A stretch of DNA of 64,000 nt, from assembly GCA_029565735.1 (NCBI GenBank), contig JAKQNO010000092.1, positions 1-64,000 of the forward strand, written 5' to 3'. The translations under genes were made by a program, and so were the position numbers. This stretch comes from a bacterium. GTDB taxonomy: Bacteria; Oederibacteriota; PGYV01. Each line of letters opens with the position of its first letter. Positions within the stretch are counted from its first letter, which is position 1. The notes beneath the pieces are model-generated. The model worked only from the letters and a program-made list of their open reading frames with translations. It had not been told where the DNA came from and did not search any database. Below are positions 1-64,000 of this stretch, piece after piece.

Positions 1-599
1 GGATCAAGCTTGTGACCCAGGCTTGTAGCCTCTTCACGCGCCGCTTCAATCGCATCACTGACGGAATCCGCTGTTTCATCCAGCATCAGTTCGTCCGTAA
101 GGGCATACCTGGAGTAATCGTCCAAAACAGGTATGTACTTGTAGTAGCCCCAGCCGCTGACAAACATATGTGTGGCATCGCATTGCCACATCTCATCAGA
201 TTTTGTGGTCTTTTTCTTGTACTCTTTTCCTGCAGGCATTTCTTCAAGCGGCCTTGGAAATATCAGGTTATACTTCTTCAGAATCCTGTATACTGTCTTT
301 TCGCCCACGTAAAAGCCCATATTATCAGTGATTTTTACGGCTATCAGCCGCGAAGTCAGTTCAGGATGCAGTTTCGCCTCGCGAAGGATTGTTTCTTCCT
401 CCTCGGGCAGCATCCTGTTCCAGACTTTTCCCGGCCGTGTTGACCTTTTCATCAGCCCGTTTAACCCCTTCTTCCGGTATACTTCTCGCCAGTGGTAGTA
501 TGTCGACACAGGTATCGCAAGATATTCGAGCGTTTTCTTGCGGTTTATGCCCGACATTTCTATTTTCTCAACCAGCTCTGCTATTTCCATCGCTTTCAT
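1..599 (-). CDS. IS3-family transposase OrfB, integrase core (partial)
   Basis: My reading of the minus strand gives an open frame running off the left edge. It has a helix-turn-helix (HTH_21-like) stretch around SRLIAVKITDNMG and GEKTVYRILKKYNL. The start of an rve integrase core follows, with the first catalytic Asp in MWQCDATH and the second in VLDDYSRYAL. The third acidic residue would be outside the window. An ATG at 599-597 is available, but the frame is open further upstream (DRVEKHWHIH) back to the A-run at 634-641, so the normal product is probably an OrfAB fusion made by -1 frameshifting. It cuts and joins the IS ends during transposition. No internal stop is seen, so it could be intact. 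Confidence 0.8.
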   Translation of the reverse strand, partial: MKAMEIAELVEKIEMSGINRKKTLEYLAIPVSTYYHWREVYRKKGLNGLMKRSTRPGKVWNRMLPEEEETILREAKLHPELTSRLIAVKITDNMGFYVGEKTVYRILKKYNLIFPRPLEEMPAGKEYKKKTTKSDEMWQCDATHMFVSGWGYYKYIPVLDDYSRYALTDELMLDETADSVSDAIEAAREEATSLGHKLD

Positions 600-619
600 G
601 TGTATGTGCCAGTGCTTTT

Positions 620-994
620 CTACCCGGTCACACTTTTTTTTAGCAGGTAATTTTGCAGCGCCTGGTCTCCTACGACGGCTTTTAGCTTATCGTTTTCTTT
701 CCTCAGGGCCTTTACCTCGCTCTTGTTGGCTTCACGCAGGGAATCGCCCTTTAAGCGGCTTTTTCCGGCATCCATGAAGTCCTTCAGCCACTTGTAGTAT
801 ATCGCCGCGTGAATGTTTTCCCTGCGGCAAAGGTCGGATATGGATATCTCTTTCCTGAATCCTTCCAGGACTATGCGGATTTTGTCCTCTGCGGAGTATT
901 TCTGGCGAGTTTCCTTGCGGATCTTCCTGATTAGCCTGTCTCCACTGCCGGGTGTTGCCGTTTCTTTCTCTTTTTCCAGTAATGTATTTGCCAT
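620..994 (-). CDS. IS3-family transposase OrfA (HTH_Tnp_1)
   Basis: This 124-residue basic protein has the OrfA layout. A helix-turn-helix sits at about residues 30-75 (YSAEDKIRIVLEGF, then DLCRRENIHAAIYYKWLKDF). A leucine-zipper-like coiled coil follows at about 90-120 (EVKALRKENDKLKAVVGDQA). It binds the IS ends and, fused to OrfB, forms the active transposase. AAAGGAG lies seven bases before the ATG at 994. The frame ends with TAG at 622-620, shortly after an eight-A run (634-641 on the plus strand) that would let ribosomes slip -1 into OrfB. Length and arrangement are normal for the family. Confidence 0.85.
   Translation of the reverse strand: MANTLLEKEKETATPGSGDRLIRKIRKETRQKYSAEDKIRIVLEGFRKEISISDLCRRENIHAAIYYKWLKDFMDAGKSRLKGDSLREANKSEVKALRKENDKLKAVVGDQALQNYLLKKSVTG
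634..641 (-). promoter_or_regulatory. Probable -1 programmed frameshift site of the IS
   Basis: On the minus strand eight A residues followed by G occur six codons before the OrfA stop. Slipping one base back there leads into the open OrfB frame (KKCDRVEKHWHIHMKAM). IS3 elements are known to use A-rich heptamers for this. No stimulatory structure was tested. Confidence 0.6.
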
Positions 995-1097
995 TGTTAT
1001 GCTCCTTTTGTTTGAATTTTAATCCTTTTTCTTCCGGAGCACAACCCTAAAACCCTCTGCTTTCTAAATTAGCCGTTCTTCCAAGATGTGCTGAACT

Positions 1098-1478
1098 TCA
1101 ACATTTTTGTGTTATTTCAGCTAAAACATCTTCGCCTTGATGACCGAACGGCGCGTGCCCCAAATCATGCCCAACCGCTATGGCATTTGTAAGTTCAATA
1201 TTCAACCCCAAATAATTTGCTATGGTATTGCTAACCGAAGCCACATGATTCACATGCTCAATTCGCGTGCATATATGATCATGTCCAGTTGCAAAGAAAA
1301 CCTGTGTTTTATGCTTCAATCTCCTATAAGCCGTACTATGTAAAATTCGATTATAATCCCTTGAGAATTCCGTACGAATATCGTCTGCTCTCTTATATAT
1401 TTCTCGCCTTCTGCTTATAGCTTCGTTCCATCTGCTATTTTGCTCATTGACTGCAACTTCCTGAAACTTCTTTTTCAT
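1098..1478 (-). pseudogene. dgt: dGTP triphosphohydrolase (dGTPase), 3'-truncated
   Basis: The 126 residues from the ATG at 1478 match the N-terminal third of HD-domain dGTPases: the entry [20 protein letters not shown], then RIEHVNHV with the first metal-binding His, and the HD motif in [15 protein letters not shown]. Family members are about 350-450 residues, so the substrate-binding part and the last metal-ligand Asp are missing. Reading ends at a TGA (1100-1098) about 55 bases from the inferred IS end, so IS insertion is the likely cause. The start is set by GAGGT eight bases before the ATG; the frame is open 17 codons further but without a better site. dGTPases split dGTP to deoxyguanosine and triphosphate, and some are known to act against phage by draining dNTPs. 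It lies 121 bases downstream of the DruA-like gene, same strand. It is probably inactive now. Confidence 0.8.
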
Positions 1479-1599
1479 CGTCTTTACCTCACGCCACAAA
1501 TTGCTTTTTTTTAAACTTGTTACTTCCAAGATACGCTATACAACAATGAAAATTTAACCTGCTCTTGCGACGGTATTCTAAATTACAATTTTCACACTC

Positions 1600-2841
1600 C
1601 TATACTATAAAATCCTCAGGGGAAATTTTTATCACTCTTTCTAAAACTTCCTTATTTTGCTTACGCATCTCTAGCCAACGCATTCTCCAATGAGCCGTAA
1701 GTTGTTTCACCGACATATTTCGATATTTTGGTTTTTTTACATCTCCATTTAAAAAAGCCTTCCAATTTACTGCAAGTGGAATCGCAAATATTCCTCGCTT
1801 AAAAGAATGCCTAAGAATCACATCTGAATTTAGATTAAGCATATCACAAGCTGTTCGCACAACGCGCATTCGCCAATTTGGGCCATCACCAAACTTATGT
1901 GAAATATCATAGCCTTTACTTTCAAGCAATTTTCTCATCGCCAAAAAGGTCTCGCCAGAAATATGGATTGTTCCAAATCCAGATGTGGCTCCAATTGGTT
2001 TACAGAGCAGAGAGTTTTTATACCGCAAACGGTTATATTGTGAACTATTTGCCCCATAAAGACTCGTCGTCATTATTAGAACTAAATCAGAAACCCGTTT
2101 CCTGGCATTGATGATTGTCTGGCTTTTAGCATACTTTTTTTGATAAATTTTTCTCAATTCATTAGATGCCAATAAATACGTTATTAACTTGCCGCCTAAT
2201 AACTCATTATATGGTGGTAATGCCCCAACAACGTACGCATCCATTATATAAATAATACGATTTGTTCTGGTTTTTATGTCCCAACCTATCCAATTGTCCC
2301 TATCAGGAATATGAATGATACTACTGCCAATTGCCGCAATTCCAATAACCGGTGAATTTGGCAGCCCTCTGTCTCTTATTAAAATCCTTATCCTGCGTCC
2401 GACATACTCAGACGCCGGAGAACTCCAGTAGTAACGGAACATACGAAATAGGTCTTTTTGTTTTTGCGTCTCACATACCTCAATTACGGGATCAATACGT
2501 GATTTTAAAACGTCAATTCCATTAGCTAAGTTCTCGCGAGCATATTTTATATGCTTGTCTATCCAATGCCGATCTTGCTGAATGATTGACTGCCGTGAAA
2601 ACTCCATCCCTTTTCTGATAACATCTTTCTCGTAGCTTGCCGGAGGCACAAGTTCAAGCGATTGATTTATGTCTGGCCGGAACGACCATCCCAGCCGAAG
2701 TAGATCTCTAACTAATAAGAGAATGACTTTTTCAGATTGAGATCTTGTTTCAATAACCGCAGATGTAAACAAGCCCGAAATCTGATTGTTCCGCAATTTC
2801 GAAGAGAGTCCACTATTACGAGGAAGCGTTAAAACACTCAT
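1600..2841 (-). CDS. DruA (DUF4338)-like defence protein
   Basis: This 413-residue protein resembles the DruA/DUF4338 superfamily known from Druantia anti-phage systems. What I can see: a divergent N-terminal half; a core at 165-190 with VIGIAAIGSS and RDNWIGWD; a helical stretch at 200-235; then YGANSSQYNRLRYKN with KPIGATSGFGT at 281-291. The matching pattern in DUF4338 proteins is a small beta strand, an R-D-x-x-I-G-W turn and a late G-x-T-x-G-x-G motif. The biochemical activity of the family is not known to me. The start codon overlaps the HerA stop by one base (TAATG on the minus strand), so the two are probably translationally coupled. It is AT-rich compared with the housekeeping genes to the right. 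Assignment rests on motif recall, not on a search. Confidence 0.62.
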   Translation of the reverse strand: MSVLTLPRNSGLSSKLRNNQISGLFTSAVIETRSQSEKVILLLVRDLLRLGWSFRPDINQSLELVPPASYEKDVIRKGMEFSRQSIIQQDRHWIDKHIKYARENLANGIDVLKSRIDPVIEVCETQKQKDLFRMFRYYWSSPASEYVGRRIRILIRDRGLPNSPVIGIAAIGSSIIHIPDRDNWIGWDIKTRTNRIIYIMDAYVVGALPPYNELLGGKLITYLLASNELRKIYQKKYAKSQTIINARKRVSDLVLIMTTSLYGANSSQYNRLRYKNSLLCKPIGATSGFGTIHISGETFLAMRKLLESKGYDISHKFGDGPNWRMRVVRTACDMLNLNSDVILRHSFKRGIFAIPLAVNWKAFLNGDVKKPKYRNMSVKQLTAHWRMRWLEMRKQNKEVLERVIKISPEDFIV

Positions 2842-4490
2842 TATTTTTTCTCAAACTTATCTGAGTCATATATTTTGTTCTCAATCAATTTCTCAAATTC
2901 CAGCACACGAATCGGCACCACAAAAGGTCTATCCGAAGAAACCTGATATAGGTTTCCAGGAATGGTTTCCCGCTGAATAAAACTTGATATGACGCCATCG
3001 TAATGAATGTTTGATTTAACGAGTGCTTTTATGTCATCTGAGTTACCCATGTGAAAAGCAAAGAAATTTTCCGCTTGAGTCCTGATCTCTTCAGAAATTG
3101 CAGAAGGTCTTTGAGTAATTGCAACCATACCAAGTTTAAATTTTCGTCCTTCCTTGGCACATCTTACAAAAGGATTAGCATTGGTTTTTACCAACTCATC
3201 GGATAGGACATTTTGAGCTTCCTCAACAAAGATAACAGTCTCAATAATTGCATCCGGTTTATTGCTAGTAAATTCGCTTTTATTGTGTTCAAAAAGCTTG
3301 CGTGTAAGAATCGTTGAAATAATGCTTGCGTCATCGCTATCTTTTAATGATAAATCAATAATTACTGTTTTTCCTTGTTTTAAATACTGGAATAGACTCT
3401 CAACCAGATTCGAATCCTTGCTGTGCAATCCCTTACCGTCATCAATTAAATGGCGTAGTCTCTTTCTTATCGCCCCTATAGTCTTTTTCGCGCTCTTCTC
3501 CACTTCGCCCTTTTTATCAACTGCGAAAAAATCCGGGAAATCTTGATGCAGTTTTTCCGGACTATTTACGTAGTCATCTATTTTTGGTATAAAATCATTC
3601 ACACCTTCATCGTCTAGATAGAGCAAGAAAGATTTCATAACTTCTGAGAAACCTGTCGAAAAGCTTATAATATCGCCAATTGTTAGGTGCTGATGCATGT
3701 TTATAGTAACCGTACCGCCATAAATAAATTTTCCCTCATAGCCCGTGATTTTTTTATCAGTGTATACAACGACATTGTCCTTAACCCGCTGTTCATTAAT
3801 GTTACCGATGCCGTATGTCTCCCGACCTCTTAAAAAATATTCTCCGTTTAAATCAAAGATAAGTTTCCCATAAGTTGTGTCACCGATGATGTGATTAAGC
3901 AATACTTTAACCAGATTCGTCTTGCCGAATCCGGATTGAGCAAATACCATCGTCCGTCTTTCCCGCAATCGTGAAATATCGAAAAGAATATCTCCTTTGT
4001 CTGCTTGAATATCCTCTCCTATGCAGAGATGCCCGATCGGGGCTCCACTTGAATCGAACCGATTGACTATGGACGCAACCTCTCTCTTTGATAAGTGTCG
4101 GGCATGATAAGACACGGTGGGTAATTTCCTTACAGCTGTTGTAAATGTAATTGTTGTTCCGTTATCTGTAAAAGTCCCGAGCATCTGAACTTTATAGGTA
4201 TAACTAAACATTTTCTGCTTATCCCGCTCTGAAAGCTCTCTTTCGGCAATACGTGCATAATGAACTGCGACAAGTGTTTTGTCCTGCGAACGAAATATGG
4301 GATCTTCGTCATAGATTTCTGCCTCAACCCGGGTAAGAAATTTTTGGCCATCTTCGTTTTTCGGAGTTAAAACAATAAAATCTCCTTTTTTGGGGCTTGC
4401 CTTTGAATCTTCATACGAAGAATAAATCAATAACGCATCATCTGTTGTTTTCTGCCCGTAAAGCACACCAAAATCAGTTCTTTCTGCCAT
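2841..4490 (-). CDS. HerA-family DNA translocase ATPase (DUF87)
   Basis: This 549-residue protein has an N-terminal beta-barrel-like region (about 1-135, the HAS-barrel position) and a RecA-like ATPase core. Walker A is AQSGFGKT (184-191), Walker B is VIFVEEAQ (419-426), and the sensor-like stretch is ITQRPSAI (458-465), all typical of HerA/FtsK-type hexameric pumps. HerA works with NurA: the ATPase ring feeds DNA into the nuclease for end resection. Here nurA lies directly upstream, 13 bases away, which strongly supports the pairing. GGGGGAGG lies seven bases before the ATG, a very strong ribosome site. Bacterial HerA genes outside thermophiles are usually in defence clusters; that is the likely role here. 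Confidence 0.88.
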   Translation of the reverse strand: MAERTDFGVLYGQKTTDDALLIYSSYEDSKASPKKGDFIVLTPKNEDGQKFLTRVEAEIYDEDPIFRSQDKTLVAVHYARIAERELSERDKQKMFSYTYKVQMLGTFTDNGTTITFTTAVRKLPTVSYHARHLSKREVASIVNRFDSSGAPIGHLCIGEDIQADKGDILFDISRLRERRTMVFAQSGFGKTNLVKVLLNHIIGDTTYGKLIFDLNGEYFLRGRETYGIGNINEQRVKDNVVVYTDKKITGYEGKFIYGGTVTINMHQHLTIGDIISFSTGFSEVMKSFLLYLDDEGVNDFIPKIDDYVNSPEKLHQDFPDFFAVDKKGEVEKSAKKTIGAIRKRLRHLIDDGKGLHSKDSNLVESLFQYLKQGKTVIIDLSLKDSDDASIISTILTRKLFEHNKSEFTSNKPDAIIETVIFVEEAQNVLSDELVKTNANPFVRCAKEGRKFKLGMVAITQRPSAISEEIRTQAENFFAFHMGNSDDIKALVKSNIHYDGVISSFIQRETIPGNLYQVSSDRPFVVPIRVLEFEKLIENKIYDSDKFEKK

Positions 4491-4503
4491 AAAACACCTC
4501 CCC

Positions 4504-5745
4504 CTAAAATCTCGAATGAATGTCTAAAAACATATTTTCGATATCAATGTGATCCATATGTTGAGATTGATACATCGAATGCTTCACCCTGTTGATGACC
4601 TCTTCTTTAAAGTCTTTACTAAGGGTTATAAAATTGTGTGCTTCAACCAAAGGATATGGATACCCTAAAATATAATGTTCTTGTGTATATCTCGTCAAAT
4701 TAAAAAAAATATAATTTAGAGCGTCTCGGTTTCTTGCCATATCATTTTGTTCTATACCGGGAATTGCATCGAAAATATTCAGATCCGCCACAACCCAATC
4801 ATAATTTTGAAGTTTTTCGACATAATCTAGCCGCGCAGCAAAAAACAATCCTACACCTCTGCCACCTGTTAATCCTTTATGTGCATACATTGCGCTTTCG
4901 CCACCACCATATGAATTTCGCAATACTGGATCAGGAACTTCAAACCAACAGCAGAGTTTTTGCCTCTTTGGATCTTGTTGTGTAAATGGATATTTTGGTC
5001 TTAATTGATCCTGCAAATAACTATCAATTTGTCTAAATGTATAAGATAATTCCATTTTGATAGGTGAATTTTTTGTAATCCCCACCAGATGGACTTTTTT
5101 ATCTTGTGCGGCAAGCTTACCGATCCTTACTATATATTTCTGTTTGATGTTTAGTGAGCGTAGTGTGCCGTCCTTAAAAACAAAATCACCCTGTCGCACT
5201 TTATCTCCACTGATAATTTCATAAATCAATGCCCACTCAAGCACCTCCTGACAAAAATCCTGTAAAGTTGATAACGATCGGCATAGGACATCCTTGTTAT
5301 AGGCAAAAATATCGGTTAAAGGATCGGAGAAAAAATCAAGTAAAGCTTTAACTGGTGGCAAACCGATAAGCTCATCGTAGATTGCGCTTAAATGATCATC
5401 GCAAGTAACTAAAATATTGGTTGGCGAGTAAGACTTGCCGAGAATAACAGGATCATCTGAGTCATTGAGCCTGATTTGCTTTCCACGATCAAAACAAACG
5501 TATCCTGCCCTATATAAACAGATGGTTACTCCATTGTAAAACGAATGGCTATTTTTGCTGCCGTCAACCGCTAAAGCCCGTATATCACTTTTGTCAATAT
5601 CTTCAAAAGAAATAATTTCAAATATTTGTGGCGTCTCGATATTAGTGTCTACCCCAACAGTTGGAATACTATACGACTTATTATTTCTCTCGTTAATATG
5701 TTTTGCTATCGTGTCGATAGCTTCCTGCGGGATTTTGAAATCCAT
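4504..5745 (-). CDS. nurA: NurA-family 5'-3' nuclease
   Basis: This 413-residue protein has the NurA landmarks. Motif I is LAVDGSKNS with Asp61, a second acidic motif is FKDGTLRS with Asp192, then VGITKNS near 221-227, and the late signature GYPYPLVEAH at 361-370. The acidic residues bind Mn for single- and double-strand exonuclease and ssDNA endonuclease action in known members. The frame opens at 5769, but GGGAGG sits six bases before the ATG at 5745, so I chose that start. The partner HerA follows 13 bases after the stop, and the helicase stop is 38 bases upstream. The motifs identify the family; substrate preference cannot be read from sequence. Confidence 0.88.
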   Translation of the reverse strand: MDFKIPQEAIDTIAKHINERNNKSYSIPTVGVDTNIETPQIFEIISFEDIDKSDIRALAVDGSKNSHSFYNGVTICLYRAGYVCFDRGKQIRLNDSDDPVILGKSYSPTNILVTCDDHLSAIYDELIGLPPVKALLDFFSDPLTDIFAYNKDVLCRSLSTLQDFCQEVLEWALIYEIISGDKVRQGDFVFKDGTLRSLNIKQKYIVRIGKLAAQDKKVHLVGITKNSPIKMELSYTFRQIDSYLQDQLRPKYPFTQQDPKRQKLCCWFEVPDPVLRNSYGGGESAMYAHKGLTGGRGVGLFFAARLDYVEKLQNYDWVVADLNIFDAIPGIEQNDMARNRDALNYIFFNLTRYTQEHYILGYPYPLVEAHNFITLSKDFKEEVINRVKHSMYQSQHMDHIDIENMFLDIHSRF

Positions 5746-5783
5746 CGTATTCCTCCCTATGTTGCACATTCGTATAGACCATT

Positions 5784-8132
5784 TTATTGAACCGTATACC
5801 CCATTATTTTATATGTTTTTAAGCGTTTTTCATACATCTTTTTTAACACCGGCACGTTTAAATCCAAGTAATCATAAATCCTTATCTCTTCCTTCCCCTC
5901 ATACTCCCTCTGAATCCTACCCGCATACTGGATCAACCTCCCCTTATACGATAACGGGGTGGTCAGGAAGATTGTGTCGAGTCCGGGTAAGTCAAAACCT
6001 TCGCCAACATAAGAGCCTGTGGCTATAATAACCCTGCTGTCTCCAGACTGGCTTGCGTTTAGCATGTCCATTGAAGCTTTTATTTTCTTTTTGCCCATAC
6101 CGCCGGATAACAGAACTATTATCTTTACCTTACCTGCCAGCTGTTTTTCGAGGTATGCGAGATGTTCTTTTCTTTCGGTCAGAACCATGGGGAACCTGCC
6201 TTGGCTGGCAGCCTCGGCAATATCATTTATAAGCATCGCGCTCCTTGCTTCATTTGTCACAAGCGCTTTCATTATATCCTGAATTGCTGCTTTTTCGGAG
6301 TTTTCAAATGTAAAACCCGTGTTTTTCACGATCACTTTCTTTTCGCCTATTGCACTGGCAATGTCCTTTTGCTTAATTTCATAGACTATTGGACCGCACT
6401 GCATATGAATAATGGGCTGATGCCCGTCTTTCCTGTACGGTGTCGCAGTAAGGCCAAGTACATATGCTGACCTGGCAGAAGACATAATTTTTTCGAACGT
6501 AAAGGCGCTTACATGGTGGCATTCATCGGCTACGATAAAGCCGTATTGCGCCACAATATCATCGACTTTTCCGTCATCCTCCAGGCTCTGTACCATAGCT
6601 ACATCTATTTCCCCTGTTATTTTCCTCTTGCCGCCGCCAATCTTGCCTATTTCCTTTTTATCCACACCAAGGAATATACCCAACTGAGCTATCCACTGCT
6701 CCAGCAATGGCTTCCTGTGCGTAAGGATAAGTGTATTTTTCTTCCTCTGCGCTATGATATACGCCGCCAGTACGGTCTTACCAAAACCCGGTGGAGCGCT
6801 AAGTACGCCGGTTTCGTGTTGTAATATTTCATTTGCTGCATCTTTTTGTATGGGATTTAATTTGCCTTTAAACTTTACTTTTATCTCGCTGCCGCGAATC
6901 CTGTCATCCTTCAAAGACATAGCTATGTTATATTCATTGAGCAGGCTTCTCAGTTCTTCAATACATCCGCGAGGCAGTATCAGATATCCCCTGTCGATTT
7001 CTGAGCAATCAACTATCCTAGGTGTGCTATATGTCGAAAACCTCATCTTTTGCTTCCTATAAAATTCCGGGTTTTGAAAAGCCGCAAGATTTCTAATCCG
7101 ATTCAACAGGGCCGAGGGCATATCCTTGACGCTCACATATACTTTATTCGCAAGGACGACCTCAATATCTCTCGGCAAATTATCGAATTTGGGTTTATAT
7201 GTACTCCTGCCGGATGGCATAATCATCCATGGCTTATCATTCTCATCAACAGGGTTTTCCTTCGCCAATAAAACAGGTACTGTTGATACTCCTGCCTTTG
7301 ACAATACCCTGGTTATATCCTGGAAGCTCACCCATACAATTTTTTTAAGCAAACCCCACTGATCAATATATGGTTCCAAATTTTCATCCAGGAATAATGT
7401 GTTCCCTGCCTGAGCCGCTTCCTTTTGGAACGGTAAGGCTATCAGGTTACCGAACCCGCCTTGCGGCATGTAATCCTGATTGGGAAAAAGCCTATCGTAA
7501 CTTTTCATGTCTAACTGATACCTGCCGGACATGGTAAGAGTTATAAGGTAAGTACCTAACTTTCTGGCCAGGTATGCCGGTATTTCTTCGTTAAAAAACA
7601 CCCACACATGCGCCCCATTACCAGACCTGGATTTTTCAGCATAGGCCGGAACACCTGCTTCCAGACAGGCATTTCGAAATGCCTTAACATCCTCCTGCCA
7701 TGACTCCTTGTCAAAATCGGCCGCAAGGAACCGGCACTTCTCATTTGCAAGGAGCGGATAGACCCCGGCTACGATCCTGCCGTTCAAATGATTTAATATG
7801 GCTTCATCATTGAACGGGATGTATTCTTTGGCAGTACAATCAGCGCACTTTCCGGCTGGCTTTATACAGATATTTTTTACCCATTCATTTTTACACACCG
7901 GGCTATAACCTTTTTTGCCTGTCTTTTTGCTGATCCATAGCTTGGCAAAAACATCCTGCCTGCCGATAAAAAGGCTTTTAAAAATCCTGACCTTTTCCTC
8001 ATCACTTATAACCGGGATATTTTCGACGGTTTTCAAGTCAACTTCAAGGTTGGCTTTTAATTGATTGAGCAGCCTTATCTGCTCGGAAATGCCCTCTATT
8101 TTTTTCTGAATTTCATTTTTCTTGTTATCCAT
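5784..8132 (-). CDS. Primase-like (AEP/TOTE-type) domain fused to SF2 helicase
   Basis: This 782-residue protein has two enzymes in one chain. Residues 1-35 are a short coiled coil. Cysteines 80, 89, 96 and 99 form a probable zinc knuckle. An archaeo-eukaryotic-primase-like domain follows, with the metal-binding pair Asp139/Asp141 (AADFD), an S-x-x-H motif ending at His175 (SGNGAHVWVFF) and GNLIALP at 228-234. The C-terminal half is an SF2 helicase: APPGFGKT (446-453), DECH (536-539), LTATP (561-565) and YAGRIQRE (about 736-743). This architecture is known from predicted conflict systems called TOTE; some close relatives are annotated only as type III restriction-like helicases. TGAGG before the ATG supports the start. 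It is the first gene of the operon with nurA, herA and the DruA-like gene. DNA synthesis or priming activity is an inference. Confidence 0.8.
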   Translation of the reverse strand: MDNKKNEIQKKIEGISEQIRLLNQLKANLEVDLKTVENIPVISDEEKVRIFKSLFIGRQDVFAKLWISKKTGKKGYSPVCKNEWVKNICIKPAGKCADCTAKEYIPFNDEAILNHLNGRIVAGVYPLLANEKCRFLAADFDKESWQEDVKAFRNACLEAGVPAYAEKSRSGNGAHVWVFFNEEIPAYLARKLGTYLITLTMSGRYQLDMKSYDRLFPNQDYMPQGGFGNLIALPFQKEAAQAGNTLFLDENLEPYIDQWGLLKKIVWVSFQDITRVLSKAGVSTVPVLLAKENPVDENDKPWMIMPSGRSTYKPKFDNLPRDIEVVLANKVYVSVKDMPSALLNRIRNLAAFQNPEFYRKQKMRFSTYSTPRIVDCSEIDRGYLILPRGCIEELRSLLNEYNIAMSLKDDRIRGSEIKVKFKGKLNPIQKDAANEILQHETGVLSAPPGFGKTVLAAYIIAQRKKNTLILTHRKPLLEQWIAQLGIFLGVDKKEIGKIGGGKRKITGEIDVAMVQSLEDDGKVDDIVAQYGFIVADECHHVSAFTFEKIMSSARSAYVLGLTATPYRKDGHQPIIHMQCGPIVYEIKQKDIASAIGEKKVIVKNTGFTFENSEKAAIQDIMKALVTNEARSAMLINDIAEAASQGRFPMVLTERKEHLAYLEKQLAGKVKIIVLLSGGMGKKKIKASMDMLNASQSGDSRVIIATGSYVGEGFDLPGLDTIFLTTPLSYKGRLIQYAGRIQREYEGKEEIRIYDYLDLNVPVLKKMYEKRLKTYKIMGYTVQ

Positions 8133-8148
8133 TAAACCTCATTTAGAT

Positions 8149-8197
8149 GGCTGGCGGGATGTTAGGGGTTTGGGAGGGTTGGGGTATCCCGCCAGCC
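8149..8197 (-). promoter_or_regulatory. 12-bp perfect inverted repeat in the defence-operon leader
   Basis: GGCTGGCGGGAT at 8149-8160 is repeated exactly in inverted orientation at 8186-8197, with a 25-base purine/pyrimidine-skewed loop. It lies between the promoter at 8237-8264 and the helicase ATG at 8132, so it would form a GC-rich hairpin in the 5' leader. No U-run follows it on the minus strand, so it is not a standard terminator. It may be an operator or a leader control element. Confidence 0.55.
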
Positions 8198-8236
8198 TGG
8201 AATCATATCGGCTTTTATCCCACAATTAATGATATT

Positions 8237-8264
8237 ATTATACAATGATTGCCGATAGGTTCAA
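8237..8264 (-). promoter_or_regulatory. Sigma-70-type promoter of the defence operon
   Basis: On the minus strand TTGAAC (8264-8259), a 16-base spacer and TATAAT (8242-8237) point towards the primase-helicase gene. Transcription would start near 8230, giving a leader of about 100 bases that contains the inverted repeat at 8149-8197. Confidence 0.6.
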
Positions 8265-8278
8265 GGACAAACACGGCT

Positions 8279-8462
8279 TGCCCCTGCCCTGCTTGCCCCT
8301 GCCCTTGCCTATTCGTTGCTTGTTCCTTGCCCTTGGCTTGCTTTACCCCTTGCTTTCTCCTTGATTTTCTCTTGCTTTTACCTTGGTTTTCTCTTGGTAT
8401 TTCCTTGGTTTTTCCTTGGTATTTCGCTTGGTATTTCCTTGCTATTTACCTGCTTTTCGCTG
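8279..8462. repeat. Degenerate low-complexity CCTTG/TATTT repeats
   Basis: The plus strand shows imperfect tandem units of the type TTGCCCCTGCCC and then CTTGGTATTTCC, with strong strand asymmetry. The right part is the coding 3' end of the small minus-strand gene ending at 8378; the left part is untranslated. Slippage during replication is the simplest origin. Confidence 0.6.
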
Positions 8463-8683
8463 CTATTTTGCTGCATTTCATGCGCGTTTATGGACTGGTT
8501 TTGAACGTTTCTCAGCGCTTCCAGCTCCGGTCTATGCGCCTTTTCAGTCTCAGCGAGGAATAAATAGAGATTTACCAGGTTGTCCAAGCTCTCTTCCGCA
8601 TCGGCAATGGTGATGGGATCATCCGTCAGAGTTTGAAGGTATTCCTGGAAATCTTTCATGAGTTTTTCTGTGTATTTGCCCAA
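8378..8683 (-). CDS. Small hypothetical protein with low-complexity tail
   Basis: I do not recognise this gene. From a TTG at 8683 it encodes 101 residues. GGGAGGGG lies five bases before that TTG, while the longer frame upstream would run through a terminator hairpin, so I prefer the TTG. Residues 1-70 look helical and acidic (DFQEYLQTLTDDP, AEESLDNLVNLYLFLAETEK). The last 30 residues are Lys/Gln/Pro-rich and encoded by the degenerate repeat. It lies between the lipoprotein gene and the defence operon on the same strand and could be an accessory of either, or independent. Coding is likely from the ribosome site and composition, but not certain. Confidence 0.5.
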   Translation of the reverse strand: MGKYTEKLMKDFQEYLQTLTDDPITIADAEESLDNLVNLYLFLAETEKAHRPELEALRNVQNQSINAHEMQQNSSEKQVNSKEIPSEIPRKNQGNTKRKPR

Positions 8684-8701
8684 ATTCCCCTCCCGAAATG
8701 A

Positions 8702-8734
8702 AAAAAGCCCGGCGCTTTTCACACCGGGCTTTTT
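8702..8734 (-). terminator. Rho-independent terminator after the lipoprotein gene
   Basis: AAAAAGCCCGG (8702-8712) and CCGGGCTTTTT (8724-8734) form an 11-bp stem with an 11-base loop and T-runs on both strands, 13 bases beyond the lipoprotein stop. It works in either direction by sequence, but the gene on the right reads into it. Confidence 0.85.
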
Positions 8735-8747
8735 GTTTTACGATTCC

Positions 8748-9536
8748 TTACGGCGTCATATTTACATAGCGTTCATTCTCTGAATTTAAGAATCTAAAAG
8801 TAGCAGACCCTCCGTTTGCGCCAACAATAGCAGCCTGATTAAATGAATATGCTCTCATGTAAATCTGCCCCATATTTGGCAATGTGTACGCAGGTACTGA
8901 TATCCCTTCACCATTATTTACAGGCGTATATGTCTGATCCCAATACACAGCACTGTCCGAGCTTCTCCATATCAAAAGCCTTACCTTTTGCGGCAGCGGG
9001 CAAGTTGTAGCGCAATAATCCCATGAAACACTCATTGCTGACGCAGCGCTCTGATTTCCGCCGCTTGATGATGGTGTAAATATGTAAGCATCATACGGAA
9101 CCGTAAGTGAAGAGCTGGCATTTCCAGCAAGCGAACTAATAGAGACACTTATATTAGCCAGATCGGCAGTGTTTGTGAACCCTAAAGTATAGTTACCCGG
9201 AGTGCTTTCTGTTAATGTGCCTGTTCCAATTGTTATTGTTGCCCCCTGCACATAGGCACCAGAAGCGTTGCCGTATCTAAGCGTAAAATAGGCAGTGCTA
9301 CCACCCACTCCATGAGAGCTCTGAGACTGGATGATATCTGCGCGTTCGACGAACAATCCAGTTTGTGTTGCAGTCGCAGTTGCTGTAAACGTATGTGTTA
9401 AAGTAACTGTACTTGTAGAAGTCGGAACAGTATTTGTAGCAGTTGGCTGAGGGCTTGTGGGATTGGATTTCGAACAGCTTATTGCAATGGACAACACGAA
9501 CAAGAACGAAAAAATCGTCAAAAATGCCTTTTTCAT
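8748..9536 (-). CDS. Secreted lipoprotein with Thr-rich linker
   Basis: This 262-residue protein begins with a lipoprotein signal peptide: a charged start, a hydrophobic core, then a lipobox with Cys at about residue 21 (SIAISC). After the Cys comes a linker of about 35 residues dominated by Thr, Ala and Ser, as in surface proteins held away from the membrane. The rest is Gly/Ser/Thr-rich with alternating hydrophobics, suggesting beta-sandwich folds; no known domain is recognised. AGGAGG precedes the ATG by six to seven bases. It has its own promoter (9578-9607) and terminator (8702-8734), so it is a single-gene unit. It probably faces outside on the inner or outer membrane. Confidence 0.8.
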   Translation of the reverse strand: MKKAFLTIFSFLFVLSIAISCSKSNPTSPQPTATNTVPTSTSTVTLTHTFTATATATQTGLFVERADIIQSQSSHGVGGSTAYFTLRYGNASGAYVQGATITIGTGTLTESTPGNYTLGFTNTADLANISVSISSLAGNASSSLTVPYDAYIFTPSSSGGNQSAASAMSVSWDYCATTCPLPQKVRLLIWRSSDSAVYWDQTYTPVNNGEGISVPAYTLPNMGQIYMRAYSFNQAAIVGANGGSATFRFLNSENERYVNMTP

Positions 9537-9577
9537 GCAGGTTTCCTCCTATATTCAGTTTGACAACCTTAAATAAT

Positions 9578-9607
9578 ATTATACCACCTACTAGAACCAT
9601 AAGTCAA
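9578..9607 (-). promoter_or_regulatory. Sigma-70-type promoter of the lipoprotein gene
   Basis: On the minus strand TTGACT (9607-9602), an 18-base spacer and TATAAT (9583-9578) precede the lipoprotein ATG by about 40 bases. Confidence 0.7.
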
Positions 9608-9694
9608 GTTTTATGTAAATTTATGGTTTGTTCAAATATAAAACCAGTCATACTATGATTCCTATTGTCATTGCCCGCGAAAGGGGTGATACAC

Positions 9695-10042
9695 ATGGAA
9701 ATCTACAAGGAAACCGGAAAAAGGATAAGAGAAATCAGGATTCAGGCCGGGATAACGCAGGAAAAGCTGGCCGAACTCTCAGGGGTAAGCTCAAACTTCA
9801 TCAGTCAGATAGAACGCGGCAGGAACAAGTGCAGCCTGGAAACCATCAACAACCTGTCCAAAGCATTAAACGTACCCCTGCACGAGCTGTTCAGCTTCCG
9901 CAAGTCAAACCCTACGGCCAAAGACTCTTTTGCCAAACGCATTGAAATCATGTTGAAAAACCTGTCTGACAAGGATAAGAACCTTGTCCTGGATATCACA
10001 TCTGACGTATATAGAAAACTCAAAAGCCAAAAACGGAAGTAA
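9695..10042 (+). CDS. XRE-family transcriptional regulator
   Basis: This 115-residue protein carries an N-terminal Cro/C1 helix-turn-helix (about residues 5-60: RIREIRIQAGITQEKLAEL, SSNFISQIERGRNK, ETINNLSKALNVP). The C-terminal helix is likely for dimerisation. The start is the ATG at 9695, with AAGGGGTG seven bases before it; an upstream TTG-led extension has no ribosome site. Five bases after its stop begins the CGNR-like zinc-finger gene, so the two form an operon. Such pairs are common in mobile islands, where the repressor controls its own operon. The target is unknown. Confidence 0.85.
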   Translation: MEIYKETGKRIREIRIQAGITQEKLAELSGVSSNFISQIERGRNKCSLETINNLSKALNVPLHELFSFRKSNPTAKDSFAKRIEIMLKNLSDKDKNLVLDITSDVYRKLKSQKRK

Positions 10043-10047
10043 TAAAA

Positions 10048-11142
10048 ATGGCAATAAATTTTAAAAATCTGCTGGCCCCGGTTGAGATATTCTTTACAAG
10101 AAAGTACAAGAATTACCATGCCCGCGGCAAGGTCTTCCTCAACTTCACCAGGGTTTTCGAAACCCTTCAGAATGCAGATAAATACCAAGGCGTGTATACC
10201 CTGGGCCTATATGCCCTTGTAAATAACGAATACCTGAAAAAAGCCGCTAAATCCGACCCTGAAGATAAATCTTTCCTTTTCGCACTCATAGGCGCTAACA
10301 AACGCGAATACGATAAAACCATGGCAAGCATCCTTCGAGGTCTTATAACAAACAAAATCAAGGCACTGTCACCCGATCTGACCAATTCCAGCAGTTTCAG
10401 ACCTGAGAAACTCTCTGCCAGGCAGCTTCTAAAGAACGCAAATAAACCTATAACCCTGACTTCCTTGAAAATAGAGGATAAAGAATATATAGAATCCAAA
10501 ATCTCTGATATGCCGCCTGCGATCCCAGCCGGGATATTTTTAGAACCAGAATATATCATAGACAGAGCAACTCAAAAGCCCGCAAAGCCTTTCAATCACC
10601 ATCCGTATCACGTATTTTCCTGTAATTACGCGCAAGCATTAAAGCATTATTCAGATGGCCGGTATTCCCTGTTTGCCGAGTGGCTGAGTTATTTTTATGA
10701 TCAGTTGTCTTCTGTTTTCGGCTATCCTAAATTATCCAAAATCGAATTCATAGAAGCTTCAAAACACATTGCCAATCTCGGCTATGAATGGATGACCACC
10801 AAAACTGCAAGCAGGCCGTTTTTAAATAAAGTGAACGCTTATCTGGACGCGCCGATTACCGAGGACTGCTATTTATCCGATTTTTGCGACTCTGTCTTTT
10901 TCAGCCTTGTGGATGACATGCTGGAAGCCAGGGCCGTATCTGAATGCCAGCACTGCGGCCTGCTGTTCCCTTTTGAAAAAGGCAAGAAGTATTGCAGCCC
11001 GAAGACCGATGGGAGGAACTGTGGGAAGACGGCAAGGAATAAGAAATATTACTACAAAAACAGATTAAAACTACTTCCGTCAATTCGCGAAGATGTAGCA
11101 GCAGCTAGAAAACTCTATAAATCACTGGATTTTAAAAAGTGA
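10048..11142 (+). CDS. CGNR-like zinc-finger protein
   Basis: This 364-residue protein ends in a zinc-finger of the CGNR kind at about 300-340. CxxC (CQHCG) is followed by GKKYCSPK and DGRNCGKTARNKKYYY, giving four Cys ligands and a basic helix. The first 300 residues are helical, with no catalytic motif that I recognise. CGNR proteins usually pair an unknown N-terminal sensor domain with this DNA-binding end. It lies five bases behind the XRE regulator and is almost certainly co-transcribed. The stop is only five bases from the end of the convergent ankyrin gene. Function is unknown; a regulator or an element-borne accessory is likely. Confidence 0.65.
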   Translation: MAINFKNLLAPVEIFFTRKYKNYHARGKVFLNFTRVFETLQNADKYQGVYTLGLYALVNNEYLKKAAKSDPEDKSFLFALIGANKREYDKTMASILRGLITNKIKALSPDLTNSSSFRPEKLSARQLLKNANKPITLTSLKIEDKEYIESKISDMPPAIPAGIFLEPEYIIDRATQKPAKPFNHHPYHVFSCNYAQALKHYSDGRYSLFAEWLSYFYDQLSSVFGYPKLSKIEFIEASKHIANLGYEWMTTKTASRPFLNKVNAYLDAPITEDCYLSDFCDSVFFSLVDDMLEARAVSECQHCGLLFPFEKGKKYCSPKTDGRNCGKTARNKKYYYKNRLKLLPSIREDVAAARKLYKSLDFKK

Positions 11143-11147
11143 AATCT

Positions 11148-11696
11148 TTAGCTTCCAGTCTCTGTTTTGTATAAGTACTCAGAAATCTCTTTAAACCCAC
11201 ACGCCTGAGCAAGATCCGTTGGTTTTATGTTTAATTCATCGGTTAATGTTACATCTACTCCCATATCTTCAACTAAGAACTTAACTAATGCTAACTCATT
11301 GCTCAGGACAGCATGAGATAACAATGGTGAGTTTTGAAAAGACGCTTTTTTAGGGTCTGCGCGATGCTTGCTGATTAAATATTTAACCACTTCGGTTTTT
11401 CCAGCCTGCGCAGCAACGCAAAGAGCCTCATCAATATCTTTTGCTCCCTTACTAATTATTTTATCAATTAGTTCTATTTGACCTGTCCAAGCAGCAGTTT
11501 TCAAACAATCCTCGATGTATACAACACCATGCTTAATTAGAAGCTCAAAGACCCTGGTCTTTTTTTCCATTATCGAAAAGATTGATGGTGAAGTACCAAG
11601 AGAGTCCTTTTTATCGAAACTTGGGTTTGCACGTAGATAACTTTCCAGATTTTCTAAGTCTTCTTTAAGTATCAAATCTCTTAATTTATGATCCAT
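11148..11696 (-). CDS. Ankyrin-repeat protein
   Basis: This 182-residue protein is composed of about five ankyrin repeats. The usual helix-loop-helix signatures can be read in TRVFELLIKHGV, GQIELIDKIISKGA, GKTEVVKYLISKH, NELALVKFLVEDMGVDV and KPTDLAQACGFKEISEYLY. It lacks a signal peptide, so it acts in the cytoplasm, probably as a protein-binding module. GGGGG lies five bases before the ATG. It converges with the CGNR-like gene and leaves only five bases between the stops. Low GC and location suggest island cargo. No partner can be named. Confidence 0.8.
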   Translation of the reverse strand: MDHKLRDLILKEDLENLESYLRANPSFDKKDSLGTSPSIFSIMEKKTRVFELLIKHGVVYIEDCLKTAAWTGQIELIDKIISKGAKDIDEALCVAAQAGKTEVVKYLISKHRADPKKASFQNSPLLSHAVLSNELALVKFLVEDMGVDVTLTDELNIKPTDLAQACGFKEISEYLYKTETGS

Positions 11697-11765
11697 TTAT
11701 TCCCCCTATTATTTTTATCTGCATCCATCCCCATATACTTAATAATTCTATAGCTTTCAAATTTA

Positions 11766-11793
11766 AGTATATCCTTATTTTTCATTTTTTCAA
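11766..11793 (-). promoter_or_regulatory. Probable promoter of the ankyrin gene
   Basis: On the minus strand TTGAAA (11793-11788), a 16-base spacer and TATACT (11771-11766) point to the ankyrin ATG at 11696. An alternative TTGAAA with weaker TATATG lies closer to the gene. Confidence 0.45.
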
Positions 11794-11866
11794 CATTGTT
11801 TTAGCGGTCTATTCCACGCCTCCTTATTTCGCTATACTTCCCACAAAAGATCAAAAGGAGGCGGAT

Positions 11867-12097
11867 ATGGATAAGCCGGGCGAGCAGCATATAGAGCAGA
11901 AAACAAACCCTACCCCGGCGAAGCCATACCCCTTTGGCAAAGGCGCTTATTCCAAAGAACACCTTGATTATACCATCAAAACCTTTCAGCCATATAATAA
12001 AAATGTCCTTTCATACCAGGATGCGGCTGAGATTGTCTATAATACGCTTAATTTTGTTGATGTTTTAAAAGCCGATGCCGGGAGGCACAGAAAATGA
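11867..12097 (+). CDS. Small hypothetical protein upstream of recombinase
   Basis: I do not recognise this 76-residue protein. It has a Pro-rich start (TNPTPAKPYPFGKGAYSKEH) and a helical second half (YQDAAEIVYNTLNFVDVLKA). AAAAGGAGG lies five bases before the ATG, the best ribosome site of the region, so translation is very likely. Its TGA overlaps an ATG (12094) that opens the next frame. It is followed by the small HTH gene and the serine recombinase on the same strand, so it probably belongs to the integration module, for example as a directionality or accessory factor; that role is a guess from position. Confidence 0.6.
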   Translation: MDKPGEQHIEQKTNPTPAKPYPFGKGAYSKEHLDYTIKTFQPYNKNVLSYQDAAEIVYNTLNFVDVLKADAGRHRK

Positions 12098-12114
12098 CCT
12101 CTAAGATTATTAGT

Positions 12115-12143
12115 TTGACTTACTTTATAACCCGCTATATAAT
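12115..12143 (+). promoter_or_regulatory. Strong sigma-70 promoter placed for a leaderless mRNA
   Basis: TTGACT (12115-12120), a 17-base spacer and a perfect TATAAT (12138-12143) end seven bases before the ATG at 12151. The usual start distance puts the first transcribed base at or within a base or two of that ATG, and no ribosome site precedes it. Confidence 0.7.
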
Positions 12144-12150
12144 TATATAC

Positions 12151-12330
12151 ATGAAAAAACTAATAGCAGACTTACGGTTATACAGACTGAAAAACGGTTT
12201 ATCCCAGGTCAAGCTGGCCAAGAGGCTGGGTGTTACCTTTTGTTCTGTCAACCGCTGGTTAAACGGCAAGCAGATACCAAGCGAATTGCAGGCGTATAAG
12301 ATTGAACAGCTTATAAAGAAGGGAAAATAA
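12151..12330 (+). CDS. Small XRE-type HTH protein, probably leaderless
   Basis: This 59-residue protein is little more than one helix-turn-helix: LRLYRLKNGLSQVKLAKRLG, then FCSVNRWLNGKQIPSE, as in excisionase-like and plasmid-type regulators. An in-frame ATG at 12094 would add 19 hydrophobic residues encoded across the promoter, so I prefer the ATG at 12151. The promoter at 12115-12143 would start the mRNA there. It stops directly before the recombinase ATG (TAAATG), so both are on one message. It probably controls the recombinase or assists excision. Confidence 0.7.
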   Translation: MKKLIADLRLYRLKNGLSQVKLAKRLGVTFCSVNRWLNGKQIPSELQAYKIEQLIKKGK

Positions 12331-13785
12331 ATGCTAAAAGCGCTTTTGTATGTCAGGGTTTCAACCACAGACCAAGAAGGCGGGTATTCGCTGGATGCCC
12401 AGGAAAAACTGGGCCGTGACTACGCTGCCAGAAACGGGCTTACCATAGAGAAAACCTGGAAAGTTTCTGAATCCGCTTATAAACTGGACAGGAAATACTT
12501 CACGGAATTGATTGAATATACCAAGAAAAACAACATTAAAAATATCATATTTGACGTGCCTGACAGGATGACCAGGAACATGTATGACTTCCTCAAAATT
12601 GACGAGCTCGCAAAGAAACAGGATGTTGTCATCCACTTTTCCCGCGCAAACAAAACATACAGCAAAAACTCAAAACCTGAAGATGAATTCATGCTTGGTA
12701 TAGAAGCGCTTGTAGCCAGGAAATACTCAAGTGACATATCAGCAAGGGCTAAAATAGGCATGGCTTCAAAGGTTGAAGATGGCGGGTATTGCCATGTTGC
12801 GCCTGTCGGCTATTTAAACAACATAATAACCCACAAGATAGAAATAGACCCTGTAAAAGCTCCGTTTGTCAAAAAGGCCTTTGAGATGCTCGCATCCGGC
12901 CACTATTCCCTGAATATGATCTGCGACACCCTATATGAGCAGGGTTTCAGGAGCAAGCGCGGCCACAGGATGAGACGCGGCAGGATACAGGATATGTTTA
13001 AAAATCCCGTGTACTACGGAGCCATGCGCTGGCATGGCAAAGTATACCCTGCCGATCACACTCCTATTATCTCAAAGGAGTTGTTTGACAAAGTTCAGGA
13101 CATAACCAGGAAAAGGCCGATAGTTACAAACAAGCAGGAGCGCTTCCCTTTGAACAGCCTGGTCTCCTGCGGCATTTGCGGGTGCAGGGTTATAGGCGGC
13201 ATCTATAAAAAGAAGTACCGCTTCTATCACTGTACTTTTTCAAACGGCAAGCATAAGGATTATCATTACATCCGGGAAGACAAACTGGAGCAGATGATGG
13301 CTGCGCACCTGGAAAAAGCCATACCCCCGGATGCGATGCTGGACTATATAGCAGAGACCATACGCAGGGATTCAAGCACCTCACTGGAATATGCCGAAAA
13401 CCGCCTTAAAAACCTTTATAGCGACAAAAAAACGCTTGAGGCAAGGCTGGGCCGCCTGTATGACGACAAGCTGGATAACAAGATTACTGAAGGCTTCTGG
13501 CAGGCTAAGGATGCGGATATAAAGAGGCAGATGTCTGCCATAGAGGCTGAAATAAGGGAATTGACCCGCAATAACCCCGAGACCGTGGAAAAGGGCCTGA
13601 CAGCACTCGAACTCGTAAAAGGCCTTATGCCGCAATATAAAAACGGGGATTTGAAGAAAAAGGCGGAAATCCTGAAAACCGTACACTCGAACTTCACCTA
13701 CGATGGAGAAAACCTAAGCCCAGTATACAAAAAGCCCTTCGACGTATTCGCCGAAGGGCTTGTTTGTACTAAATGGCGGGAGTGA
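12331..13785 (+). CDS. Large serine recombinase (site-specific integrase)
   Basis: This 484-residue protein has a resolvase catalytic domain with the nucleophile Ser11 (YVRVSTTDQ) and the Arg motif DRMTRN. A recombinase domain follows, with the core QGFRSKRGHRM and VYYGAMRWHGK. The zinc-ribbon has SCGICGCRV with only three obvious Cys (the third in YHCTF). A long coiled coil follows (about 345-425), then a C-terminal domain. It cuts and exchanges attachment sites for integration and, with helpers, excision. The last codons (W, R, E and TGA) lie inside the 3' end of tRNA-Asp, read antisense, which points to insertion at that tRNA. A terminator hairpin for the tRNA operon lies within its last 60 bases. 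The other attachment site was not found in the window. Confidence 0.9.
   Translation: MLKALLYVRVSTTDQEGGYSLDAQEKLGRDYAARNGLTIEKTWKVSESAYKLDRKYFTELIEYTKKNNIKNIIFDVPDRMTRNMYDFLKIDELAKKQDVVIHFSRANKTYSKNSKPEDEFMLGIEALVARKYSSDISARAKIGMASKVEDGGYCHVAPVGYLNNIITHKIEIDPVKAPFVKKAFEMLASGHYSLNMICDTLYEQGFRSKRGHRMRRGRIQDMFKNPVYYGAMRWHGKVYPADHTPIISKELFDKVQDITRKRPIVTNKQERFPLNSLVSCGICGCRVIGGIYKKKYRFYHCTFSNGKHKDYHYIREDKLEQMMAAHLEKAIPPDAMLDYIAETIRRDSSTSLEYAENRLKNLYSDKKTLEARLGRLYDDKLDNKITEGFWQAKDADIKRQMSAIEAEIRELTRNNPETVEKGLTALELVKGLMPQYKNGDLKKKAEILKTVHSNFTYDGENLSPVYKKPFDVFAEGLVCTKWRE
13729..13761 (-). terminator. Terminator of the tRNA operon, inside the recombinase gene
   Basis: AAGCCCTTCG (13732-13741) and CGAAGGGCTT (13752-13761) form a perfect 10-bp stem with a 10-base loop. 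On the minus strand a T-run follows. It lies 13 bases beyond the tRNA-Asp CCA end, so it should end the tRNA transcript. The same bases are the recombinase coding end on the plus strand. Confidence 0.75.
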
Positions 13786-13850
13786 CGAGGCTCGAACTCG
13801 CGACCTTCTGCGTGACAGGCAGACGCTCTAACCAACTGAGCTACACCCCC
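13774..13850 (-). tRNA. tRNA-Asp (GTC)
   Basis: A 77-base cloverleaf on the minus strand. The acceptor is GGGGGTG paired with CACTCCC, then G73 and an encoded CCA. The anticodon loop is CTGTCAC with GTC, and the T-loop is TTCGAGC. It is the last gene of the tRNA cluster. Its final 12 bases overlap the recombinase 3' end, so it is the likely attachment site. Confidence 0.95.
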
Positions 13851-13902
13851 GCTTGATTTTTTAAGCGGTGAATTATAATAACATAAATTTACTTAATTTT
13901 AA

Positions 13903-14105
13903 ATGGTGGGCGCTGAGGGATTCGGTCACCTCGGCGCTATCTGCGCCTCGTCGACCCCGCTCATTCGCCTGTCGCGCGCTTCCTGCGCGCTTTTCTGACA
14001 TTTAGTCAGCGGCGAATTCGTGTTCGAATCCTGCCCAATCCATGCTCTTCTTTTTCTATGAACTATTCTACTATAGTTATTTTATGGTGGGCGCTGAGGG
14101 ATTCG
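13903..14105. repeat. Structured element A bounded by copies of the tRNA-Val 3' end
   Basis: Twenty-two bases at 13903-13924 repeat exactly at 14084-14105, the 3' end of tRNA-Val up to its T-loop. After the first copy comes a GC-rich part. It has a hairpin (GGCGC at 13933-13937 with GCGCC at 13943-13947) and a 7-bp stem (ATTCGCC 13963-13969 with GGCGAAT 14011-14017) that encloses two more hairpins with 5-base loops (13974-13990 and 13995-14009). An outer 7-bp stem closes it (GGATTCG 13918-13924 with CGAATCC 14025-14031). Its first 44 bases resemble element B at 14605-14647. Confidence 0.7.
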
Positions 14106-14161
14106 AACCCCCGACCCTCTGCTTGTAAGGCAGATGCTCTAACCAACTGAGCTAAGCGCCC
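14085..14161 (-). tRNA. tRNA-Val (TAC)
   Basis: A 77-base minus-strand cloverleaf. The acceptor is GGGCGCT with AGCGCCC, then A73 and an encoded CCA. The anticodon loop is CTTACAA with TAC. A second copy of its 3' end lies 181 bases downstream, at element A. Confidence 0.95.
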
Positions 14162-14232
14162 ATCTGTATATTCATCTCTTTATACTTTGAAGAACTTTTA
14201 ATTTCGCTTAAAACCCGTGTCTACCAAGTTTT

Positions 14233-14308
14233 TGGAGCGGGAGACCGGGTTCGAACCGGCGACATCCAGCTTGGAAGGCTAGCGCTCTACCAACTGAGCT
14301 ACTCCCGC
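14233..14308 (-). tRNA. tRNA-Gly (TCC)
   Basis: A 76-base minus-strand cloverleaf. The acceptor is GCGGGAG with CTCCCGC, then T73 and an encoded CCA. The anticodon loop is CTTCCAA with TCC. Confidence 0.95.
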
Positions 14309-14387
14309 ATTTATTAATCAAAAACACTGCAAGATTATACAAGAATACGCTGAAATTTCAAGCATATTTCATCTTATGATAATTAAA

Positions 14388-14473
14388 TGGTGGGGAGGGA
14401 TGGGTTCGAACCATCGAAGGCGTTAGCCAACAGATTTACAGTCTGCCCCGTTTAGCCACTCTGGAACCTCCCC
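14388..14473 (-). tRNA. tRNA-Tyr (GTA)
   Basis: An 86-base class II tRNA on the minus strand with a long variable arm. The acceptor is GGGGAGG with CCTCCCC, then A73 and an encoded CCA. The anticodon loop is CTGTAAA with GTA. Confidence 0.95.
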
Positions 14474-14529
14474 ACTATTTCATATCATCTCTTTATCTTT
14501 TTAAGAACAATTCTCTGTATCTTTAAATC

Positions 14530-14565
14530 AACTGCCGCGGGCTAAAGACCCGCGTCTACCAGATC
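14530..14565. repeat. Dispersed palindromic repeat, copy 1
   Basis: A 36-base unit starting AACTGCCGCGGGCT with an internal palindrome GCGGG-7 bases-CCCGC. A near-identical copy lies at 14847-14882. Degraded relatives are seen at about 14211-14231 and 30931-30955. A small REP-like family is likely. Confidence 0.6.
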
Positions 14566-14772
14566 TTTTCTCTATATTTTCTATGGAGCTGGCGAGAGGA
14601 CTTGGCCACCTCGGCGCTGTTGCGCCTCCTCGGCCCCTCCTCGTTCGCTTCATCCTCGCTATTCGCTCGGCGCTCTCTCGGTTCAAGCCCTCTTATCGGA
14701 CTTACAACCTTGTCTCAATGAGCTTTACTTATCTTTTCTCTATATTTTCTATGGAGCTGGCGAGAGGACTTG
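14563..14772. repeat. Structured element B bounded by copies of the tRNA-Thr 3' end
   Basis: Forty-two bases at 14563-14604 repeat exactly at 14731-14772. The second copy covers the tRNA-Thr 3' part up to the T-loop plus 21 bases beyond it. Between them, 14605-14647 is closely similar to the start of element A, including the GGCGC/GCGCC hairpin (14613-14626). AGAGGACTTG (14595-14604) and CAAGCCCTCT (14684-14693) can pair at nine of ten positions, again as an outer stem that copies the tRNA T-arm. Confidence 0.65.
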
Positions 14773-14826
14773 AACCTCCGACCATCTGATTACAAATCAG
14801 ACGCTCTACCACTGAGCTACGCCAGC
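14752..14826 (-). tRNA. tRNA-Thr (TGT)
   Basis: A 75-base minus-strand cloverleaf. The acceptor is GCTGGCG with CGCCAGC, then T73 and an encoded CCA. The anticodon loop is TTTGTAA with TGT. It is first in the cluster Thr-Tyr-Gly-Val-Asp; its 3' part is duplicated 168 bases downstream. Confidence 0.95.
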
Positions 14827-14846
14827 CCAAATATAATCTAAATTTT

Positions 14847-14882
14847 AACTGCCGCGGGCTGAAGACCCGCGTCTACCGGATC
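14847..14882. repeat. Dispersed palindromic repeat, copy 2
   Basis: Same 36-base unit as at 14530-14565 with two or three differences and the internal palindrome kept. It lies between the tRNA cluster and rlmB. Just after it, at about 14905-14945, stands another repeat (TTCGCTTATGCTTAACTGC) that recurs twice near 28,450-28,535. Confidence 0.6.
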
Positions 14883-14954
14883 CAAACCCTATATTGAAAT
14901 TGTATCTTTATATTTCGCTTATGCTTAACTGCATATAGCTTAATTTGCTGTTGG

Positions 14955-15674
14955 TTATCTGCCGATCTTCCTCATCCGTTCATAGAAAACAACAGCAGCG
15001 GCGTTTGACACGTTTAAAGAGTCAATTCTGCCTTTCTGCTTTATTTTAACAAGAAAATCGCAGTTTTTTCTTACAAGTTCCCTCATGCCGGCGCCTTCAT
15101 TGCCAAGCACAAAAGCGGTCTTTTTGTCAAAATCTGTTTCATCTATGTATTTATCGCCCTTTAAATCAAGGCCATAAATCCAGAAACCGTTCTTTTTTAA
15201 GATTTCAAGAGCGTTGTTTATATTGCTTACAACAACCATTTCTATATATTCGGCTGCGCCCGCCGATGCCTTATAAGCGGCATCATTCACAGGCGACTGC
15301 CTTTTTGAAGTCACAATTATACCACAGACACCAAAAACTTCGCAACTTCTAATTATTGCCCCAAGGTTGTGCGGGTCCTCTATGGAATCAAGCACAGCAA
15401 CCGTTATATTTTCTTCTCCCGCGTGTTTTCTTAGAAATTCGTCAATTCCCCACGCTTTTAATCCCTCTATTGAAGCGGCAATGCCCTGGTGCTTGTCCGT
15501 ACCGGTTATCTTTTCTATATTTTTCCTGTCAGTCACGGTTATTTTGGCGCCTGCCTGCCTGGCAGCGTTTATAACATCGGACATTTTTTCCGCGTCTTTA
15601 AGGACTACAAGTTCGTATATTTTCCTGTCATTTTTAATAACTTCTTTAATGACATTTCTGCCGTATACCCACAT
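14955..15674 (-). CDS. rlmB: 23S rRNA (guanosine-2'-O-)-methyltransferase RlmB, TrmH/SpoU family
   Basis: A 239-residue protein of normal length. The N-terminal L30e-like substrate-binding domain (about 1-80) starts WVYGRNVIKEVIK. The SPOUT knot domain follows, with the three family motifs: LDSIEDPHNLGAIIRS, then VLGNEGAGM, then DSLNVSNAAAVVFYE. It transfers a methyl group from SAM to a ribose 2'-OH; RlmB acts on G2251 of 23S rRNA in E. coli, but the exact base here is not provable. It lies one base behind cysS, a frequent pairing in bacteria. The reverse-strand operon begins upstream with the PIN-TRAM gene. Confidence 0.85.
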   Translation of the reverse strand: MWVYGRNVIKEVIKNDRKIYELVVLKDAEKMSDVINAARQAGAKITVTDRKNIEKITGTDKHQGIAASIEGLKAWGIDEFLRKHAGEENITVAVLDSIEDPHNLGAIIRSCEVFGVCGIIVTSKRQSPVNDAAYKASAGAAEYIEMVVVSNINNALEILKKNGFWIYGLDLKGDKYIDETDFDKKTAFVLGNEGAGMRELVRKNCDFLVKIKQKGRIDSLNVSNAAAVVFYERMRKIGR

Positions 15675-15675
15675 T

Positions 15676-17052
15676 CTATTTAATCTCCCTTATTATATAC
15701 GTCTGCCCTTTGGCAAATTCCAATATATAGCCCATATCCGCGGCTTTTTTCTTTAAAAGATCTGCTTCTTCGTATTTTTTTTCCGAACGCAAAATACCTA
15801 TCTGTTTTACCAGATTGATTACCTGCAAGTCAACAGGTTTTATATCCGGCACTATCCCAAGCACGTCCCCCATTACGCGCAGCACCGCGTCATATTCCGC
15901 GGCTTCGTTGTCCGTCATATTGGGCAGTTTTGTCTTTATCTCGGCAAGGCAGCCGTAAATTACCGCCTGCGCTTTTGAAGTGTTAAAATCATTATCCATG
16001 GCTTCCGTAAATTCCGCTATGAATTTATTATCGGGCTTTATCTCGGCTTTAATGTTTTTCCCTTCAAGTTTTGTATTCAGGCGCTGCAGCGTGTAATAGT
16101 ATTCGGAATACCCTTTTTTGACCGGTTCCATGTTTTCATATGAAAAATCAAGCGGCCCCCGGTAATGCGCGGATAATATGAACATCCTTATCACTTCCGC
16201 GGAAAAGTCCTTTAAAAGGTCGCGGACCATTACAAAGTTGCCTTTTGACTTGGACATCTTTTCGCCCTTAATATTCATGTAGCCGCCGTGCATCCAGTAC
16301 TTTGCGAATGTTTTTCCCGTGCACGCCTCTGACTGCGCTATTTCGTTTTCATGGTGCGGGAAAATCAAATCAGCGCCGCCGCCGTGAATATCAAATGTCT
16401 CGGCAAGGTATTTTGACGACATCACCGAACATTCAATGTGCCAGCCCGGCCTGCCTTTGCCCCATGGGCTTTCCCAGAACGGCTCTCCGGGTTTGGAAAA
16501 CTTCCACAGCGCGAAATCCAGCGGATTCTTCTTTTCTTCGTCAACATCAACCCTTGCGCCTTCCTGAAGCTCTTCAATATTCCTGCGCGACAGTTTGCCG
16601 TAGCCGTCAAAACTTGCCACGCTGAAATAAACGCCGTTTTTTGACACATAGGCGTTTCCCTTTTCTATAAGAACGGAAATCATATCAATCATGCCTTTTG
16701 TCTCTTCCGTGGCGCGCGGGCTTACGTCCGGCTTTTTTACCCCAAGCGCCTGAGTGTCCTCAAAATACGCGTCAGTGTATTTTTTTACCACGTCCTGCCA
16801 GGTGACATTTTCCGCCGCGGCTTTGTTTATTATCTTGTCTTCAATGTCGGTGATGTTCTGGACAAACTTTACCTTATAACCTCTGAATTCAAAATATTTC
16901 CTTATGGTGTCAAATACGACAAATATTCTGGCGTTGCCAATATGAAAAAAATTATAAACAGTGGGCCCGCATACGTACATTTTCACTTCGCCAGGCGTTA
17001 CAGGCACAAAATCCTCCGCCTTTCCCGTCATTGTATTGTATATCTTTATCAT
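15676..17052 (-). CDS. cysS: Cysteinyl-tRNA synthetase
   Basis: A 458-residue class I synthetase. The HIGH motif is in CGPTVYNFFHIGNAR (about 28-42). The zinc-binding active-site Cys lies in CSVMSSKYL, with HGGGADLIFPHHENE following. KMSKS is intact (GEKMSKSKGNF, about 265-275). The C-terminal helical anticodon part is of usual size. It charges tRNA-Cys in the cytoplasm. It begins directly after the ispF stop, without a spacer base, and runs into rlmB one base later, so it is in the middle of a tightly coupled operon. Confidence 0.95.
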   Translation of the reverse strand: MIKIYNTMTGKAEDFVPVTPGEVKMYVCGPTVYNFFHIGNARIFVVFDTIRKYFEFRGYKVKFVQNITDIEDKIINKAAAENVTWQDVVKKYTDAYFEDTQALGVKKPDVSPRATEETKGMIDMISVLIEKGNAYVSKNGVYFSVASFDGYGKLSRRNIEELQEGARVDVDEEKKNPLDFALWKFSKPGEPFWESPWGKGRPGWHIECSVMSSKYLAETFDIHGGGADLIFPHHENEIAQSEACTGKTFAKYWMHGGYMNIKGEKMSKSKGNFVMVRDLLKDFSAEVIRMFILSAHYRGPLDFSYENMEPVKKGYSEYYYTLQRLNTKLEGKNIKAEIKPDNKFIAEFTEAMDNDFNTSKAQAVIYGCLAEIKTKLPNMTDNEAAEYDAVLRVMGDVLGIVPDIKPVDLQVINLVKQIGILRSEKKYEEADLLKKKAADMGYILEFAKGQTYIIREIK

Positions 17053-17532
17053 TTACGCTTTCTCCTTAAGGACCGCAACCGCGTGCGCGCTTACGCCTTC
17101 TTTGGCCCCGGTGAATCCAAGGCCTTCTTCTGTGGTGGCCTTAATCGCCACCTGAGATTCGGATACGCCAAGGCACTGCGCAAGCGATGCTTTTATCTTT
17201 TCTATGTAAGGCGCGACCCTCGGGTATTCGGCGACTATTATGGAATCCACGTTGCCCACCGTATAGCCTTCTTTTTCAATTATTTCTTTCACCTGTTTTA
17301 AAAGTTCCGTGCTTCTTATGCCTTTATATTTTTCATCCTTATCAGGAAAATAATAACCGATGTCGCGCAGCCCTGCCGCGCCAAGCATCGCGTCCATTAT
17401 CGCGTGAATAAGCACATCCGCGTCGGAATGGCCTTCAAGCCCGAATTCGGCTTTTTCAAATTCCACGCCGCCCAAGAACAGCCGCCTGCCCCTTTTTAAC
17501 CTGTGAACGTCATATCCTATGCCTACGCGCAT
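17053..17532 (-). CDS. ispF: 2-C-methyl-D-erythritol 2,4-cyclodiphosphate synthase
   Basis: A 159-residue MEP-pathway enzyme that turns CDP-ME 2-phosphate into the cyclic diphosphate with loss of CMP. The start region [12 protein letters not shown] gives the metal ligands Asp and His. [18 protein letters not shown] is the second metal and substrate motif, and DIGYYFPD follows. [10 protein letters not shown] near the end is typical. I chose the ATG at 17532 because AAGGGG lies eight bases before it; an ATG six bases earlier is too close to that site. It directly follows ispD, and the two catalyse steps 3 and 5 of the pathway. Confidence 0.93.
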
Positions 17533-17537
17533 TTTCA

Positions 17538-18236
17538 TCACCCCTTGAACTTCTTAAAATACGGCAGGGATTTTAACATTTCAAGGTCCTGCCGGGTGGT
17601 AACTTTAATATTAATGCCTTCGTACTCCACTGCTTTTACTTTTTTGCCGCGCGTTTCAAAAAGCCGCGCGTCATCAGTCGGTTTTAACGTATTAAGGTCG
17701 GTTGTATCATAAATTTTTAAAAGTTCCTTATACCTGAATCCCTGCGGAGTCTCCGCCGTCCTTAATTCATTCCTGTCAAGAGTTTTGCCTATAAATCCGC
17801 CTTTAACCGTTTTTACGGTTAACGGTACTTTTTTAACAGGTATTGCCGCGGGGTATTTTTTAAGTTCCTTTAAAACTTCGGCAATAAGGCCGGGCTTAAA
17901 ATAAGGCCGCGCGCCGTCGTGTATCAAAACATAATCAGGCGCCGCATTTTTTAAAAACTTTAAGGCGTTATAGACGGAGTCATATCTTTGTTCGCCGCCG
18001 TCTATAACGCCCGCTGTTTTTTTAAACCCGTATTTTTTTACTATCTTTTTTTCTGCAAATTCCCTGTATTTTGGCGATACCACAAGCAGTATCATGTTTA
18101 TATCGCGCGATTTTTCAAAAATCATCGCCGCGCGCGCAAGTATTTCCACGCCGTTTAGTTTATTATACTGCTTTGGCAAAGAGCCGCCAAAACGCTTTCC
18201 GCTTCCGGCAGCCACAATTATTGCGGCTGTCTTCAT
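17538..18236 (-). CDS. ispD: 2-C-methyl-D-erythritol 4-phosphate cytidylyltransferase
   Basis: A 232-residue nucleotidyltransferase. The N-terminal [15 protein letters not shown] is the CTP-binding loop, KQYN follows, and the second motif is [11 protein letters not shown] near 105-115. [10 protein letters not shown] and the late DDARLFE are also typical. It joins CTP to MEP to give CDP-ME, step 3 of non-mevalonate isoprenoid synthesis. Its start overlaps the PIN-TRAM stop by four bases (ATGA). ispF follows with five bases between stop and preferred start. Length is normal. Confidence 0.93.
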
Positions 18237-19162
18237 TCATTTTCCTTTTTTGGTTCTTCGCTGTGCGTTTCTGCAGCGGGTGCGTTCTGCGTGCTATTTT
18301 GATTGTTGTTATTGCGGTTATGGCTGTGGTTTCTGTCATTGCGCTTAAACGGCCTTTTAAAATAGCCGCGCGCGCCGCGGTTGTCACGGCTGTCGCCGCC
18401 CTGTTCGTATCTGGCAAATATCATCCTGCCGGCGTCTGTCTGCAATACGTTGGTTACAACAACGTCTATCTTCTTATTAAGAAGTTTTCTTGCGTTGTCC
18501 ACCACTATCATGGTGCCGTCCGTCAGGTAAGCTATACCCTGTTCTTTTTCCTTTCCTTCCTTCATAATTTTTACGCCTATGCGTTCTCCCGGAAGGAAAG
18601 ACGGCTTTACCGAATTGGACAGGTCGTTAATATTAAGAATCTTAACACCCTGAATCTCCGCCGTTTTATTAAGGTTATAATCGTTGGTGATAATTTTGGC
18701 GCCTGTCTCTTTTGCCATTAATACCAGTTTCTGGTCAACTTCCCTTGTCTGCGGATAATCTTTGTCCACTATTTCCAGCGTCACATTCGGCATCTTCCGC
18801 AGGTCATTTAATACATCAAGCCCCCTGCGCCCTTTGCTCCTTTTCATGTGGTCCGACGAATCGGCAATATACTGAAGTTCGTGAAGGACAAATTTTGGCG
18901 CGATAAGCGTGCCTTCCAGAAATCCTGCCCTGCAGATATCCTTGACCCTTCCGTCAATTATGACGCTGGTATCAAGCAGTTTCGGATAGACAGAACCCTT
19001 TTTTGCCTCTTTACCGGAGAGAAATATATCCCCGATAATCATAAGAGCCGCGGCTCCCGCGCCGGATAAAATAATAATCCCGTATAATGGGTTTGACGCG
19101 TAAAGCGAAATTCCGGCAAATACAGACAACGCAATAAAAAACAGATAAATAAAATACTTCAT
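18233..19162 (-). CDS. PIN-TRAM domain membrane protein (YacL-like)
   Basis: A 309-residue protein. Two membrane segments lie at about 1-47. A PIN nuclease domain runs from about 62 to 175 with acidic residues in LLDTSVIIDGRVKD, HELQYIADSSD and ITNDYNLNKTA. A TRAM RNA-binding domain follows (about 190-245). The last 55 residues are Arg/Asn/His-rich, then acidic, and look disordered. The family is widespread next to ispD and radA in Firmicutes (YacL), but its substrate is not settled; RNA cleavage is likely. The tail could bind RNA. The gene begins 83 bases after radA. Confidence 0.85.
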   Translation of the reverse strand: MKYFIYLFFIALSVFAGISLYASNPLYGIIILSGAGAAALMIIGDIFLSGKEAKKGSVYPKLLDTSVIIDGRVKDICRAGFLEGTLIAPKFVLHELQYIADSSDHMKRSKGRRGLDVLNDLRKMPNVTLEIVDKDYPQTREVDQKLVLMAKETGAKIITNDYNLNKTAEIQGVKILNINDLSNSVKPSFLPGERIGVKIMKEGKEKEQGIAYLTDGTMIVVDNARKLLNKKIDVVVTNVLQTDAGRMIFARYEQGGDSRDNRGARGYFKRPFKRNDRNHSHNRNNNNQNSTQNAPAAETHSEEPKKENE

Positions 19163-19185
19163 TCTTTCTCACCGCCTTTTTATTT

Positions 19186-19206
19186 CCGGCTTAATAAATA
19201 AGCCGG
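19186..19206 (-). other. Short hairpin between radA and the PIN-TRAM gene
   Basis: CCGGCTTA (19186-19193) and TAAGCCGG (19199-19206) form an 8-bp stem with a 5-base loop, 20 bases before the PIN-TRAM ribosome site. No U-run follows on the minus strand. It may pause transcription or stabilise the message. Confidence 0.4.
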
Positions 19207-19244
19207 GTATTAAAACACCTTACCTGCAAAAGCAAGCGCATTGC

Positions 19245-20591
19245 TTATATCTTAGTAAGTTCGCTTACGTTTGCTATTTTAATAATTTCCATTTTGCTTT
19301 TTGCGGGCTTTGAACGTTCAGGCACATAAGCTGTTTTAAAGCCCATCCTTTCAGCTTCTGCCAGGCGCTGTTCAAGAAACCGCACCGGCCTTACTTCGCC
19401 GTCAAGCCCCAGCTCCCCAAGAAATACCGACTTGGTGGAAACCGGCCTGCCCGTATGGCTGCTGTAAATGGCGGCTGCAGCGCCCAAATCCGCGGCTGTT
19501 TCAACTATCTTTATGCCGCCCGCCACGTTCATGAATATGTCGCAGTTATCAAGTTTTAAATCAAGGTTCTTTTCAAGTATGGCCACAATAAGAAGAAACC
19601 TGTTGTAGTCAATCCCTGTAACCGTCCTCTGCGGATTGCCGTAGCTTCTCCTGACGGTCAGCGCCTGAATTTCCAGAAGCAGCGCGCGGGTGCCTTCCAT
19701 CACGGTTACAATTCCGCTGCCGGACTTGGATTCTTTCATTTCGTCCAGAAGCAGTTTTGACGGGCTTTTCACCTCTTTAATGCCCGATGACTGCATGTCA
19801 AATATCCCTATCTCATTCGTGGAGCCGAATCTGTTTTTTACCGCCCTTAACACCTTAAACTGATAATACTTTTCCGCCTCAAGGTACAAAACCGCGTCCA
19901 CCATATGTTCAAGCATTTTAGGGCCGGCAATTGTGCCTTCTTTGGTGACATGGCCTATGATTATCACAGGCACGTTTGACTTTTTTGCCGCGTATAAAAG
20001 CTGGGCGCAGCTTTCCCTTAACTGGTTCACGCTTCCTGCCGCGCCTTCTATTTCTTCCTTATATACCGTCTGTATTGAATCAACCACCGCAAGGGCGGGT
20101 TTTTCTTTTTCAATGATATCGGATATTTTTTCAACCGAGGTCTCTGACATTACCTTCAGCGATTCCGATTTAATTCCCGTCCTGTCCGCTCTCATCTTTA
20201 TCTGCCTTAATGATTCTTCGCCTGAAACATAAAGCACATTGCCGTAGCGCGCGGCTATCCTGTCGGCTATATCCAGGGCTATTGTGGACTTTCCCACGCC
20301 CGGCTCGCCGCCCATTAACACAAGCGAACCCTTTACGATACCGCCGCCAAAAACCCTGTCCGCCTCTTCAATGCCTGTCTGTATGCGCTCTTCTTCCCCT
20401 GCTTTAATATCCTTAAGCGGGCTTGCGGCAGGCGCGCTTTCAAACTTTCTGTAGTCAGTGCCCGCCTTGCCTTTAAATTCCGTTTCTTCCTGAAACGTGT
20501 TGAACTCATTGCAGGAAGGGCACTTGCCAAGCCATTTTGCCGACTGATACCCGCAGCTTACGCAGGAAAATACCGTCTTTTTTTTCAACAT
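19245..20591 (-). CDS. radA: DNA repair protein RadA (Sms)
   Basis: A 448-residue protein with all three RadA parts. A zinc finger at the start has CxxC twice (CVSCGYQSAKWLGKCPSC). A RecA-like ATPase follows, with Walker A GGEPGVGKST (about 94-103) and the RadA motif KNRFGSTNEIG (about 250-260). A Lon-protease-like C-terminal domain ends the chain (LGELGLDGEVRPV) and lacks peptidase activity in known members. RadA drives branch migration and helps process recombination intermediates. It lies 19 bases after the thrS stop. Family length and motifs are complete. Confidence 0.95.
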   Translation of the reverse strand: MLKKKTVFSCVSCGYQSAKWLGKCPSCNEFNTFQEETEFKGKAGTDYRKFESAPAASPLKDIKAGEEERIQTGIEEADRVFGGGIVKGSLVLMGGEPGVGKSTIALDIADRIAARYGNVLYVSGEESLRQIKMRADRTGIKSESLKVMSETSVEKISDIIEKEKPALAVVDSIQTVYKEEIEGAAGSVNQLRESCAQLLYAAKKSNVPVIIIGHVTKEGTIAGPKMLEHMVDAVLYLEAEKYYQFKVLRAVKNRFGSTNEIGIFDMQSSGIKEVKSPSKLLLDEMKESKSGSGIVTVMEGTRALLLEIQALTVRRSYGNPQRTVTGIDYNRFLLIVAILEKNLDLKLDNCDIFMNVAGGIKIVETAADLGAAAAIYSSHTGRPVSTKSVFLGELGLDGEVRPVRFLEQRLAEAERMGFKTAYVPERSKPAKSKMEIIKIANVSELTKI

Positions 20592-20610
20592 TTATCCTTT
20601 AATCCGCCCG

Positions 20611-22530
20611 TTAAATACCAAGCTCTTTTTTACTTATCTTTTCCGCCACCATTTCCATAAACTTTCCAAAATCCGCTCCCTTTTCCTCTTCGCCTGTCCT
20701 TTTTCTTATGGAAACGGTTTTGGTTTCAACTTCCTTGTCTCCAAGAATTATCATATATGGGACTTTATCCATGGTGGCTTTTCTGATCTTGGCGCCGATT
20801 TTTTCGCTGTCAAGGTCAAGCCCGACCCTGATATTGTTTTTCTTCAGGGCTGCCGCCAGTTCTTTCGCGTAATCATCGCAGCGCTCTGTAATAGTTAAAA
20901 TCATCACCTGCTTGGGCGCAAGCCATACCGGGAAAGCGCCTTTGTAATGCTCTATCAGCACGCCGAAGAAACGCTCCAGCGAACCCATAAGCGCGCGGTG
21001 TATCATAATCGCCCTGTGTTCTTTGCCGTCCTTGCCCGTGTAATTTATGTTAAACCGCTCCGGCAGGTTAAAATCAACCTGAATTGTGGAACACTGCCAC
21101 GTTCTGTTAAGGGCGTCCTTTATCTTGATGTCTATCTTTGGCCCGTAAAAAGCGCCGCCGCCTTCGTCCACATCATATTTAAGCCCGGCAGTGGACATGG
21201 CCGCTTTTAAAGCATCCTGCGCCTTTTCCCATATGGCATTTTCACCGATATGGTCCGCCGGCATGGTGCTTAAATAAACTTCAAAATGCGAGAATCCGAA
21301 AGTCCTTAAAATAAACATTACAAAATTAAGCGCTTCTATAATCTCGGATTCAAGCTGGTCTTCCCTGCAGAATATGTGCGCGTCGTCCTGTGTGAAGCCG
21401 CGGACCCTCATCAGCCCGTGCAGGACGCCGGACTTTTCATACCTGTAAACAGTGCCAAGCTCCGCCCACCTTAAAGGAAGGTCGCGGTAGCTTTTCTTGC
21501 TGTTATTGTACATCAGGATGTGAAAAGGGCAGTTCATGGGTTTAAGCTGATATTCCATCTTGTCAATGTTCATGGTGTCAAACATGCTGTCGCGGTAAAA
21601 GCCCGTATGCCCTGATGTGTTCCACAAATCAATTTTCGCGATATGCGGGGAGAATATAAGGTCATACCCGTTTTTTATGTGTTCATTGCGCCAGAAATCT
21701 TCCATTTCTTTTCTTATAGTGCCGCCCTTGGGATGCCAGTAGATTAATCCCGGCCCGAATTCTTCATGGGTGGAAAACAGGTCAAGCTCTTTTCCAAGTT
21801 TCCTGTGGTCGCGCTGCTTTGCTTCTTCTATGCCGTGCAGGTACTGTTCCAGCAGCTCTTTTGAAGGGAAAGAAATACCGTATATCCTCTGAAGCATCTT
21901 GTTTTTTTCATCGCCGCGCCAGTAGGCTCCCGCAAGCTTTAAAAGTTTTACGGCTTTTATCTTTTTCGCAAGCCCTATATGCGGCCCGCGGCACAGGTCT
22001 GTAAACCCTGCAGTGGTATAGGTGCTTACGGTATCATCATTAATGGCTTCAATGATTTCCACTTTATAGTTTTCGCCCATGTCAGAAAACATCTTAACAG
22101 CGTCTTTTTTTGAAATTTCCTGCCTTGAAAAACCGGCGTTTTCTTTTATGACTTTTGCCATTTCTTCTTCAATTTTTAAAAGGTCTTCATCGGTAAAATT
22201 CACATCCCTGTCAAAATCATAATAAAACCCTTCATCGATTGACGGGCCTATGGTCACTTTTGTGCCGGGATAAAGCCTTTTTACCGCCGCGGCCATTATA
22301 TGCGAAGTGCTGTGCCAGAACGCCTGCTTTCCTTCCGCGTCTTCAAAAGTGAATGCCTTTAATTCGCCGCCTTCGTTTAACTGTGTGCCAAGGTCTATGA
22401 ATTTTCCGTTAATTGAAGCGACAAGAAAAGCGGACGTTTCCGTTTCCGCCTCTTTTAATATTTCTATCGCCCTTTTGCCCTGTTCCGCCTGATACTCTTT
22501 GCCTTTGTAATTTACCTTTATTATGCCCAT
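20611..22530 (-). CDS. thrS: Threonyl-tRNA synthetase
   Basis: A 639-residue class II synthetase of normal bacterial length. An N-terminal TGS domain (1-60) is followed by an editing domain (HSTSHIMAAAVKRLYPG; then the second editing motif around TDLCRGPHI). The catalytic core has the zinc site starting MNCPFHILMY and motif 2 in the RYEKSGVLHGLMRVRGFTQDD region. The anticodon-binding domain occupies the last 110 residues. It charges tRNA-Thr and clears mischarged Ser. Forty-five bases separate it from the rex stop. A tRNA-Thr gene is in the same window, 6 kb away, by coincidence. Confidence 0.95.
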   Translation of the reverse strand: MGIIKVNYKGKEYQAEQGKRAIEILKEAETETSAFLVASINGKFIDLGTQLNEGGELKAFTFEDAEGKQAFWHSTSHIMAAAVKRLYPGTKVTIGPSIDEGFYYDFDRDVNFTDEDLLKIEEEMAKVIKENAGFSRQEISKKDAVKMFSDMGENYKVEIIEAINDDTVSTYTTAGFTDLCRGPHIGLAKKIKAVKLLKLAGAYWRGDEKNKMLQRIYGISFPSKELLEQYLHGIEEAKQRDHRKLGKELDLFSTHEEFGPGLIYWHPKGGTIRKEMEDFWRNEHIKNGYDLIFSPHIAKIDLWNTSGHTGFYRDSMFDTMNIDKMEYQLKPMNCPFHILMYNNSKKSYRDLPLRWAELGTVYRYEKSGVLHGLMRVRGFTQDDAHIFCREDQLESEIIEALNFVMFILRTFGFSHFEVYLSTMPADHIGENAIWEKAQDALKAAMSTAGLKYDVDEGGGAFYGPKIDIKIKDALNRTWQCSTIQVDFNLPERFNINYTGKDGKEHRAIMIHRALMGSLERFFGVLIEHYKGAFPVWLAPKQVMILTITERCDDYAKELAAALKKNNIRVGLDLDSEKIGAKIRKATMDKVPYMIILGDKEVETKTVSIRKRTGEEEKGADFGKFMEMVAEKISKKELGI

Positions 22531-22575
22531 GTCAGTCTCCTTTTTCCTTTGCCTTTCAATTATGAAATTTATGAA

Positions 22576-23199
22576 TTATTTGTTTGTCAAAAAGAACATC
22601 AGCTGTTCAAGTTCCAGCGCAAGGTCCACATTTCTTATTATTATGTCTTCGTCGCTTACAAGGTGCTTGCCCGCGAAATTAAGCACGCCCTTAATAGGCG
22701 TCTTTTTAAGTTTGGAAAAAATATCCGGTATCACGGCAGCCGGAGTGGTTATTATCAGTATCTCTATCTTCTCTTTTTTTATCACTTTTTCCATATCTTC
22801 GGAATCATATATCTTTACCCCGTCAAGTTCCCAGCCCACCTTATCCGGATCCACGTCAAAACCCGCGACCACTTTAAAGCCCCTGGCTTCAAAACCGCGG
22901 TACATCAAAAGCGCGCTGCCAAGGTTTCCGGTTCCCACAACCGCCACCCTGACGCCCTTATGAGTGCCCAGAATCTTGGAAATATTTTCTTTTAACTGTT
23001 CCACGTGGTAGCCAAATCCCCTGCGCCCGAACTTTCCAAAATAAGCAAGGTCTTTTCTGACCTGGGCCGGATTAAGCCCTATCTGCCTGGCCACCTGTTC
23101 CGAAGACACGTATTCCACATTGCCCGCGGACAGTTCGGAAAAACACTTAAGATATAAAGAAAGCCTGTTTACCGTTGGAAGCGGTATTTTTTTTATCAT
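22576..23199 (-). CDS. rex: Redox-sensing transcriptional repressor Rex
   Basis: A 207-residue protein of typical Rex length. The N-terminal winged helix has the conserved SSEQVARQIGLNPAQVRKDL and FGKFGRRGFGY. The Rossmann domain starts VAVVGTGNLGSALL (about 86-99) and senses the NADH/NAD ratio. A C-terminal swapped helix ends the chain. Rex represses fermentation and respiration genes when NADH is low. The gene starts inside the rpsA stop with a four-base overlap, so it is read with the ribosomal protein. No operator is visible in front of it, but two sites with Rex-like half-sites lie at 30765-30783 and 30815-30833. Confidence 0.93.
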   Translation of the reverse strand: MIKKIPLPTVNRLSLYLKCFSELSAGNVEYVSSEQVARQIGLNPAQVRKDLAYFGKFGRRGFGYHVEQLKENISKILGTHKGVRVAVVGTGNLGSALLMYRGFEARGFKVVAGFDVDPDKVGWELDGVKIYDSEDMEKVIKKEKIEILIITTPAAVIPDIFSKLKKTPIKGVLNFAGKHLVSDEDIIIRNVDLALELEQLMFFLTNK

Positions 23200-24653
23200 T
23201 TAACATCACCCTTTTTTTCCTTATCCAGGTTAATAAGGTCGTTCATTTTAAAGGAATGCTCGTGCGATTTCATATAATCATCAAGCTGCTTTTTCTCTTC
23301 TGTCATTTCTATGTCCCGTCCCGCCAAAAATACCTTTTTCTGCTCTTTATCAATTTTTATAATCTTGGCTTTTATTGTATCGCCCCTTTTACAGGTAATC
23401 TTTGCGGAATTTTTTACCGACATCCTGCCTGTTATTCCCTCTATAACCTCGCAAATCACGCACCCTTCTTCAATGGCTGAAACCTTTACATCAACAACAG
23501 CGCCTTCCTTGTAGATATTTACAAAAGACGCCCACGGAGAATTAGTCAGGGCTTTTAATCCCAGCACAATCCTGAACTTCACTTTATCCACCGCTATTAT
23601 TTTAAATTCTTTCCTGTCGCCCGGCTTTAAAATATCCGATATTTTATCAATACCCTGCCATGATATGTCGTCTTTTCCGACAAAAGCGTCAATATTTTCC
23701 TCCAGTTCGACAGCCGCGCCTTCGCCTTCCTTTATCTCTTTAATCGTGCCGAAAACCCTTGCGTCAACCGGATACCTTTCTTCCATTTCGGGCCACGGAT
23801 TGCCGTCAAGCCTTTTTACGCTTAAGAATACTTTTCTGTTCTCTTTATCTATATTTATTACCTGCGCTTCAATCTCGCTTCCTTCGGGATATATTTCAGC
23901 GGGATTGGTAAATCTTCTGAAATAAGACAGTTCGTGTTTTTGAATAAACCCGTCAAGTTCGGAATTAACCGCAACTTCAAGCCCTTCTGCCGCGGCGCGT
24001 TTTACCTTAACATTAATCCTGTCGCCATGCTTTAATCCCGGCGCGAAAGCAGGAATCTGGACTGGCGCTTCCTCGGGTAATGAAGCGGCAGGTGCGGGTT
24101 TTTCCGGCGCTTTCACGGTTTCACTTACAGCCGGCCTGTTTTCTTCCGCCGGTTTTCTGCTTTTTTCCGAAGAAGCTTCTTTATATGAAACAACCACGTT
24201 TCTTTTTTCCTCGTCCAGCTGGATGACCTTAAGCGGTATGACTTTGTTTAATATCTCTTCTGCCGCCACCCTTGCGTGCGACAAAGGCAGAAACGCGGTT
24301 ACATTGGCGCCAAAATCAATTATAAAACCGCCCTTGACCGCCTTTACCACTTTGCCGTCAAGCGGCTGAGCCGTCTGAAAAGATTCCTTTACCTTTGAAA
24401 ACACGGCCTTTTTTTCGGCAATTATCTTGGACAGAAGCACAAGCCCTTCGCCGTTATCCATCCTTTTGACAAGCACTTCAATTTCATCATTTTCCTTAAT
24501 TTCGTCATAATATGTATATCTTAAGGTTTCTTCTTTCGGCACTATGCCTTCTGATTTATATCCTATATCAACAATAATATCGCCTTCATTCTTTTTTAAA
24601 ACCCTGCCTTTTACCACTTTCCCTTCCCTTATATTTCTGATTTCATTTTCCAT
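23196..24653 (-). CDS. rpsA: S1 RNA-binding repeat protein, ribosomal protein S1 family
   Basis: A 485-residue protein with five S1 repeats. They start near 10 (GRVLKKNEGDIIVDIG), 97 (KVVKAVKGGFIIDFG), 210, 297 and 380. A Pro/Ala/Glu-rich linker of about 35 residues stands between repeats 2 and 3. S1 proteins bring mRNA to the 30S subunit; the number of repeats varies from four to six between phyla. GGAGCG lies before the ATG at 24653. The gene overlaps ispH by 11 bases upstream and rex by four downstream. The linkage ispH-rpsA is found in many bacteria. Confidence 0.85.
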   Translation of the reverse strand: MENEIRNIREGKVVKGRVLKKNEGDIIVDIGYKSEGIVPKEETLRYTYYDEIKENDEIEVLVKRMDNGEGLVLLSKIIAEKKAVFSKVKESFQTAQPLDGKVVKAVKGGFIIDFGANVTAFLPLSHARVAAEEILNKVIPLKVIQLDEEKRNVVVSYKEASSEKSRKPAEENRPAVSETVKAPEKPAPAASLPEEAPVQIPAFAPGLKHGDRINVKVKRAAAEGLEVAVNSELDGFIQKHELSYFRRFTNPAEIYPEGSEIEAQVINIDKENRKVFLSVKRLDGNPWPEMEERYPVDARVFGTIKEIKEGEGAAVELEENIDAFVGKDDISWQGIDKISDILKPGDRKEFKIIAVDKVKFRIVLGLKALTNSPWASFVNIYKEGAVVDVKVSAIEEGCVICEVIEGITGRMSVKNSAKITCKRGDTIKAKIIKIDKEQKKVFLAGRDIEMTEEKKQLDDYMKSHEHSFKMNDLINLDKEKKGDVK

Positions 24654-25533
24654 TATTACGCTCCATGTATTTTATTTTGTTTATAATTCCGTTTATCGCG
24701 CTTTCGGGCGTTGAAGCGCCCGCGCTTATGCCTATTTTCTTTTTGCCTTTAAGCCATTCTTTTTTTATCTCATCAGCCGTTTCAACATGGCGCACCTGCT
24801 TTAATATGCCGCGCGAAAGTTCATAAAGCCTTTTTGTATTGGCGCTGTTCTTGCCGCCCACTATTATCATAAGGTCCGACTTTTGTGCCAGCTGAACCGT
24901 TGCTTCCTGCCTTTTCTGGGTGGCATCGCATATAGTGTTAAAAATCCTTACTTCCGCGTACCTTCCCACAAGCACTTTTTTCATTACTTCATTCGCAATT
25001 TCCATGAATTTGTCAGCGCTCTGCGTGGTCTGGCACACAACACCGACCCTGCTTTCAAGCTTTGCTTTCTTTACATCCGCCGCCGTATTTAATACAATCC
25101 CTTTATCTGCGGCATATCCTAAAATGCCTTTTACCTCATAGTGGTCTTTGTCTCCCACAATAACTATCTGATACCCTTCATTTTTCAGTTTTTCCACGGC
25201 CCTGTGAATCTTCTTCACGTACGGGCAGGTGGTGTCAAGGACATCCGCGGCTTTCGCCCTTAAACTTTTTTCTTCCGCGGGCGTCACTCCATGCGTGCTT
25301 ATGATTGCGGCCGATCCGTTTTTTATGCCTGCCACAGATTCCACGTGCCTGGCGCCGGCTTTTTCAAGCCTTTCTGATTCCTGCGGGTTATGTATGATCT
25401 GTCTTAACGAATAAACGCCTTTATCATTGTTTTTTTCGGCGTAATCAAAGGCAAGCTTCATTGCCCTTTGAACGCCAAAACAAAAACCCGAACCTCGCGC
25501 AACTGTAATTGTCACTTTCTTTTTATCAGCCAT
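24643..25533 (-). CDS. ispH: 4-hydroxy-3-methylbut-2-enyl diphosphate reductase
   Basis: A 296-residue iron-sulfur enzyme for the last MEP step, making IPP and DMAPP. Three cluster Cys are visible: GSGFCFGVQRAM near the start, LDTTCPYVKKIH near 100, and NTICDATQKRQ near 200. IISTHGV and the SANTKRLYELS motif (about 228-238) bind substrate. I use the ATG at 25533 (MADKKKVTI); a GTG two codons upstream is possible. Along with ispD and ispF, this window covers three of seven MEP enzymes. It lies 21 bases behind the plsC stop. Confidence 0.93.
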   Translation of the reverse strand: MADKKKVTITVARGSGFCFGVQRAMKLAFDYAEKNNDKGVYSLRQIIHNPQESERLEKAGARHVESVAGIKNGSAAIISTHGVTPAEEKSLRAKAADVLDTTCPYVKKIHRAVEKLKNEGYQIVIVGDKDHYEVKGILGYAADKGIVLNTAADVKKAKLESRVGVVCQTTQSADKFMEIANEVMKKVLVGRYAEVRIFNTICDATQKRQEATVQLAQKSDLMIIVGGKNSANTKRLYELSRGILKQVRHVETADEIKKEWLKGKKKIGISAGASTPESAINGIINKIKYMERNNGK

Positions 25534-25554
25534 CTTCACTGCCGCCGGAATGTA

Positions 25555-26223
25555 TTATTTTGTTACGGCTGACTGTTTTATAAAATCAGCTTTCATCTCT
25601 TTAATCCTGTTAATAACGCGGGATGTTATTTCCTCATAAACTTCCCTTGATTCCGGCTTTTCAAACAGGTCGTCAAAACTCATCACATCCCCGTACACTA
25701 TGGTAATAGGCTTAAACAGTTTCGGTTTTCCGCCTTTCGGCCACGCTTCAAAAGCGCCGTGTATATACACCGGAAGAACATTTCCTTTTGTCTGATAGAC
25801 CAGCATTCCGGTGCCCGGCTTTCCGTCCTGAATTTCGCCGGTAAGCGTCCGTGTGCCTTCCGGAAAAAACATTACGGCCCATCCGGACTTTACAAGTTCT
25901 ATGAATTTATCCCACGCGCCGCGGTCCACCCTTCCCCTTTTTACGGGAAAGGCGCCGACATTTTTTATTATCCATCCGAATATTTTATTCTTAAAAAGCG
26001 TGTCGCGCGCCATAAACCTGCAGCACCTTTTAAATCCAAGCGCTCCGGCCGCCGGCGGGTCAAAATAGCTTGCGTGGTTCGGCATTACAATTATTCCGCC
26101 TTTTTTTGGAACCTTATCGGTGTTTACGAATTTAAGCCCGTGAAAGATTACAAAATACAGCCATAACATCCGCCTGAAAAAACGGAACATTATGAAATAT
26201 GATATTTTTGAAGGTTCTTTCAT
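25555..26223 (-). CDS. plsC: 1-acyl-sn-glycerol-3-phosphate acyltransferase
   Basis: A 222-residue membrane-associated acyltransferase. The N-terminal hydrophobic stretch (MLWLYFVIFHGLKF) anchors it. The catalytic NH-4-D motif is intact (NHASYFD, about 50-56), and FFPEGTRT is the glycerol-phosphate-binding motif (about 118-125). It adds the second acyl chain during phosphatidic acid synthesis. It overlaps aroA by four bases. In many genomes a cytidylate kinase gene (cmk) stands between aroA and such genes; it is absent here. Confidence 0.9.
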   Translation of the reverse strand: MKEPSKISYFIMFRFFRRMLWLYFVIFHGLKFVNTDKVPKKGGIIVMPNHASYFDPPAAGALGFKRCCRFMARDTLFKNKIFGWIIKNVGAFPVKRGRVDRGAWDKFIELVKSGWAVMFFPEGTRTLTGEIQDGKPGTGMLVYQTKGNVLPVYIHGAFEAWPKGGKPKLFKPITIVYGDVMSFDDLFEKPESREVYEEITSRVINRIKEMKADFIKQSAVTK

Positions 26224-27515
26224 TTCTTTTTCACCTTAAGGCTTTTGATAAGCGTAAAAAATTCCGGAAAAGAAGTATTAATACATTCAATATCCTTTAT
26301 CAAAAGGCCGTTTTCGCTGGCAAGCGCGGCAACTGCAAACGACATGGCAATCCTGTGGTCGCCGTAAGAATCAATTGAAGCGTACGTGAACGGCGCTCCG
26401 TTGTTTCCAAATACCGCAAAACCGTCTTCGTATTCCTGTGTCTTTATGCCAAGCCTGTCCAGGTTGGTAAGCACTGTTTTTATCCTGTCGGTTTCCTTTA
26501 CACGCAGTTCTTTTGCCCCGCGTATGACGGTTTTGCCTTTTGCCGCCGCGGCAAGCACCGCGATAACCGGAATTTCATCTATAAGGCGCGGAATTATTTT
26601 TCCTTTTATTTCAATGCCTTTAAGAGAAGAAGTGGAAACAGTTATGTCGCCGGTTTTTTCGCCGTTCTGGTTCTTTATGCCGGTTATTTTTATCTTTGCG
26701 CCCATTTTTTTCATGACGTCAATTATTCCCGTCCTGGATTCATTAAGGCCTATGTTTGTCACGGTTATGGAGCTCTTTTTAAGAAGCGCGCCGGCCGCCA
26801 TAAAATACGCGGCAGAACTTATGTCGCCCGGAATCACAACGCGTTTTCCCTTAAGCCTGGCTCCGGACTTAAGCCTGACCGTGTTTCCCTTTACCGTTAA
26901 GTCCGCGCCGAAATATTTAAGCATCCTTTCCGTGTGGTCGCGCGAACGTTCCGGTTCTGTTATTACCGTATCGCCTGAAGCGTAAAGGCCGGCAAGCAAA
27001 ACCGAGGATTTTACCTGCGCGCTTGCCATTGGCATTTTATAATTTATCGCCCTTAAGGAGCCGCCCTGAACAGTCAGGGGTGCAAAGCCCTGATTGCTTG
27101 TAAGCGAAGCGCCCATCATCTGAAGCGGTTCAATAACGCGCTTCATGGGCCTTTTTACTATCTGGGCGTCGCCCGTTATTCTGCTTACAAAAGGCTGCGC
27201 CGCCAGTACCCCAAGTATCAGCCTTATGCCGGTGCCTGAATTTCCCACATAAAGCACCTCCGGCGTCTGCCGGAGCGAAGCAAGGCCCCTGCCGTGAATA
27301 TAAACAGTGCCCTTATCTTTTTTTATCTGCACGCCCAGTTTTTTAAAAATTCTAACGGTGTTAAGCGTGTCTTCGGCTTCAAGAAAACCTGTGACCGTGG
27401 TCAGCCCTTCGGCAAGCGAGCCGATTATGACAGCCCTGTGCGATATTGATTTGTCGCCCTGCACCGAAAGTTTTTTCTTTACGCCGGAAACCGGCACTAA
27501 CTGTATTTTTTTCAT
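26220..27515 (-). CDS. aroA: 3-phosphoshikimate 1-carboxyvinyltransferase (EPSP synthase)
   Basis: A 431-residue enzyme of the shikimate pathway that joins PEP to shikimate 3-phosphate. The start region GDKSISHRAVIIGSLA holds the substrate-binding Lys and Arg. GNSGTGIRLILGVLA is the PEP loop (about 91-105). RDHTERMLKYFG, DISSAAYF and the C-terminal KETDRI motif are all present. It overlaps tyrA by four bases and plsC by four. The context aroA-tyrA with a DAHP synthase upstream marks a partial aromatic operon. Confidence 0.95.
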   Translation of the reverse strand: MKKIQLVPVSGVKKKLSVQGDKSISHRAVIIGSLAEGLTTVTGFLEAEDTLNTVRIFKKLGVQIKKDKGTVYIHGRGLASLRQTPEVLYVGNSGTGIRLILGVLAAQPFVSRITGDAQIVKRPMKRVIEPLQMMGASLTSNQGFAPLTVQGGSLRAINYKMPMASAQVKSSVLLAGLYASGDTVITEPERSRDHTERMLKYFGADLTVKGNTVRLKSGARLKGKRVVIPGDISSAAYFMAAGALLKKSSITVTNIGLNESRTGIIDVMKKMGAKIKITGIKNQNGEKTGDITVSTSSLKGIEIKGKIIPRLIDEIPVIAVLAAAAKGKTVIRGAKELRVKETDRIKTVLTNLDRLGIKTQEYEDGFAVFGNNGAPFTYASIDSYGDHRIAMSFAVAALASENGLLIKDIECINTSFPEFFTLIKSLKVKKK

Positions 27516-28357
27516 TTATCCAAGGACTCCCTTAAAAGCCTTGCGGCTTTTATATAAGGCATAACTTTCCCTGCCTTTAACATTTTTTCCGCGCGCTCAA
27601 TTTCTTTCCTGTATCTTTGTGCCTGTTTTATGACCTGCTCTTTATTCGCGTAAAGGATTCCGGCCCAGACATCTTCGCCTGACGCCCCTATCCTTGTCAT
27701 GCTTTTAAAACCCGTGCCTATTATATCTTTGCTGTTTTTTATGCAGTCCTTCTGTGAATGAAGCAAAGCAAAAGCCGCAAGGTGCGGCATATGGCTTATT
27801 CCCGCCACGGCATCATCGTGCTGCTGCGGGGTCATAAACACGGTGTTCATCCCGACCGCTTTCCAAAGGCGCGCCACTTTTTTTACATATTTGCTTTCTT
27901 TGGGCCCCGTGACAATGCAGTTGCCCGCGTTAAACAGGTTGAAAATGCTGTTTTTAACCCCTTTTTTTTCCGAGCCCACCATGGGATGCGAACCGATAAA
28001 ATTATCTTTATACCCTTTTAATCCGCAGATATCATCTGTAATCTCTTTTTTAACGCTTCCCATATCGGTCACAATTGTATCTTCACAAAGTCCCGCTTCA
28101 AGAAGTTTTTTGTACATATAGGCTATTTTATCGGCAACCACGCTTATTACAATTAAGTCGGCTCCTTTAACAGCTTCTTCCAGATTATCAGTTACAGTTG
28201 TGGCGGCATAAAGTTTTTTAGCTTGGTTAAGTTTGGCAATGTTCCTGCCCGCGCCGCACACTTCTTTTGCGATGCGGTTTTTTAAAAGCGCCATTCCAAG
28301 GCTTCCGCCCATCATTCCCATGCCGACTATGGTGACTTTTTTAAACATTGGTTTCAT
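27512..28357 (-). CDS. tyrA: Prephenate/arogenate dehydrogenase
   Basis: A 281-residue NAD(P)-dependent enzyme for tyrosine synthesis. The Rossmann start VTIVGMGMMGGSLGMALL binds the cofactor. VTDMGSVKKEI, the catalytic-His region (IGSHPMVGSEKKG) and AGISHMPHLAAFALL are family signatures. The frame is open 12 codons further upstream, but AAAGGTG six bases before the ATG at 28357 supports the shorter start. There is no fused chorismate mutase or ACT domain. It is probably the first gene of the tyrA-aroA-plsC-ispH-rpsA-rex run. Confidence 0.9.
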   Translation of the reverse strand: MKPMFKKVTIVGMGMMGGSLGMALLKNRIAKEVCGAGRNIAKLNQAKKLYAATTVTDNLEEAVKGADLIVISVVADKIAYMYKKLLEAGLCEDTIVTDMGSVKKEITDDICGLKGYKDNFIGSHPMVGSEKKGVKNSIFNLFNAGNCIVTGPKESKYVKKVARLWKAVGMNTVFMTPQQHDDAVAGISHMPHLAAFALLHSQKDCIKNSKDIIGTGFKSMTRIGASGEDVWAGILYANKEQVIKQAQRYRKEIERAEKMLKAGKVMPYIKAARLLRESLDK

Positions 28358-28378
28358 AACAACACCTTTTAAAAAAAT

Positions 28379-28572
28379 GAGGGACGGATGCACAGATGGT
28401 CAGATGTTCGGTAAAACCTGCCAACCTTCTGCATTTCCGAGCCTACAATTTATATTTCGCTTATGCTTAACTGCTTAATGCTTATCTGCTTACCTGACTT
28501 CGCTTATGCTTAACTGCCTATAGCTTAATTCGCTCTTTCTAACCTTCCGTCCCTCTGTGCATCCGTCCCCTC
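28379..28572. repeat. MITE-like element with 16-bp terminal inverted repeats
   Basis: GGGACGGATGCACAGA at 28381-28396 is repeated exactly inverted at 28554-28569. Between them are no coding signs. Two copies of TTCGCTTATGCTTAACTGC (about 28456 and 28501) lie within; the same 19 bases occur near 14910. It fills the gap between the DAHP synthase and tyrA genes. Confidence 0.5.
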
Positions 28573-28584
28573 TGTCCCTCGGCT

Positions 28585-29601
28585 TTATAGCGTCCTTCCG
28601 ATCGCCTTTGCCACTTTCCTTGCGTCATCAACAAGCTTCTTATATTCAACAGGTAATAACGACTGGTCTCCGTCTGACAGAGCTGTTTCGGGTTTGGGAT
28701 GAACTTCTATTAAAACACCGTCCGCGCCTGCCGCAACTGATGCCAGTGCCATGGGGTAAATAAGGGGCTTTTTGCCCGTGCCGTGTGAAGGGTCAGAAAC
28801 CACAGGAAGATGGCTCAAGGTCTTTACAAGCGGTATCGCGGATAAGTCAAGGGTGTTTCTTGTTTCGGTTTCAAAAGTCCTTATACCGCGCTCGCATAAA
28901 ATTACATTCATATTTCCGTTGGCAAGAATATATTCGGCGGACATAAGCCACTCTTTGACAGTGGACATAAGCCCTCTTTTTAAAAGCACCGGTTTGTTCA
29001 TCTTACCGACCTCTTTTAACAGTTCAAAATTCTGCATATTACGCGCGCCTATCTGAAAGCAGTCCGCGTATTTGTTTACAAGCTCCACGTGCCTTGTATC
29101 AAGCACTTCTGTCACAACCGGCATCTTGTACATTTCCCTTGCCTCTGCAAGTATCTTTAAACCTTCTTCAGCCATTCCCTGAAAAGCGTAAGGCGATGTC
29201 CTTGGTTTGAACGCGCCGCCCCTTAACACATTGGCGCCCGCGGCTTTTACGGCTTTGGCTGTGGCCAAAAGCTGCTCCCTGCTTTCTACGGAACACGGCC
29301 CTGCTATCATGGCAATATTGTTTCCGCCAATCTTAACACCCAGCCCCAGGTTTATTACCGATGTTTCTTTTCTGAAATCCTTGCTGGCAAGTTTGTACGG
29401 CTTTAAAACGGTCATTACTTTTTCCACTCCCGGAAAAGCTTCCACAGGGACCGTGGACAGCACCCTTTCATCGCCTATTACGGCAATAATCGTGCGTTCT
29501 TTTCCCTTTGATACCTGCGCGCGCAGTTTAAAACCCGCTATTTTTTTAACAATGTGGTTTATCTGCGCCTTTGTGGTCTTTGGTTTTAATACAATAATCA
29601 T
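28585..29601 (-). CDS. aroF: 3-deoxy-7-phosphoheptulonate (DAHP) synthase, type I-beta with FL domain
   Basis: A 338-residue enzyme for the first shikimate step (PEP plus erythrose 4-phosphate). An N-terminal ferredoxin-like domain (1-70, MIIVLKPKTTKAQINHIV) gives feedback control in relatives such as the Thermotoga enzyme. The barrel follows with AGPCSVES (about 102-109), GGAFKPRTSPYAFQG, QIGARNMQNF, and SHLPVVSDPSHGTGK with metal ligands. A Cys in GPCS is a metal ligand. It lies 24 bases after hisC on the same strand, so both may be one unit. Confidence 0.93.
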   Translation of the reverse strand: MIIVLKPKTTKAQINHIVKKIAGFKLRAQVSKGKERTIIAVIGDERVLSTVPVEAFPGVEKVMTVLKPYKLASKDFRKETSVINLGLGVKIGGNNIAMIAGPCSVESREQLLATAKAVKAAGANVLRGGAFKPRTSPYAFQGMAEEGLKILAEAREMYKMPVVTEVLDTRHVELVNKYADCFQIGARNMQNFELLKEVGKMNKPVLLKRGLMSTVKEWLMSAEYILANGNMNVILCERGIRTFETETRNTLDLSAIPLVKTLSHLPVVSDPSHGTGKKPLIYPMALASVAAGADGVLIEVHPKPETALSDGDQSLLPVEYKKLVDDARKVAKAIGRTL

Positions 29602-29625
29602 ATTTCCGTTCCTCCTGGTTTTATT

Positions 29626-30708
29626 TTACTTTATCTCTTTTAAGGCCTTAATAAGCCTTTTATTTTCTTTCATAGTGCCGATTGTAATCCTTGCAAAGTT
29701 ATCAAACACAGTCCTGATAATCACACCTTTTTTCTGAAGCGCTTCAAAATATATCATTGCGTTCCTGTCCAGAATGATAAATATGAAATTTGCCTGTGTG
29801 GGAACAAATTTTATTCCAAGTTTTTTAAGCTCCGCGTACAGATAAGCGCGCCCTTCTTTATTTGTTTTAAGGGTGGCTGCCAGATGCGCTTTATCGCCCA
29901 GCGCCGCAAGCGCGCCTTTCTGCGCCAGCGTGTTTATGTTAAACGGCGGCCTTATCCTTTCCATAATGCCCGTAATTTCCGGGTCTGCCACGCCATAACC
30001 CGCCCTTATGCCTGCAAGGCCGTACACCTTTGAAAACGTCCTTAACACAATAAGGTTCGGATATTTGGAAAGATACTTTATTCCGTCAGGGTAATTCTTG
30101 TCATCAGCGTATTCAAAATACGCCTCGTCAAGCACAACTATCACATTCTTGGGGACTGCCTGCATTAATTTTTCAAATTCCGCTTTTGTTATAATTGTCC
30201 CCGTGGGATTGTTGGGGTTGCATATAAAAATAAGCTTTGTCTTTGGCGAAAGCCTTGCGATAAAACCGTCTATATTGTGTCTGAAATTATCCTGCGGTAT
30301 CTGTATTATGGTGCCGCCCGTGATATTTGCGGCGATTGAATAAACAACAAAAGAAACCGCGGAAAACATCACTTCATCGCCGGGCGATACAAAAGCTTCA
30401 GCAATAAGCTGAAGAAGTTCATTGCTTCCGTTGCCGAAAAATAACGTATCGGGCTTTACTTTAAGCTTTTTTGCCAGCGCCTGCCTTAATTCATACGCGC
30501 CGCTTTCAGGGTAAAGGTTTAACGAATCAAGCGCTTTGGCCATTGCCTTAACAGCGGCTTTTGATGGGCCAAGCGGATTTTCATTGGACGCAAGTTTTAT
30601 TACGTCTTTTAAGCCAAGCTCCCTTTGAACTGCAGCCACGGGTTTCCCCGGCACATATGGCTTAATCTGCATTACGCTTTTCTTTGCAACTTCTTCAAAT
30701 TTGCCCAT
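29626..30708 (-). CDS. hisC: Histidinol-phosphate/aromatic aminotransferase (HisC-type), copy 1
   Basis: A 360-residue PLP-dependent class I/II aminotransferase. The PLP Lys is in RTFSKVYGLAGIRAGYG, with IFICNPNNPTGT and VVLDEAYFEY before it. The N-terminal LASNENPLGPS is typical of HisC. A second hisC (48754-49797) sits in the his operon. This copy lies beside the DAHP synthase and near tyrA-aroA, so it may mainly transaminate aromatic keto acids (phenylpyruvate or prephenate), which HisC-type enzymes can do. AAGGATG lies before the ATG. The palindromes at 30763-30837 are upstream. Confidence 0.88.
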   Translation of the reverse strand: MGKFEEVAKKSVMQIKPYVPGKPVAAVQRELGLKDVIKLASNENPLGPSKAAVKAMAKALDSLNLYPESGAYELRQALAKKLKVKPDTLFFGNGSNELLQLIAEAFVSPGDEVMFSAVSFVVYSIAANITGGTIIQIPQDNFRHNIDGFIARLSPKTKLIFICNPNNPTGTIITKAEFEKLMQAVPKNVIVVLDEAYFEYADDKNYPDGIKYLSKYPNLIVLRTFSKVYGLAGIRAGYGVADPEITGIMERIRPPFNINTLAQKGALAALGDKAHLAATLKTNKEGRAYLYAELKKLGIKFVPTQANFIFIILDRNAMIYFEALQKKGVIIRTVFDNFARITIGTMKENKRLIKALKEIK

Positions 30709-30762
30709 TTTTGTTCATCCTTCTTATATATGTATATTTTCCTGTTATAAAAAATAAACAAT

Positions 30763-30785
30763 GCTTGTGAAATGATTTCACAAGC
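30763..30785. promoter_or_regulatory. Palindrome 1 with Rex-like half-sites
   Basis: A 23-base perfect palindrome around one central base; its core TTGTGAAATGATTTCACAA (30765-30783) repeats at 30815-30833, exactly 50 bases away. The half-site TTGTGAA is that of many Rex operators, but the spacer is five bases rather than the usual four. It is 55 bases upstream of the hisC start. Confidence 0.45.
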
Positions 30786-30791
30786 AAAATG

Positions 30792-30807
30792 TCCTTAATT
30801 ATAAGGA
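30792..30807. other. Small palindrome between the two Rex-like sites
   Basis: TCCTTA and TAAGGA (30792-30807) flank ATTA. It makes the region three tandem palindromes. Function is unknown. Confidence 0.35.
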
Positions 30808-30837
30808 AAAAGCCTTGTGAAATGATTTCACAAGGCT
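30806..30837 (-). terminator. Palindrome 2: probable terminator, also with Rex-like half-sites
   Basis: AGCCTTGTGAAAT (from 30811) pairs with the mirror ending at 30837, a 13-bp stem around one central base (about a 5-base loop in RNA). On the minus strand five T follow directly, as expected of a terminator for the gene at 31015-31554. The stem contains the same 19-base core as palindrome 1. Confidence 0.6.
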
Positions 30838-31014
30838 CTTTATTATACAATTTGGGATTTTTTATTACAAGGACAAAAACTTGAATTCAAGCATGAAAAA
30901 ATGCATTTTGTTTTGTAGGTTTTGCGCAAAAAACTGCCGCAGGCTAAAACCCCACATATAAAATTAAAAGCCTGACTAATAACATTTTAACAATAACACC
31001 CTAATTTATATACC
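30838..31014. other. Intergenic stretch with degraded palindromic repeat
   Basis: AT-rich, no coding signs. At about 30931-30955 there is a weak copy of the repeat family at 14530-14565 (AACTGCCGCAGGCTAAAA). I see nothing else here. Confidence 0.4.
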
Positions 31015-31554
31015 TCATCGAAAATATACCAGTATGCCAATCGGCACATATAAACTGGAAAACGGTCCATTTATCTCCCCATTTTTGTTATACCACCAAT
31101 CCACACTCACCTCTATATCAACTAATAGTTTTAAATCTATATTAACTTGCTCAAAATAATCGGTTAAATTAATAGGAATTTTTATTTCAGATTCCATAAA
31201 ATGTAATTTCAAAGAATAGCTATTAAACATTATTGCCCTTTTTTCATTCTCATAAAGCACATATAAATATTGAGAATATTCAAGGCTACAATTCAAATCC
31301 CAATAATCATTCATAAAGTATTTAACAATTAAAGGTTTAACATCAAGCCCGGTTTCTACATTTAGGTCTTCTGTTATATTTCTATGCCTTACAGAATAAC
31401 CAAATTCACTGCCTATTGTTTCAAACCACCAAAATCTAAAACCTAAATTTTCAGGCACGGAATAATTTACGCCCCAGTAAAATGCATTTATATTTGAAAA
31501 TGACATTAAAATTATTACACTCAATAATATATATCTTTTAAAGTGTACCCGCAA
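31015..31554 (-). CDS. Hypothetical exported protein, AT-rich
   Basis: I do not recognise this 179-residue protein. It starts with a signal peptide (RYILLSVIILMSFSNINA, cleavage near residue 24). The rest has alternating polar and aromatic residues (FRFWWFETIGSEFGYSVRH, YSQYLYVLYEN, VSVDWWYNK) and ends in Phe-Arg (LVYFR), which suggests a small outer-membrane beta-barrel. It is much richer in A and T than neighbouring genes, which may mean recent transfer. It stands alone between purF and hisC with its own probable terminator at 30806-30837. No strong ribosome site is visible before the ATG, so the start is uncertain. Confidence 0.6.
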   Translation of the reverse strand: MRVHFKRYILLSVIILMSFSNINAFYWGVNYSVPENLGFRFWWFETIGSEFGYSVRHRNITEDLNVETGLDVKPLIVKYFMNDYWDLNCSLEYSQYLYVLYENEKRAIMFNSYSLKLHFMESEIKIPINLTDYFEQVNIDLKLLVDIEVSVDWWYNKNGEINGPFSSLYVPIGILVYFR

Positions 31555-31730
31555 AATTCACTTCCCCTCCCCTGAATATATCAATCATATCAAGGATAAT
31601 TATTTCAGTTAATAAGAACTATCATTTATTTATAAATAAAAGCCATAACTATATTAACATTGGCTTTGGATTGTTAAAATGTAAATGATACTGCCTCAAG
31701 CCGAGCTGCAAAAAAACACACAGACAGTGT

Positions 31731-31763
31731 GAATGCCATGGCAGCACCCGCATTCATGTGCTG
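31731..31763. repeat. Inverted-repeat remnant between purF and the exported protein
   Basis: CAGCAC (31742-31747) with GTGCTG (31758-31763), and the alternative pair GAATGC (31731-31736) with GCATTC (31750-31755), can form two mutually exclusive hairpins. The surrounding 31,555-31,804 holds no gene that I can support. Confidence 0.35.
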
Positions 31764-31804
31764 TCCCTACAAAATCTATAAAATATTACAAATACTGATA
31801 CTTA

Positions 31805-33217
31805 TCAGCACTTTTCAAATCTGATCTTATTCACATCCCCGGATACGTCCAGGCTTACCGGATAGTCGCCGTCAAAGCATGCCATGCAGAACTTGTCTTT
31901 TCTTCCGGATACGGACTTTACAAGCCCATCCATGCTTAAGTAAGCGAAAGAATCAACGCGCAGGTATTTTTTTATCTCTTCTGTGGTATGACTATTTGCA
32001 ATAAGTTCTGTCTTTGTCGGGAAATCCATCCCGTAAAAACACGGGTTATAGATAGGCGGCGATGATATCCTGTAATGAATCTCTTTCGCGCCCGCGTTTC
32101 TTATCATCTTTATTATCTTTCTGCTTGTCGTGCCGCGGACAATTGAATCATCCACAACAACCACCCTTTTGTCTTTTAAAAGCGGTTTAACGGCATTTAA
32201 CTTTATCCTGACCCCAAAATCCCTGATATTCTGTGAAGGTTCAATGAAGGTCCTGCCCACGTAATGGTTCCTTATAAGCCCCATATCAAACTTAACTCCC
32301 GTGCCTTCGGAATAGCCTATTGCCGCCGACACGCCCGAATCCGGCACCGGTATTACGATGTCCGCGTCCACGTGAGATTCGCGGCCAAGCTGCCTTCCAA
32401 GCTCCCTGCGGATATCAGACACGTTCCTGCCGAAAATATAGGAATCCGGCCTTGCGAAATATATGAATTCAAAGATGCACATGGCGCTTCTTCCTCGCTC
32501 CGCGAATTTTTCCGACCTCATTCCGTTTTTATCAAAAACCACCACTTCTCCCGGTTCTACCGTCCCAATATGTTCCGCGTTCATAAGGTCAAACGCGCAG
32601 GTTTCAGACGCCACTATATACGCGCCGTCAAGTTTTCCTATTTCAAGCGGCCGAAAGCCGTTAGGGTCGCGCGCGGCTATCAGGCAGTCTTTGTTTAATA
32701 CCACAAAAGAAAAAGCGCCTTTTAATTCCGCAAGTGATTTTTTAACCGCGTCCACAAATTCAAGCTTGTTATTTTTTGCGATAAGATGGACAAGGGGTTC
32801 GCTGTCAGCGGTTGATTCAAATATGGAACCGTCTTCTTCCAGCTTTGTTTTTATTACATCCGCGTTTACAAGATTGCCGTTGTGCGCCACTGCAAGCGGC
32901 CCTTTTACATAGTCAACCTTTATGGGCTGGGCGTTTTCAATAACGGACGAGCCTGTTGTTGAATAACGCACATGGCCTATTGCCATTGTCCCGTTTAAGT
33001 ATGCAAGTTTTTTTTCGTCAAAAATATCAGCCACAATTCCCATGCTTTTAACCTCGCGCGACCTGCCTTTATCATCAACGGTCACGATACCGGCGCTTTC
33101 CTGCCCCCTGTGCTGCAGAGCGTAAAGCCCAAGGTAGGTTAAAGTGGATGCTTCCGGATGGCCGTACACGCCTACGATGCCGCAGGCTTCTTTCGGGTGG
33201 TCCATGCAATCACACAT
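31805..33217 (-). CDS. purF: Amidophosphoribosyltransferase (Fe-S type)
   Basis: A 470-residue enzyme for the first committed purine step, PRPP plus glutamine. An 11-residue propeptide precedes the catalytic Cys12 ([10 protein letters not shown]). PRPP binding is in [14 protein letters not shown]. Four cysteines at 247 (AMCIFEF), 393 (NPCFYG), 444 and 447 (FCMACF) match the [4Fe-4S] ligands of the Bacillus enzyme, so the protein is probably oxygen-sensitive. GGAG precedes the ATG by nine bases; the start overlaps the purL stop by eight bases. It is the last gene of the pur operon. Confidence 0.95.
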
Positions 33218-35540
33218 ATTGGTTTACTCCGTTTGACCAGATTTTTTCAAGTTCTTCCGTTGTCACAGAAATTTTCTTTGAATTTGATTTCGCGGCCCAG
33301 TCAATATTTATAATAAGTTTGTCGCCGCCGGTTTTTCCAAGTTCGCTTATCACTACATTGTTTTTGGCGCCAAGTTTTTTCAGCTTATGCACGTTCTCTT
33401 TTGCGCACGTTACAATAATCCTGGACTGGGTTTCGCCGAACAAAAGCGAATCCGGCCTCATGTCGCTCTGCAGGTCCACATACGCGCCTATTACGGAATC
33501 ACCGTGCACCTTTCCTGTTATGCAGCATTCGGCAAGCGCCACCGCAAGGCCGCCCTTGGAAATATCGTGCGCGGACTTAACATAACCCGCCTTAATTCCG
33601 TCGCGGACTGTTTTCTGCACCTTTGCTTCAAGAAGAAGGTCAATATCTGGCACCGGCCCTTTTATAAGGCCGTGCACCACTTTTAAGTATTCAGAAGCGC
33701 CTATTTCGTCTTTGGTATGGCCTATCATAAGTATCACGTCTTCGTTGTTTTTAAAGTACTGCTTTACAAACCTTTTTTCTTTTCCTTTTATGTATCCCAC
33801 CATGCCGACCGTGGGAGTGGGGAAAATAGCGCCGCTTGGGCTTTCGTTATAAAAACTTACGTTGCCGGATATTACCGGGGTTTTCATAACTTCAGCAGCC
33901 GCAGACATGCCTTCAACCGCTTTTTCAAACTGCCAGAAAATTTCAGGATTTTCCGGATTACCGAAATTAAGGCAGTTGGTAAAAGCCGCGGGCTCCGCTC
34001 CGGAACAGCTTACGTTTCTTGCGGATTCCGCGATGGCTATGGCTCCGCCTTTATACGGGTCAAGATAAGTATACCTTCCGTTGCAGTCAACCGAAGTTGC
34101 TATCATAAAATCCCTGTTCTTAACGTCTATTACAGCGGCGTCAGAGCCGGGCAATGTCACGGTGTTTGTCTGCACCATGTGGTCATATTCTTCCCAGATC
34201 GCCGCTTTTGAAGCTATGTTGGGCGAACCGATAAGTTTCTTTAACGTGGCAGTAAGGTCATCGGGGGCCTGTATCTTATCGGGATCTATATTGCTTGTTT
34301 CAAGATATTTCGGTTTTACGCCTTTCTGGTGTTTAAGCGGGAAAAGCGGGTGCTTGCTGTCTGTCAGTGGGAAATTTGGCATATCCGCCACTTTCTTTCC
34401 TTTTTCAATTATGACAAGGTGCGGTTTCTTTATAACTTTTCCTATAACCACCGCGTGAAGCCCCCACTTGCTTAAAACTTTTTCAACCTGTTTTTCCTTG
34501 CCTTTCTTGGCAACCAGAAGCATTCGCTCCTGCGATTCGGATAACATTATTTCGTACGCGTTCATATTTTTCTCGCGCTGGGGTATTTTGTCCATCCACA
34601 GTTCTATTCCCACGCCGCCCCTGTACGCCATTTCAGTGCCGCTTGAAGTTAAGCCTGCGGCGCCCATATCCTGTATGCCTTCCATAATATCAAGGTCAAT
34701 AAGTTCAAGCGTCGCTTCAAGAAGAAGTTTTTCCATAAACGGGTCGGCAACCTGAACATTGCTGCGTTTTTCAGCCGTTTCTTCGGTCAATTCCGCAGAA
34801 GCAAAAGTGGCGCCGTGAATGCCGTCGCGCCCCGTGGCTGCCCCGATATACATAACCGAATTGCCTATTCCCCTGGCGGTCGCCTTAATTATTTTTTTCT
34901 TTTCAACAACGCCTATCGTCATCGCGTTTACAAGGCAGTTGTCTTCGTAGCACTCTTCAAACACCGTTTCTCCGGCAACCGTGGGCACGCCCACGCAGTT
35001 TCCGTAAAACGCGATGCCTTTGACAACGCCGGGAAGAAGGCGCTGGGTATTTTTTGATTTTGGATTTCCAAACCGCAGCGAATTTAGGTTGGCAACAGGC
35101 CTTGCCCCCATTGTGAAAACATCCCTTAATATCCCGCCCACGCCGGTCGCCGCGCCCTGAAAGGGTTCCACAGCTGACGGATGGTTGTGCGATTCAATTT
35201 TAAAAGCAACGGCAAGGTCAGTGCCGCTGTCTATGATGCCGGCGTTTTCTCCGGGCCCCTGAATCACGTATTTTCCCTTATGCGGAAATTTTTTCAGGGT
35301 CGTCTTGCTGTGCTTGTAGCTGCAGTGTTCCGACCACATCGCGGAAAAAATTCCAAGTTCGACATACGTCGGGGTGCGCCCCATTATTTTAAGGATGTTT
35401 TCGTATTCACCTTCCTTAAAACCGTGTTCTTTTATTATTTCCGGCGTTATTTCAAAACCGTTATATTCTATCTGCATTTCTTTTTCTTTAACAGCTGTCT
35501 TTTTCGCCTTTTTTGCCTTTTTCGCAATTTTCCGGGCCAT
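33210..35540 (-). CDS. purL: Phosphoribosylformylglycinamidine synthase, large subunit (small PurL type)
   Basis: A 776-residue ATP-dependent synthase of the type that needs separate PurS and Pur[18 protein letters not shown] near 70-86 is typical. [31 protein letters not shown] and the later NVSFYNES motif bind substrate and ATP. The first 20 residues are an extra Lys/Ala-rich tail ([20 protein letters not shown]); AAGGAG seven bases before the ATG at 35540 supports this start over an inner Met. It turns FGAR into FGAM. Both partner genes are directly upstream. Confidence 0.95.
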
Positions 35541-35550
35541 CTTTATCTCC

Positions 35551-36264
35551 TTAGGCTTTCTTGATGTAATTTACGATGGATTCAAAAACCAGCCTGCCGT
35601 CCGTGGAACCAAGTTCGTTGGTCATCGCGCGTTCCGGATGCGGCATCATTCCAAGCACATTGCCGCGGTTATTGGTGATTCCCGCAATTCCGTAAACCGA
35701 ACCGTTAGGGTTTGTGTTTTCGTTAATATTACCTTTCGCGTCGCAGTAGCGGAAAGCTATCTGATCGTTTTTAATAAGCGCGTTTAAGCCTTTATCATCA
35801 GTGAAGTAATTGCCTTCCTGATGCGCTATAGGAACCTTTATAACCTGCCCTTTGGCAAACTTATTGGTAAAAGGGGTGTCTGTATTTTCAACTGACAGAT
35901 TGATATACTTGCAGATGAATTTAAGGTTTTTATTTACAAGCATGGCGCCGGGCAATATTCCTGCTTCAAGCAGAATCTGAAAACCGTTGCAGATTCCTAT
36001 GACATACTTCCCTTTTTTCTCCGAAAAACTTTTCATACCGTCCATTACGCGCGCGAACCTTGCGATGGCGCCGGACCTTAAATAATCGCCGTAAGAAAAA
36101 CCTCCCGGCACTATTATCACGTCAAACTTATTTAACGCGGATTTATCGGAATCGTGCCAAATGTATTCAACGCTTTGGTTTACTTCTTCAACGGCCCACC
36201 TGCAGTCAGCGTCGCAGTTTGAGCCCGGAAATACTATCACACCAAATTTCATTTTTGCCGGCAT
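35551..36264 (-). CDS. purQ: Phosphoribosylformylglycinamidine synthase, glutaminase subunit
   Basis: A 237-residue class I glutamine amidotransferase giving ammonia to Pur[11 protein letters not shown] at the start and [12 protein letters not shown] are PurQ signatures. The nucleophile Cys is in [13 protein letters not shown] (about residue 93). His and Glu of the triad are in MMPHPERA near the end. AAGGAG lies seven bases before the ATG. It stands 10 bases before purL and 18 after purS, so all three subunits come from one message. Confidence 0.95.
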
Positions 36265-36282
36265 TATAGGCTCCTTGGGATA

Positions 36283-36525
36283 TTATTCCACCCTGAATGT
36301 GTATTTTTCAATATTTGGATTTGCAAGCAGTTTGTCGCAGATTTCATCAACTTTTTTTTCAAGTTTGGCGGATTTCGCGTCCTTTGTCTCTATTTCGATA
36401 AATTTGCCCACTTTGACTTCTTCGATGTTTTTGTACCCCATCTTTTCAAGGGCATTGCCGATCGTTTTTCCCTGTGGGTCCAGGATGCCTTCTTTAAGAG
36501 TGACATAAATTTTAACTTTTGCCAT
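36283..36525 (-). CDS. purS: Phosphoribosylformylglycinamidine synthase subunit PurS
   Basis: An 80-residue protein of the normal PurS size. VYVTLKEGILDPQGKTIGNA-type start is seen (KIYVTLKEGILDPQGKTI), followed by ALEKMGYKNIEEVKVGKFIE. PurS dimers bridge PurL and PurQ in the FGAM synthase complex. AAGGAG precedes the ATG by about nine bases. It is the first gene of purS-purQ-purL-purF, about 40 bases after the promoter at 36573-36600. Confidence 0.92.
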   Translation of the reverse strand: MAKVKIYVTLKEGILDPQGKTIGNALEKMGYKNIEEVKVGKFIEIETKDAKSAKLEKKVDEICDKLLANPNIEKYTFRVE

Positions 36526-36572
36526 GTTCCGGATTCTCCTTGCAGTAAAGTGTGGAAAAAAATGACAGGATT

Positions 36573-36600
36573 ATTATATAGCAACGGGCGGAATTTTCAA
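36573..36600 (-). promoter_or_regulatory. Sigma-70-type promoter of the purine operon
   Basis: On the minus strand TTGAAA (36600-36595), a 16-base spacer and TATAAT (36578-36573) precede purS. No PurR box or purine riboswitch was recognised in the short leader. Confidence 0.7.
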
Positions 36601-36667
36601 GGGGATTTTAAGAAGTGCGTAAAAATTCATCTGATTTAAAAGTATGTTAACCGGATTTTCTGCCGGA

Positions 36668-36934
36668 CTAAATATTTCTGTATATTTCCCGGCGGTGCCC
36701 TATTGCAACAATCACAACTTTTTTATTTTTTTCATCTATTTCATAGACTATCCTGTAATTTCCCTGCCTTATCCTGTAATATTCTTCTTTCATCCGTAAT
36801 TTTTCGCATCCCGGAGGTTTCGGGGCTGAACCAAGCTCTAACATCCTTTTTTTTACAGATGCAAGTTCAGGCATCCCGGCCGGCGCTGATTTCAGCCATT
36901 TATATGCGCTTCTTGAAAGTTCAATACTATACAT
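36668..36934 (-). CDS. RelE/ParE-family toxin
   Basis: An 88-residue RelE-superfamily protein. The start MYSIELSRSAYKWLK, the strand CEKLRMKEEYYRIRQGNYRIVYEID and the end VVIVAIGHRREIYRNI give the typical fold and basic catalytic face (YRIR, HRR). Most such toxins cut mRNA in the ribosome. The frame is open 12 codons more, but the ATG at 36934 lies eight bases inside the antitoxin gene, the usual arrangement. It is the downstream gene of a two-gene operon. Confidence 0.85.
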   Translation of the reverse strand: MYSIELSRSAYKWLKSAPAGMPELASVKKRMLELGSAPKPPGCEKLRMKEEYYRIRQGNYRIVYEIDEKNKKVVIVAIGHRREIYRNI

Positions 36935-37181
36935 GCTTCTTTTTACCGTAAAAACCCAATTCTTCAGCAACGCTTTTCAGCTCTATCGTATTATCTTTCT
37001 CGTTACGCTCATAATTCTGAATACTTAAAAGGTCTTCTTTAAGTTCTTCCCTTTCAATTTCATCAAGTATCGCTTTTTCAATAAATGATTTCATCATAAA
37101 ACCCCTTGAACGGCAGAAATCTTTCATAAGGTCGCGGACATCTTTGTCAACCTTCATCGTAAAAGTAACATTTTTTTGCAT
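36927..37181 (-). CDS. Ribbon-helix-helix antitoxin
   Basis: An 84-residue protein. Its first 45 residues (NVTFTMKVDKDVRDLMKDFC, GFMMKSFIEKAILDEI) fit a ribbon-helix-helix DNA-binding fold. The acidic rest wraps the toxin in relatives. GGAGG lies before the ATG. It overlaps the toxin by eight bases. It probably binds the 14-bp palindrome at 37238-37251 next to the promoter and represses its own operon. Confidence 0.8.
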   Translation of the reverse strand: MQKNVTFTMKVDKDVRDLMKDFCRSRGFMMKSFIEKAILDEIEREELKEDLLSIQNYERNEKDNTIELKSVAEELGFYGKKKHV

Positions 37182-37208
37182 TCTTTTCCTCCTTTACAGT
37201 AATAACTA

Positions 37209-37251
37209 TTTATATCCTAAAAAGACAAATAAAACAAGTATTAAATAATAC
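37209..37251 (-). promoter_or_regulatory. Promoter and operator candidate of the toxin-antitoxin operon
   Basis: On the minus strand TTGTTT (37237-37232), a 17-base spacer and TATAAA (37214-37209) form a promoter. Directly upstream, abutting the -35, lies GTATTA-AA-TAATAC (37238-37251), a likely operator for the antitoxin. Confidence 0.5.
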
Positions 37252-37265
37252 CACAAAATATTATC

Positions 37266-38009
37266 TTACCTAAACTCCGTAATATTACCCCTGTACTTCT
37301 TGGGTATTAACTGCTGCTGCAGTTTGGAGTTATGCCTGGACTTAATTTCCATCGCCTTAAAATACGCCTTCCACATATCCGCGTACTTTGTCTCGTCATC
37401 AGCGGCGCCGTTTAATTCCAGCGATTCCACCGGTTTTATGGCACATTTCCCGCCGTCATAAAACGCCGCCAGATTTCTTACCACATCGTGTATTATCCAT
37501 TTCTGCGAACCAAAACGCGTCCTAAAATGCGGGATAATTACAGGTAATATATTGGCATCCGGGTTTATCTTCGCGTAATAGATACCGCCCGCGTCGGCAA
37601 ACCGCACAAAACCCAGCATTCTGTGGCCTTCGTGCTTAACGCGCTGAGCCGCGCGCAGCACGGGTATCACATTATCATCCGCAAGCAGTTTATTGACATC
37701 ATTACCTTTTTCCCTGCCGGTATTAATATATCTGTAAATATGCATTTCAATGTCCGGCATTTCGGATAAAAACGCGTGCACCGTGTTTTCAAAAGTTTCC
37801 GCGCTTATCTTTTCAATTATCGCCTTTTTCATAAGCATGTACTTTTTTTCTTCGGCTGCTGTGTGTCTTTCATCAGAAAAAAGGTTTAAAGTTGCGCTGC
37901 CCGTGTCAGTCCTGCATATGGAAGCGGGTTCATCGCCTGATTTAAAAATGTCATATAACACAGTTAAATAACCTTCAAACGTGCCGTCATACACATAACT
38001 TTTCTGCAT
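37266..38009 (-). CDS. DUF4130 / TIGR03915-type putative DNA-repair protein
   Basis: A 247-residue protein of the DUF4130 family, which is nearly always beside a radical SAM protein of the TIGR03916 type, as here. The start YVYDGTFEGYLTVLYDIF, the middle LGFVRFADAGGIYYAKINPDANILPVI and HFRTRFGSQKWIIHDVVRN are family signatures. In some genomes it is fused to or near a UdgX-like uracil-DNA glycosylase; none is seen here. It begins one base after the radical SAM stop. The chemistry is not known to me; DNA repair or modification is the family label. Confidence 0.8.
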   Translation of the reverse strand: MQKSYVYDGTFEGYLTVLYDIFKSGDEPASICRTDTGSATLNLFSDERHTAAEEKKYMLMKKAIIEKISAETFENTVHAFLSEMPDIEMHIYRYINTGREKGNDVNKLLADDNVIPVLRAAQRVKHEGHRMLGFVRFADAGGIYYAKINPDANILPVIIPHFRTRFGSQKWIIHDVVRNLAAFYDGGKCAIKPVESLELNGAADDETKYADMWKAYFKAMEIKSRHNSKLQQQLIPKKYRGNITEFR

Positions 38010-39296
38010 CTATAACTCCCCTGTTATGCTTTTAAGAGTATCTTCCGGGGCGGGCAATAAAACCGCTTCCGGCTTAAAAAGCGAAAGCTGCTCATAGCGC
38101 TGCTTTGGGGCGTCAAGAAGCCGCGCGGAAATCACCCTGCCCGAAAACCTGCCTTCAAACGCGCTTTTGCCTTTGGCTGTTATAAAAAACCTTGCGCGTT
38201 TCATCACAATCCCCAGTTTTTTCAGGTCATCCACCCCTATCGCGCACGCCCTTCTTGCCTTAATAATCCGCTGAGCGGAGCGCACGCCGATGCCCGGCAC
38301 CCTTAACAGTTTTTCGTAATCCGCGGTATTTATTTCAACCGGAAACTGCTCCATGTGCCTTAAAGCCCACGCCGCCTTTGGGTCAAAACGGGTGTCAAAA
38401 TTCGGATGCTCTTCATCAAGCAGTTCATCAGCTTTAAATTTGTAAAACCTTAACAGCCAGTCCGCCTGATAAAGCCGGTGTTCCCGCAGAAGCGGGGAAT
38501 TAACAGGCACGGGAAGCCGGCTGTCATTATTGACGTGGATATAGGAAGAGTAATAGACGCGTTTTAAATTCATGCCTGTGTACATATTCTCGCTTAAAGA
38601 AATTATCTGTTTGTCCGTGTCGCCCGTGGCGCCCACTATAAGCTGCGTGCTTTGCCCGGCAGGCGCAAAACTTTTTCTGCTGAATTTATCCGCTTTTGAT
38701 TCAATAATTTTTTCTTTTATGTGGCCCATAGGCGCTGTTATATCAGCCATTTTTTTGTCCGGCGCCAGCAGTTTAAGCCCGCTGTCGCTTGGAAGTTCCA
38801 TATTTATGCTTAACCTGTCCGCCAGCAGCCCGGCTTCATCCAACACCTCCTGCGACGCGCCCGGAATTGCCTTTATGTGTATGTAGCCGTTAAAAAGGTG
38901 GTCCTGCCGCAGTATCCTTACAGCCCGCACCATAAGTTCCATGGTAAAATCCGCGTTTTTTACGACCCCGGAGCTTAAAAAAAGCCCTTCTATATAATTG
39001 CGCTTATAAAAATTTATGGTTATATCGGCAAGTTCCTGCGGGGTAAATGCCGCGCGTTTTATATCATTGCTTTTTCTGTTTATACAGTACGCGCAGTCAT
39101 AAATACAGTTATTGGTCAGCAATACTTTCAGGAGCGAAATGCACCTGCCGTCAGCGGTGAAAGTATGGCAAATACCGGCCTTTGCCGCGCTTCCTATTCC
39201 GCCCTTTATCCCTGCCCTGTCAGTTCCGCTGGAAGAACACGATACATCATATTTCGCGCTTTCTCCCAGTATTAAAAGCTTTTCCGCCGGTTCCAT
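38010..39296 (-). CDS. Radical SAM protein, putative DNA modification/repair
   Basis: A 428-residue protein. The [4Fe-4S]-SAM motif CxxxCxxC is at Cys64, 68 and 71 (NNCIYDCAYCINR). The barrel runs to about 290. A helix-hairpin-helix DNA-binding motif is near 335-357 (LLRVPGIGVRSAQRIIKARR). This fits the TIGR03916 family, predicted to act on DNA. GGAGG lies five bases before the ATG. The promoter overlaps a 27-bp palindrome at 39311-39337. The downstream DUF4130 gene is co-transcribed. Confidence 0.85.
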   Translation of the reverse strand: MEPAEKLLILGESAKYDVSCSSSGTDRAGIKGGIGSAAKAGICHTFTADGRCISLLKVLLTNNCIYDCAYCINRKSNDIKRAAFTPQELADITINFYKRNYIEGLFLSSGVVKNADFTMELMVRAVRILRQDHLFNGYIHIKAIPGASQEVLDEAGLLADRLSINMELPSDSGLKLLAPDKKMADITAPMGHIKEKIIESKADKFSRKSFAPAGQSTQLIVGATGDTDKQIISLSENMYTGMNLKRVYYSSYIHVNNDSRLPVPVNSPLLREHRLYQADWLLRFYKFKADELLDEEHPNFDTRFDPKAAWALRHMEQFPVEINTADYEKLLRVPGIGVRSAQRIIKARRACAIGVDDLKKLGIVMKRARFFITAKGKSAFEGRFSGRVISARLLDAPKQRYEQLSLFKPEAVLLPAPEDTLKSITGEL

Positions 39297-39310
39297 TTTT
39301 GCCTCCGCTT

Positions 39311-39337
39311 AAAGTGTATACATATAGTATACACTTT
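39311..39337. promoter_or_regulatory. 27-bp palindrome over the radical SAM promoter
   Basis: AAAGTGTATAC (39311-39321) and GTATACACTTT (39327-39337) are perfect mirror arms around ATATA. On the minus strand TTGATT, a 16-base spacer and TATACT place the -10 inside the palindrome, so a bound dimer would block the operon. It does not fit the LexA boxes I know. Confidence 0.65.
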
Positions 39338-39388
39338 GTATATATTTAATCAAGGCAAAACTGAATTCCGTCTGACATTTATGTGCCG

Positions 39389-39417
39389 TTGACGCAAATA
39401 GCCATTTATGCTAATAT
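39389..39417 (+). promoter_or_regulatory. Promoter of the CvpA-like gene
   Basis: TTGACG (39389-39394), a 17-base spacer and TAATAT (39412-39417) precede the TTG start at 39450 by about 30 bases. Confidence 0.6.
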
Positions 39418-39449
39418 TCTTTAATTAATTATCTTATAAGGAGCGTGCT

Positions 39450-39953
39450 TTGAACTACATAGACATAATACTCTGCATAGTTGTCTTTTTCGCTTTTCTT
39501 ATAGGATGGAAAACGCGCGGAATGATAATTATGATGGTCCCCGCGGCGCTTTTGGCGGGAATAATCACTGCCAATCTTGGCTATGTGCCATTTTCAAAAA
39601 TACTCACTTTTATGCACGCGCCGGAAAAAAGGCTGCTTCTTGCGTACACTCTGATATTCCTGACAGCAAGCACCGCCGTTGTTTTTTTCTTTATGGCAAT
39701 GGTAAAGGCGTTTGACTTTTTCGCGCTTGCGTTTGTTGACAGGGCCGTGGGGGCGGTTTTAATAATCTCTTTCGCGCTTATCGTATCAATGTATTCTTTT
39801 TCACTGCTTGAGCAAAAGATGGAAAAAAATACGGGTTTTCAGCAGGCGCTTTCAGATTCAAAGGTGTATTCACTGTCATCAAAATATCTTGGGTTTGCCG
39901 GAAAAATCAGCGTTGACAAACAGCTTGCGGTATTAAAATCGCTTATTGACTGA
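39450..39953 (+). CDS. CvpA-family membrane protein
   Basis: A 167-residue protein with four membrane segments (about 5-20, 24-45, 62-86 and 95-113), then a soluble tail. The start NYIDIILCIVVFFAFLIGW matches the CvpA pattern (colicin V production family). Its role in most bacteria is unclear, often linked to envelope stress. The start is a TTG at 39450 with AAGGAG seven bases before it. Its last 11 bases overlap the converging zinc-ribbon/TPR gene. Confidence 0.75.
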   Translation: MNYIDIILCIVVFFAFLIGWKTRGMIIMMVPAALLAGIITANLGYVPFSKILTFMHAPEKRLLLAYTLIFLTASTAVVFFFMAMVKAFDFFALAFVDRAVGAVLIISFALIVSMYSFSLLEQKMEKNTGFQQALSDSKVYSLSSKYLGFAGKISVDKQLAVLKSLID

Positions 39954-40698
39954 TATCATCTTTCTTTTCTGTATACTCCTTTAAAATCGCGCCAAGCGCC
40001 TCTTCTGTATTTGTCTTTTTGCTTTTTCTTCTTAACCTGGTAAAAATAATCGTCCCAAGCCCCGCGGTAAAAAACGCGCCGGCAAACAGCATAATAAAAG
40101 ATGTATCTGTTTTAAACAGGACAGCGCCGGCAAACGCCGCGGCGCCAAGCACGGCAACTATTAAAAGCACCATGTTCGACATGGAATATGACTTCATACT
40201 GTAAACAAAATCATTTAAAAATTCCCCGCCTTTGGGCGGCTGAATTATCACGGCATTATTATCTTTAAACTTTTCTATGCCGGCTATAACCTTTAAAAAC
40301 CTGTCAATAGCCCCGGAATTTGCATCAGTCCTGTTTTTTTCATACCACAGTTTTATATCCTGCAGTTTTCCATAGTGGTCATAAAGCGAAATAAGATGAT
40401 TGTGCGCCAGCTCATTGTTAAAATCAAGAGCTATGGCTTTTAGAAACATATTTGCCGCGCTTTTATCGCCTTTTTTTTCAAGGGCTATGCCGTATTTTAT
40501 AAAAGCTTCCGGCCTGTCGGATATGAATTCAATTGCTTTCTTATAATTAACGGCCGCGGCTTCAGGCGAATGGTCAATTGCGTCATCGCCTTTTTTCATG
40601 AACTGCACATACAGCTGCTGCCTGTCTATGCAGTTTCCGCACATTCCGCAGTTATTGGCGTAATCGCTTATCTGAACACCGCAAAACGGGCAGATCAT
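39943..40698 (-). CDS. Zinc-ribbon TPR membrane protein
   Basis: A 251-residue protein. An N-terminal zinc ribbon has two CxxC pairs (ICPFCG, CGMCGNC). Two or three TPR-like helices follow (about 30-130: AAAVNYKKAIEFISDRPEAF, AANMFLKAIALDFNN). Two membrane helices lie at about 178-195 and 202-222, then a charged cytoplasmic tail. This architecture is common but has no assigned function. The ATG is eight bases downstream of the FN3 gene stop, so it may be the last gene of the hisI-trp-FN3 operon. Confidence 0.7.
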   Translation of the reverse strand: MICPFCGVQISDYANNCGMCGNCIDRQQLYVQFMKKGDDAIDHSPEAAAVNYKKAIEFISDRPEAFIKYGIALEKKGDKSAANMFLKAIALDFNNELAHNHLISLYDHYGKLQDIKLWYEKNRTDANSGAIDRFLKVIAGIEKFKDNNAVIIQPPKGGEFLNDFVYSMKSYSMSNMVLLIVAVLGAAAFAGAVLFKTDTSFIMLFAGAFFTAGLGTIIFTRLRRKSKKTNTEEALGAILKEYTEKKDDISQ

Positions 40699-40706
40699 AA
40701 AGCCCC

Positions 40707-42485
40707 CTATTCCACTTTGTACGGGCTTGGGAAAATTGTAAACCTGAAATTTATATACCCAAGCCAGGCGTACCCGCCGGGATATTTAAGGTATGCAACG
40801 TCAAAATTAATAAACCTGTCTATATGGGTATTGATAAGATACGTGTCCGGAAGAAAGCTGTTATTATTGATATTGGCCGGCACCACATATTCCACTTCCA
40901 CTCCCATTTTCGCGAAAAGCGGGCGCGAAAATCCTATAAAGTATGAGTTATAATTCTTTTTTTCCGTATCCGCAAACCTTGTAAGGTATGGTATAAATCC
41001 CGAATAATCGCCTATCACATAACCGCCGCTGAAGGCAAAATCCCAGAAAAGCTCCTTGCTTAACACAGCGTATACACCCATCATGGATTTAAGGGAATCC
41101 CTGTCGTTTCCTTTAATTGTCACTCCCACACCCGTTGTATCAGAACTGCCTATGCTGTCCTGAAGCATTATGGAATACGTGTATCCCACGCCCACAGACG
41201 GCACGTTTACCGTTTCATTAAGCGCGGTTAAGCGCAGGTCCGCGGAAAGCAGCCATACCCCTATTTTCGTGAAAGAATCATTTCCCTTTCGGGAATCCAC
41301 GTCATGTTCGCCGTAAATGGAGCCGATATAATATGAAAAAGCCATGTCGGCATTGATTCCAAAATTGTCAAAAATATCATTTCTGTACGCCGTGGGCATC
41401 AGCACAAGGCCCGTCCTTGGATTGGGAAAAGCAATACAGGGTTCTGTGTCCGTCTGTTCTGATTCATTATCTTTTACGTCTTTTGTTTTTACAAAGTAGT
41501 AATACTTTATTCCGCCTTTTACGCCTTCATCGTGATACGTGGTTTTGCCGGTTTCGGAAAACGCGTAGAATTCCGGCCCTGACGGGGTCGTGCCCCTGTA
41601 AATGTTGTATCCCGCAATATCAAATGAGCCTTTAAGAGGCGCTTCCCACTTTAATGTAATGCGCTCAACATCCTGATAAGCCCTGAAATTAAGGGGTTTT
41701 CCCGCGGGCGTTACTTCCGCGGCTTTAAAAACATTTTCTTCCGACATGCTTTTAAATCCGGACTCATCCGTGGCTTCAAGCTTATACGCGTATTCCGCGC
41801 CCGGCCTTATTGTTTCATCCGTAAATTCGGCCGCGGAAAGCGGCGCTTCATTCAGCAGGACAAAAGCATTGTCTTTTTCACGCCTGTAAATATTATACGC
41901 AACGCCTTCTTTAACAGCTGTCCAGCGTATTATTACCTTTGATACATCATGATTTTCAAACAAAAGCCTGTCAGGCGCAAGTTTGGGCGCCTCTTTTAAT
42001 GTTACGGCATATTCCCGCGACATCGTTATATCCGTTTCACTTTTGACGGCTTCCACTTTATACACATAAGCAGAACCCGGTAAAACCGTAATATCCGTGT
42101 ACGCGTTTCCCGCAAAAGGCGAAGGGTTTATCTTTTCAAATTCCCCGCCTTCCTGCTTTCTGTAAATATTGTAATTTATCCCTTCTGTTACGCCGGCGCT
42201 CCACGTTATTTTAAGCTTATACGGCTCCGCGTCGTCAAATAAAACGTTAAAGGGTTCAATGCCATTTTTCGCAGGCTGAATTTCCCGCGCGGCAATTTCA
42301 ACAACGGCAGTTTCAACAGGGGCCGCAGCGGGCGGTGCGGGCGTCGCGGTTGCCATAACAGGCGTCAATACCTGCGTGGCTTCAGCCGTAACGCCTATTT
42401 TTGACGTAAGCACATCTTCAGCTGACGCGATAAAGGGAAATAACACAAGCGCGATAACAGCCGCGGATTTTTTCAGGGTATTCAT
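40707..42485 (-). CDS. Exported FN3-repeat protein with barrel-like C-terminus
   Basis: A 592-residue protein. A signal peptide (KSAAVIALVLFPFIASA, cleavage near residue 21) is followed by a Pro/Ala/Thr-rich stretch. Three fibronectin-III repeats start near 80, 172 and 262 (NYNIYRKQEGGEF, AYNIYRREKDNAF, GYNIYRGTTPSG). From about 360 on, alternating aromatic strands (AFSYYIGSIYG, WDFAFSGGYVIGDY) suggest an outer-membrane beta-barrel. I use the ATG at 42485; GGAAG precedes it, and the longer frame starts inside trpG. It lies four bases after trpG although it has no metabolic tie to it. Confidence 0.75.
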   Translation of the reverse strand: MNTLKKSAAVIALVLFPFIASAEDVLTSKIGVTAEATQVLTPVMATATPAPPAAAPVETAVVEIAAREIQPAKNGIEPFNVLFDDAEPYKLKITWSAGVTEGINYNIYRKQEGGEFEKINPSPFAGNAYTDITVLPGSAYVYKVEAVKSETDITMSREYAVTLKEAPKLAPDRLLFENHDVSKVIIRWTAVKEGVAYNIYRREKDNAFVLLNEAPLSAAEFTDETIRPGAEYAYKLEATDESGFKSMSEENVFKAAEVTPAGKPLNFRAYQDVERITLKWEAPLKGSFDIAGYNIYRGTTPSGPEFYAFSETGKTTYHDEGVKGGIKYYYFVKTKDVKDNESEQTDTEPCIAFPNPRTGLVLMPTAYRNDIFDNFGINADMAFSYYIGSIYGEHDVDSRKGNDSFTKIGVWLLSADLRLTALNETVNVPSVGVGYTYSIMLQDSIGSSDTTGVGVTIKGNDRDSLKSMMGVYAVLSKELFWDFAFSGGYVIGDYSGFIPYLTRFADTEKKNYNSYFIGFSRPLFAKMGVEVEYVVPANINNNSFLPDTYLINTHIDRFINFDVAYLKYPGGYAWLGYINFRFTIFPSPYKVE

Positions 42486-42489
42486 CTTT

Positions 42490-43056
42490 TCACTTCCACG
42501 AAAGAAAATTTTCAATTATTTTCATTCCGCCTTCCGTCAGTATTGATTCAGGGTGAAACTGAACCCCTTCCATCATATATTCCCTGTGCCTCACTCCCAT
42601 AATCTCCCCTTCTTTTGTCCAGGAACTTACCACAAGTTCCTTGGGAAGGGATTTCTTTACTCCCACAAGCGAATGATACCTTGTGGCGGTAAAAGGGTCA
42701 GGCAGCCCTTTATACAACCCTTTGCCGTCGTGATAAACAGGCGAAACTTTCCCGTGCATAATCCTGTTATTACGCGCTATTTTCCCGCCAAGCGCCTCTA
42801 TCATGCACTGGTGGCCAAGGCAGATTCCAAGCAGCGGTTTTTTTCCCAAAAAGGCCTTAATAAGCTCTTTTGATATGCCCGCGTTTTCCGGCCAGGATGG
42901 GCCCGGCGAAATTACTATATGCGTAGGATTAAGCTTTCTTATTTCATCAACTGTGGTTTCGTCATTTCTTAACACTTTAATATCTTTTACGAACGCGCCC
43001 ATGTATTGGACTATATTATATGTAAAACTGTCATAATTATCCAGCATCAGCACCAT
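42490..43056 (-). CDS. trpG: Anthranilate/aminodeoxychorismate synthase glutaminase subunit
   Basis: A 188-residue class I glutaminase. LMLDNYDSFTYNIVQY is the family start, the nucleophile Cys is in GICLGHQCM (about residue 79), and His/Glu are in GVQFHPES near the end. TrpG and PabA cannot be told apart by sequence alone; trpE next to it favours trpG, and one subunit often serves both. The start at 43056 is set by GGAGGAG nine bases upstream, overlapping the end of trpE, whose stop is one base before. Confidence 0.88.
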   Translation of the reverse strand: MVLMLDNYDSFTYNIVQYMGAFVKDIKVLRNDETTVDEIRKLNPTHIVISPGPSWPENAGISKELIKAFLGKKPLLGICLGHQCMIEALGGKIARNNRIMHGKVSPVYHDGKGLYKGLPDPFTATRYHSLVGVKKSLPKELVVSSWTKEGEIMGVRHREYMMEGVQFHPESILTEGGMKIIENFLSWK

Positions 43057-43057
43057 T

Positions 43058-44548
43058 TTACATCTCCTCCGCTTTTGCGGCCATTTCAAGCGCCTTAAGC
43101 ATGGCCGCGGCTTTGGTCAGGGATTCTTTGTATTCAAATTCGGGATCACTGTCAACCACTATGCCGGCCCCGGCCTGGAAATACGCCCTTTTTTTATCGT
43201 AAAAAAGCGTCCTTATGGCGATGCAGGTTTCCATATTGCCGTTGAAACCTATCATGCCCACACTTCCTGAATATGGGCCCCTTTTAATATTTTCAAACTG
43301 GTCTATCATCTGCATGGCGCGTACCTTGGGCGCGCCGGACACTGTACCTGCCGGAAAAGTGCTTACAAAAACATCAAAAGCATCCAGCCCCTTTTTTACC
43401 GTTCCGGTTACATCAGAGACTATATGCATCACATGCGAGTATTTTTCAATAAACATAAAATCATTCACTTTCACCGTACCGGTTTCGCATACCCTTCCAA
43501 GGTCGTTTCTGCCAAGGTCCACAAGCATGACATGTTCCGCGCGTTCCTTTGTGTCTTTTAAAAGCTCCGCTTCAAGCGTTTTATCCTCCGCCGCGGTTGC
43601 CCCTCTTTTTCTTGTGCCTGCTATCGGTTTTACTTCGGCGGTCCTGCCCGAAACATTTACCATCATTTCCGGCGAAGCGCCTATTATATATCTGTTTTTA
43701 AACCTTATAAAAAACATGTACGGCGAAGGGTTAATTGTCCTTAAAGCCCTGTACAGCAGGATCGGATCGCCGTTAAAGGGCGCGCTGAAACGCTGTGACA
43801 GAACCACCTGTATTGCCTCCCCGTTGTTCAGCATTGACACCGCGTCAGATACGCTTTTTTTAAATACCTCTTTTTTTGTGTGATTTTTAAGCGTTATCCG
43901 GCCTTTGTGTTTTTTAAAGGCAAGTTTTTTTAACGGTTTTTTCAGGTCGCTTATTATTATATCTATTTTTTTCACGGCAGCCGCGTGTTTTTTTCTTATG
44001 TCAGATTCCGTATCGCCGCCTTCAACAAAAATATTGTGAATAACTTTTATCTTGTGATACACGTTGTCAAAAACTATGACGATATCGGCAAACATAAGAA
44101 AAATATCGGGCCATTTTAAATTGTCTGTTTTGGGTTTATCCGGGACTTTTTCGTATTGTTTTATTACGTCATAACCCACATACCCGACAGCCCCTCCGTA
44201 AAACGGCGGAAGACCGCTTATTTCTGCCGCTTTAAAATCTTTAAAAACCCCTTTTAAAACAGCAAGCGGATCCTTTGTTTTTATCTCTTTTTTATTACCT
44301 TTTGTTTCAATTACAGCAGCGCCGTTTTCATATGTGAACGTGCAGTACGGCTGCCTGCCAATGAAGGAATACCTTGCTGTTTTTTCCCCTCCCTCTATGC
44401 TTTCAAGAAGAAAGGAGTTTTCCGGATTGTCTATCCTTAAATATACGGAGAGCGGAGTTTCAAGGTCAGCCAGCATTTCTTTATATACGGGTATTACATT
44501 GAATTTCTTTGAAAGTTTTAAAACCTCTTTTATATTTGTAAATTCCAT
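43058..44548 (-). CDS. trpE: Anthranilate synthase component I
   Basis: A 496-residue chorismate-using enzyme. The N-terminal part has YLRIDNPENSFLLESIEGGE, the Trp-feedback region. The catalytic C-terminal half has PSPYMFFIRF, ASPEMMV, PIAGTRKRGAT, and ERAEHVMLVDLGRNDLGRV, then GTVSGAPKVRAM. These are the usual chorismate and Mg motifs. With TrpG it makes anthranilate, the first tryptophan step. trpD, C, F, B and A are not in the window. It lies three bases after hisI, an unusual partner. Confidence 0.92.
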   Translation of the reverse strand: MEFTNIKEVLKLSKKFNVIPVYKEMLADLETPLSVYLRIDNPENSFLLESIEGGEKTARYSFIGRQPYCTFTYENGAAVIETKGNKKEIKTKDPLAVLKGVFKDFKAAEISGLPPFYGGAVGYVGYDVIKQYEKVPDKPKTDNLKWPDIFLMFADIVIVFDNVYHKIKVIHNIFVEGGDTESDIRKKHAAAVKKIDIIISDLKKPLKKLAFKKHKGRITLKNHTKKEVFKKSVSDAVSMLNNGEAIQVVLSQRFSAPFNGDPILLYRALRTINPSPYMFFIRFKNRYIIGASPEMMVNVSGRTAEVKPIAGTRKRGATAAEDKTLEAELLKDTKERAEHVMLVDLGRNDLGRVCETGTVKVNDFMFIEKYSHVMHIVSDVTGTVKKGLDAFDVFVSTFPAGTVSGAPKVRAMQMIDQFENIKRGPYSGSVGMIGFNGNMETCIAIRTLFYDKKRAYFQAGAGIVVDSDPEFEYKESLTKAAAMLKALEMAAKAEEM

Positions 44549-44551
44549 TTT

Positions 44552-44950
44552 TTATCCCTTTTTTTTGTAAACCTTTTCCGGATCAAATATTTTTTCACCC
44601 TGTGTTTCCATGTCGCCGTTTTCCTTTATTTCCCTGTAAAAACAGGATGCATATCCGGTATGGCAGGCTGCCCCGCCTATCTGGTTTACTTTAATAAGAA
44701 CCGCGTCCATGTCGCAGTCTATGTATATATTCTTAACTTCCTGAACGTTTCCCGACTCTTCGCCCTTGAACCAAAGTTTGTTCCGCGAGCGTGACCAATA
44801 GTGCACCTTGCGCGTGGCAAGGGTTAATTCAAGCGCCTCTTTATTCATCCAGGCTATCATCATTATAAGTCCTGTTTTATAATCCTGGGCTATCGCGGCG
44901 CAAAGCCCTTTTTCGTCAAATTTTACCTTTCCGATATCAAACTTTTCCAT
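44552..44950 (-). CDS. hisI: Phosphoribosyl-AMP cyclohydrolase
   Basis: A 132-residue zinc/Mg enzyme for histidine step 3. [20 protein letters not shown] and the metal site DCDMDA with [13 protein letters not shown] are intact. There is no fused HisE domain, and no hisE is in the window. The ATG at 44950 has GGAGG seven bases upstream; the frame is open 10 more codons without a site. It is the first gene behind the promoter at 44989-45016, with trpE and trpG after it. Confidence 0.93.
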
Positions 44951-44988
44951 ATTATTACCTCCGTTATTAATAATTGGCACATATACCT

Positions 44989-45016
44989 ATAATAAACGAA
45001 AACTGTTAAAAGTCAA
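44989..45016 (-). promoter_or_regulatory. Promoter of the hisI-trpE-trpG operon
   Basis: On the minus strand TTGACT (45016-45011), a 16-base spacer and TATTAT (44994-44989) point to hisI. It begins just after the glycosidase stop. No trp leader peptide or T-box was recognised. Confidence 0.6.
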
Positions 45017-45022
45017 AGAGAA

Positions 45023-45988
45023 TCAGCGCCCGCCCTGTTTTTTCATGAATTCAGGTATTTTTGACGTATTCTTGATGCTGAATTCCCCGTCTATTGCGGC
45101 TTCTTTTCCCCAGCTGTATAATCCGGTAAATTTATTGTCCTTTGTCATATCCATAAGCGGGCAGTCCTGGTTTCCGGGACCCCATGACCAGGCAAGCCAG
45201 CCTATTTTGTTTTTCGCGCATTCTTCCATTATAGTTTTATAACGGATTGTCCGGACGCACCCCATTCCATAAGCCGCGAATTCACCCACAATTAAAGGCG
45301 CGTTTGTGTATGAAACCGAATTTATCGCGTCCTTTATCCTGTTTTCGTCATTGTCAGTCCACCACATATGAACTGAAATTATTATATTTTTATCAGGATC
45401 CGCGTTTAGAATTGTTTCTCCGCCCGTGTAATAGCTGTTTATGTCCTGACCGCATTTGCCCGCGTCAATCACAATCGGCGTATGTATGCCGGCTTTTCTT
45501 AAAGCTTTTACCGCTGCTATGTATTTTTTATTGTAATCATCAACCGTCGTGCGCCAGTCGCCAAGTTCATTGGCATAATTAATCATAAGGTATTTGCGGT
45601 GTTTTTTTGCTATCTTTACCATTTCAGGCGCCGTCCACCACGCGGTAATCTGTTTAAATATTTCATCATTCCATTTGCACGTGCCGTCGTGAAGCTCCAC
45701 AATGGGTATCATCTGATATTCCGCGCACTTTTCTATAAGTTTTTCAAGCCCCTGATAATCGCCGTCTTTCATTGTCCATACAATGCGCACGCAGTTGGCG
45801 CCTGTCTTGGCTATTTCCGGTATCGCTTCGCCTTCCTTATCAAGCCAGACAAACATCTTGTTTATCCCGCGCAGTATTATTTCTTCGCCGTCCGGCGCGA
45901 ATATTTTGTTCCCTTTTACGTGTATTCCCTGCGAATAAGACGATGACACAAAAAGCATTGCCAGAAGAGAAAAAAATGTTTTTTTCAT
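45023..45988 (-). CDS. Secreted glycoside hydrolase family 5 enzyme (mannanase/cellulase-like)
   Basis: A 321-residue protein. A signal peptide (FFSLLAMLFVSSSYS, cleavage near residue 19) leads into a GH5 barrel. LRGINKMFVW starts it, the acid/base Glu141 is in MINYANELGDW, HMWW gives the conserved His, and the nucleophile Glu235 is in LIVGEFAAYG. The pattern is closest to beta-mannanases of GH5, but the exact sugar cannot be read. It lies between hisF and hisI, 55 bases after its nearest upstream gene start region, and is odd in a histidine operon. Ribosome site GGGGT lies before the ATG. Confidence 0.85.
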   Translation of the reverse strand: MKKTFFSLLAMLFVSSSYSQGIHVKGNKIFAPDGEEIILRGINKMFVWLDKEGEAIPEIAKTGANCVRIVWTMKDGDYQGLEKLIEKCAEYQMIPIVELHDGTCKWNDEIFKQITAWWTAPEMVKIAKKHRKYLMINYANELGDWRTTVDDYNKKYIAAVKALRKAGIHTPIVIDAGKCGQDINSYYTGGETILNADPDKNIIISVHMWWTDNDENRIKDAINSVSYTNAPLIVGEFAAYGMGCVRTIRYKTIMEECAKNKIGWLAWSWGPGNQDCPLMDMTKDNKFTGLYSWGKEAAIDGEFSIKNTSKIPEFMKKQGGR

Positions 45989-46043
45989 GAGTTTACCCCG
46001 GTTAAATTTTATGCGCGGCTTTTCGCCGCCGCAGACAAAAACT

Positions 46044-46802
46044 TTACAGCCTTACCGGAATCCCGTTATCCCTTAAATATTCTTTTACGGACCTTACCGT
46101 GTATTCTTTATAGTGAAAAATAGACGCGGCCAGTACAGCATCCGCTTTTCCTTTTTTAAGCACTTCAAGCATGTGTTCCGGCCCGCCGGCCCCGCCCGAC
46201 GCAATTACCGGAATCCGCACGGCATCAGACACGGCAAGGTTTAAAGGAATGTCATAACCCGCTTTTGTGCCGTCAGCGTCCATGCTTGTCAGCAGCACTT
46301 CTCCGGCGCCAAGTTTTTCCGCCTGTTTTATCCATTTTAGCGCGTCCAGCCCGGTTGCTTTTCTGCCGCCGTGGGTATAAACTTCCCATTTGCCGGGTTT
46401 TATTTTTTTTGCGTCCACGGCAAGCACAATGCACTGCCTGCCGAATTTTTTTGCGCCTTTTTCTATCAGCGAAGGATTCAATACCGCGGCCGTGTTTACA
46501 GACACTTTATCCGCCCCGTTTTTTAGGATAAGTTCCATGTCATCAACGGTTTTAATGCCGCCGCCCACCGTAAAAGGAATATAAATCTTTTCCGCGGTTT
46601 TTCTTACAACGTCAATTATGGTTTTTCTGACTTCGTGGGAAGCCGTGATATCCAGAAATACAAGTTCATCTGCGCCGGCTTTGTTGTACCTTACGGCCGC
46701 TTCAACAGGGTCTCCCGCGTCCTTTAAATTCAGGAATTTTACCCCTTTTACGACCCTTCCTTTATTGACGTCAAGGCACGGTATTATTCTTTTGGTAAGC
46801 AT
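46044..46802 (-). CDS. hisF: Imidazole glycerol phosphate synthase cyclase subunit
   Basis: A 252-residue barrel protein, normal length. [15 protein letters not shown] and [11 protein letters not shown] give the first catalytic Asp (Asp11 position), and [15 protein letters not shown] the second. With HisH it turns PRFAR and ammonia into IGP and AICAR. It starts three bases after the hisA stop. It is the last gene of the compact hisD-C-B-H-A-F run. Confidence 0.95.
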
Positions 46803-46805
46803 TGG

Positions 46806-47537
46806 TTATTCCTTAACCAGCTTTACGGCTTCTTTTAAATCAATATTGCCCGTGTAAAGCGCCTTTCCTATAATAACGCCTTCCACATTGTCGTACTTTT
46901 TTGACAAATCAATGCACCTTTCTATATTTTTCATCCTTGTAATTCCGCCGGAAATTATCACTTTCATTTTTGTGTTTTTAAGCACATTTACAACGCCCTT
47001 AAAATTCGGGCCCTTAAGAACCCCGTCGCGGTTAATGTCGGTATATACAATCATCTTCGCGCCGGCCGCTTCAAGCTGCTTTATGAAATCAAGGGCATCT
47101 ATCTTTGTGATGTCTTTCCACCCTTTGGCGGCAACTTTTCCGTTTTTCGCGTCAACGCCGATTACTATTTTATCCCCGTACTTACCCACCATCTTTTTAA
47201 GAAACTTGTCGCTTCCTATCACGGAAGTTGAAAGAATAACGCGCCTTGCGCCGGCTCGGATGTATTTTTTAATGGTCTTTTCCGTCCTGATGCCGCCGCC
47301 GACTTCAACTTTTGCCCTTAAGGCCTTTATCATTTTGATGATAAGTTCCATATTCTTGGGCCTTCCGGAAAAAGCCCCGTCAAGGTCAACAACGTGTATC
47401 ATGCGCGCGCCCTTAACCTGCCACAGTTTGGCCATGGCAACCGGTTCCTTGCTGTATACTGTTTCATCCCTGACATCGCCCATTATAAGCCTTACGCATT
47501 TCCCTTTTCTTAAATCTATTGCCGGTATAATCTGCAT
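46806..47537 (-). CDS. hisA: ProFAR isomerase
   Basis: A 243-residue barrel isomerase of histidine step 4. [17 protein letters not shown] holds the first catalytic Asp, [11 protein letters not shown] and [16 protein letters not shown] the second. AAAGGTG lies six bases before the ATG at 47537; the frame is open 42 codons further back into hisH, but nothing supports a start there. Four bases separate it from the hisH stop. Confidence 0.94.
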
Positions 47538-47541
47538 GAAT

Positions 47542-48168
47542 TCACCTTTCCTGATTTTCAACAAGTTTATTGAAGTTTTTATAAATTTTAAGCATCTTTT
47601 CCCCGCTTTTTTCCGGATGAAACTGAAAACCATATATGTTGCCGCGGCTAACCGCGGAGGCAAATTTTACGCCTTCATAATCGGTCTCGCAAAGCATGTC
47701 TTTTTTATCCTCCGGCACCGTGTAGTATGAATGTACAAAGTATACCAGACTGTCCTTAACGCCTTTTATCACCGGATTTTTTTTATCAATGACCCGCATT
47801 TCATTCCAGCCCATGTGCGGTATTTTCATTTTCCCCTTAAACCTTACCACTTTGCCTTTTATGAAACCAAACCCTTTGTGTTTTCCAAACTCTTCGCTCT
47901 GCGCCATTAAAAGCTGCATGCCAAGGCATATTCCAAGCACAGGTTTTCCGGCCGCTGCCGCCTTTTTGACCGGCATGTAAAGTTTCCTTTTTTTCAGCTG
48001 CTTTACGGCATCGCCGAACGCGCCCACGCCCGGCAGTACAATGCCGGATGCTTTTTCAATATCCGAAGGTTTGTCAGAGACCTTTACACGCGCTTTTATG
48101 TGTGAAAATGCCTTGCTTACGCTGTGAAGGTTTCCCATTCCGTAATCAACTATTACAATTCCCGCCAT
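47542..48168 (-). CDS. hisH: Imidazole glycerol phosphate synthase glutaminase subunit
   Basis: A 208-residue class I glutaminase. DYGMGNLHSVSKAF is the HisH start, the Cys is in GICLGMQLLM (about residue 81), and His/Glu are in GFQFHPEKSG. It supplies ammonia to HisF through the barrel. It lies four bases after hisB and four before hisA. Confidence 0.94.
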   Translation of the reverse strand: MAGIVIVDYGMGNLHSVSKAFSHIKARVKVSDKPSDIEKASGIVLPGVGAFGDAVKQLKKRKLYMPVKKAAAAGKPVLGICLGMQLLMAQSEEFGKHKGFGFIKGKVVRFKGKMKIPHMGWNEMRVIDKKNPVIKGVKDSLVYFVHSYYTVPEDKKDMLCETDYEGVKFASAVSRGNIYGFQFHPEKSGEKMLKIYKNFNKLVENQER

Positions 48169-48172
48169 GTAT

Positions 48173-48754
48173 TTATAAACTTCCTTTTGTGCTTTTTATG
48201 GAATTGCCGTCTTTTTTCAGCGCGGCTTTAAGCGCCAGAGCCAGCCCCTTAAACGCGGCTTCGGCTATGTGGTGCGTGTTTTTTCCCTTAAGCTGGTCAA
48301 CGTGAAGCGTAAGGTTTCCGCCGCGCGCGAAGCCGTGAAAAAATTCCTCTATAAGTTCCGTGTCAAAGTTTCCTGTTTTCTTTTCTTTAAGGCAAAGGTT
48401 AACGTCGCAGTATGTCCTTCCGGAAATGTCCAGAACCACCCTTACAAGCGCTTCATCCAGGACACCGCAGGCGGATCCAAACCTTGCGATTCCCTTTTTG
48501 TCGCCCAGCGCCTTTGCAAGCGCCTTTCCTATTACAATGCCCGTGTCTTCCGTTATATGGTGCGCGTCAACCTGGATGTCGCCTTTGACCTTAAGCGAAA
48601 TATCCATATTGCTGTGGCGCGACAGCTGTTCAATCATATGCGTTAAAAACGGGACCTGTGTGTCTATTGAATACGCCCCGCTTTTATTTACCGCCAGCGA
48701 AAGGTCTATGTCAGTCTCTTTTGTCTTTCTTTTTACAGCGGCTTTTTTCGCCAT
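48173..48754 (-). CDS. hisB: Imidazoleglycerol-phosphate dehydratase
   Basis: A 193-residue manganese dehydratase of histidine step 6, without the phosphatase domain found in E. coli HisB. Metal sites are visible: FLTHMIEQLSRHSNMD, DAHHITEDTGIVIG and the late KGKNTHHIAEAAFKG. The ATG at 48754 overlaps the hisC stop by one base; AAGGGG precedes it. A separate histidinol-phosphatase is not in the window. Confidence 0.95.
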   Translation of the reverse strand: MAKKAAVKRKTKETDIDLSLAVNKSGAYSIDTQVPFLTHMIEQLSRHSNMDISLKVKGDIQVDAHHITEDTGIVIGKALAKALGDKKGIARFGSACGVLDEALVRVVLDISGRTYCDVNLCLKEKKTGNFDTELIEEFFHGFARGGNLTLHVDQLKGKNTHHIAEAAFKGLALALKAALKKDGNSIKSTKGSL

Positions 48755-49797
48755 CACACACCCCTTTTAATAATTTTAAGTACCGCCGAGTTTTCCGCGG
48801 GCTTTCCCACGGTTATCCTTGCCCAGCCGGCAGCAGGGCCTTTGCCAAACATTCTAATAGAAATACCCTCTTTTTCAAAGGCAAATTTAGCCTTTTGCGG
48901 GTCATTGAACCTGACAAAAATGAAATTGGCGTCGCTTTTTATTGTTTCATATTTTTGGCTTATTGTTTTGTACATCCTTGCGCGTTCTTTTCTTATTATT
49001 CCAATGGATTTTTTAATCACGCCCGCGTTCTTTAAAGCTTCAAGCGCGATAAAAACAGAAAGTGAATTCACGTTATACGGAAGCCTGACTTTGTTCACGT
49101 TTTCGCATACCGCGGCCGAAGAAATCATATAACCAAGCCTTAAGCCCGCCATTGAATACGCCTTTGAAAACGTCCTTGTGATTATAAGGTTGGGATATTT
49201 TTTTAAGAGGGGCAGAAATGTCTTCTGTGAAAATTCATAATACGCCTCGTCTATCACAACAAGGGCGCCCGTATTATCAAGGATATTTTTTATCCGGGAA
49301 GCGGTAAAGCAGTTTCCCGTTGGATTATTTGGATAAGTTATAAAAATAAACTTGGGTTTGTTTTCCCCGGCAGCGCGCAATATCGCCCTGTCATCTATAT
49401 CATATTTGTCATCCAGAGGCACCGGTACAAACCTGCCTCCGCACGCCTTCGCGATAACCCCGTACATTTCAAAAGCCGGGGCAGGCGCTATTACCGCTTC
49501 ACCCTGCTCCAGATACGCAAGCATAAGATAAAGCAGAATTTCATCCGAGCCGTTTCCAACCACAATCTGTGCCGGGCTAACCTTAAGGCCTTTGGACAGT
49601 TTTTCCCTTAACAAACCCGCGCCGGGCTGCGGATACCTGTTTAATTCAAGGGCCGCGGCCTTTGCAAGTATTTTTTTCTTAAGGCCAGCCGGTATGCCGT
49701 AAGGATTTTCGTTGGCATCAAGTTTGTATCTGCCTTTAAAAAGTCCGGGGTCATAAGCTGTAAGGTCTTTTGTGCTTTTTCTTGGCTGAATATTCAT
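48754..49797 (-). CDS. hisC: Histidinol-phosphate aminotransferase, his-operon copy
   Basis: A 347-residue PLP aminotransferase. KLDANENPYGIP near residue 25, IFITYPNNPTGN, VVIDEAYYEF and the PLP Lys in RTFSKAYSMAGLRLGY are all present. Position between hisD and hisB assigns it to histidine synthesis. The other copy at 29626-30708 may serve aromatic amino acids. It begins 12 bases after the hisD stop. Confidence 0.93.
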   Translation of the reverse strand: MNIQPRKSTKDLTAYDPGLFKGRYKLDANENPYGIPAGLKKKILAKAAALELNRYPQPGAGLLREKLSKGLKVSPAQIVVGNGSDEILLYLMLAYLEQGEAVIAPAPAFEMYGVIAKACGGRFVPVPLDDKYDIDDRAILRAAGENKPKFIFITYPNNPTGNCFTASRIKNILDNTGALVVIDEAYYEFSQKTFLPLLKKYPNLIITRTFSKAYSMAGLRLGYMISSAAVCENVNKVRLPYNVNSLSVFIALEALKNAGVIKKSIGIIRKERARMYKTISQKYETIKSDANFIFVRFNDPQKAKFAFEKEGISIRMFGKGPAAGWARITVGKPAENSAVLKIIKRGV

Positions 49798-49809
49798 ATA
49801 CTTCCTTTT

Positions 49810-51063
49810 TTATTTGCGCCTTATTTCAATACTTTTTTTATGGTTTATAAGAGTCTCTGTTTCCGCCATTTTTTCCGCGGCAGGCCCGAATTTCTGCATG
49901 CCTTTTTTTGTCCCCCTGATTATATGCGTGTGCTTCATAAAATCAAGGACAGACAGGCCTGAAAAGAATTTGGATGTCCCGTTGGTGGGAAGGATATGAT
50001 TGGCCCCTGCCACGTAGTCGCCGAAAGCCACAGGCGAATAGTTGCCCGCAAAAATAGCCGGGGCATTTGTAATCATTGCTATTACCGCCCTGTCATTTTT
50101 TGTTATTACCGTAAGGTGTTCCGGCGCTTTTTCATTCGCTATTATTGCCGCCTCTTTAAGGGATTTTACCTTTATGATAACAGCATTTACAGCCATATCT
50201 TTTTCCATGTTTTTCAGCCCGGTTTGTGTAAAATCCGCAAGTTTTTCAGACACAGTGATAAGCACTGAATGGCCGTTTATGTGTTCCGCCTGCGCCGCCA
50301 TGTCAGCCAGTACAAATTCAGGCCTGGCTGTTTCATCCGCTATTATTGTCACTTCTGACGGGCCGTTAATGGAATCTATGCCTATTGTGCCGAACAGGTG
50401 TTTTTTCGCGCCGGTCGAATAAATATTTCCCGGCCCCACAACCTTATTGACTTTGGGTATGGTTTTTGTCCCGTAAGCAAGGGCGGCTATTGCCTGCGCC
50501 CCGCCGGAACGGTATATTTCGTTTATGCCTATAATATCCGCGGCCGCCAGAACGTAGGGATTTACTTCGGAATTATAACGCGGCGGCGACACAATGCATA
50601 TCCTTTTTACCCCTGCGGTTATTGCCGGAATTCCCGCCATTAAGACAGTGGAAAAAAGCGGCGCCTGGCCGCCCGGTATGTATATTCCCGCCGAATCAAG
50701 CGGAACGTATTTCTGTTCAATACTGTACCCTTCATTTTTAAAAACATACCCTTTTATGTTGTCTTTCTGCATTTTATGAAACGCGGAAATATTTTTTGCC
50801 GCTGTTTTAATTGATTTTATTACGCTTTTATCAATAAGCGAATACGCTTTTTTAACAGCGTCAGGCGCAACCTTAAGGGATTTAATGGCGGCTTTGTCAA
50901 ATTTTAACGCGTAATCAATAAGCGCCGCGTCGCCTTTTTCCCTGACAGCATCGGTAATTTCAATTACAGATGCGGGAACTTCAGCGGAAAACGCGTCTAT
51001 TTTTTTAAGAAACTCTTTTATTGCCGCGGCATTCTTTGCCGAATACGTAAAACGCCTTATCAT
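49810..51063 (-). CDS. hisD: Histidinol dehydrogenase
   Basis: A 417-residue zinc/NAD enzyme for the last two histidine steps. YIPGGQAPLFSTVLM, VVGPGNIYST and INGPSEVTIIADETARPEF are signatures. Zinc and catalytic His are in AQAEHINGHSVL and NHILPTNGTSKFFSG. GGAGG stands five bases before the ATG at 51063 but only two before the one at 51066, so I prefer 51063. It is the first gene after the promoter at 51093-51121. hisG, usually near, is not here. Confidence 0.94.
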   Translation of the reverse strand: MIRRFTYSAKNAAAIKEFLKKIDAFSAEVPASVIEITDAVREKGDAALIDYALKFDKAAIKSLKVAPDAVKKAYSLIDKSVIKSIKTAAKNISAFHKMQKDNIKGYVFKNEGYSIEQKYVPLDSAGIYIPGGQAPLFSTVLMAGIPAITAGVKRICIVSPPRYNSEVNPYVLAAADIIGINEIYRSGGAQAIAALAYGTKTIPKVNKVVGPGNIYSTGAKKHLFGTIGIDSINGPSEVTIIADETARPEFVLADMAAQAEHINGHSVLITVSEKLADFTQTGLKNMEKDMAVNAVIIKVKSLKEAAIIANEKAPEHLTVITKNDRAVIAMITNAPAIFAGNYSPVAFGDYVAGANHILPTNGTSKFFSGLSVLDFMKHTHIIRGTKKGMQKFGPAAEKMAETETLINHKKSIEIRRK

Positions 51064-51092
51064 CATGTCCTCCGGAATAAATTCAGGTTTCT

Positions 51093-51121
51093 ATTGTAAA
51101 TCAAAATAAGGGTTTATTCAA
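51093..51121 (-). promoter_or_regulatory. Promoter of the histidine operon
   Basis: On the minus strand TTGAAT (51121-51116), a 17-base spacer and TACAAT (51098-51093) precede hisD by about 30 bases. The leader is too short for an attenuator. Confidence 0.65.
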
Positions 51122-51147
51122 CCGCGAATAAGCGGCGGAGCCGCGCT

Positions 51148-53469
51148 TTATTTTCTGTCCTGCGCGTATGTTTTTCTTGCTTGCACGGTTGAAAGATATG
51201 TCCTTTTTAATTCGTTCTTTATAAGTTTTGTATCAATTGAAGTGTTGTATTTTGCGCTAAGCTGTTGCGTATAATAAGAAATGGACTCTTCGGGTTTTTC
51301 AATGATGAATTTCATAAGGTCTTTTTTCTGTTCAAACGTAAGGAATTTAATAGTTTCTTTAACCTTACCTTTTTCCTTACGCAGCCTGTTAAGCTTATCA
51401 AAAACATCTATTTTAATGCCAAGCTTTTTCTCTATCTCTTTGCCTGTCATACCGGCTTTTTTGAGTTTTTCTATGCTCTTTCCCGTTTTGTTAAGAACCA
51501 TATTTTCGCTCTTTTTCTCTTTTACCGCGACAAGGGTTATATCGTCGTTCTGCGGGTAGCCCTGTGTGAAGTTCTTAAGCTCCGTTTCCAGGTTTGATAT
51601 GAATTCCCTTGATGTCAGTTTGCCGTATTTTTTTACAGCTTCCACAAAACGCTGTTCGCCGAACTGTTCCCTTTTCCCATTCATCGCTTCGGTTACGCCG
51701 TCGGTATATATAAGAAGAAGGTCGTCTTTCTGCAGTTTCACATTTTCTTCAGCCATGACAGTCCTGAACAGCTCGTCATCCGGCAGGCTTATCCCAAGCG
51801 GGAAGCCTTTGGGTTTAACCCAGTAAACCTTATCTTCCTTTGCCCTGTATATTAAAAGCGGGTCGTGTCCGGCGCAGGCAAAATTTATCTTTCTGCTTAA
51901 TGAATCAAGGACAAGATAAAAGGCGGTAACAAACATACCTTTTTTCATATCCTCTTTTACAAAATTATTCACTTTAACAAGCACGTTCTTGGCGGAACGG
52001 TTCTGATTCGCGACAAGGCGCACCACCGTCCTTGTTATGGTCATTACAAGCGAACCCGGAACGCCCTTGCCCGATACGTCAGCCACTATTACGCCTATAA
52101 GGCCCGGCCCCACTTTCATTACGTCATAATAATCGCCGCCCACATCGCGCGCGGCCCTGTAAAATGACGCAATGTCAAAACCCTCGGTTTCCGGCAGGTC
52201 TTTGGGCAAAAGCGTGGTCTGTATTTCTTTTGCCACCTGAATTTCCTTCTGAACCTTTTCCTGTTCAACAAGTTCGGCCTGAACGCCCTTGAACTTTTTC
52301 GCCATATCGTTAAAAGCGTTCGCGATATCCGTGAATTCATCCTTGCCGTCAAGTTCTATCTTATGGTCAAGCCTTCCTTCGCCTATTGCTATAACACCGT
52401 CTTTAAGCTGCATAAGCGGCTTCATTATAAGCCCAAGCAGTATATATATGCCAAGCACGGAAAGCGCGAAGACCACAAGGGTCACAATAAGTATATTCGC
52501 TTTCTTGCCCGCCATTACTTTTTTCGCGTCTTCCGCTCCTATGACTATATGCGCTTCGCCGATATCCACGTTCTGAAAAGTAATGGTCTCTATCAGCCTG
52601 TAGCCTTCGCCGTTTTCATCCTTGAATGTTATCCGCTGCACGCCGGCAAGAGCTGATGAACCCGTGACTTTTTCCCGCATTTCAAATTTGGTATAAAGTT
52701 TCTGCACATCGCTGTGCGCTATTATTTTACCGGTTTTATCCATAACAAAAACTTCCCTGACATTTTCCGTATTCTTCTTTATCTGCTGCACAAGCTTGAT
52801 TATAGGAAGGGTATTGCCTTTTATCATGCGTTCTTTCGAATACTGACCCAGGCTTTTCACGATTTCCGCGGAATTCAGGATATACTTTTCCTTAAGCACA
52901 TCCCTTTCATGCTGCAGAAAATACCAGTAAATTGCGCCCATCAGCATGATTATAAAAATAGTGGTGGCAAGGGCAAATTTTTCCTTGATGCCCCTGGCAG
53001 ATGTCACTAAACTTAAGAAACGGTTGACCAGGGAAGGTTTTGAATGGTATTTGACAAGCAGAAGTTCGTTCCCGCGCTCCGTCACCTGATAATCGCTTTT
53101 GTCGGTCAATTTTCTTATTATCCAGACGCCAAGCCCGCCTTTTTTGCCTATATCAACGTAGTGGTTAAGGTTAGGGGTCCGAAACGCTTTCCAGTTAAAA
53201 CTTTTGCCGTGGTCAATAATTGTAATATATACGCCTTTTTCCCTGACGTGCACTTCAAAATCAATGTCGCCTTCTTCGCCTTTATACGCGTGTTTAATTA
53301 TGTTGGAGCAGGCTTCATCAAGGACAACCATCATGTTATTGGTGTCTTTATAGGAGAAATTATACTCCTTAAAAATGGCGCCTAATTTCTGCTTTATGTC
53401 GGCGACATACGGGGCCTTAGCCGGGTATGTGAACTTGTGTTCTGCCAGGACTTTATTGCTTAAAAGCAT
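51148..53469 (-). CDS. Membrane receptor with anti-sigma-type kinase and PP2C (SpoIIE) phosphatase domains
   Basis: A 773-residue protein with an unusual order. An RsbW-like HATPase is at the start (about 10-140: N-box DEACSNIIKHAY, IIDHGKSF, KKGGLGVWII). A membrane helix follows (about 165-186), then an extracytoplasmic sensor region. A second helix lies near 325-350, with HAMP (about 350-405). A SpoIIE-type PP2C domain follows, with metal Asp in ARDVGGDYYDV, VADVSGKG and NDDITLVAV (about 430-650). A charged helical tail of about 115 residues ends the chain. It should both phosphorylate and dephosphorylate anti-anti-sigma partners in a partner-switch. The PorV-like gene is 13 bases upstream. 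Confidence 0.88.
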   Translation of the reverse strand: MLLSNKVLAEHKFTYPAKAPYVADIKQKLGAIFKEYNFSYKDTNNMMVVLDEACSNIIKHAYKGEEGDIDFEVHVREKGVYITIIDHGKSFNWKAFRTPNLNHYVDIGKKGGLGVWIIRKLTDKSDYQVTERGNELLLVKYHSKPSLVNRFLSLVTSARGIKEKFALATTIFIIMLMGAIYWYFLQHERDVLKEKYILNSAEIVKSLGQYSKERMIKGNTLPIIKLVQQIKKNTENVREVFVMDKTGKIIAHSDVQKLYTKFEMREKVTGSSALAGVQRITFKDENGEGYRLIETITFQNVDIGEAHIVIGAEDAKKVMAGKKANILIVTLVVFALSVLGIYILLGLIMKPLMQLKDGVIAIGEGRLDHKIELDGKDEFTDIANAFNDMAKKFKGVQAELVEQEKVQKEIQVAKEIQTTLLPKDLPETEGFDIASFYRAARDVGGDYYDVMKVGPGLIGVIVADVSGKGVPGSLVMTITRTVVRLVANQNRSAKNVLVKVNNFVKEDMKKGMFVTAFYLVLDSLSRKINFACAGHDPLLIYRAKEDKVYWVKPKGFPLGISLPDDELFRTVMAEENVKLQKDDLLLIYTDGVTEAMNGKREQFGEQRFVEAVKKYGKLTSREFISNLETELKNFTQGYPQNDDITLVAVKEKKSENMVLNKTGKSIEKLKKAGMTGKEIEKKLGIKIDVFDKLNRLRKEKGKVKETIKFLTFEQKKDLMKFIIEKPEESISYYTQQLSAKYNTSIDTKLIKNELKRTYLSTVQARKTYAQDRK

Positions 53470-53482
53470 TATTCAACCCCGC

Positions 53483-54877
53483 CTATTCTTCTATTTTTTC
53501 TATGCTTAGAAGAATGGAATTTACTTCCTTTAAATTATCAAGGGCAAGCCTGTTATACGGGTCTATCGCAAGTATTTTTTCCCACTCGCTTTTTGCGCCC
53601 CTGTAATCTTCGTTTACGTATTTATCAACGCCGGATTTATAAAGCTTTAATATGGCCTCACTGTACATTTCTTCATTTGATTTTCTTAAAATTGTTTTTA
53701 CCATGGATACATAATAAGCGGTGTTAAGGTAATTTGTATCCAGCCTGTATACGGTTTCAAATTCCAGAATGGCCCTTTTATAGTCGTTTTCATAGTAGGC
53801 CTCAAGCGCTTTGGTGTAATGCGACGCCTTAAAATATTCCGCTTTTGCGGATTCTTTTTTAATTTTATCCAGGGATGATTTCATGGTTGAAAGTTCTTTC
53901 GAAGCCATTATTTTCGCTTTTTCTTCTATTTTTTTGGCTTCAATTTCCTCTTTTCTGGCCCTTAAATCGCTTATGTTGTCGCCAAGCCTGACTTTAAGGG
54001 AAATTCTGTGCTGGCCCTCTATTTCATTCATAAAAAAACCGTAATCAAGCATGTAGGAATCCATTACGGCAACGCCCGCCCCGAATGATATGATACCGTA
54101 GGAATTATATCCGCCCCTTACAAAAAAAGTTTTAAGTATTGCCAGTTCCATACCAGCCATATATTCAAATTCGGTTCCGACAGGTATTGACCCGTCCGCA
54201 AAAACAGACAAAGCCAGGTTGGTAAAATCACCGGTGTAGCCGGCGCCTAAAAGCGCCTGACGCGGATAAATATCCGCGTTGCCGTTAAGGTTTATTGAAG
54301 GCTCCAGAATATTTCTTAGAAGGGCGCCCGCTGTTACCGAATGTTTGTCATTTAATTTCATGGAATACTGCAGCCCTATATCGGCGCCGAATGAAGTGTC
54401 GGAAAACCCGGCGATTCCATGATGGTCCACCTTTACGGCAAGTCCGCCGCGAAGCCCTTCAAAATATAATTTATTGGAATATGCGGCGGTAAATTCCGCA
54501 AGCAGCTGTGAAGTTTTTCCGGTTTCCGCCCCGTCTTCATCGCGCATAATAATGGAACCTGTGGACATAAGCGCGGCTGACGCGCCGAAAGCCCCAAAAT
54601 CGGTCGTGGGCAGTGCCGCCGAGATATAATTATATACCGTATCAAAATACATGGGCGTATAAGCGGCCTGCAGTTCAAAACGGTCCAGGGTAAAAAGCGC
54701 GGCCGGATTTGACTTAATACTGCTGCTGTCGCCTTCCCCGCCGATAAAAGCGCATCCCATGGACTGCGCCCTTACTCCCATACCGATATCAAACAATGAC
54801 GTGACACCGCCGCTGGTGGCAAAACAAAAAACGGGCAGCAATAATAACAAAGCCGCCTTAAATGCCGTCTTCATCAT
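53483..54877 (-). CDS. PorV/UPF0164-like outer-membrane protein with TPR tail
   Basis: A protein of about 464 residues. The signal peptide (TAFKAALLLLLPVFCFA) is followed by a PorV/UPF0164-like beta-barrel (about 20-300: SLFDIGMGVRAQSMGCAF, IKSNPAALFTLDRFELQAAY). A coiled coil (about 310-345) and TPR repeats near the end follow (ALEAYYENDYKRAILEFETV, DKYVNEDYRGAKSEWEKIL). The start is taken at 54877 with GGAG nine bases before it, inside the last codons of rnr; the frame is open ten codons more. The TPR part would sit in the periplasm. Substrate is unknown. Confidence 0.78.
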   Translation of the reverse strand: MMKTAFKAALLLLLPVFCFATSGGVTSLFDIGMGVRAQSMGCAFIGGEGDSSSIKSNPAALFTLDRFELQAAYTPMYFDTVYNYISAALPTTDFGAFGASAALMSTGSIIMRDEDGAETGKTSQLLAEFTAAYSNKLYFEGLRGGLAVKVDHHGIAGFSDTSFGADIGLQYSMKLNDKHSVTAGALLRNILEPSINLNGNADIYPRQALLGAGYTGDFTNLALSVFADGSIPVGTEFEYMAGMELAILKTFFVRGGYNSYGIISFGAGVAVMDSYMLDYGFFMNEIEGQHRISLKVRLGDNISDLRARKEEIEAKKIEEKAKIMASKELSTMKSSLDKIKKESAKAEYFKASHYTKALEAYYENDYKRAILEFETVYRLDTNYLNTAYYVSMVKTILRKSNEEMYSEAILKLYKSGVDKYVNEDYRGAKSEWEKILAIDPYNRLALDNLKEVNSILLSIEKIEE

Positions 54878-56957
54878 CAATTTCAAGCTCCATTTTAAGG
54901 GTTTCAAGTGTTATTTTTACTATTATAGCAGATATTTTATCCCCAAGCCTGAATATTTTCTTGGTTCTTCTTCCGACCGCCATCTGCCGGGATTCGTCAT
55001 AAATATAATAGTCATCCCTCATCGCGTCAAAATTCATGAACCCTTCCACGGGATACTGCGTAAGTTCCACAACAAAACCGTTCTTTGTTATCCTTGTTAT
55101 TATGACTTCCAGCGTGTCGCCCAGTTTTTCCTTTAAAAAATTAAGGGCATAAAGCCTGAACACGTCATTTTCGGCTTTTTCAGAGTTTTCCTCGTGTTCG
55201 GAAATATCGTATGCCGTACCTTTAAGGTACGCCTTATCCGTGTCTTTCATATATTCAGTGCCCAGCGCGTTTTTAATGAGCCTGTGCACGACCACATCGG
55301 CATAACGCCTTATAGGCGAAGTGAAGTGCGTGTATTTTTTCAGCGCCAGCCCGAAATGGCCCAGGTTTTGTTCCGAATACTTTGCAAGCTGCATGGCGCG
55401 CAGCAGCTTTCTTTCAAGAAAAATGCTTTTTTCCGTGCCTTTAATCTTTTCGGCAGCGGCCTGAAATTCTTTGCTTTCCGGTTTTTTTATCCTTACCGTG
55501 TATCCCATGGCAGCCGCAAAATCGTTAAATTCCGTTATGTCTTTTTCAACCGGCCGCGGATGTATCCTGAACATACCGGCGGGATAATGCGCGGTTATAT
55601 AATCGGCCGCGCATACGTTGGCGTAAATCATGCAGTATTCTATAAGTTTGTGCGAATCAAGCCCAAGTTTTCTCTTTATATCCCTTACTTTAAAGCCGTC
55701 GCCCATAACAAGCACCGGCTCGCCAAGGTCAAAATCCACCATTCCGCCTTTCAGCATTTTGGCGCGCAATACATCTTTTAATTTTGCCATTAAAAGCACC
55801 ATTTCTTTGATGCGCCTGTCCTTTATTTCAAGCCTTCCTTTTATAATATCTTCAACCTGCTCGTAGGCAAACCTTTTGCTGTTCCTTATCACGCTTTCTT
55901 TTATGTCATATTTTATCACTTCCCCTTCAGGGTCTATCTCCATAAAAACCGAGAAAGTAAGCCTGTCCTTTCCCTCCACAAGCGAGCACATGTCATTTGA
56001 CAGCTTTTCCGGCAGCATCGGAATCACTTCGCCGGGCAGATATGTGCTTACCGAACGGGCGAAAGCTTCTTCGTCCATTGCCGTGCCCTCTTTTAAAAAG
56101 TGCGTCACGTCCGCGATATGCACGCCCAGCATAAAGTTTCCGTTTTCCGTGTACAAAGATATGGCATCGTCAAAATCCTTGGCGTCAAAAGGGTCTATTG
56201 TAATAATGGTGTCCTTTCTTAAGTCCACCCTGCCCTTTAAAGCGTCCGGCGTTATTTCAAGTTTTGAGGCTTCCTGCATGACATCATCAGGCATCTTCTG
56301 CCTGATATCGCGCTTATTCAGTATAAAAAGCTTGTGCATTTCAACGTTATCGGTGTCATCAAGGTGGGATATTACTTCTCCGGACAGCCCCGCGGATGTT
56401 TCCTCCACTTCTATCAAAACGATATCATTTACCTTAAGGTCAAAATCATTTTTTTTAAGTTTTATAAAAGGAGTTTCCTTAAACACAAGCGATGCGTAAA
56501 GGCGCGTGCCTATCATCTTTACCCTGCACATAAAAGGGCCGTCACCGCGTTTTATTATCCGTTTTAATGTGCCTTCCCTGGAACCGGTTCTGGTTTTCTT
56601 TACGTATATCTCCACTTCGTCGCCCGGCAGCAGCTCCGCGACGGCGCGCCTTCCAAGAAAAATATCTTCCCCGCCTTCCACAAGCAGAAAGCCAAAATCC
56701 GCTTTAAGGTCAACCTTTCCCGCGGCTGTATTGGAGCTTTCAAACGCTCCTGCCGCGCCGAATTTGTTGCCTGATTTTTCAATCTGGCCTTCGCGGGAGA
56801 GCTGTTTTAATATTTTTTTTATTTTTGAACGTTCTGTTTTGGGGACCCCCAGCGACATCATAACGGATTTCACATTGACAGACATGCCCCTTTCCCTGAT
56901 AACCGAAAGCACCGATTCAACGGACACTTCCTTACGCCTGTCGCTTTTTCTTTTCAT
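54858..56957 (-). CDS. rnr: Ribonuclease R
   Basis: A 699-residue 3'-5' exoribonuclease. An N-terminal winged-helix region (1-70) is followed by cold-shock domains (about 75-220). The RNB catalytic domain has the Asp cluster in DPFDAKDFDDAISL (about 253-266). A C-terminal S1 domain comes next, with a short acidic tail (ELEIDDEDGI). It digests structured RNA. It is somewhat shorter than E. coli RNase R, lacking a long basic tail. The gene overlaps the next one by 20 bases. Confidence 0.93.
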   Translation of the reverse strand: MKRKSDRRKEVSVESVLSVIRERGMSVNVKSVMMSLGVPKTERSKIKKILKQLSREGQIEKSGNKFGAAGAFESSNTAAGKVDLKADFGFLLVEGGEDIFLGRRAVAELLPGDEVEIYVKKTRTGSREGTLKRIIKRGDGPFMCRVKMIGTRLYASLVFKETPFIKLKKNDFDLKVNDIVLIEVEETSAGLSGEVISHLDDTDNVEMHKLFILNKRDIRQKMPDDVMQEASKLEITPDALKGRVDLRKDTIITIDPFDAKDFDDAISLYTENGNFMLGVHIADVTHFLKEGTAMDEEAFARSVSTYLPGEVIPMLPEKLSNDMCSLVEGKDRLTFSVFMEIDPEGEVIKYDIKESVIRNSKRFAYEQVEDIIKGRLEIKDRRIKEMVLLMAKLKDVLRAKMLKGGMVDFDLGEPVLVMGDGFKVRDIKRKLGLDSHKLIEYCMIYANVCAADYITAHYPAGMFRIHPRPVEKDITEFNDFAAAMGYTVRIKKPESKEFQAAAEKIKGTEKSIFLERKLLRAMQLAKYSEQNLGHFGLALKKYTHFTSPIRRYADVVVHRLIKNALGTEYMKDTDKAYLKGTAYDISEHEENSEKAENDVFRLYALNFLKEKLGDTLEVIITRITKNGFVVELTQYPVEGFMNFDAMRDDYYIYDESRQMAVGRRTKKIFRLGDKISAIIVKITLETLKMELEIDDEDGI

Positions 56958-56987
56958 AAATCCCCCGTTTAAGAATATCGCAGAAAA

Positions 56988-57914
56988 CTATTTTCCTTTT
57001 TCTTCTTCCTCAGGCGCCGGGTAATAAATGGTTGTTCCGCCTGAATTATCGCCGCCTTCGCTTTCACTTTCAGCCTTGGGCACAGGATTAAAAGCATAAT
57101 TTGCCTTCATTGAAAAAAGGATATTATCCTGGTTTCCGGCATACACATTATAAGCGTCAAGAAGGAATTCCACCGAAAAAATAAGGTCAAGCCCGCCGTT
57201 AAAAGAAAGCACGGCCTGAGGCACTGCTTTCCAGATATATGAAAAATACCCGTCATAATTATTGTAATCGGCCGCAGCACCGCATAAAACCGTTATTTTC
57301 TGCTTTTCCGGATCATTATATAATTCCGCTCCGGCGCCCGCCGTAAAAGCAACGCCGTTTTTGTACGCGTCATCTTTCAGGTTTTGTTCAAATGAAGCGT
57401 CCGCGTAAAGCCTGAAAATCCACAAAGGGATTTCCGCTTCACCCCTTAAAATAAGGTTTAACCTGCCGCTGTAATCAATAAGCCTTGGATCGTCAGGAAG
57501 GCTGTCAATCAGCGGAAACCTTATGCCGGCGCCCGCAGAAAACATGGAGCCTATTTTTTTATCGGCGCATGCCGACACGGACTGAAAGTTATTATAATTA
57601 TACCCGCCCATTTTCTGAAGCACATGAAGAACGCTTATGCCCGCGGAATATTCATGCTGCAGGTTTACTGAAACCCTGAAATTCTGCGCCATTCCCGTAA
57701 GCAGCTCCGTGGACAGCCCCTGCAAAAGCGCCATATAACCGCCGGTTTCGCCGGGAACGGCATAAAAAGCGTTGTGTTCAAAATAACGTTCGCTGTATTC
57801 AGCCTGTATGTAAAAAGGCTCTGAATATAAGGGGGCCGGCGATGTTATGGTCGCCGCGCAAAGCATGGCCGCCTGCGCCATAAACAAAACAGCAGCCATT
57901 AATATCTTTTTCAT
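56988..57914 (-). CDS. Hypothetical exported protein, probable outer-membrane barrel
   Basis: I do not recognise this 308-residue protein. A clear signal peptide (ILMAAVLFMAQAAMLCAA, cleavage near residue 21) leads into alternating aromatic strands (QAEYSERYFEHNAFYAVPG, DYSGRLNLILRGEAEIP, WIFRLYADASFEQNL), which suggests a beta-barrel. The last 30 residues are Gly/Glu/Pro-rich (SESEGGDNSGG). It overlaps mltG by four bases and lies 30 bases before rnr. It may act in the envelope, but nothing more can be said. Confidence 0.65.
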   Translation of the reverse strand: MKKILMAAVLFMAQAAMLCAATITSPAPLYSEPFYIQAEYSERYFEHNAFYAVPGETGGYMALLQGLSTELLTGMAQNFRVSVNLQHEYSAGISVLHVLQKMGGYNYNNFQSVSACADKKIGSMFSAGAGIRFPLIDSLPDDPRLIDYSGRLNLILRGEAEIPLWIFRLYADASFEQNLKDDAYKNGVAFTAGAGAELYNDPEKQKITVLCGAAADYNNYDGYFSYIWKAVPQAVLSFNGGLDLIFSVEFLLDAYNVYAGNQDNILFSMKANYAFNPVPKAESESEGGDNSGGTTIYYPAPEEEEKGK

Positions 57915-58936
57915 TTGTTTTCCTTATAAATCTGTTTTGCCGCGTTGTGCTGTTCTAAAGTGGAGGAAAAAGTGTGGGCGCCGTCCGAACTTACCACAAA
58001 ATACCTGTAATTTGTCTGAGCGGGTGCCATAGCCGCTTCTATGCTTTTAATTCCCGGATTGCAGATAGGCCCCGGCGGCAGGCCAATTGTAATATACGTG
58101 TTATACGGCGAATTATATCTGAGGTCTTTGTATAAAAGAGCCCCGGTTTTTTTATTTTTCGCGTACCTTACCGTGGCGCACGATTCAAGCCTTTGCAGGT
58201 ATGCCTCTTCGGATTTCAGCCTGTTGTAAAACACAGAGGCAACCAGAGGTCTTTCGGTATCAAGCCTTGCTTCTTTTTCTATTATGGACGCAAGCTTCAA
58301 AATGCCGTATCCGGTGATTTTGTAACCGTTTATAATGTATGTTTTATCGATATCAAGCGTTACTTTCTGTTTAAACCTTGCGAACATTGCCGCAATCATG
58401 CGTTCTTCGGTTTCGCCTTTTACAAAACCATAAGTGTCGGGAAAAAGAAAACCTTCCGCGTTATTTCTTGGAATGCCGGTTTTTTTTAAAAATTCAGAAT
58501 CCCTGCAAAGCGCCATAAACCTTGCAGGATCAGCCATGCTTTTTTCCGCCAATGCCGCGGCTATTTCCGAAACATCCATGCCTTCGGTAACGGTTATAGG
58601 GTGCTTTATTACGTCGCCTTTCGCCATCCTGTCCATTATGCCGGCAATACTCTCTTTGTAGCTGAATTCATATTCGCCCGCTTTTAACTTTGTTGTGTTA
58701 TTGGTAATGATGGAATACGCCCTGAAAACAAAACGGTTTCTTATAACGCCCGCTTTTTTCAGTTCCCTGGATATTGCCCTGATACCGGAACCGTAATTTA
58801 TCTGAACGTTTGTCTTTTCCTCCGAGAAAGGGCGCACAGGCACAATAACGCACAGAACCGAGGCAAAAAAAAGCGCCAACAGGCAGGCTACGGCAAGTTT
58901 AACCGGATTTTTGATTTTTCCTTTAATTTCAGACAT
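57911..58936 (-). CDS. mltG: Endolytic murein transglycosylase MltG (YceG)
   Basis: A 341-residue inner-membrane protein. One membrane helix (about 11-31) precedes a LysM-like part (about 40-110) and the YceG catalytic domain. The key Glu is in SIIEKEARL near 220, with PLVASVFYNRL, RLESCATVRY and YNTYITIGLPPGPICNPG following. It cuts nascent glycan strands and sets their length. It overlaps ruvX by eight bases, a pair seen in many bacteria, and overlaps the next gene by four. Confidence 0.93.
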   Translation of the reverse strand: MSEIKGKIKNPVKLAVACLLALFFASVLCVIVPVRPFSEEKTNVQINYGSGIRAISRELKKAGVIRNRFVFRAYSIITNNTTKLKAGEYEFSYKESIAGIMDRMAKGDVIKHPITVTEGMDVSEIAAALAEKSMADPARFMALCRDSEFLKKTGIPRNNAEGFLFPDTYGFVKGETEERMIAAMFARFKQKVTLDIDKTYIINGYKITGYGILKLASIIEKEARLDTERPLVASVFYNRLKSEEAYLQRLESCATVRYAKNKKTGALLYKDLRYNSPYNTYITIGLPPGPICNPGIKSIEAAMAPAQTNYRYFVVSSDGAHTFSSTLEQHNAAKQIYKENK

Positions 58937-59354
58937 TTCTTTCCCTCATTTTTAGAAAATCCAGATAGTTCTGAAGTATCAGCGCGGCCGCGACTTTATC
59001 AACCGTTTCTTTTCTTTTATCACGCCTCATGCCGCCGGAAATAAGCATCTTATTGGCCTGCATGGAAGTAAGCCTTTCATCCCACATCACTATTTCCATT
59101 TCCGGAAAAAGCGCCTTTAACCTTTCCGCAAGTTCATTCGCGAATGTGGTCTTGGGATTATCCGTCCCGTTCATATTAAGCGGCCTTCCCACCACAAGCC
59201 TTCCCGGCTTCTTTTCTTCCACTATCTTTTTCAGTTCAATATCGGTATTTTCATTGACTTCAATATAGCCTATGCCGGCTGCTATCAAAGCCGTTTCATC
59301 GCTTGCCGCAACGCCTATCCTTTTTGTGCCGGAATCAAAAGCCATTATCCTCAA
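58929..59354 (-). CDS. ruvX: RuvX/YqgF Holliday junction resolvase-like nuclease
   Basis: A 141-residue RNase H-fold protein. AFDSGTKRIGVAASDETAL holds the first catalytic Asp, IVMWDERLTSMQAN the Glu, and VDKVAAALILQNYLD the last Asp. Relatives trim 16S rRNA precursors or resolve junctions; which one is not settled for this phylum. The gene is directly after alaS (14 bases), as is frequent. Confidence 0.9.
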   Translation of the reverse strand: MRIMAFDSGTKRIGVAASDETALIAAGIGYIEVNENTDIELKKIVEEKKPGRLVVGRPLNMNGTDNPKTTFANELAERLKALFPEMEIVMWDERLTSMQANKMLISGGMRRDKRKETVDKVAAALILQNYLDFLKMRERNV

Positions 59355-59368
59355 TTTAATTCTCCCTT

Positions 59369-61999
59369 TTACGCAGTAAGAGTTTTAATCAGCTCTAAAA
59401 CTTTTATCACAGCTTCGTCAACTTTTGAAGGGTCCTTGCCGCCGGCTTCGGCCATGTCTTTTCTTCCGCCGCCGCCTCCGCCGCATACCGCCGCCGCGGT
59501 TTTTACAATTTTGCCCGCGTCAAGTTTATCGGTCGCGTCATCAGACACAACGCTTAAAAACGACACTTTGCCGTCAGCGGAATTTACTATTAAAGCCGCG
59601 CCTTTTTTTACCCTTGCTTTCAGGATATCGCCAAGCTCCCTGACAGCTTTTTTATCGGCGTTTTCAAACTTCGCGGTTATGAATTTGTATCCGTTTATTT
59701 CCGCGGCGGAATCAAGATATCCGTCCACATTTTTCAGCACACCGGCTTTTTTGATATCAGCCAGATTTTTTTCCAGTTCTTTATTTTCAGCAGACAGCTT
59801 TTTCACCCTGTCCTTAATGTCTTCAATTGAAGAGACCTTAAACTGTTCTTTTAATCCGTTTATAAATTCGTCATATTCATTTAACAGCGCTTCCGCGGCC
59901 CTGCCTGTTACAGCTTCAATCCTGCGCACTCCGGCGGAGGTTGACCCGGAATACAGTATTTTCACCATACCGATTTCCCCGGAATTGCTTATATGGGTGC
60001 CGGCGCACAGTTCAAGGGAAACATCGCCCACGGTTACCATTCTTACTTTATCCTTATACTTGTCGTCAAAAAGGGCCATTGCGCCCTTGGCTTTAGCCTC
60101 ATGAAAATCAAGCAGTTCCACTTTTACATCATAGCTTTCCTGTATCCAGCCGTTCATTATAAACTGAACCTTTTTTATTTCATCGTCCGTAAGCTGGGCA
60201 AAATGAGTAAAGTCAAACCTTAACCTGTCCGCGCCCACATACGACCCCGCCTGTTCCACGTGCAAACCAAGCACAAGCCTTAAAGCGGCCTGCAGCAGGT
60301 GCGTGCAGGTGTGGTTTTTCATAACCGCATTTCTTTTGTCTTTATCAACTTCAGCCCTGACCTTCATGCCCTCTTTAATATTGCCTTTTATGACCTTTAT
60401 CACATGTATGAACTTTTCGTCCATTTTCTGAGTGTCAATGACTTTGGCTTCTCCGCCGTCAAAATAAACCATGCCGCTGTCGCCCACCTGGCCGCCGCCC
60501 TCGGCGTAAAAAGGCGATTTATCAAGCATCATATAGCCCTCTTCGCCGGCTGATATGGAAGAAACCTTTTCTTTTTTTGCCGAAAGAGCCGTCACTTCGC
60601 ATTTGTCCTCGGTTATTGTTTCATATCCGGTAAACCTTGTGACGTTAAGGCTTTCAAGAATTCCCTTTGCCATCTTTTCGCCAAGTTCGGAATTAATTCC
60701 TTTCCATGCCTTCTTTGCCATTTCCCTCTGCGCTTCCATGGAGGACTTAAACATAGCCTTATCCACCGTAAAGCCGTTTTCCAGCAGTATTTCTTCGGTT
60801 ATTTCTATCGGAAAGCCGAACGTGTCATACAGTTTAAACGCGGCTTCGCCCGAAAGCTGTTTTTTTCCGCTCTCTTTAAGGGACTTAATTTCATGGTTTA
60901 AAAGTTCTATGCCTTTATCCATGGTTTCGGCAAACTTTTCCTCTTCCATTTTTATAATCTGAATTATGTAATCTTTTCTCTGTGAAATTTCCGGATAAGC
61001 GTCGTTCATAATCCCCGCGACCGTCGGGACAAGCGTATGAAGAAATGCTTCCTTAATTCCCAGAAGCCTGCCGTGCCTTACCGCGCGCCTGATTATCCTT
61101 CTTAAAACATAGCCGCGGCCTTCGTTTGAAGGAAGGACTCCGTCGCCTATAAGGAAAGAAACACCCCTTGCGTGGTCGGCTATTACGCGCAGCGAGATGT
61201 TTGTTTTTTCATCCTTACCGTAAGACGCGCCCGCCAGTTCCGCCGCTTCGTTTATGATGGGCATAAACAGGTCGGTTTCAAAATTTGAAAGCACGCCCTG
61301 CGAAACAACGGCAAGCCTTTCAAGCCCCATGCCAAAATCAATATTTTTCTGTTTAAGCGCGCCCAGCGTGCCGTCAGCGCGTTTGTCAAATTCCGTAAAA
61401 ACGCTGTTGCAGATTTCAAGGAACCTGTTGTCGTTTGTTTCAATATCCTGCGCCGTCACCTTGCTTTTATTTTCCGGTTCAAAATCGTAATATATCTCGC
61501 TGCAGTAGCCGCACGGACCCACGGTCCCCATTTCCCAGAAATTGGTCTCTTTGCCCAGCCTGAAGATACGGTCCTGCGGTATTTTCATCTTTTTATTCCA
61601 TATTTCATAAGCGGCATCATCTTCAAGGTAAACGGTTATATAAAGCCTGTCCTTGGGAAGTTTTACAACTTCGGTTAAAAACTCCCATATCCACGCTATG
61701 GCTTCTTCCTTGAAATAATCGCCGAAAGAAAAATGGCCCAGCATTTCAAAAAAAGTATGATGCCTTCTGGTCCTGCCCACATTGTCTATGTCATTTGTCC
61801 TTATGCATTTCTGGGAAGTTGTGGCGCGGGTAAAAGTAAGCGGCACCTTTCCAAGAAAATAATTCTTAAACGGAACCATGCCCGCAACGGTAAACAGCAG
61901 CGTAGGGTCTTCCGGTATTAAGGGCCAGCTTGGCTTTATTTCGTGGCCTTTGGATGCAAAAAATTCAAGATATAGTTTTCTAAGTTCAGCGCTTTTCAA
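59369..61999 (-). CDS. alaS: Alanyl-tRNA synthetase
   Basis: A 876-residue class II synthetase, full length. The catalytic start has TVAGMVPFKNYFLG and TRRHHTFFEMLGHFSFGDYF. The editing domain has HTCTHLLQAALR and CAGTHISNSGEIG as metal sites. A coiled coil (about 720-760) and DHHA1-type end (CGGGGGGRKDMAEAGG) follow. It charges tRNA-Ala and clears Ser and Gly errors. One base separates it from the recX stop; recX-alaS is a common order. Confidence 0.96.
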   Translation of the reverse strand: MKSAELRKLYLEFFASKGHEIKPSWPLIPEDPTLLFTVAGMVPFKNYFLGKVPLTFTRATTSQKCIRTNDIDNVGRTRRHHTFFEMLGHFSFGDYFKEEAIAWIWEFLTEVVKLPKDRLYITVYLEDDAAYEIWNKKMKIPQDRIFRLGKETNFWEMGTVGPCGYCSEIYYDFEPENKSKVTAQDIETNDNRFLEICNSVFTEFDKRADGTLGALKQKNIDFGMGLERLAVVSQGVLSNFETDLFMPIINEAAELAGASYGKDEKTNISLRVIADHARGVSFLIGDGVLPSNEGRGYVLRRIIRRAVRHGRLLGIKEAFLHTLVPTVAGIMNDAYPEISQRKDYIIQIIKMEEEKFAETMDKGIELLNHEIKSLKESGKKQLSGEAAFKLYDTFGFPIEITEEILLENGFTVDKAMFKSSMEAQREMAKKAWKGINSELGEKMAKGILESLNVTRFTGYETITEDKCEVTALSAKKEKVSSISAGEEGYMMLDKSPFYAEGGGQVGDSGMVYFDGGEAKVIDTQKMDEKFIHVIKVIKGNIKEGMKVRAEVDKDKRNAVMKNHTCTHLLQAALRLVLGLHVEQAGSYVGADRLRFDFTHFAQLTDDEIKKVQFIMNGWIQESYDVKVELLDFHEAKAKGAMALFDDKYKDKVRMVTVGDVSLELCAGTHISNSGEIGMVKILYSGSTSAGVRRIEAVTGRAAEALLNEYDEFINGLKEQFKVSSIEDIKDRVKKLSAENKELEKNLADIKKAGVLKNVDGYLDSAAEINGYKFITAKFENADKKAVRELGDILKARVKKGAALIVNSADGKVSFLSVVSDDATDKLDAGKIVKTAAAVCGGGGGGRKDMAEAGGKDPSKVDEAVIKVLELIKTLTA

Positions 62000-62000
62000 G

Positions 62001-62462
62001 TCAGTATTCCTCCTTCATTCCTTCTGTGATTTTTTCAATTATATCATACTCAAAGCCCCTTAAAACAAGATATTTCCCCCAGTATTGAGCGTTATTGAAT
62101 TTTTCCCTGTCAGCTGGTTTATTCTTTTTCCTTAATTTCACGGCGGCCTGCGCAAGTTTTTCTTCATCAAGCCCGCTTAATAAACGGGAAAAGTCGCTTT
62201 CAGTAAAGCCCTTTGCTTCCAGTTTCGCCGCTATATATAGTTTGCCGGCAGGCTCAATTTTGGTGTACTTTTCTATAAGCCGCGACATATAAGCGCTGTC
62301 GTCTAAGTACTTTTTTTCTTTAAGATATAAAATAACTTTATCGGTTATTTCCGCTTTATTTCCTTTGTTTTCAAGCTTTTTTCTTAATTCAAGCTCCGGA
62401 TAATCCTGCTTAGCCAGCAGGTTTAAACAGTATTTTAACGCTTTTTCATAACTTTGAGTCAT
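62001..62462 (-). CDS. recX: Regulatory protein RecX
   Basis: A 153-residue all-helical protein of three tandem RecX repeats. ALKYCLNLLAKQDYPELELRK starts the first, VILYLKEKKYLDDSAYMSRLIE the second, and LAQAAVKLRKKNKP the third. It binds RecA filaments and limits them. GAGGT lies six bases before the ATG. It is the first gene behind the promoter at 62493-62521; alaS, ruvX, mltG, and possibly more follow. Confidence 0.88.
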   Translation of the reverse strand: MTQSYEKALKYCLNLLAKQDYPELELRKKLENKGNKAEITDKVILYLKEKKYLDDSAYMSRLIEKYTKIEPAGKLYIAAKLEAKGFTESDFSRLLSGLDEEKLAQAAVKLRKKNKPADREKFNNAQYWGKYLVLRGFEYDIIEKITEGMKEEY

Positions 62463-62492
62463 CTTTTACCTCTTCATATTATATGGTGACTA

Positions 62493-62521
62493 ATTATATA
62501 ATACCCTTTTAAACCGTGCAA
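62493..62521 (-). promoter_or_regulatory. Promoter of the recX-alaS-ruvX-mltG operon
   Basis: On the minus strand TTGCAC (62521-62516), a 17-base spacer and TATAAT (62498-62493) precede recX by about 30 bases. It is divergent to the promoter at 62556-62584. Confidence 0.65.
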
Positions 62522-62555
62522 TATAATACAGCAGCTTTTTTATGTCTTTATAATG

Positions 62556-62584
62556 TTGACAAAGAGGTGTTTTAACCTTAAAAT
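62556..62584 (+). promoter_or_regulatory. Promoter of the small membrane protein gene
   Basis: A perfect TTGACA (62556-62561), a 17-base spacer and TAAAAT (62579-62584) precede the ATG at 62616 by about 30 bases. Confidence 0.65.
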
Positions 62585-62615
62585 TAACCAATAAAATCAC
62601 CTGAGGAGTATAAAA

Positions 62616-63035
62616 ATGACAGAGAATACAAAGAAAATACTTGTAAATACCGGGCTGGCGCTTTCTGTATTTGTTATCGCCTTCTTTATAATGGCCCCCC
62701 TGGAAGTTGTCCGCAGGGCCAAACGCGAATTTCTTGAGGGCGAAAAACACCTTTCCTTTTATAAAAACGCTGAACTGAAAAAACAGTTTTATGATGAACA
62801 GCTTTCAAAGAAAAAAATATCCGAACCTCAGTACAAGATGCTTATGGAAGATAACTCCTTAAAAAACGCGTATGTTCAGTACCAGACAGTAATTGACCTT
62901 TTTACCCCGCCGGAAAGCAAATGGGTCAGGAAATCGCGCGAAAGGCTTAAGGAAATAGAACCCGAATATAACGCATGGGTGCAGCAGCTTCAGAAAGAGA
63001 TAGAAGCGGCAAGTTACAAAAACAAAGCTAAATAA
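62616..63035 (+). CDS. Hypothetical single-pass membrane protein
   Basis: I do not recognise this 139-residue protein. A short charged start is followed by one membrane helix (about 8-28: ILVNTGLALSVFVIAFFIMA). The rest is a charged helical domain (VVRRAKREFLEGEKHLSFYK, KSRERLKEIEPEYNAWVQQL) that could be a coiled coil on either side. TGAGGAG lies seven bases before the ATG. It is one of few plus-strand genes in this half, with its own promoter and a strong terminator, so it is a single-gene unit. Confidence 0.75.
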   Translation: MTENTKKILVNTGLALSVFVIAFFIMAPLEVVRRAKREFLEGEKHLSFYKNAELKKQFYDEQLSKKKISEPQYKMLMEDNSLKNAYVQYQTVIDLFTPPESKWVRKSRERLKEIEPEYNAWVQQLQKEIEAASYKNKAK

Positions 63036-63091
63036 CCAATATAAATAAAAAAAACCGCGGTTTTGGCCGCGGTTTTTTTTATTTATATTGG
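63036..63091. terminator. Bidirectional terminator between the membrane protein and parB
   Basis: Twenty-five bases at 63036-63060 are mirrored exactly at 63067-63091 around the 6-base loop TTTTGG. The inner part is A8-CCGCGG / CCGCGG-T8, an ideal terminator on both strands. The outer 11 bp are AT-rich and equally perfect. Confidence 0.92.
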
Positions 63092-63097
63092 TCAGGT

Positions 63098-63973
63098 TTA
63101 ATCCCTGAAAACCTGCAGTATCCTCTCAAAGTCTTCCTTATTATAATACTCTATCTCTATTTTTCCCCTTTTATAACTTCCTTTTATCATTACCTTTGTT
63201 CCAAGCTTAAACTTCATCTCTTTTTCAATGTCTTTCATTTCCGCGGAATTGTCAGCAGGTTTCTGTACCTGCCTTGTCCTTTTCCCCGGCATATCAGCCA
63301 CCAGTTCTTCCAGGTCCCTTACAGAGAGGTCTTTTTTTACCACCTGCTCTGCAAGCGCTTTTTGCCTGCTTTTGTCATCTATGCCAAGCAGCACCTTTGC
63401 GTGGCCCTCATTTATCCTGCCGGTTTTCACATACTGCTGAACTGATTCAGGAAGCATTAAAAGCCTTAGGGTGTTTGCCACAGTCGCCCTTGGCCTTCCA
63501 AGCCTTGACGCCAGCTGTTCCTGCGTCATTCTGTACCCTTCCATAAGCTGTTTATATGCCATTGCTTCTTCAATAGGATTTAAGTCTTCCCTTATAATAT
63601 TTTCAACAACCGCCCATTCAAGTTTTTTCATGGCTGTGACATTTTTTATTACGGCAGGAACCTTCCTTAAACCGGCCCTTTGCGCCGCGATAAATCTTCT
63701 TTCACCGGCAATAATTTCGTATTTTCCGGACCCCGTTTCATTCAGGATTATGGGTTCTATAATGCCGTTTTCTTTGATTGACTGAATAAGTTCTTCCATT
63801 TTATCGGCCGTAAACGTTTTCCTTGGCTGAAGTGTGTTGGGCTTTATGTCAGATACATTTATTTCAGAGAGCCCTGAAGGCAGTACAGCCGCCGGCTGCC
63901 CGCTTAATTTAGCCCTTGAACCGGGTATTAACGCGTCAAGGCCTTTTCCAAGCCTGCTTTTTCCTGAACTCAT
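63098..63973 (-). CDS. parB: Chromosome partitioning protein ParB (Spo0J)
   Basis: A 291-residue CTPase/DNA-binding protein. RLGKGLDALIPG is the start typical of chromosomal ParB. The N-terminal domain has LQPRKTF and IIAGERRFIAAQRAGL (CTP binding, about 80-95). The helix-turn-helix is in MTQEQLASRLGRPRATVANTLRLL (about 153-176), and the C-terminal dimer domain ends the chain. GAGAGG lies eight bases before the ATG. The last ten codons of a possible parA (stop TGA at 63972-63970, overlapping the ATG) run off the window edge. No parS site was recognised. Confidence 0.94.
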   Translation of the reverse strand: MSSGKSRLGKGLDALIPGSRAKLSGQPAAVLPSGLSEINVSDIKPNTLQPRKTFTADKMEELIQSIKENGIIEPIILNETGSGKYEIIAGERRFIAAQRAGLRKVPAVIKNVTAMKKLEWAVVENIIREDLNPIEEAMAYKQLMEGYRMTQEQLASRLGRPRATVANTLRLLMLPESVQQYVKTGRINEGHAKVLLGIDDKSRQKALAEQVVKKDLSVRDLEELVADMPGKRTRQVQKPADNSAEMKDIEKEMKFKLGTKVMIKGSYKRGKIEIEYYNKEDFERILQVFRD

Positions 63974-64000
63974 TTTGATGACCTCTCTTTTGAAGCGTGT

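Follow-up and report, generated by a model that had tools for sequence, protein, structure and literature searches.

We describe a family of non-coding elements, 70-180 nt long, that lie next to tRNA or tmRNA genes and carry, in the order of reading, the tRNA, a spacer, an inverted copy of the tRNA's T-loop and T-stem (b'), a core with covarying stems, and a direct copy of the tRNA from C56 to CCA. Two of them, elements A and B, lie in the window, by which we mean the whole 64,000-nucleotide stretch of Oederibacteriota DNA that was analysed. Comparative sequence evidence indicates that the element is mobile and derives its ends from whichever target it enters, as judged from empty sites in congeners, duplications of variable length with one fixed edge, and ends that fit the neighbouring tRNA. 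Our main reading, to which we give a probability of about 0.55, is that these are non-autonomous mobile elements of the kind known in Escherichia coli as tRNA-linked repeats (TLRs) or RtT, copied by a polymerase with template switching or reverse transcription.

The tRNA genes of the window are on the minus strand, in the transcription order Thr, Tyr, Gly, Val and Asp, and the element therefore lies 3' of its tRNA (Table 1). Element A (14084-13903, minus strand), behind tRNA-Val, is flanked by an exact 22-bp direct repeat of the tRNA 3' end (13903-13924 and 14084-14105, 181 from start to start). Between the target copies are a spacer with little conservation from element to element, the 9-mer b' GGATTCGAA (tRNA-Val has its reverse complement, TTCGAATCC), and a GC-rich core. 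The minus strand of 13903-14084 folds at -67.2 kcal/mol (z -5.7), and none of 200 dinucleotide shuffles does as well. A sequence-only reading of this DNA had already reported the repeat, the structured GC-rich part and an outer stem copying the T-arm of tRNA-Val. All three hold, with stems that covary across the family, and the outer stem can now be described more precisely as the inverted copy of the T-loop and T-stem 3' strand (14031-14023) paired with the direct C56-to-CCA copy (13924-13904).

Table 1. Features of elements A and B and their host tRNA genes in the window.
Feature	Position	Strand	Basis
tRNA-Val(TAC), host of element A	14085..14161	-	ARAGORN and Rfam
Element A, target copy 1 (host's C56-to-CCA end + 1 nt)	14084..14105	-	exact 22-bp repeat
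Element A, spacer from tRNA to inverted copy	14032..14083	-	sequence; differs among relatives
Element A, inverted copy b' GGATTCGAA, 5' strand of P1	14023..14031	-	R2 match 14031-13918; family-wide specificity for own tRNA
Element A, core	13925..14022	-	covariation in A5; models R2 and R3
Element A, P2 ATTCGCC/GGCGAAT	14017-14011 with 13969-13963	-	encloses two hairpins
Element A, P3 GGTC/GACC	3' of P2; final C = 13924	-	
Element A, target copy 2 (direct tRNA-Val C56-to-CCA copy + 1 nt), 3' strand of P1	13903..13924	-	exact repeat; absent from congeners
tRNA-Thr(TGT), host of element B	14752..14826	-	ARAGORN and Rfam
Element B, target copy 1 (42 bp: 21 nt of tRNA-Thr + 21 nt downstream)	14731..14772	-	exact repeat
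Element B, insert (5' filler, inverted copy GAGGGCTTGAA, short-form core)	14605..14730	-	R1 and R3 matches; empty site in G001 and G002
Element B, target copy 2 (42 bp)	14563..14604	-	exact repeat; single copy in congeners

Behind tRNA-Thr, element B (14772-14563) repeats the plan of element A, with a 42-bp direct repeat around a core that the two share, as the sequence-only reading had proposed, and a fold that also stands out from its shuffles (z -4.0). An integrase-borne tRNA island, with a recombinase gene inside the repeats, was considered and rejected, since no ORF of at least 80 aa was found between the repeats.

Comparison of the window's genome (G000) with two congeners (G001 and G002) shows that the presence of the element differs at most loci. 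The Val-TAC, Thr-TGT and Arg-CCT sites are filled in G000 only, Pro-CGG and one Met gene are filled in G001 only, and G002 lacks the element at Ser-CGA and at the other Met gene. At the Thr locus, both empty genomes carry a single 42-bp target, with small differences, then CTGGTAGACG, and the flanks join cleanly. The duplications measure 22 bp (Val), 34 bp (Pro-CGG), 42 bp (Thr) and 44 bp (Arg-CCT), and at Gln-CTG of G001 an exact 60-bp duplication takes in the tRNA's terminator, the element lying between both terminator copies. Their left edge is fixed at T55/C56, while the right edge varies (22-60 bp measured, more in tandem cases) and in most cases falls at or near CCA. At several loci the tRNA's terminator precedes the element, so that co-transcription with the tRNA is not assured. 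The Ser-CGA cores of G000 and G001 are 97% conserved, and tandem arrays consist of near-identical units. In G003, the core sits in the T-loop of four tandem tRNA-Arg pseudogenes upstream of an intact tRNA-Arg (L153 1-2501, contig C40), part of this array being masked with N. Another core lies in the anticodon loop of a tRNA-Gln fragment, after U33 (L094), and a further copy within a T-loop (L085).

Two familiar types of element were rejected on these grounds. A remnant of an integrase attachment site does not fit a duplication that takes in downstream spacer, nor ends that change with the tRNA, and a classical MITE or other DNA transposon derivative would have constant terminal inverted repeats and a duplication of fixed length, whereas here the ends are target-specific and the duplication spans 22-60 bp.

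Further copies are present in the genome of the window (2.47 Mb). BLAST with the Val element located them behind Ser-CGA, Met, Gln-TTG and Gln-CTG, a search of 35 tRNAs for a repeated 3' end brought in Arg-CCT and another Met, and R1, a sequence model from alignment A4, contributed Leu-GAG and a tRNA-Asn that bears a group I intron. Beyond it, a scan of 84,980 genomes for the core pattern gave matches in Goldiibacteriota, Omnitrophota and one Deltaproteobacteria MAG; every match lies at a tRNA gene or a tmRNA, barring contig ends. R1 matched in 9 of the 45 genomes from the phylum of the window, in 24 of 285 Omnitrophota genomes and in 4 of 46 genomes from the phylum of the Deltaproteobacteria-labelled MAG. 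A Goldiibacteriota record (L067) agrees with G003, which belongs to the same order as the window, in both the element and the arrangement of the tRNAs. Among the 79 R1 matches checked, 60 have a same-strand tRNA or tmRNA within 400 nt upstream, and most of the remainder lie at contig ends, in tandem arrays or at tRNAs that are interrupted or bear an intron, or stand alone but keep a tRNA 3' end; L106, L148 and L151 are copies without an upstream tRNA. Most relatives come from fragmented MAGs, and the models were built from the sequences found. BLAST of phages and plasmids with a relative's sequence and a pattern scan of viral contigs returned no copy.

Empty orthologous sites, duplicated targets and about 60 copies linked to tRNAs bear out the earlier idea of a tiny mobile element, and the linkage of copies to tRNA genes with a duplicated 3' end, on which that idea depended, holds for nearly all of them. 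Its proposal that tRNA 3' ends are the targets is likewise supported; the fixed edge, however, is the T-loop and not the 3' end. Similarly, the term tRNA-derived suits the ends but not the core, which is not tRNA. What goes beyond that reading is that the ends are rewritten for each tRNA, that the T-loop edge is fixed, and that this arrangement has a precedent in E. coli, the tRNA-linked repeats or RtT.

The fit of b' to its own tRNA was measured at 53 independent loci of many tRNA kinds. At the two most variable T-loop positions, b' agrees with its tRNA in 53 of 53 and 52 of 53 loci (19.6 and 27.1 expected when tRNAs are shuffled), and the mean agreement over eight positions is 7.30, compared with a shuffled maximum of 5.94; because R1 holds a consensus b', its matches are biased to copies that bear a b', but not to the right one. 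The fit weakens beyond the T-loop and the first T-stem pairs. In the Omnitrophota genome G060, the cores behind Leu-CAG and Gln-CTG are 98% identical, one extra insert aside, yet their b' sequences, GGAGTCG and GGATTTG, differ, and each matches the tRNA next to it. Such a difference can hardly come from mutation alone and indicates that the ends are rewritten from the target. The same pair makes it unlikely that b' is a fixed guide carried by the element. We also rejected b' as a primer-binding site of the retroviral type, as it starts at the T-loop and usually stops short of the CCA complement.

The direct copy, too, often matches its tRNA without a fault as far as CCA, and in most relatives 18 of 18 positions are identical to the tRNA 3' end. 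In two cases (L226, Val; L105, Ala) it includes a CCA that the tRNA gene itself does not have, whereas copies of other CCA-less tRNAs are also without CCA. The two exceptions hint at an RNA source, but may reflect later loss of CCA from the gene.

Between these ends, the stems of the core covary. In the long form, pairing of P2 is complete (100%) across the six sequences of alignment A5, and both partners change in five of its seven pairs. In the short form (21 sequences), pairing reaches 100% in P1 and 98.8% in P2b, with a covariation score that no shuffle attains. Of the non-standard P2 cells, 56 of 72 are G-A or A-G, like tandem sheared pairs. G-U makes up 2 of 262 standard pairs in P2 and P2b, compared with 30 of 508 in the acceptor and T stems of the hosts (Fisher p 0.0004; a post hoc test on GC-rich stems), a scarcity that favours pairing at the DNA level or palindrome copy-correction.

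The closest parallel is found in E. coli, where TLRs (Egan and Landy 1978) number 22 copies at 10 loci (reviewed in PMC8144298). Like TLRs, which follow tRNA or 5S rRNA genes, the present elements lie immediately downstream of a tRNA gene on the same strand, occur in tandem and may sit between two terminators. The 3' end of a TLR is identical to the 18-19 bp at the 3' end of its host gene; here, the copy starts at C56 and runs for 21 nt, and the identity extends over 22 and 42 bp in the window. The differences are another core, distant phyla and, shown for the present family, a target-fitted inverted copy, empty sites and duplications.

RtT (RF00391) resembles our elements in having a closing stem made of an inverted and a direct tRNA 3' end (Tyr, Pro, Lys, Arg). 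Indeed, the E. coli tyrV repeats, which Rfam calls RtT, begin with the inverted copy GGGGAAGGAT and end with AATCCTTCCCCCACCACCA, and behind the Pro, Lys and Arg tRNAs of E. coli, Klebsiella and Providencia the ends of RtT likewise fit the adjoining tRNA, the Arg copy being truncated and known from BLAST only. The E. coli rrnB TLR (L228), which is enclosed by two copies of the terminator of its gene, has a weak closing stem and no perfect inverted copy. RtT covariation has been reported to frame a tandem GA (PMC8250186). A 12-nt tandem-GA string, GAGCGAAGCGAG, is common to RtT and the present family when the two are aligned, with a score that is not significant, and GGGCGAGAAC variants of our family resemble GGATGAGAAC of RtT. 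RF00391 gave no match to the window at the gathering score, nor to six relatives even at E 5, R1 and R3 gave no significant match to RtT, and R2 gave a marginal one (16.3 bits, E 0.083). The element therefore acts like a TLR and agrees with the TLR definition where this can be tested, but falls outside RtT as represented by RF00391. On sequence grounds it may be a far relative of the E. coli TLRs or a look-alike, homology not being proven.

Two other systems share part of this behaviour. Integrative elements of tRNA genes, such as genomic islands and tycheposons, also lie between duplicated tRNA 3' ends; the present family differs in being gene-free and only 70-180 nt long, in ends that change with each tRNA, and in a duplication that may include downstream spacer. 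Mitochondrial double-hairpin elements and GC clusters are likewise small, non-coding, palindromic and mobile DNA whose mover is unknown, and we know of no tie between them and tRNA T-loops, nor of target-fitted ends.

How could such an element spread? Insertion occurs beside tRNA or tmRNA genes in the orientation of the tRNA, which remains whole, and we infer copying by a polymerase rather than cut-and-paste. In our proposal, the strand complementary to the tRNA would be opened at the T-loop, and its end would prime copying of the conserved core. The growing strand would then fold back on the tRNA's own T-arm, producing b', and rejoin at a variable downstream point, producing the duplication. 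These steps would be compatible either with a template switch at a replication fork or with reverse transcription; template switching is slightly more likely, given the G-U deficit and the duplicated untranscribed flanks. An RNA function is not needed to explain the pattern. Against the polymerase reading stands the observation that duplications mostly end at or near CCA, which a purely random second break does not predict.

This very observation would suit a SINE-like retroelement, in which a CCA-ended RNA is reverse-transcribed by a resident reverse transcriptase at a T-loop nick, as in target-primed reverse transcription. The fixed 3' junction, with variable duplication and 5' filler, and the CCA of L226 and L105 also speak for it. 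It is nevertheless rather unlikely, as several duplications take in untranscribed downstream DNA, with a terminator in the 60-bp one at Gln-CTG, copies of other CCA-less tRNAs have no CCA, and G-U pairs are very few. The near-absence of G-U in covarying stems would be at home in an enzyme acting in trans on folded single-stranded DNA, either a transposase of IS200/IS605 type or a tyrosine recombinase as on integron attC sites, for which the 7-nt hairpin loop of the tRNA gene as target and the lack of an ORF in the element also speak. We consider this unlikely, since insertion of the IS200/IS605 type does not duplicate 22-60 bp of target, and rewriting of both ends would not be expected from site-specific recombination.

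Less likely again, the repeat could be a host regulatory RNA, processed in the manner of tRNA 3' ends and retained as a regulator, with ordinary duplication and gene conversion accounting for its spread. Transcription of TLRs is documented in E. coli, where RrB binds both Hfq and CsrA and a regulatory RNA role has been proposed for RrA/B/F (PMC8144298); the often perfect direct copy and the conserved Ser-CGA core would agree with this. However, presence shifts between congeners at most loci, the tRNA's terminator often comes before the element, and conversion leaves a target-matched inverted copy unexplained. Finally, the copies inside tRNA loops (L094, L153 and L085) bring to mind an intron-like RNA that splices out of them. 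This is very improbable, as the hosts of L094 and L153 are pseudogenes beside an intact tRNA and Rfam intron and ribozyme families match neither the window at the gathering score nor six relatives at E 5.

To our knowledge, the E. coli TLRs have had no accepted origin or function for more than 45 years. The same anatomy in distant phyla, with empty sites, a fixed T-loop edge, duplications and rewritten ends, opens TLRs to study as mobile DNA. It also suggests that doubled terminators, as at E. coli rrnB, may stem from duplication of the target's own terminator, as at tRNA-Gln-CTG of G001. It is tempting to speculate, as a tentative extension that we hold to be possible rather than probable, that TLRs and RtT would form one ancient and widespread SINE-like class in bacteria, whose short RNA or single-stranded DNA core copies itself into tRNA T-loops and rebuilds both ends from the target. 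Mobile elements with ends copied from the target are rare, and the present case is a warning that repeats of tRNA 3' ends need not signal integrase islands.

Several other features lie at the same tRNA genes. A second dispersed palindromic repeat, GCCGCGGGCTNAAGACCCGCGTCTACC, occurs between the tRNAs of the window (14537-14560 and 14854-14877), with exact copies at other tRNA loci of G000 and its congeners and one copy inside a second, partial element behind tRNA-Gln-TTG. The window also encodes a 484-aa serine-recombinase-like ORF (12331-13785) that ends within the 3' end of tRNA-Asp (13774-13850); the tRNA-Asp flank is different in G002, and a separate integrative element may sit there. In the flank of tRNA-Val(GAC), G001 and G002 carry repeats of the tRNA-Val 3' end that have no core (GCGCCCACCATATTTTAAAA...) and that form a tandem in G002; these are possibly scars or another class of tRNA 3'-end repeat. 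An element follows a tRNA with a group I-like intron at L092 (G000, contig C70) and at L114 (G060), and the tRNA-Asn of G001, compared with L092, is free of both intron and element. In Omnitrophota (L109, L120 and L129), another palindromic repeat, of the type TTCTGCTTCGC...GCGAAGCAGGAA, begins right after CCA, so that tRNA 3' ends in this phylum seem to be a hot spot for several repeat families.
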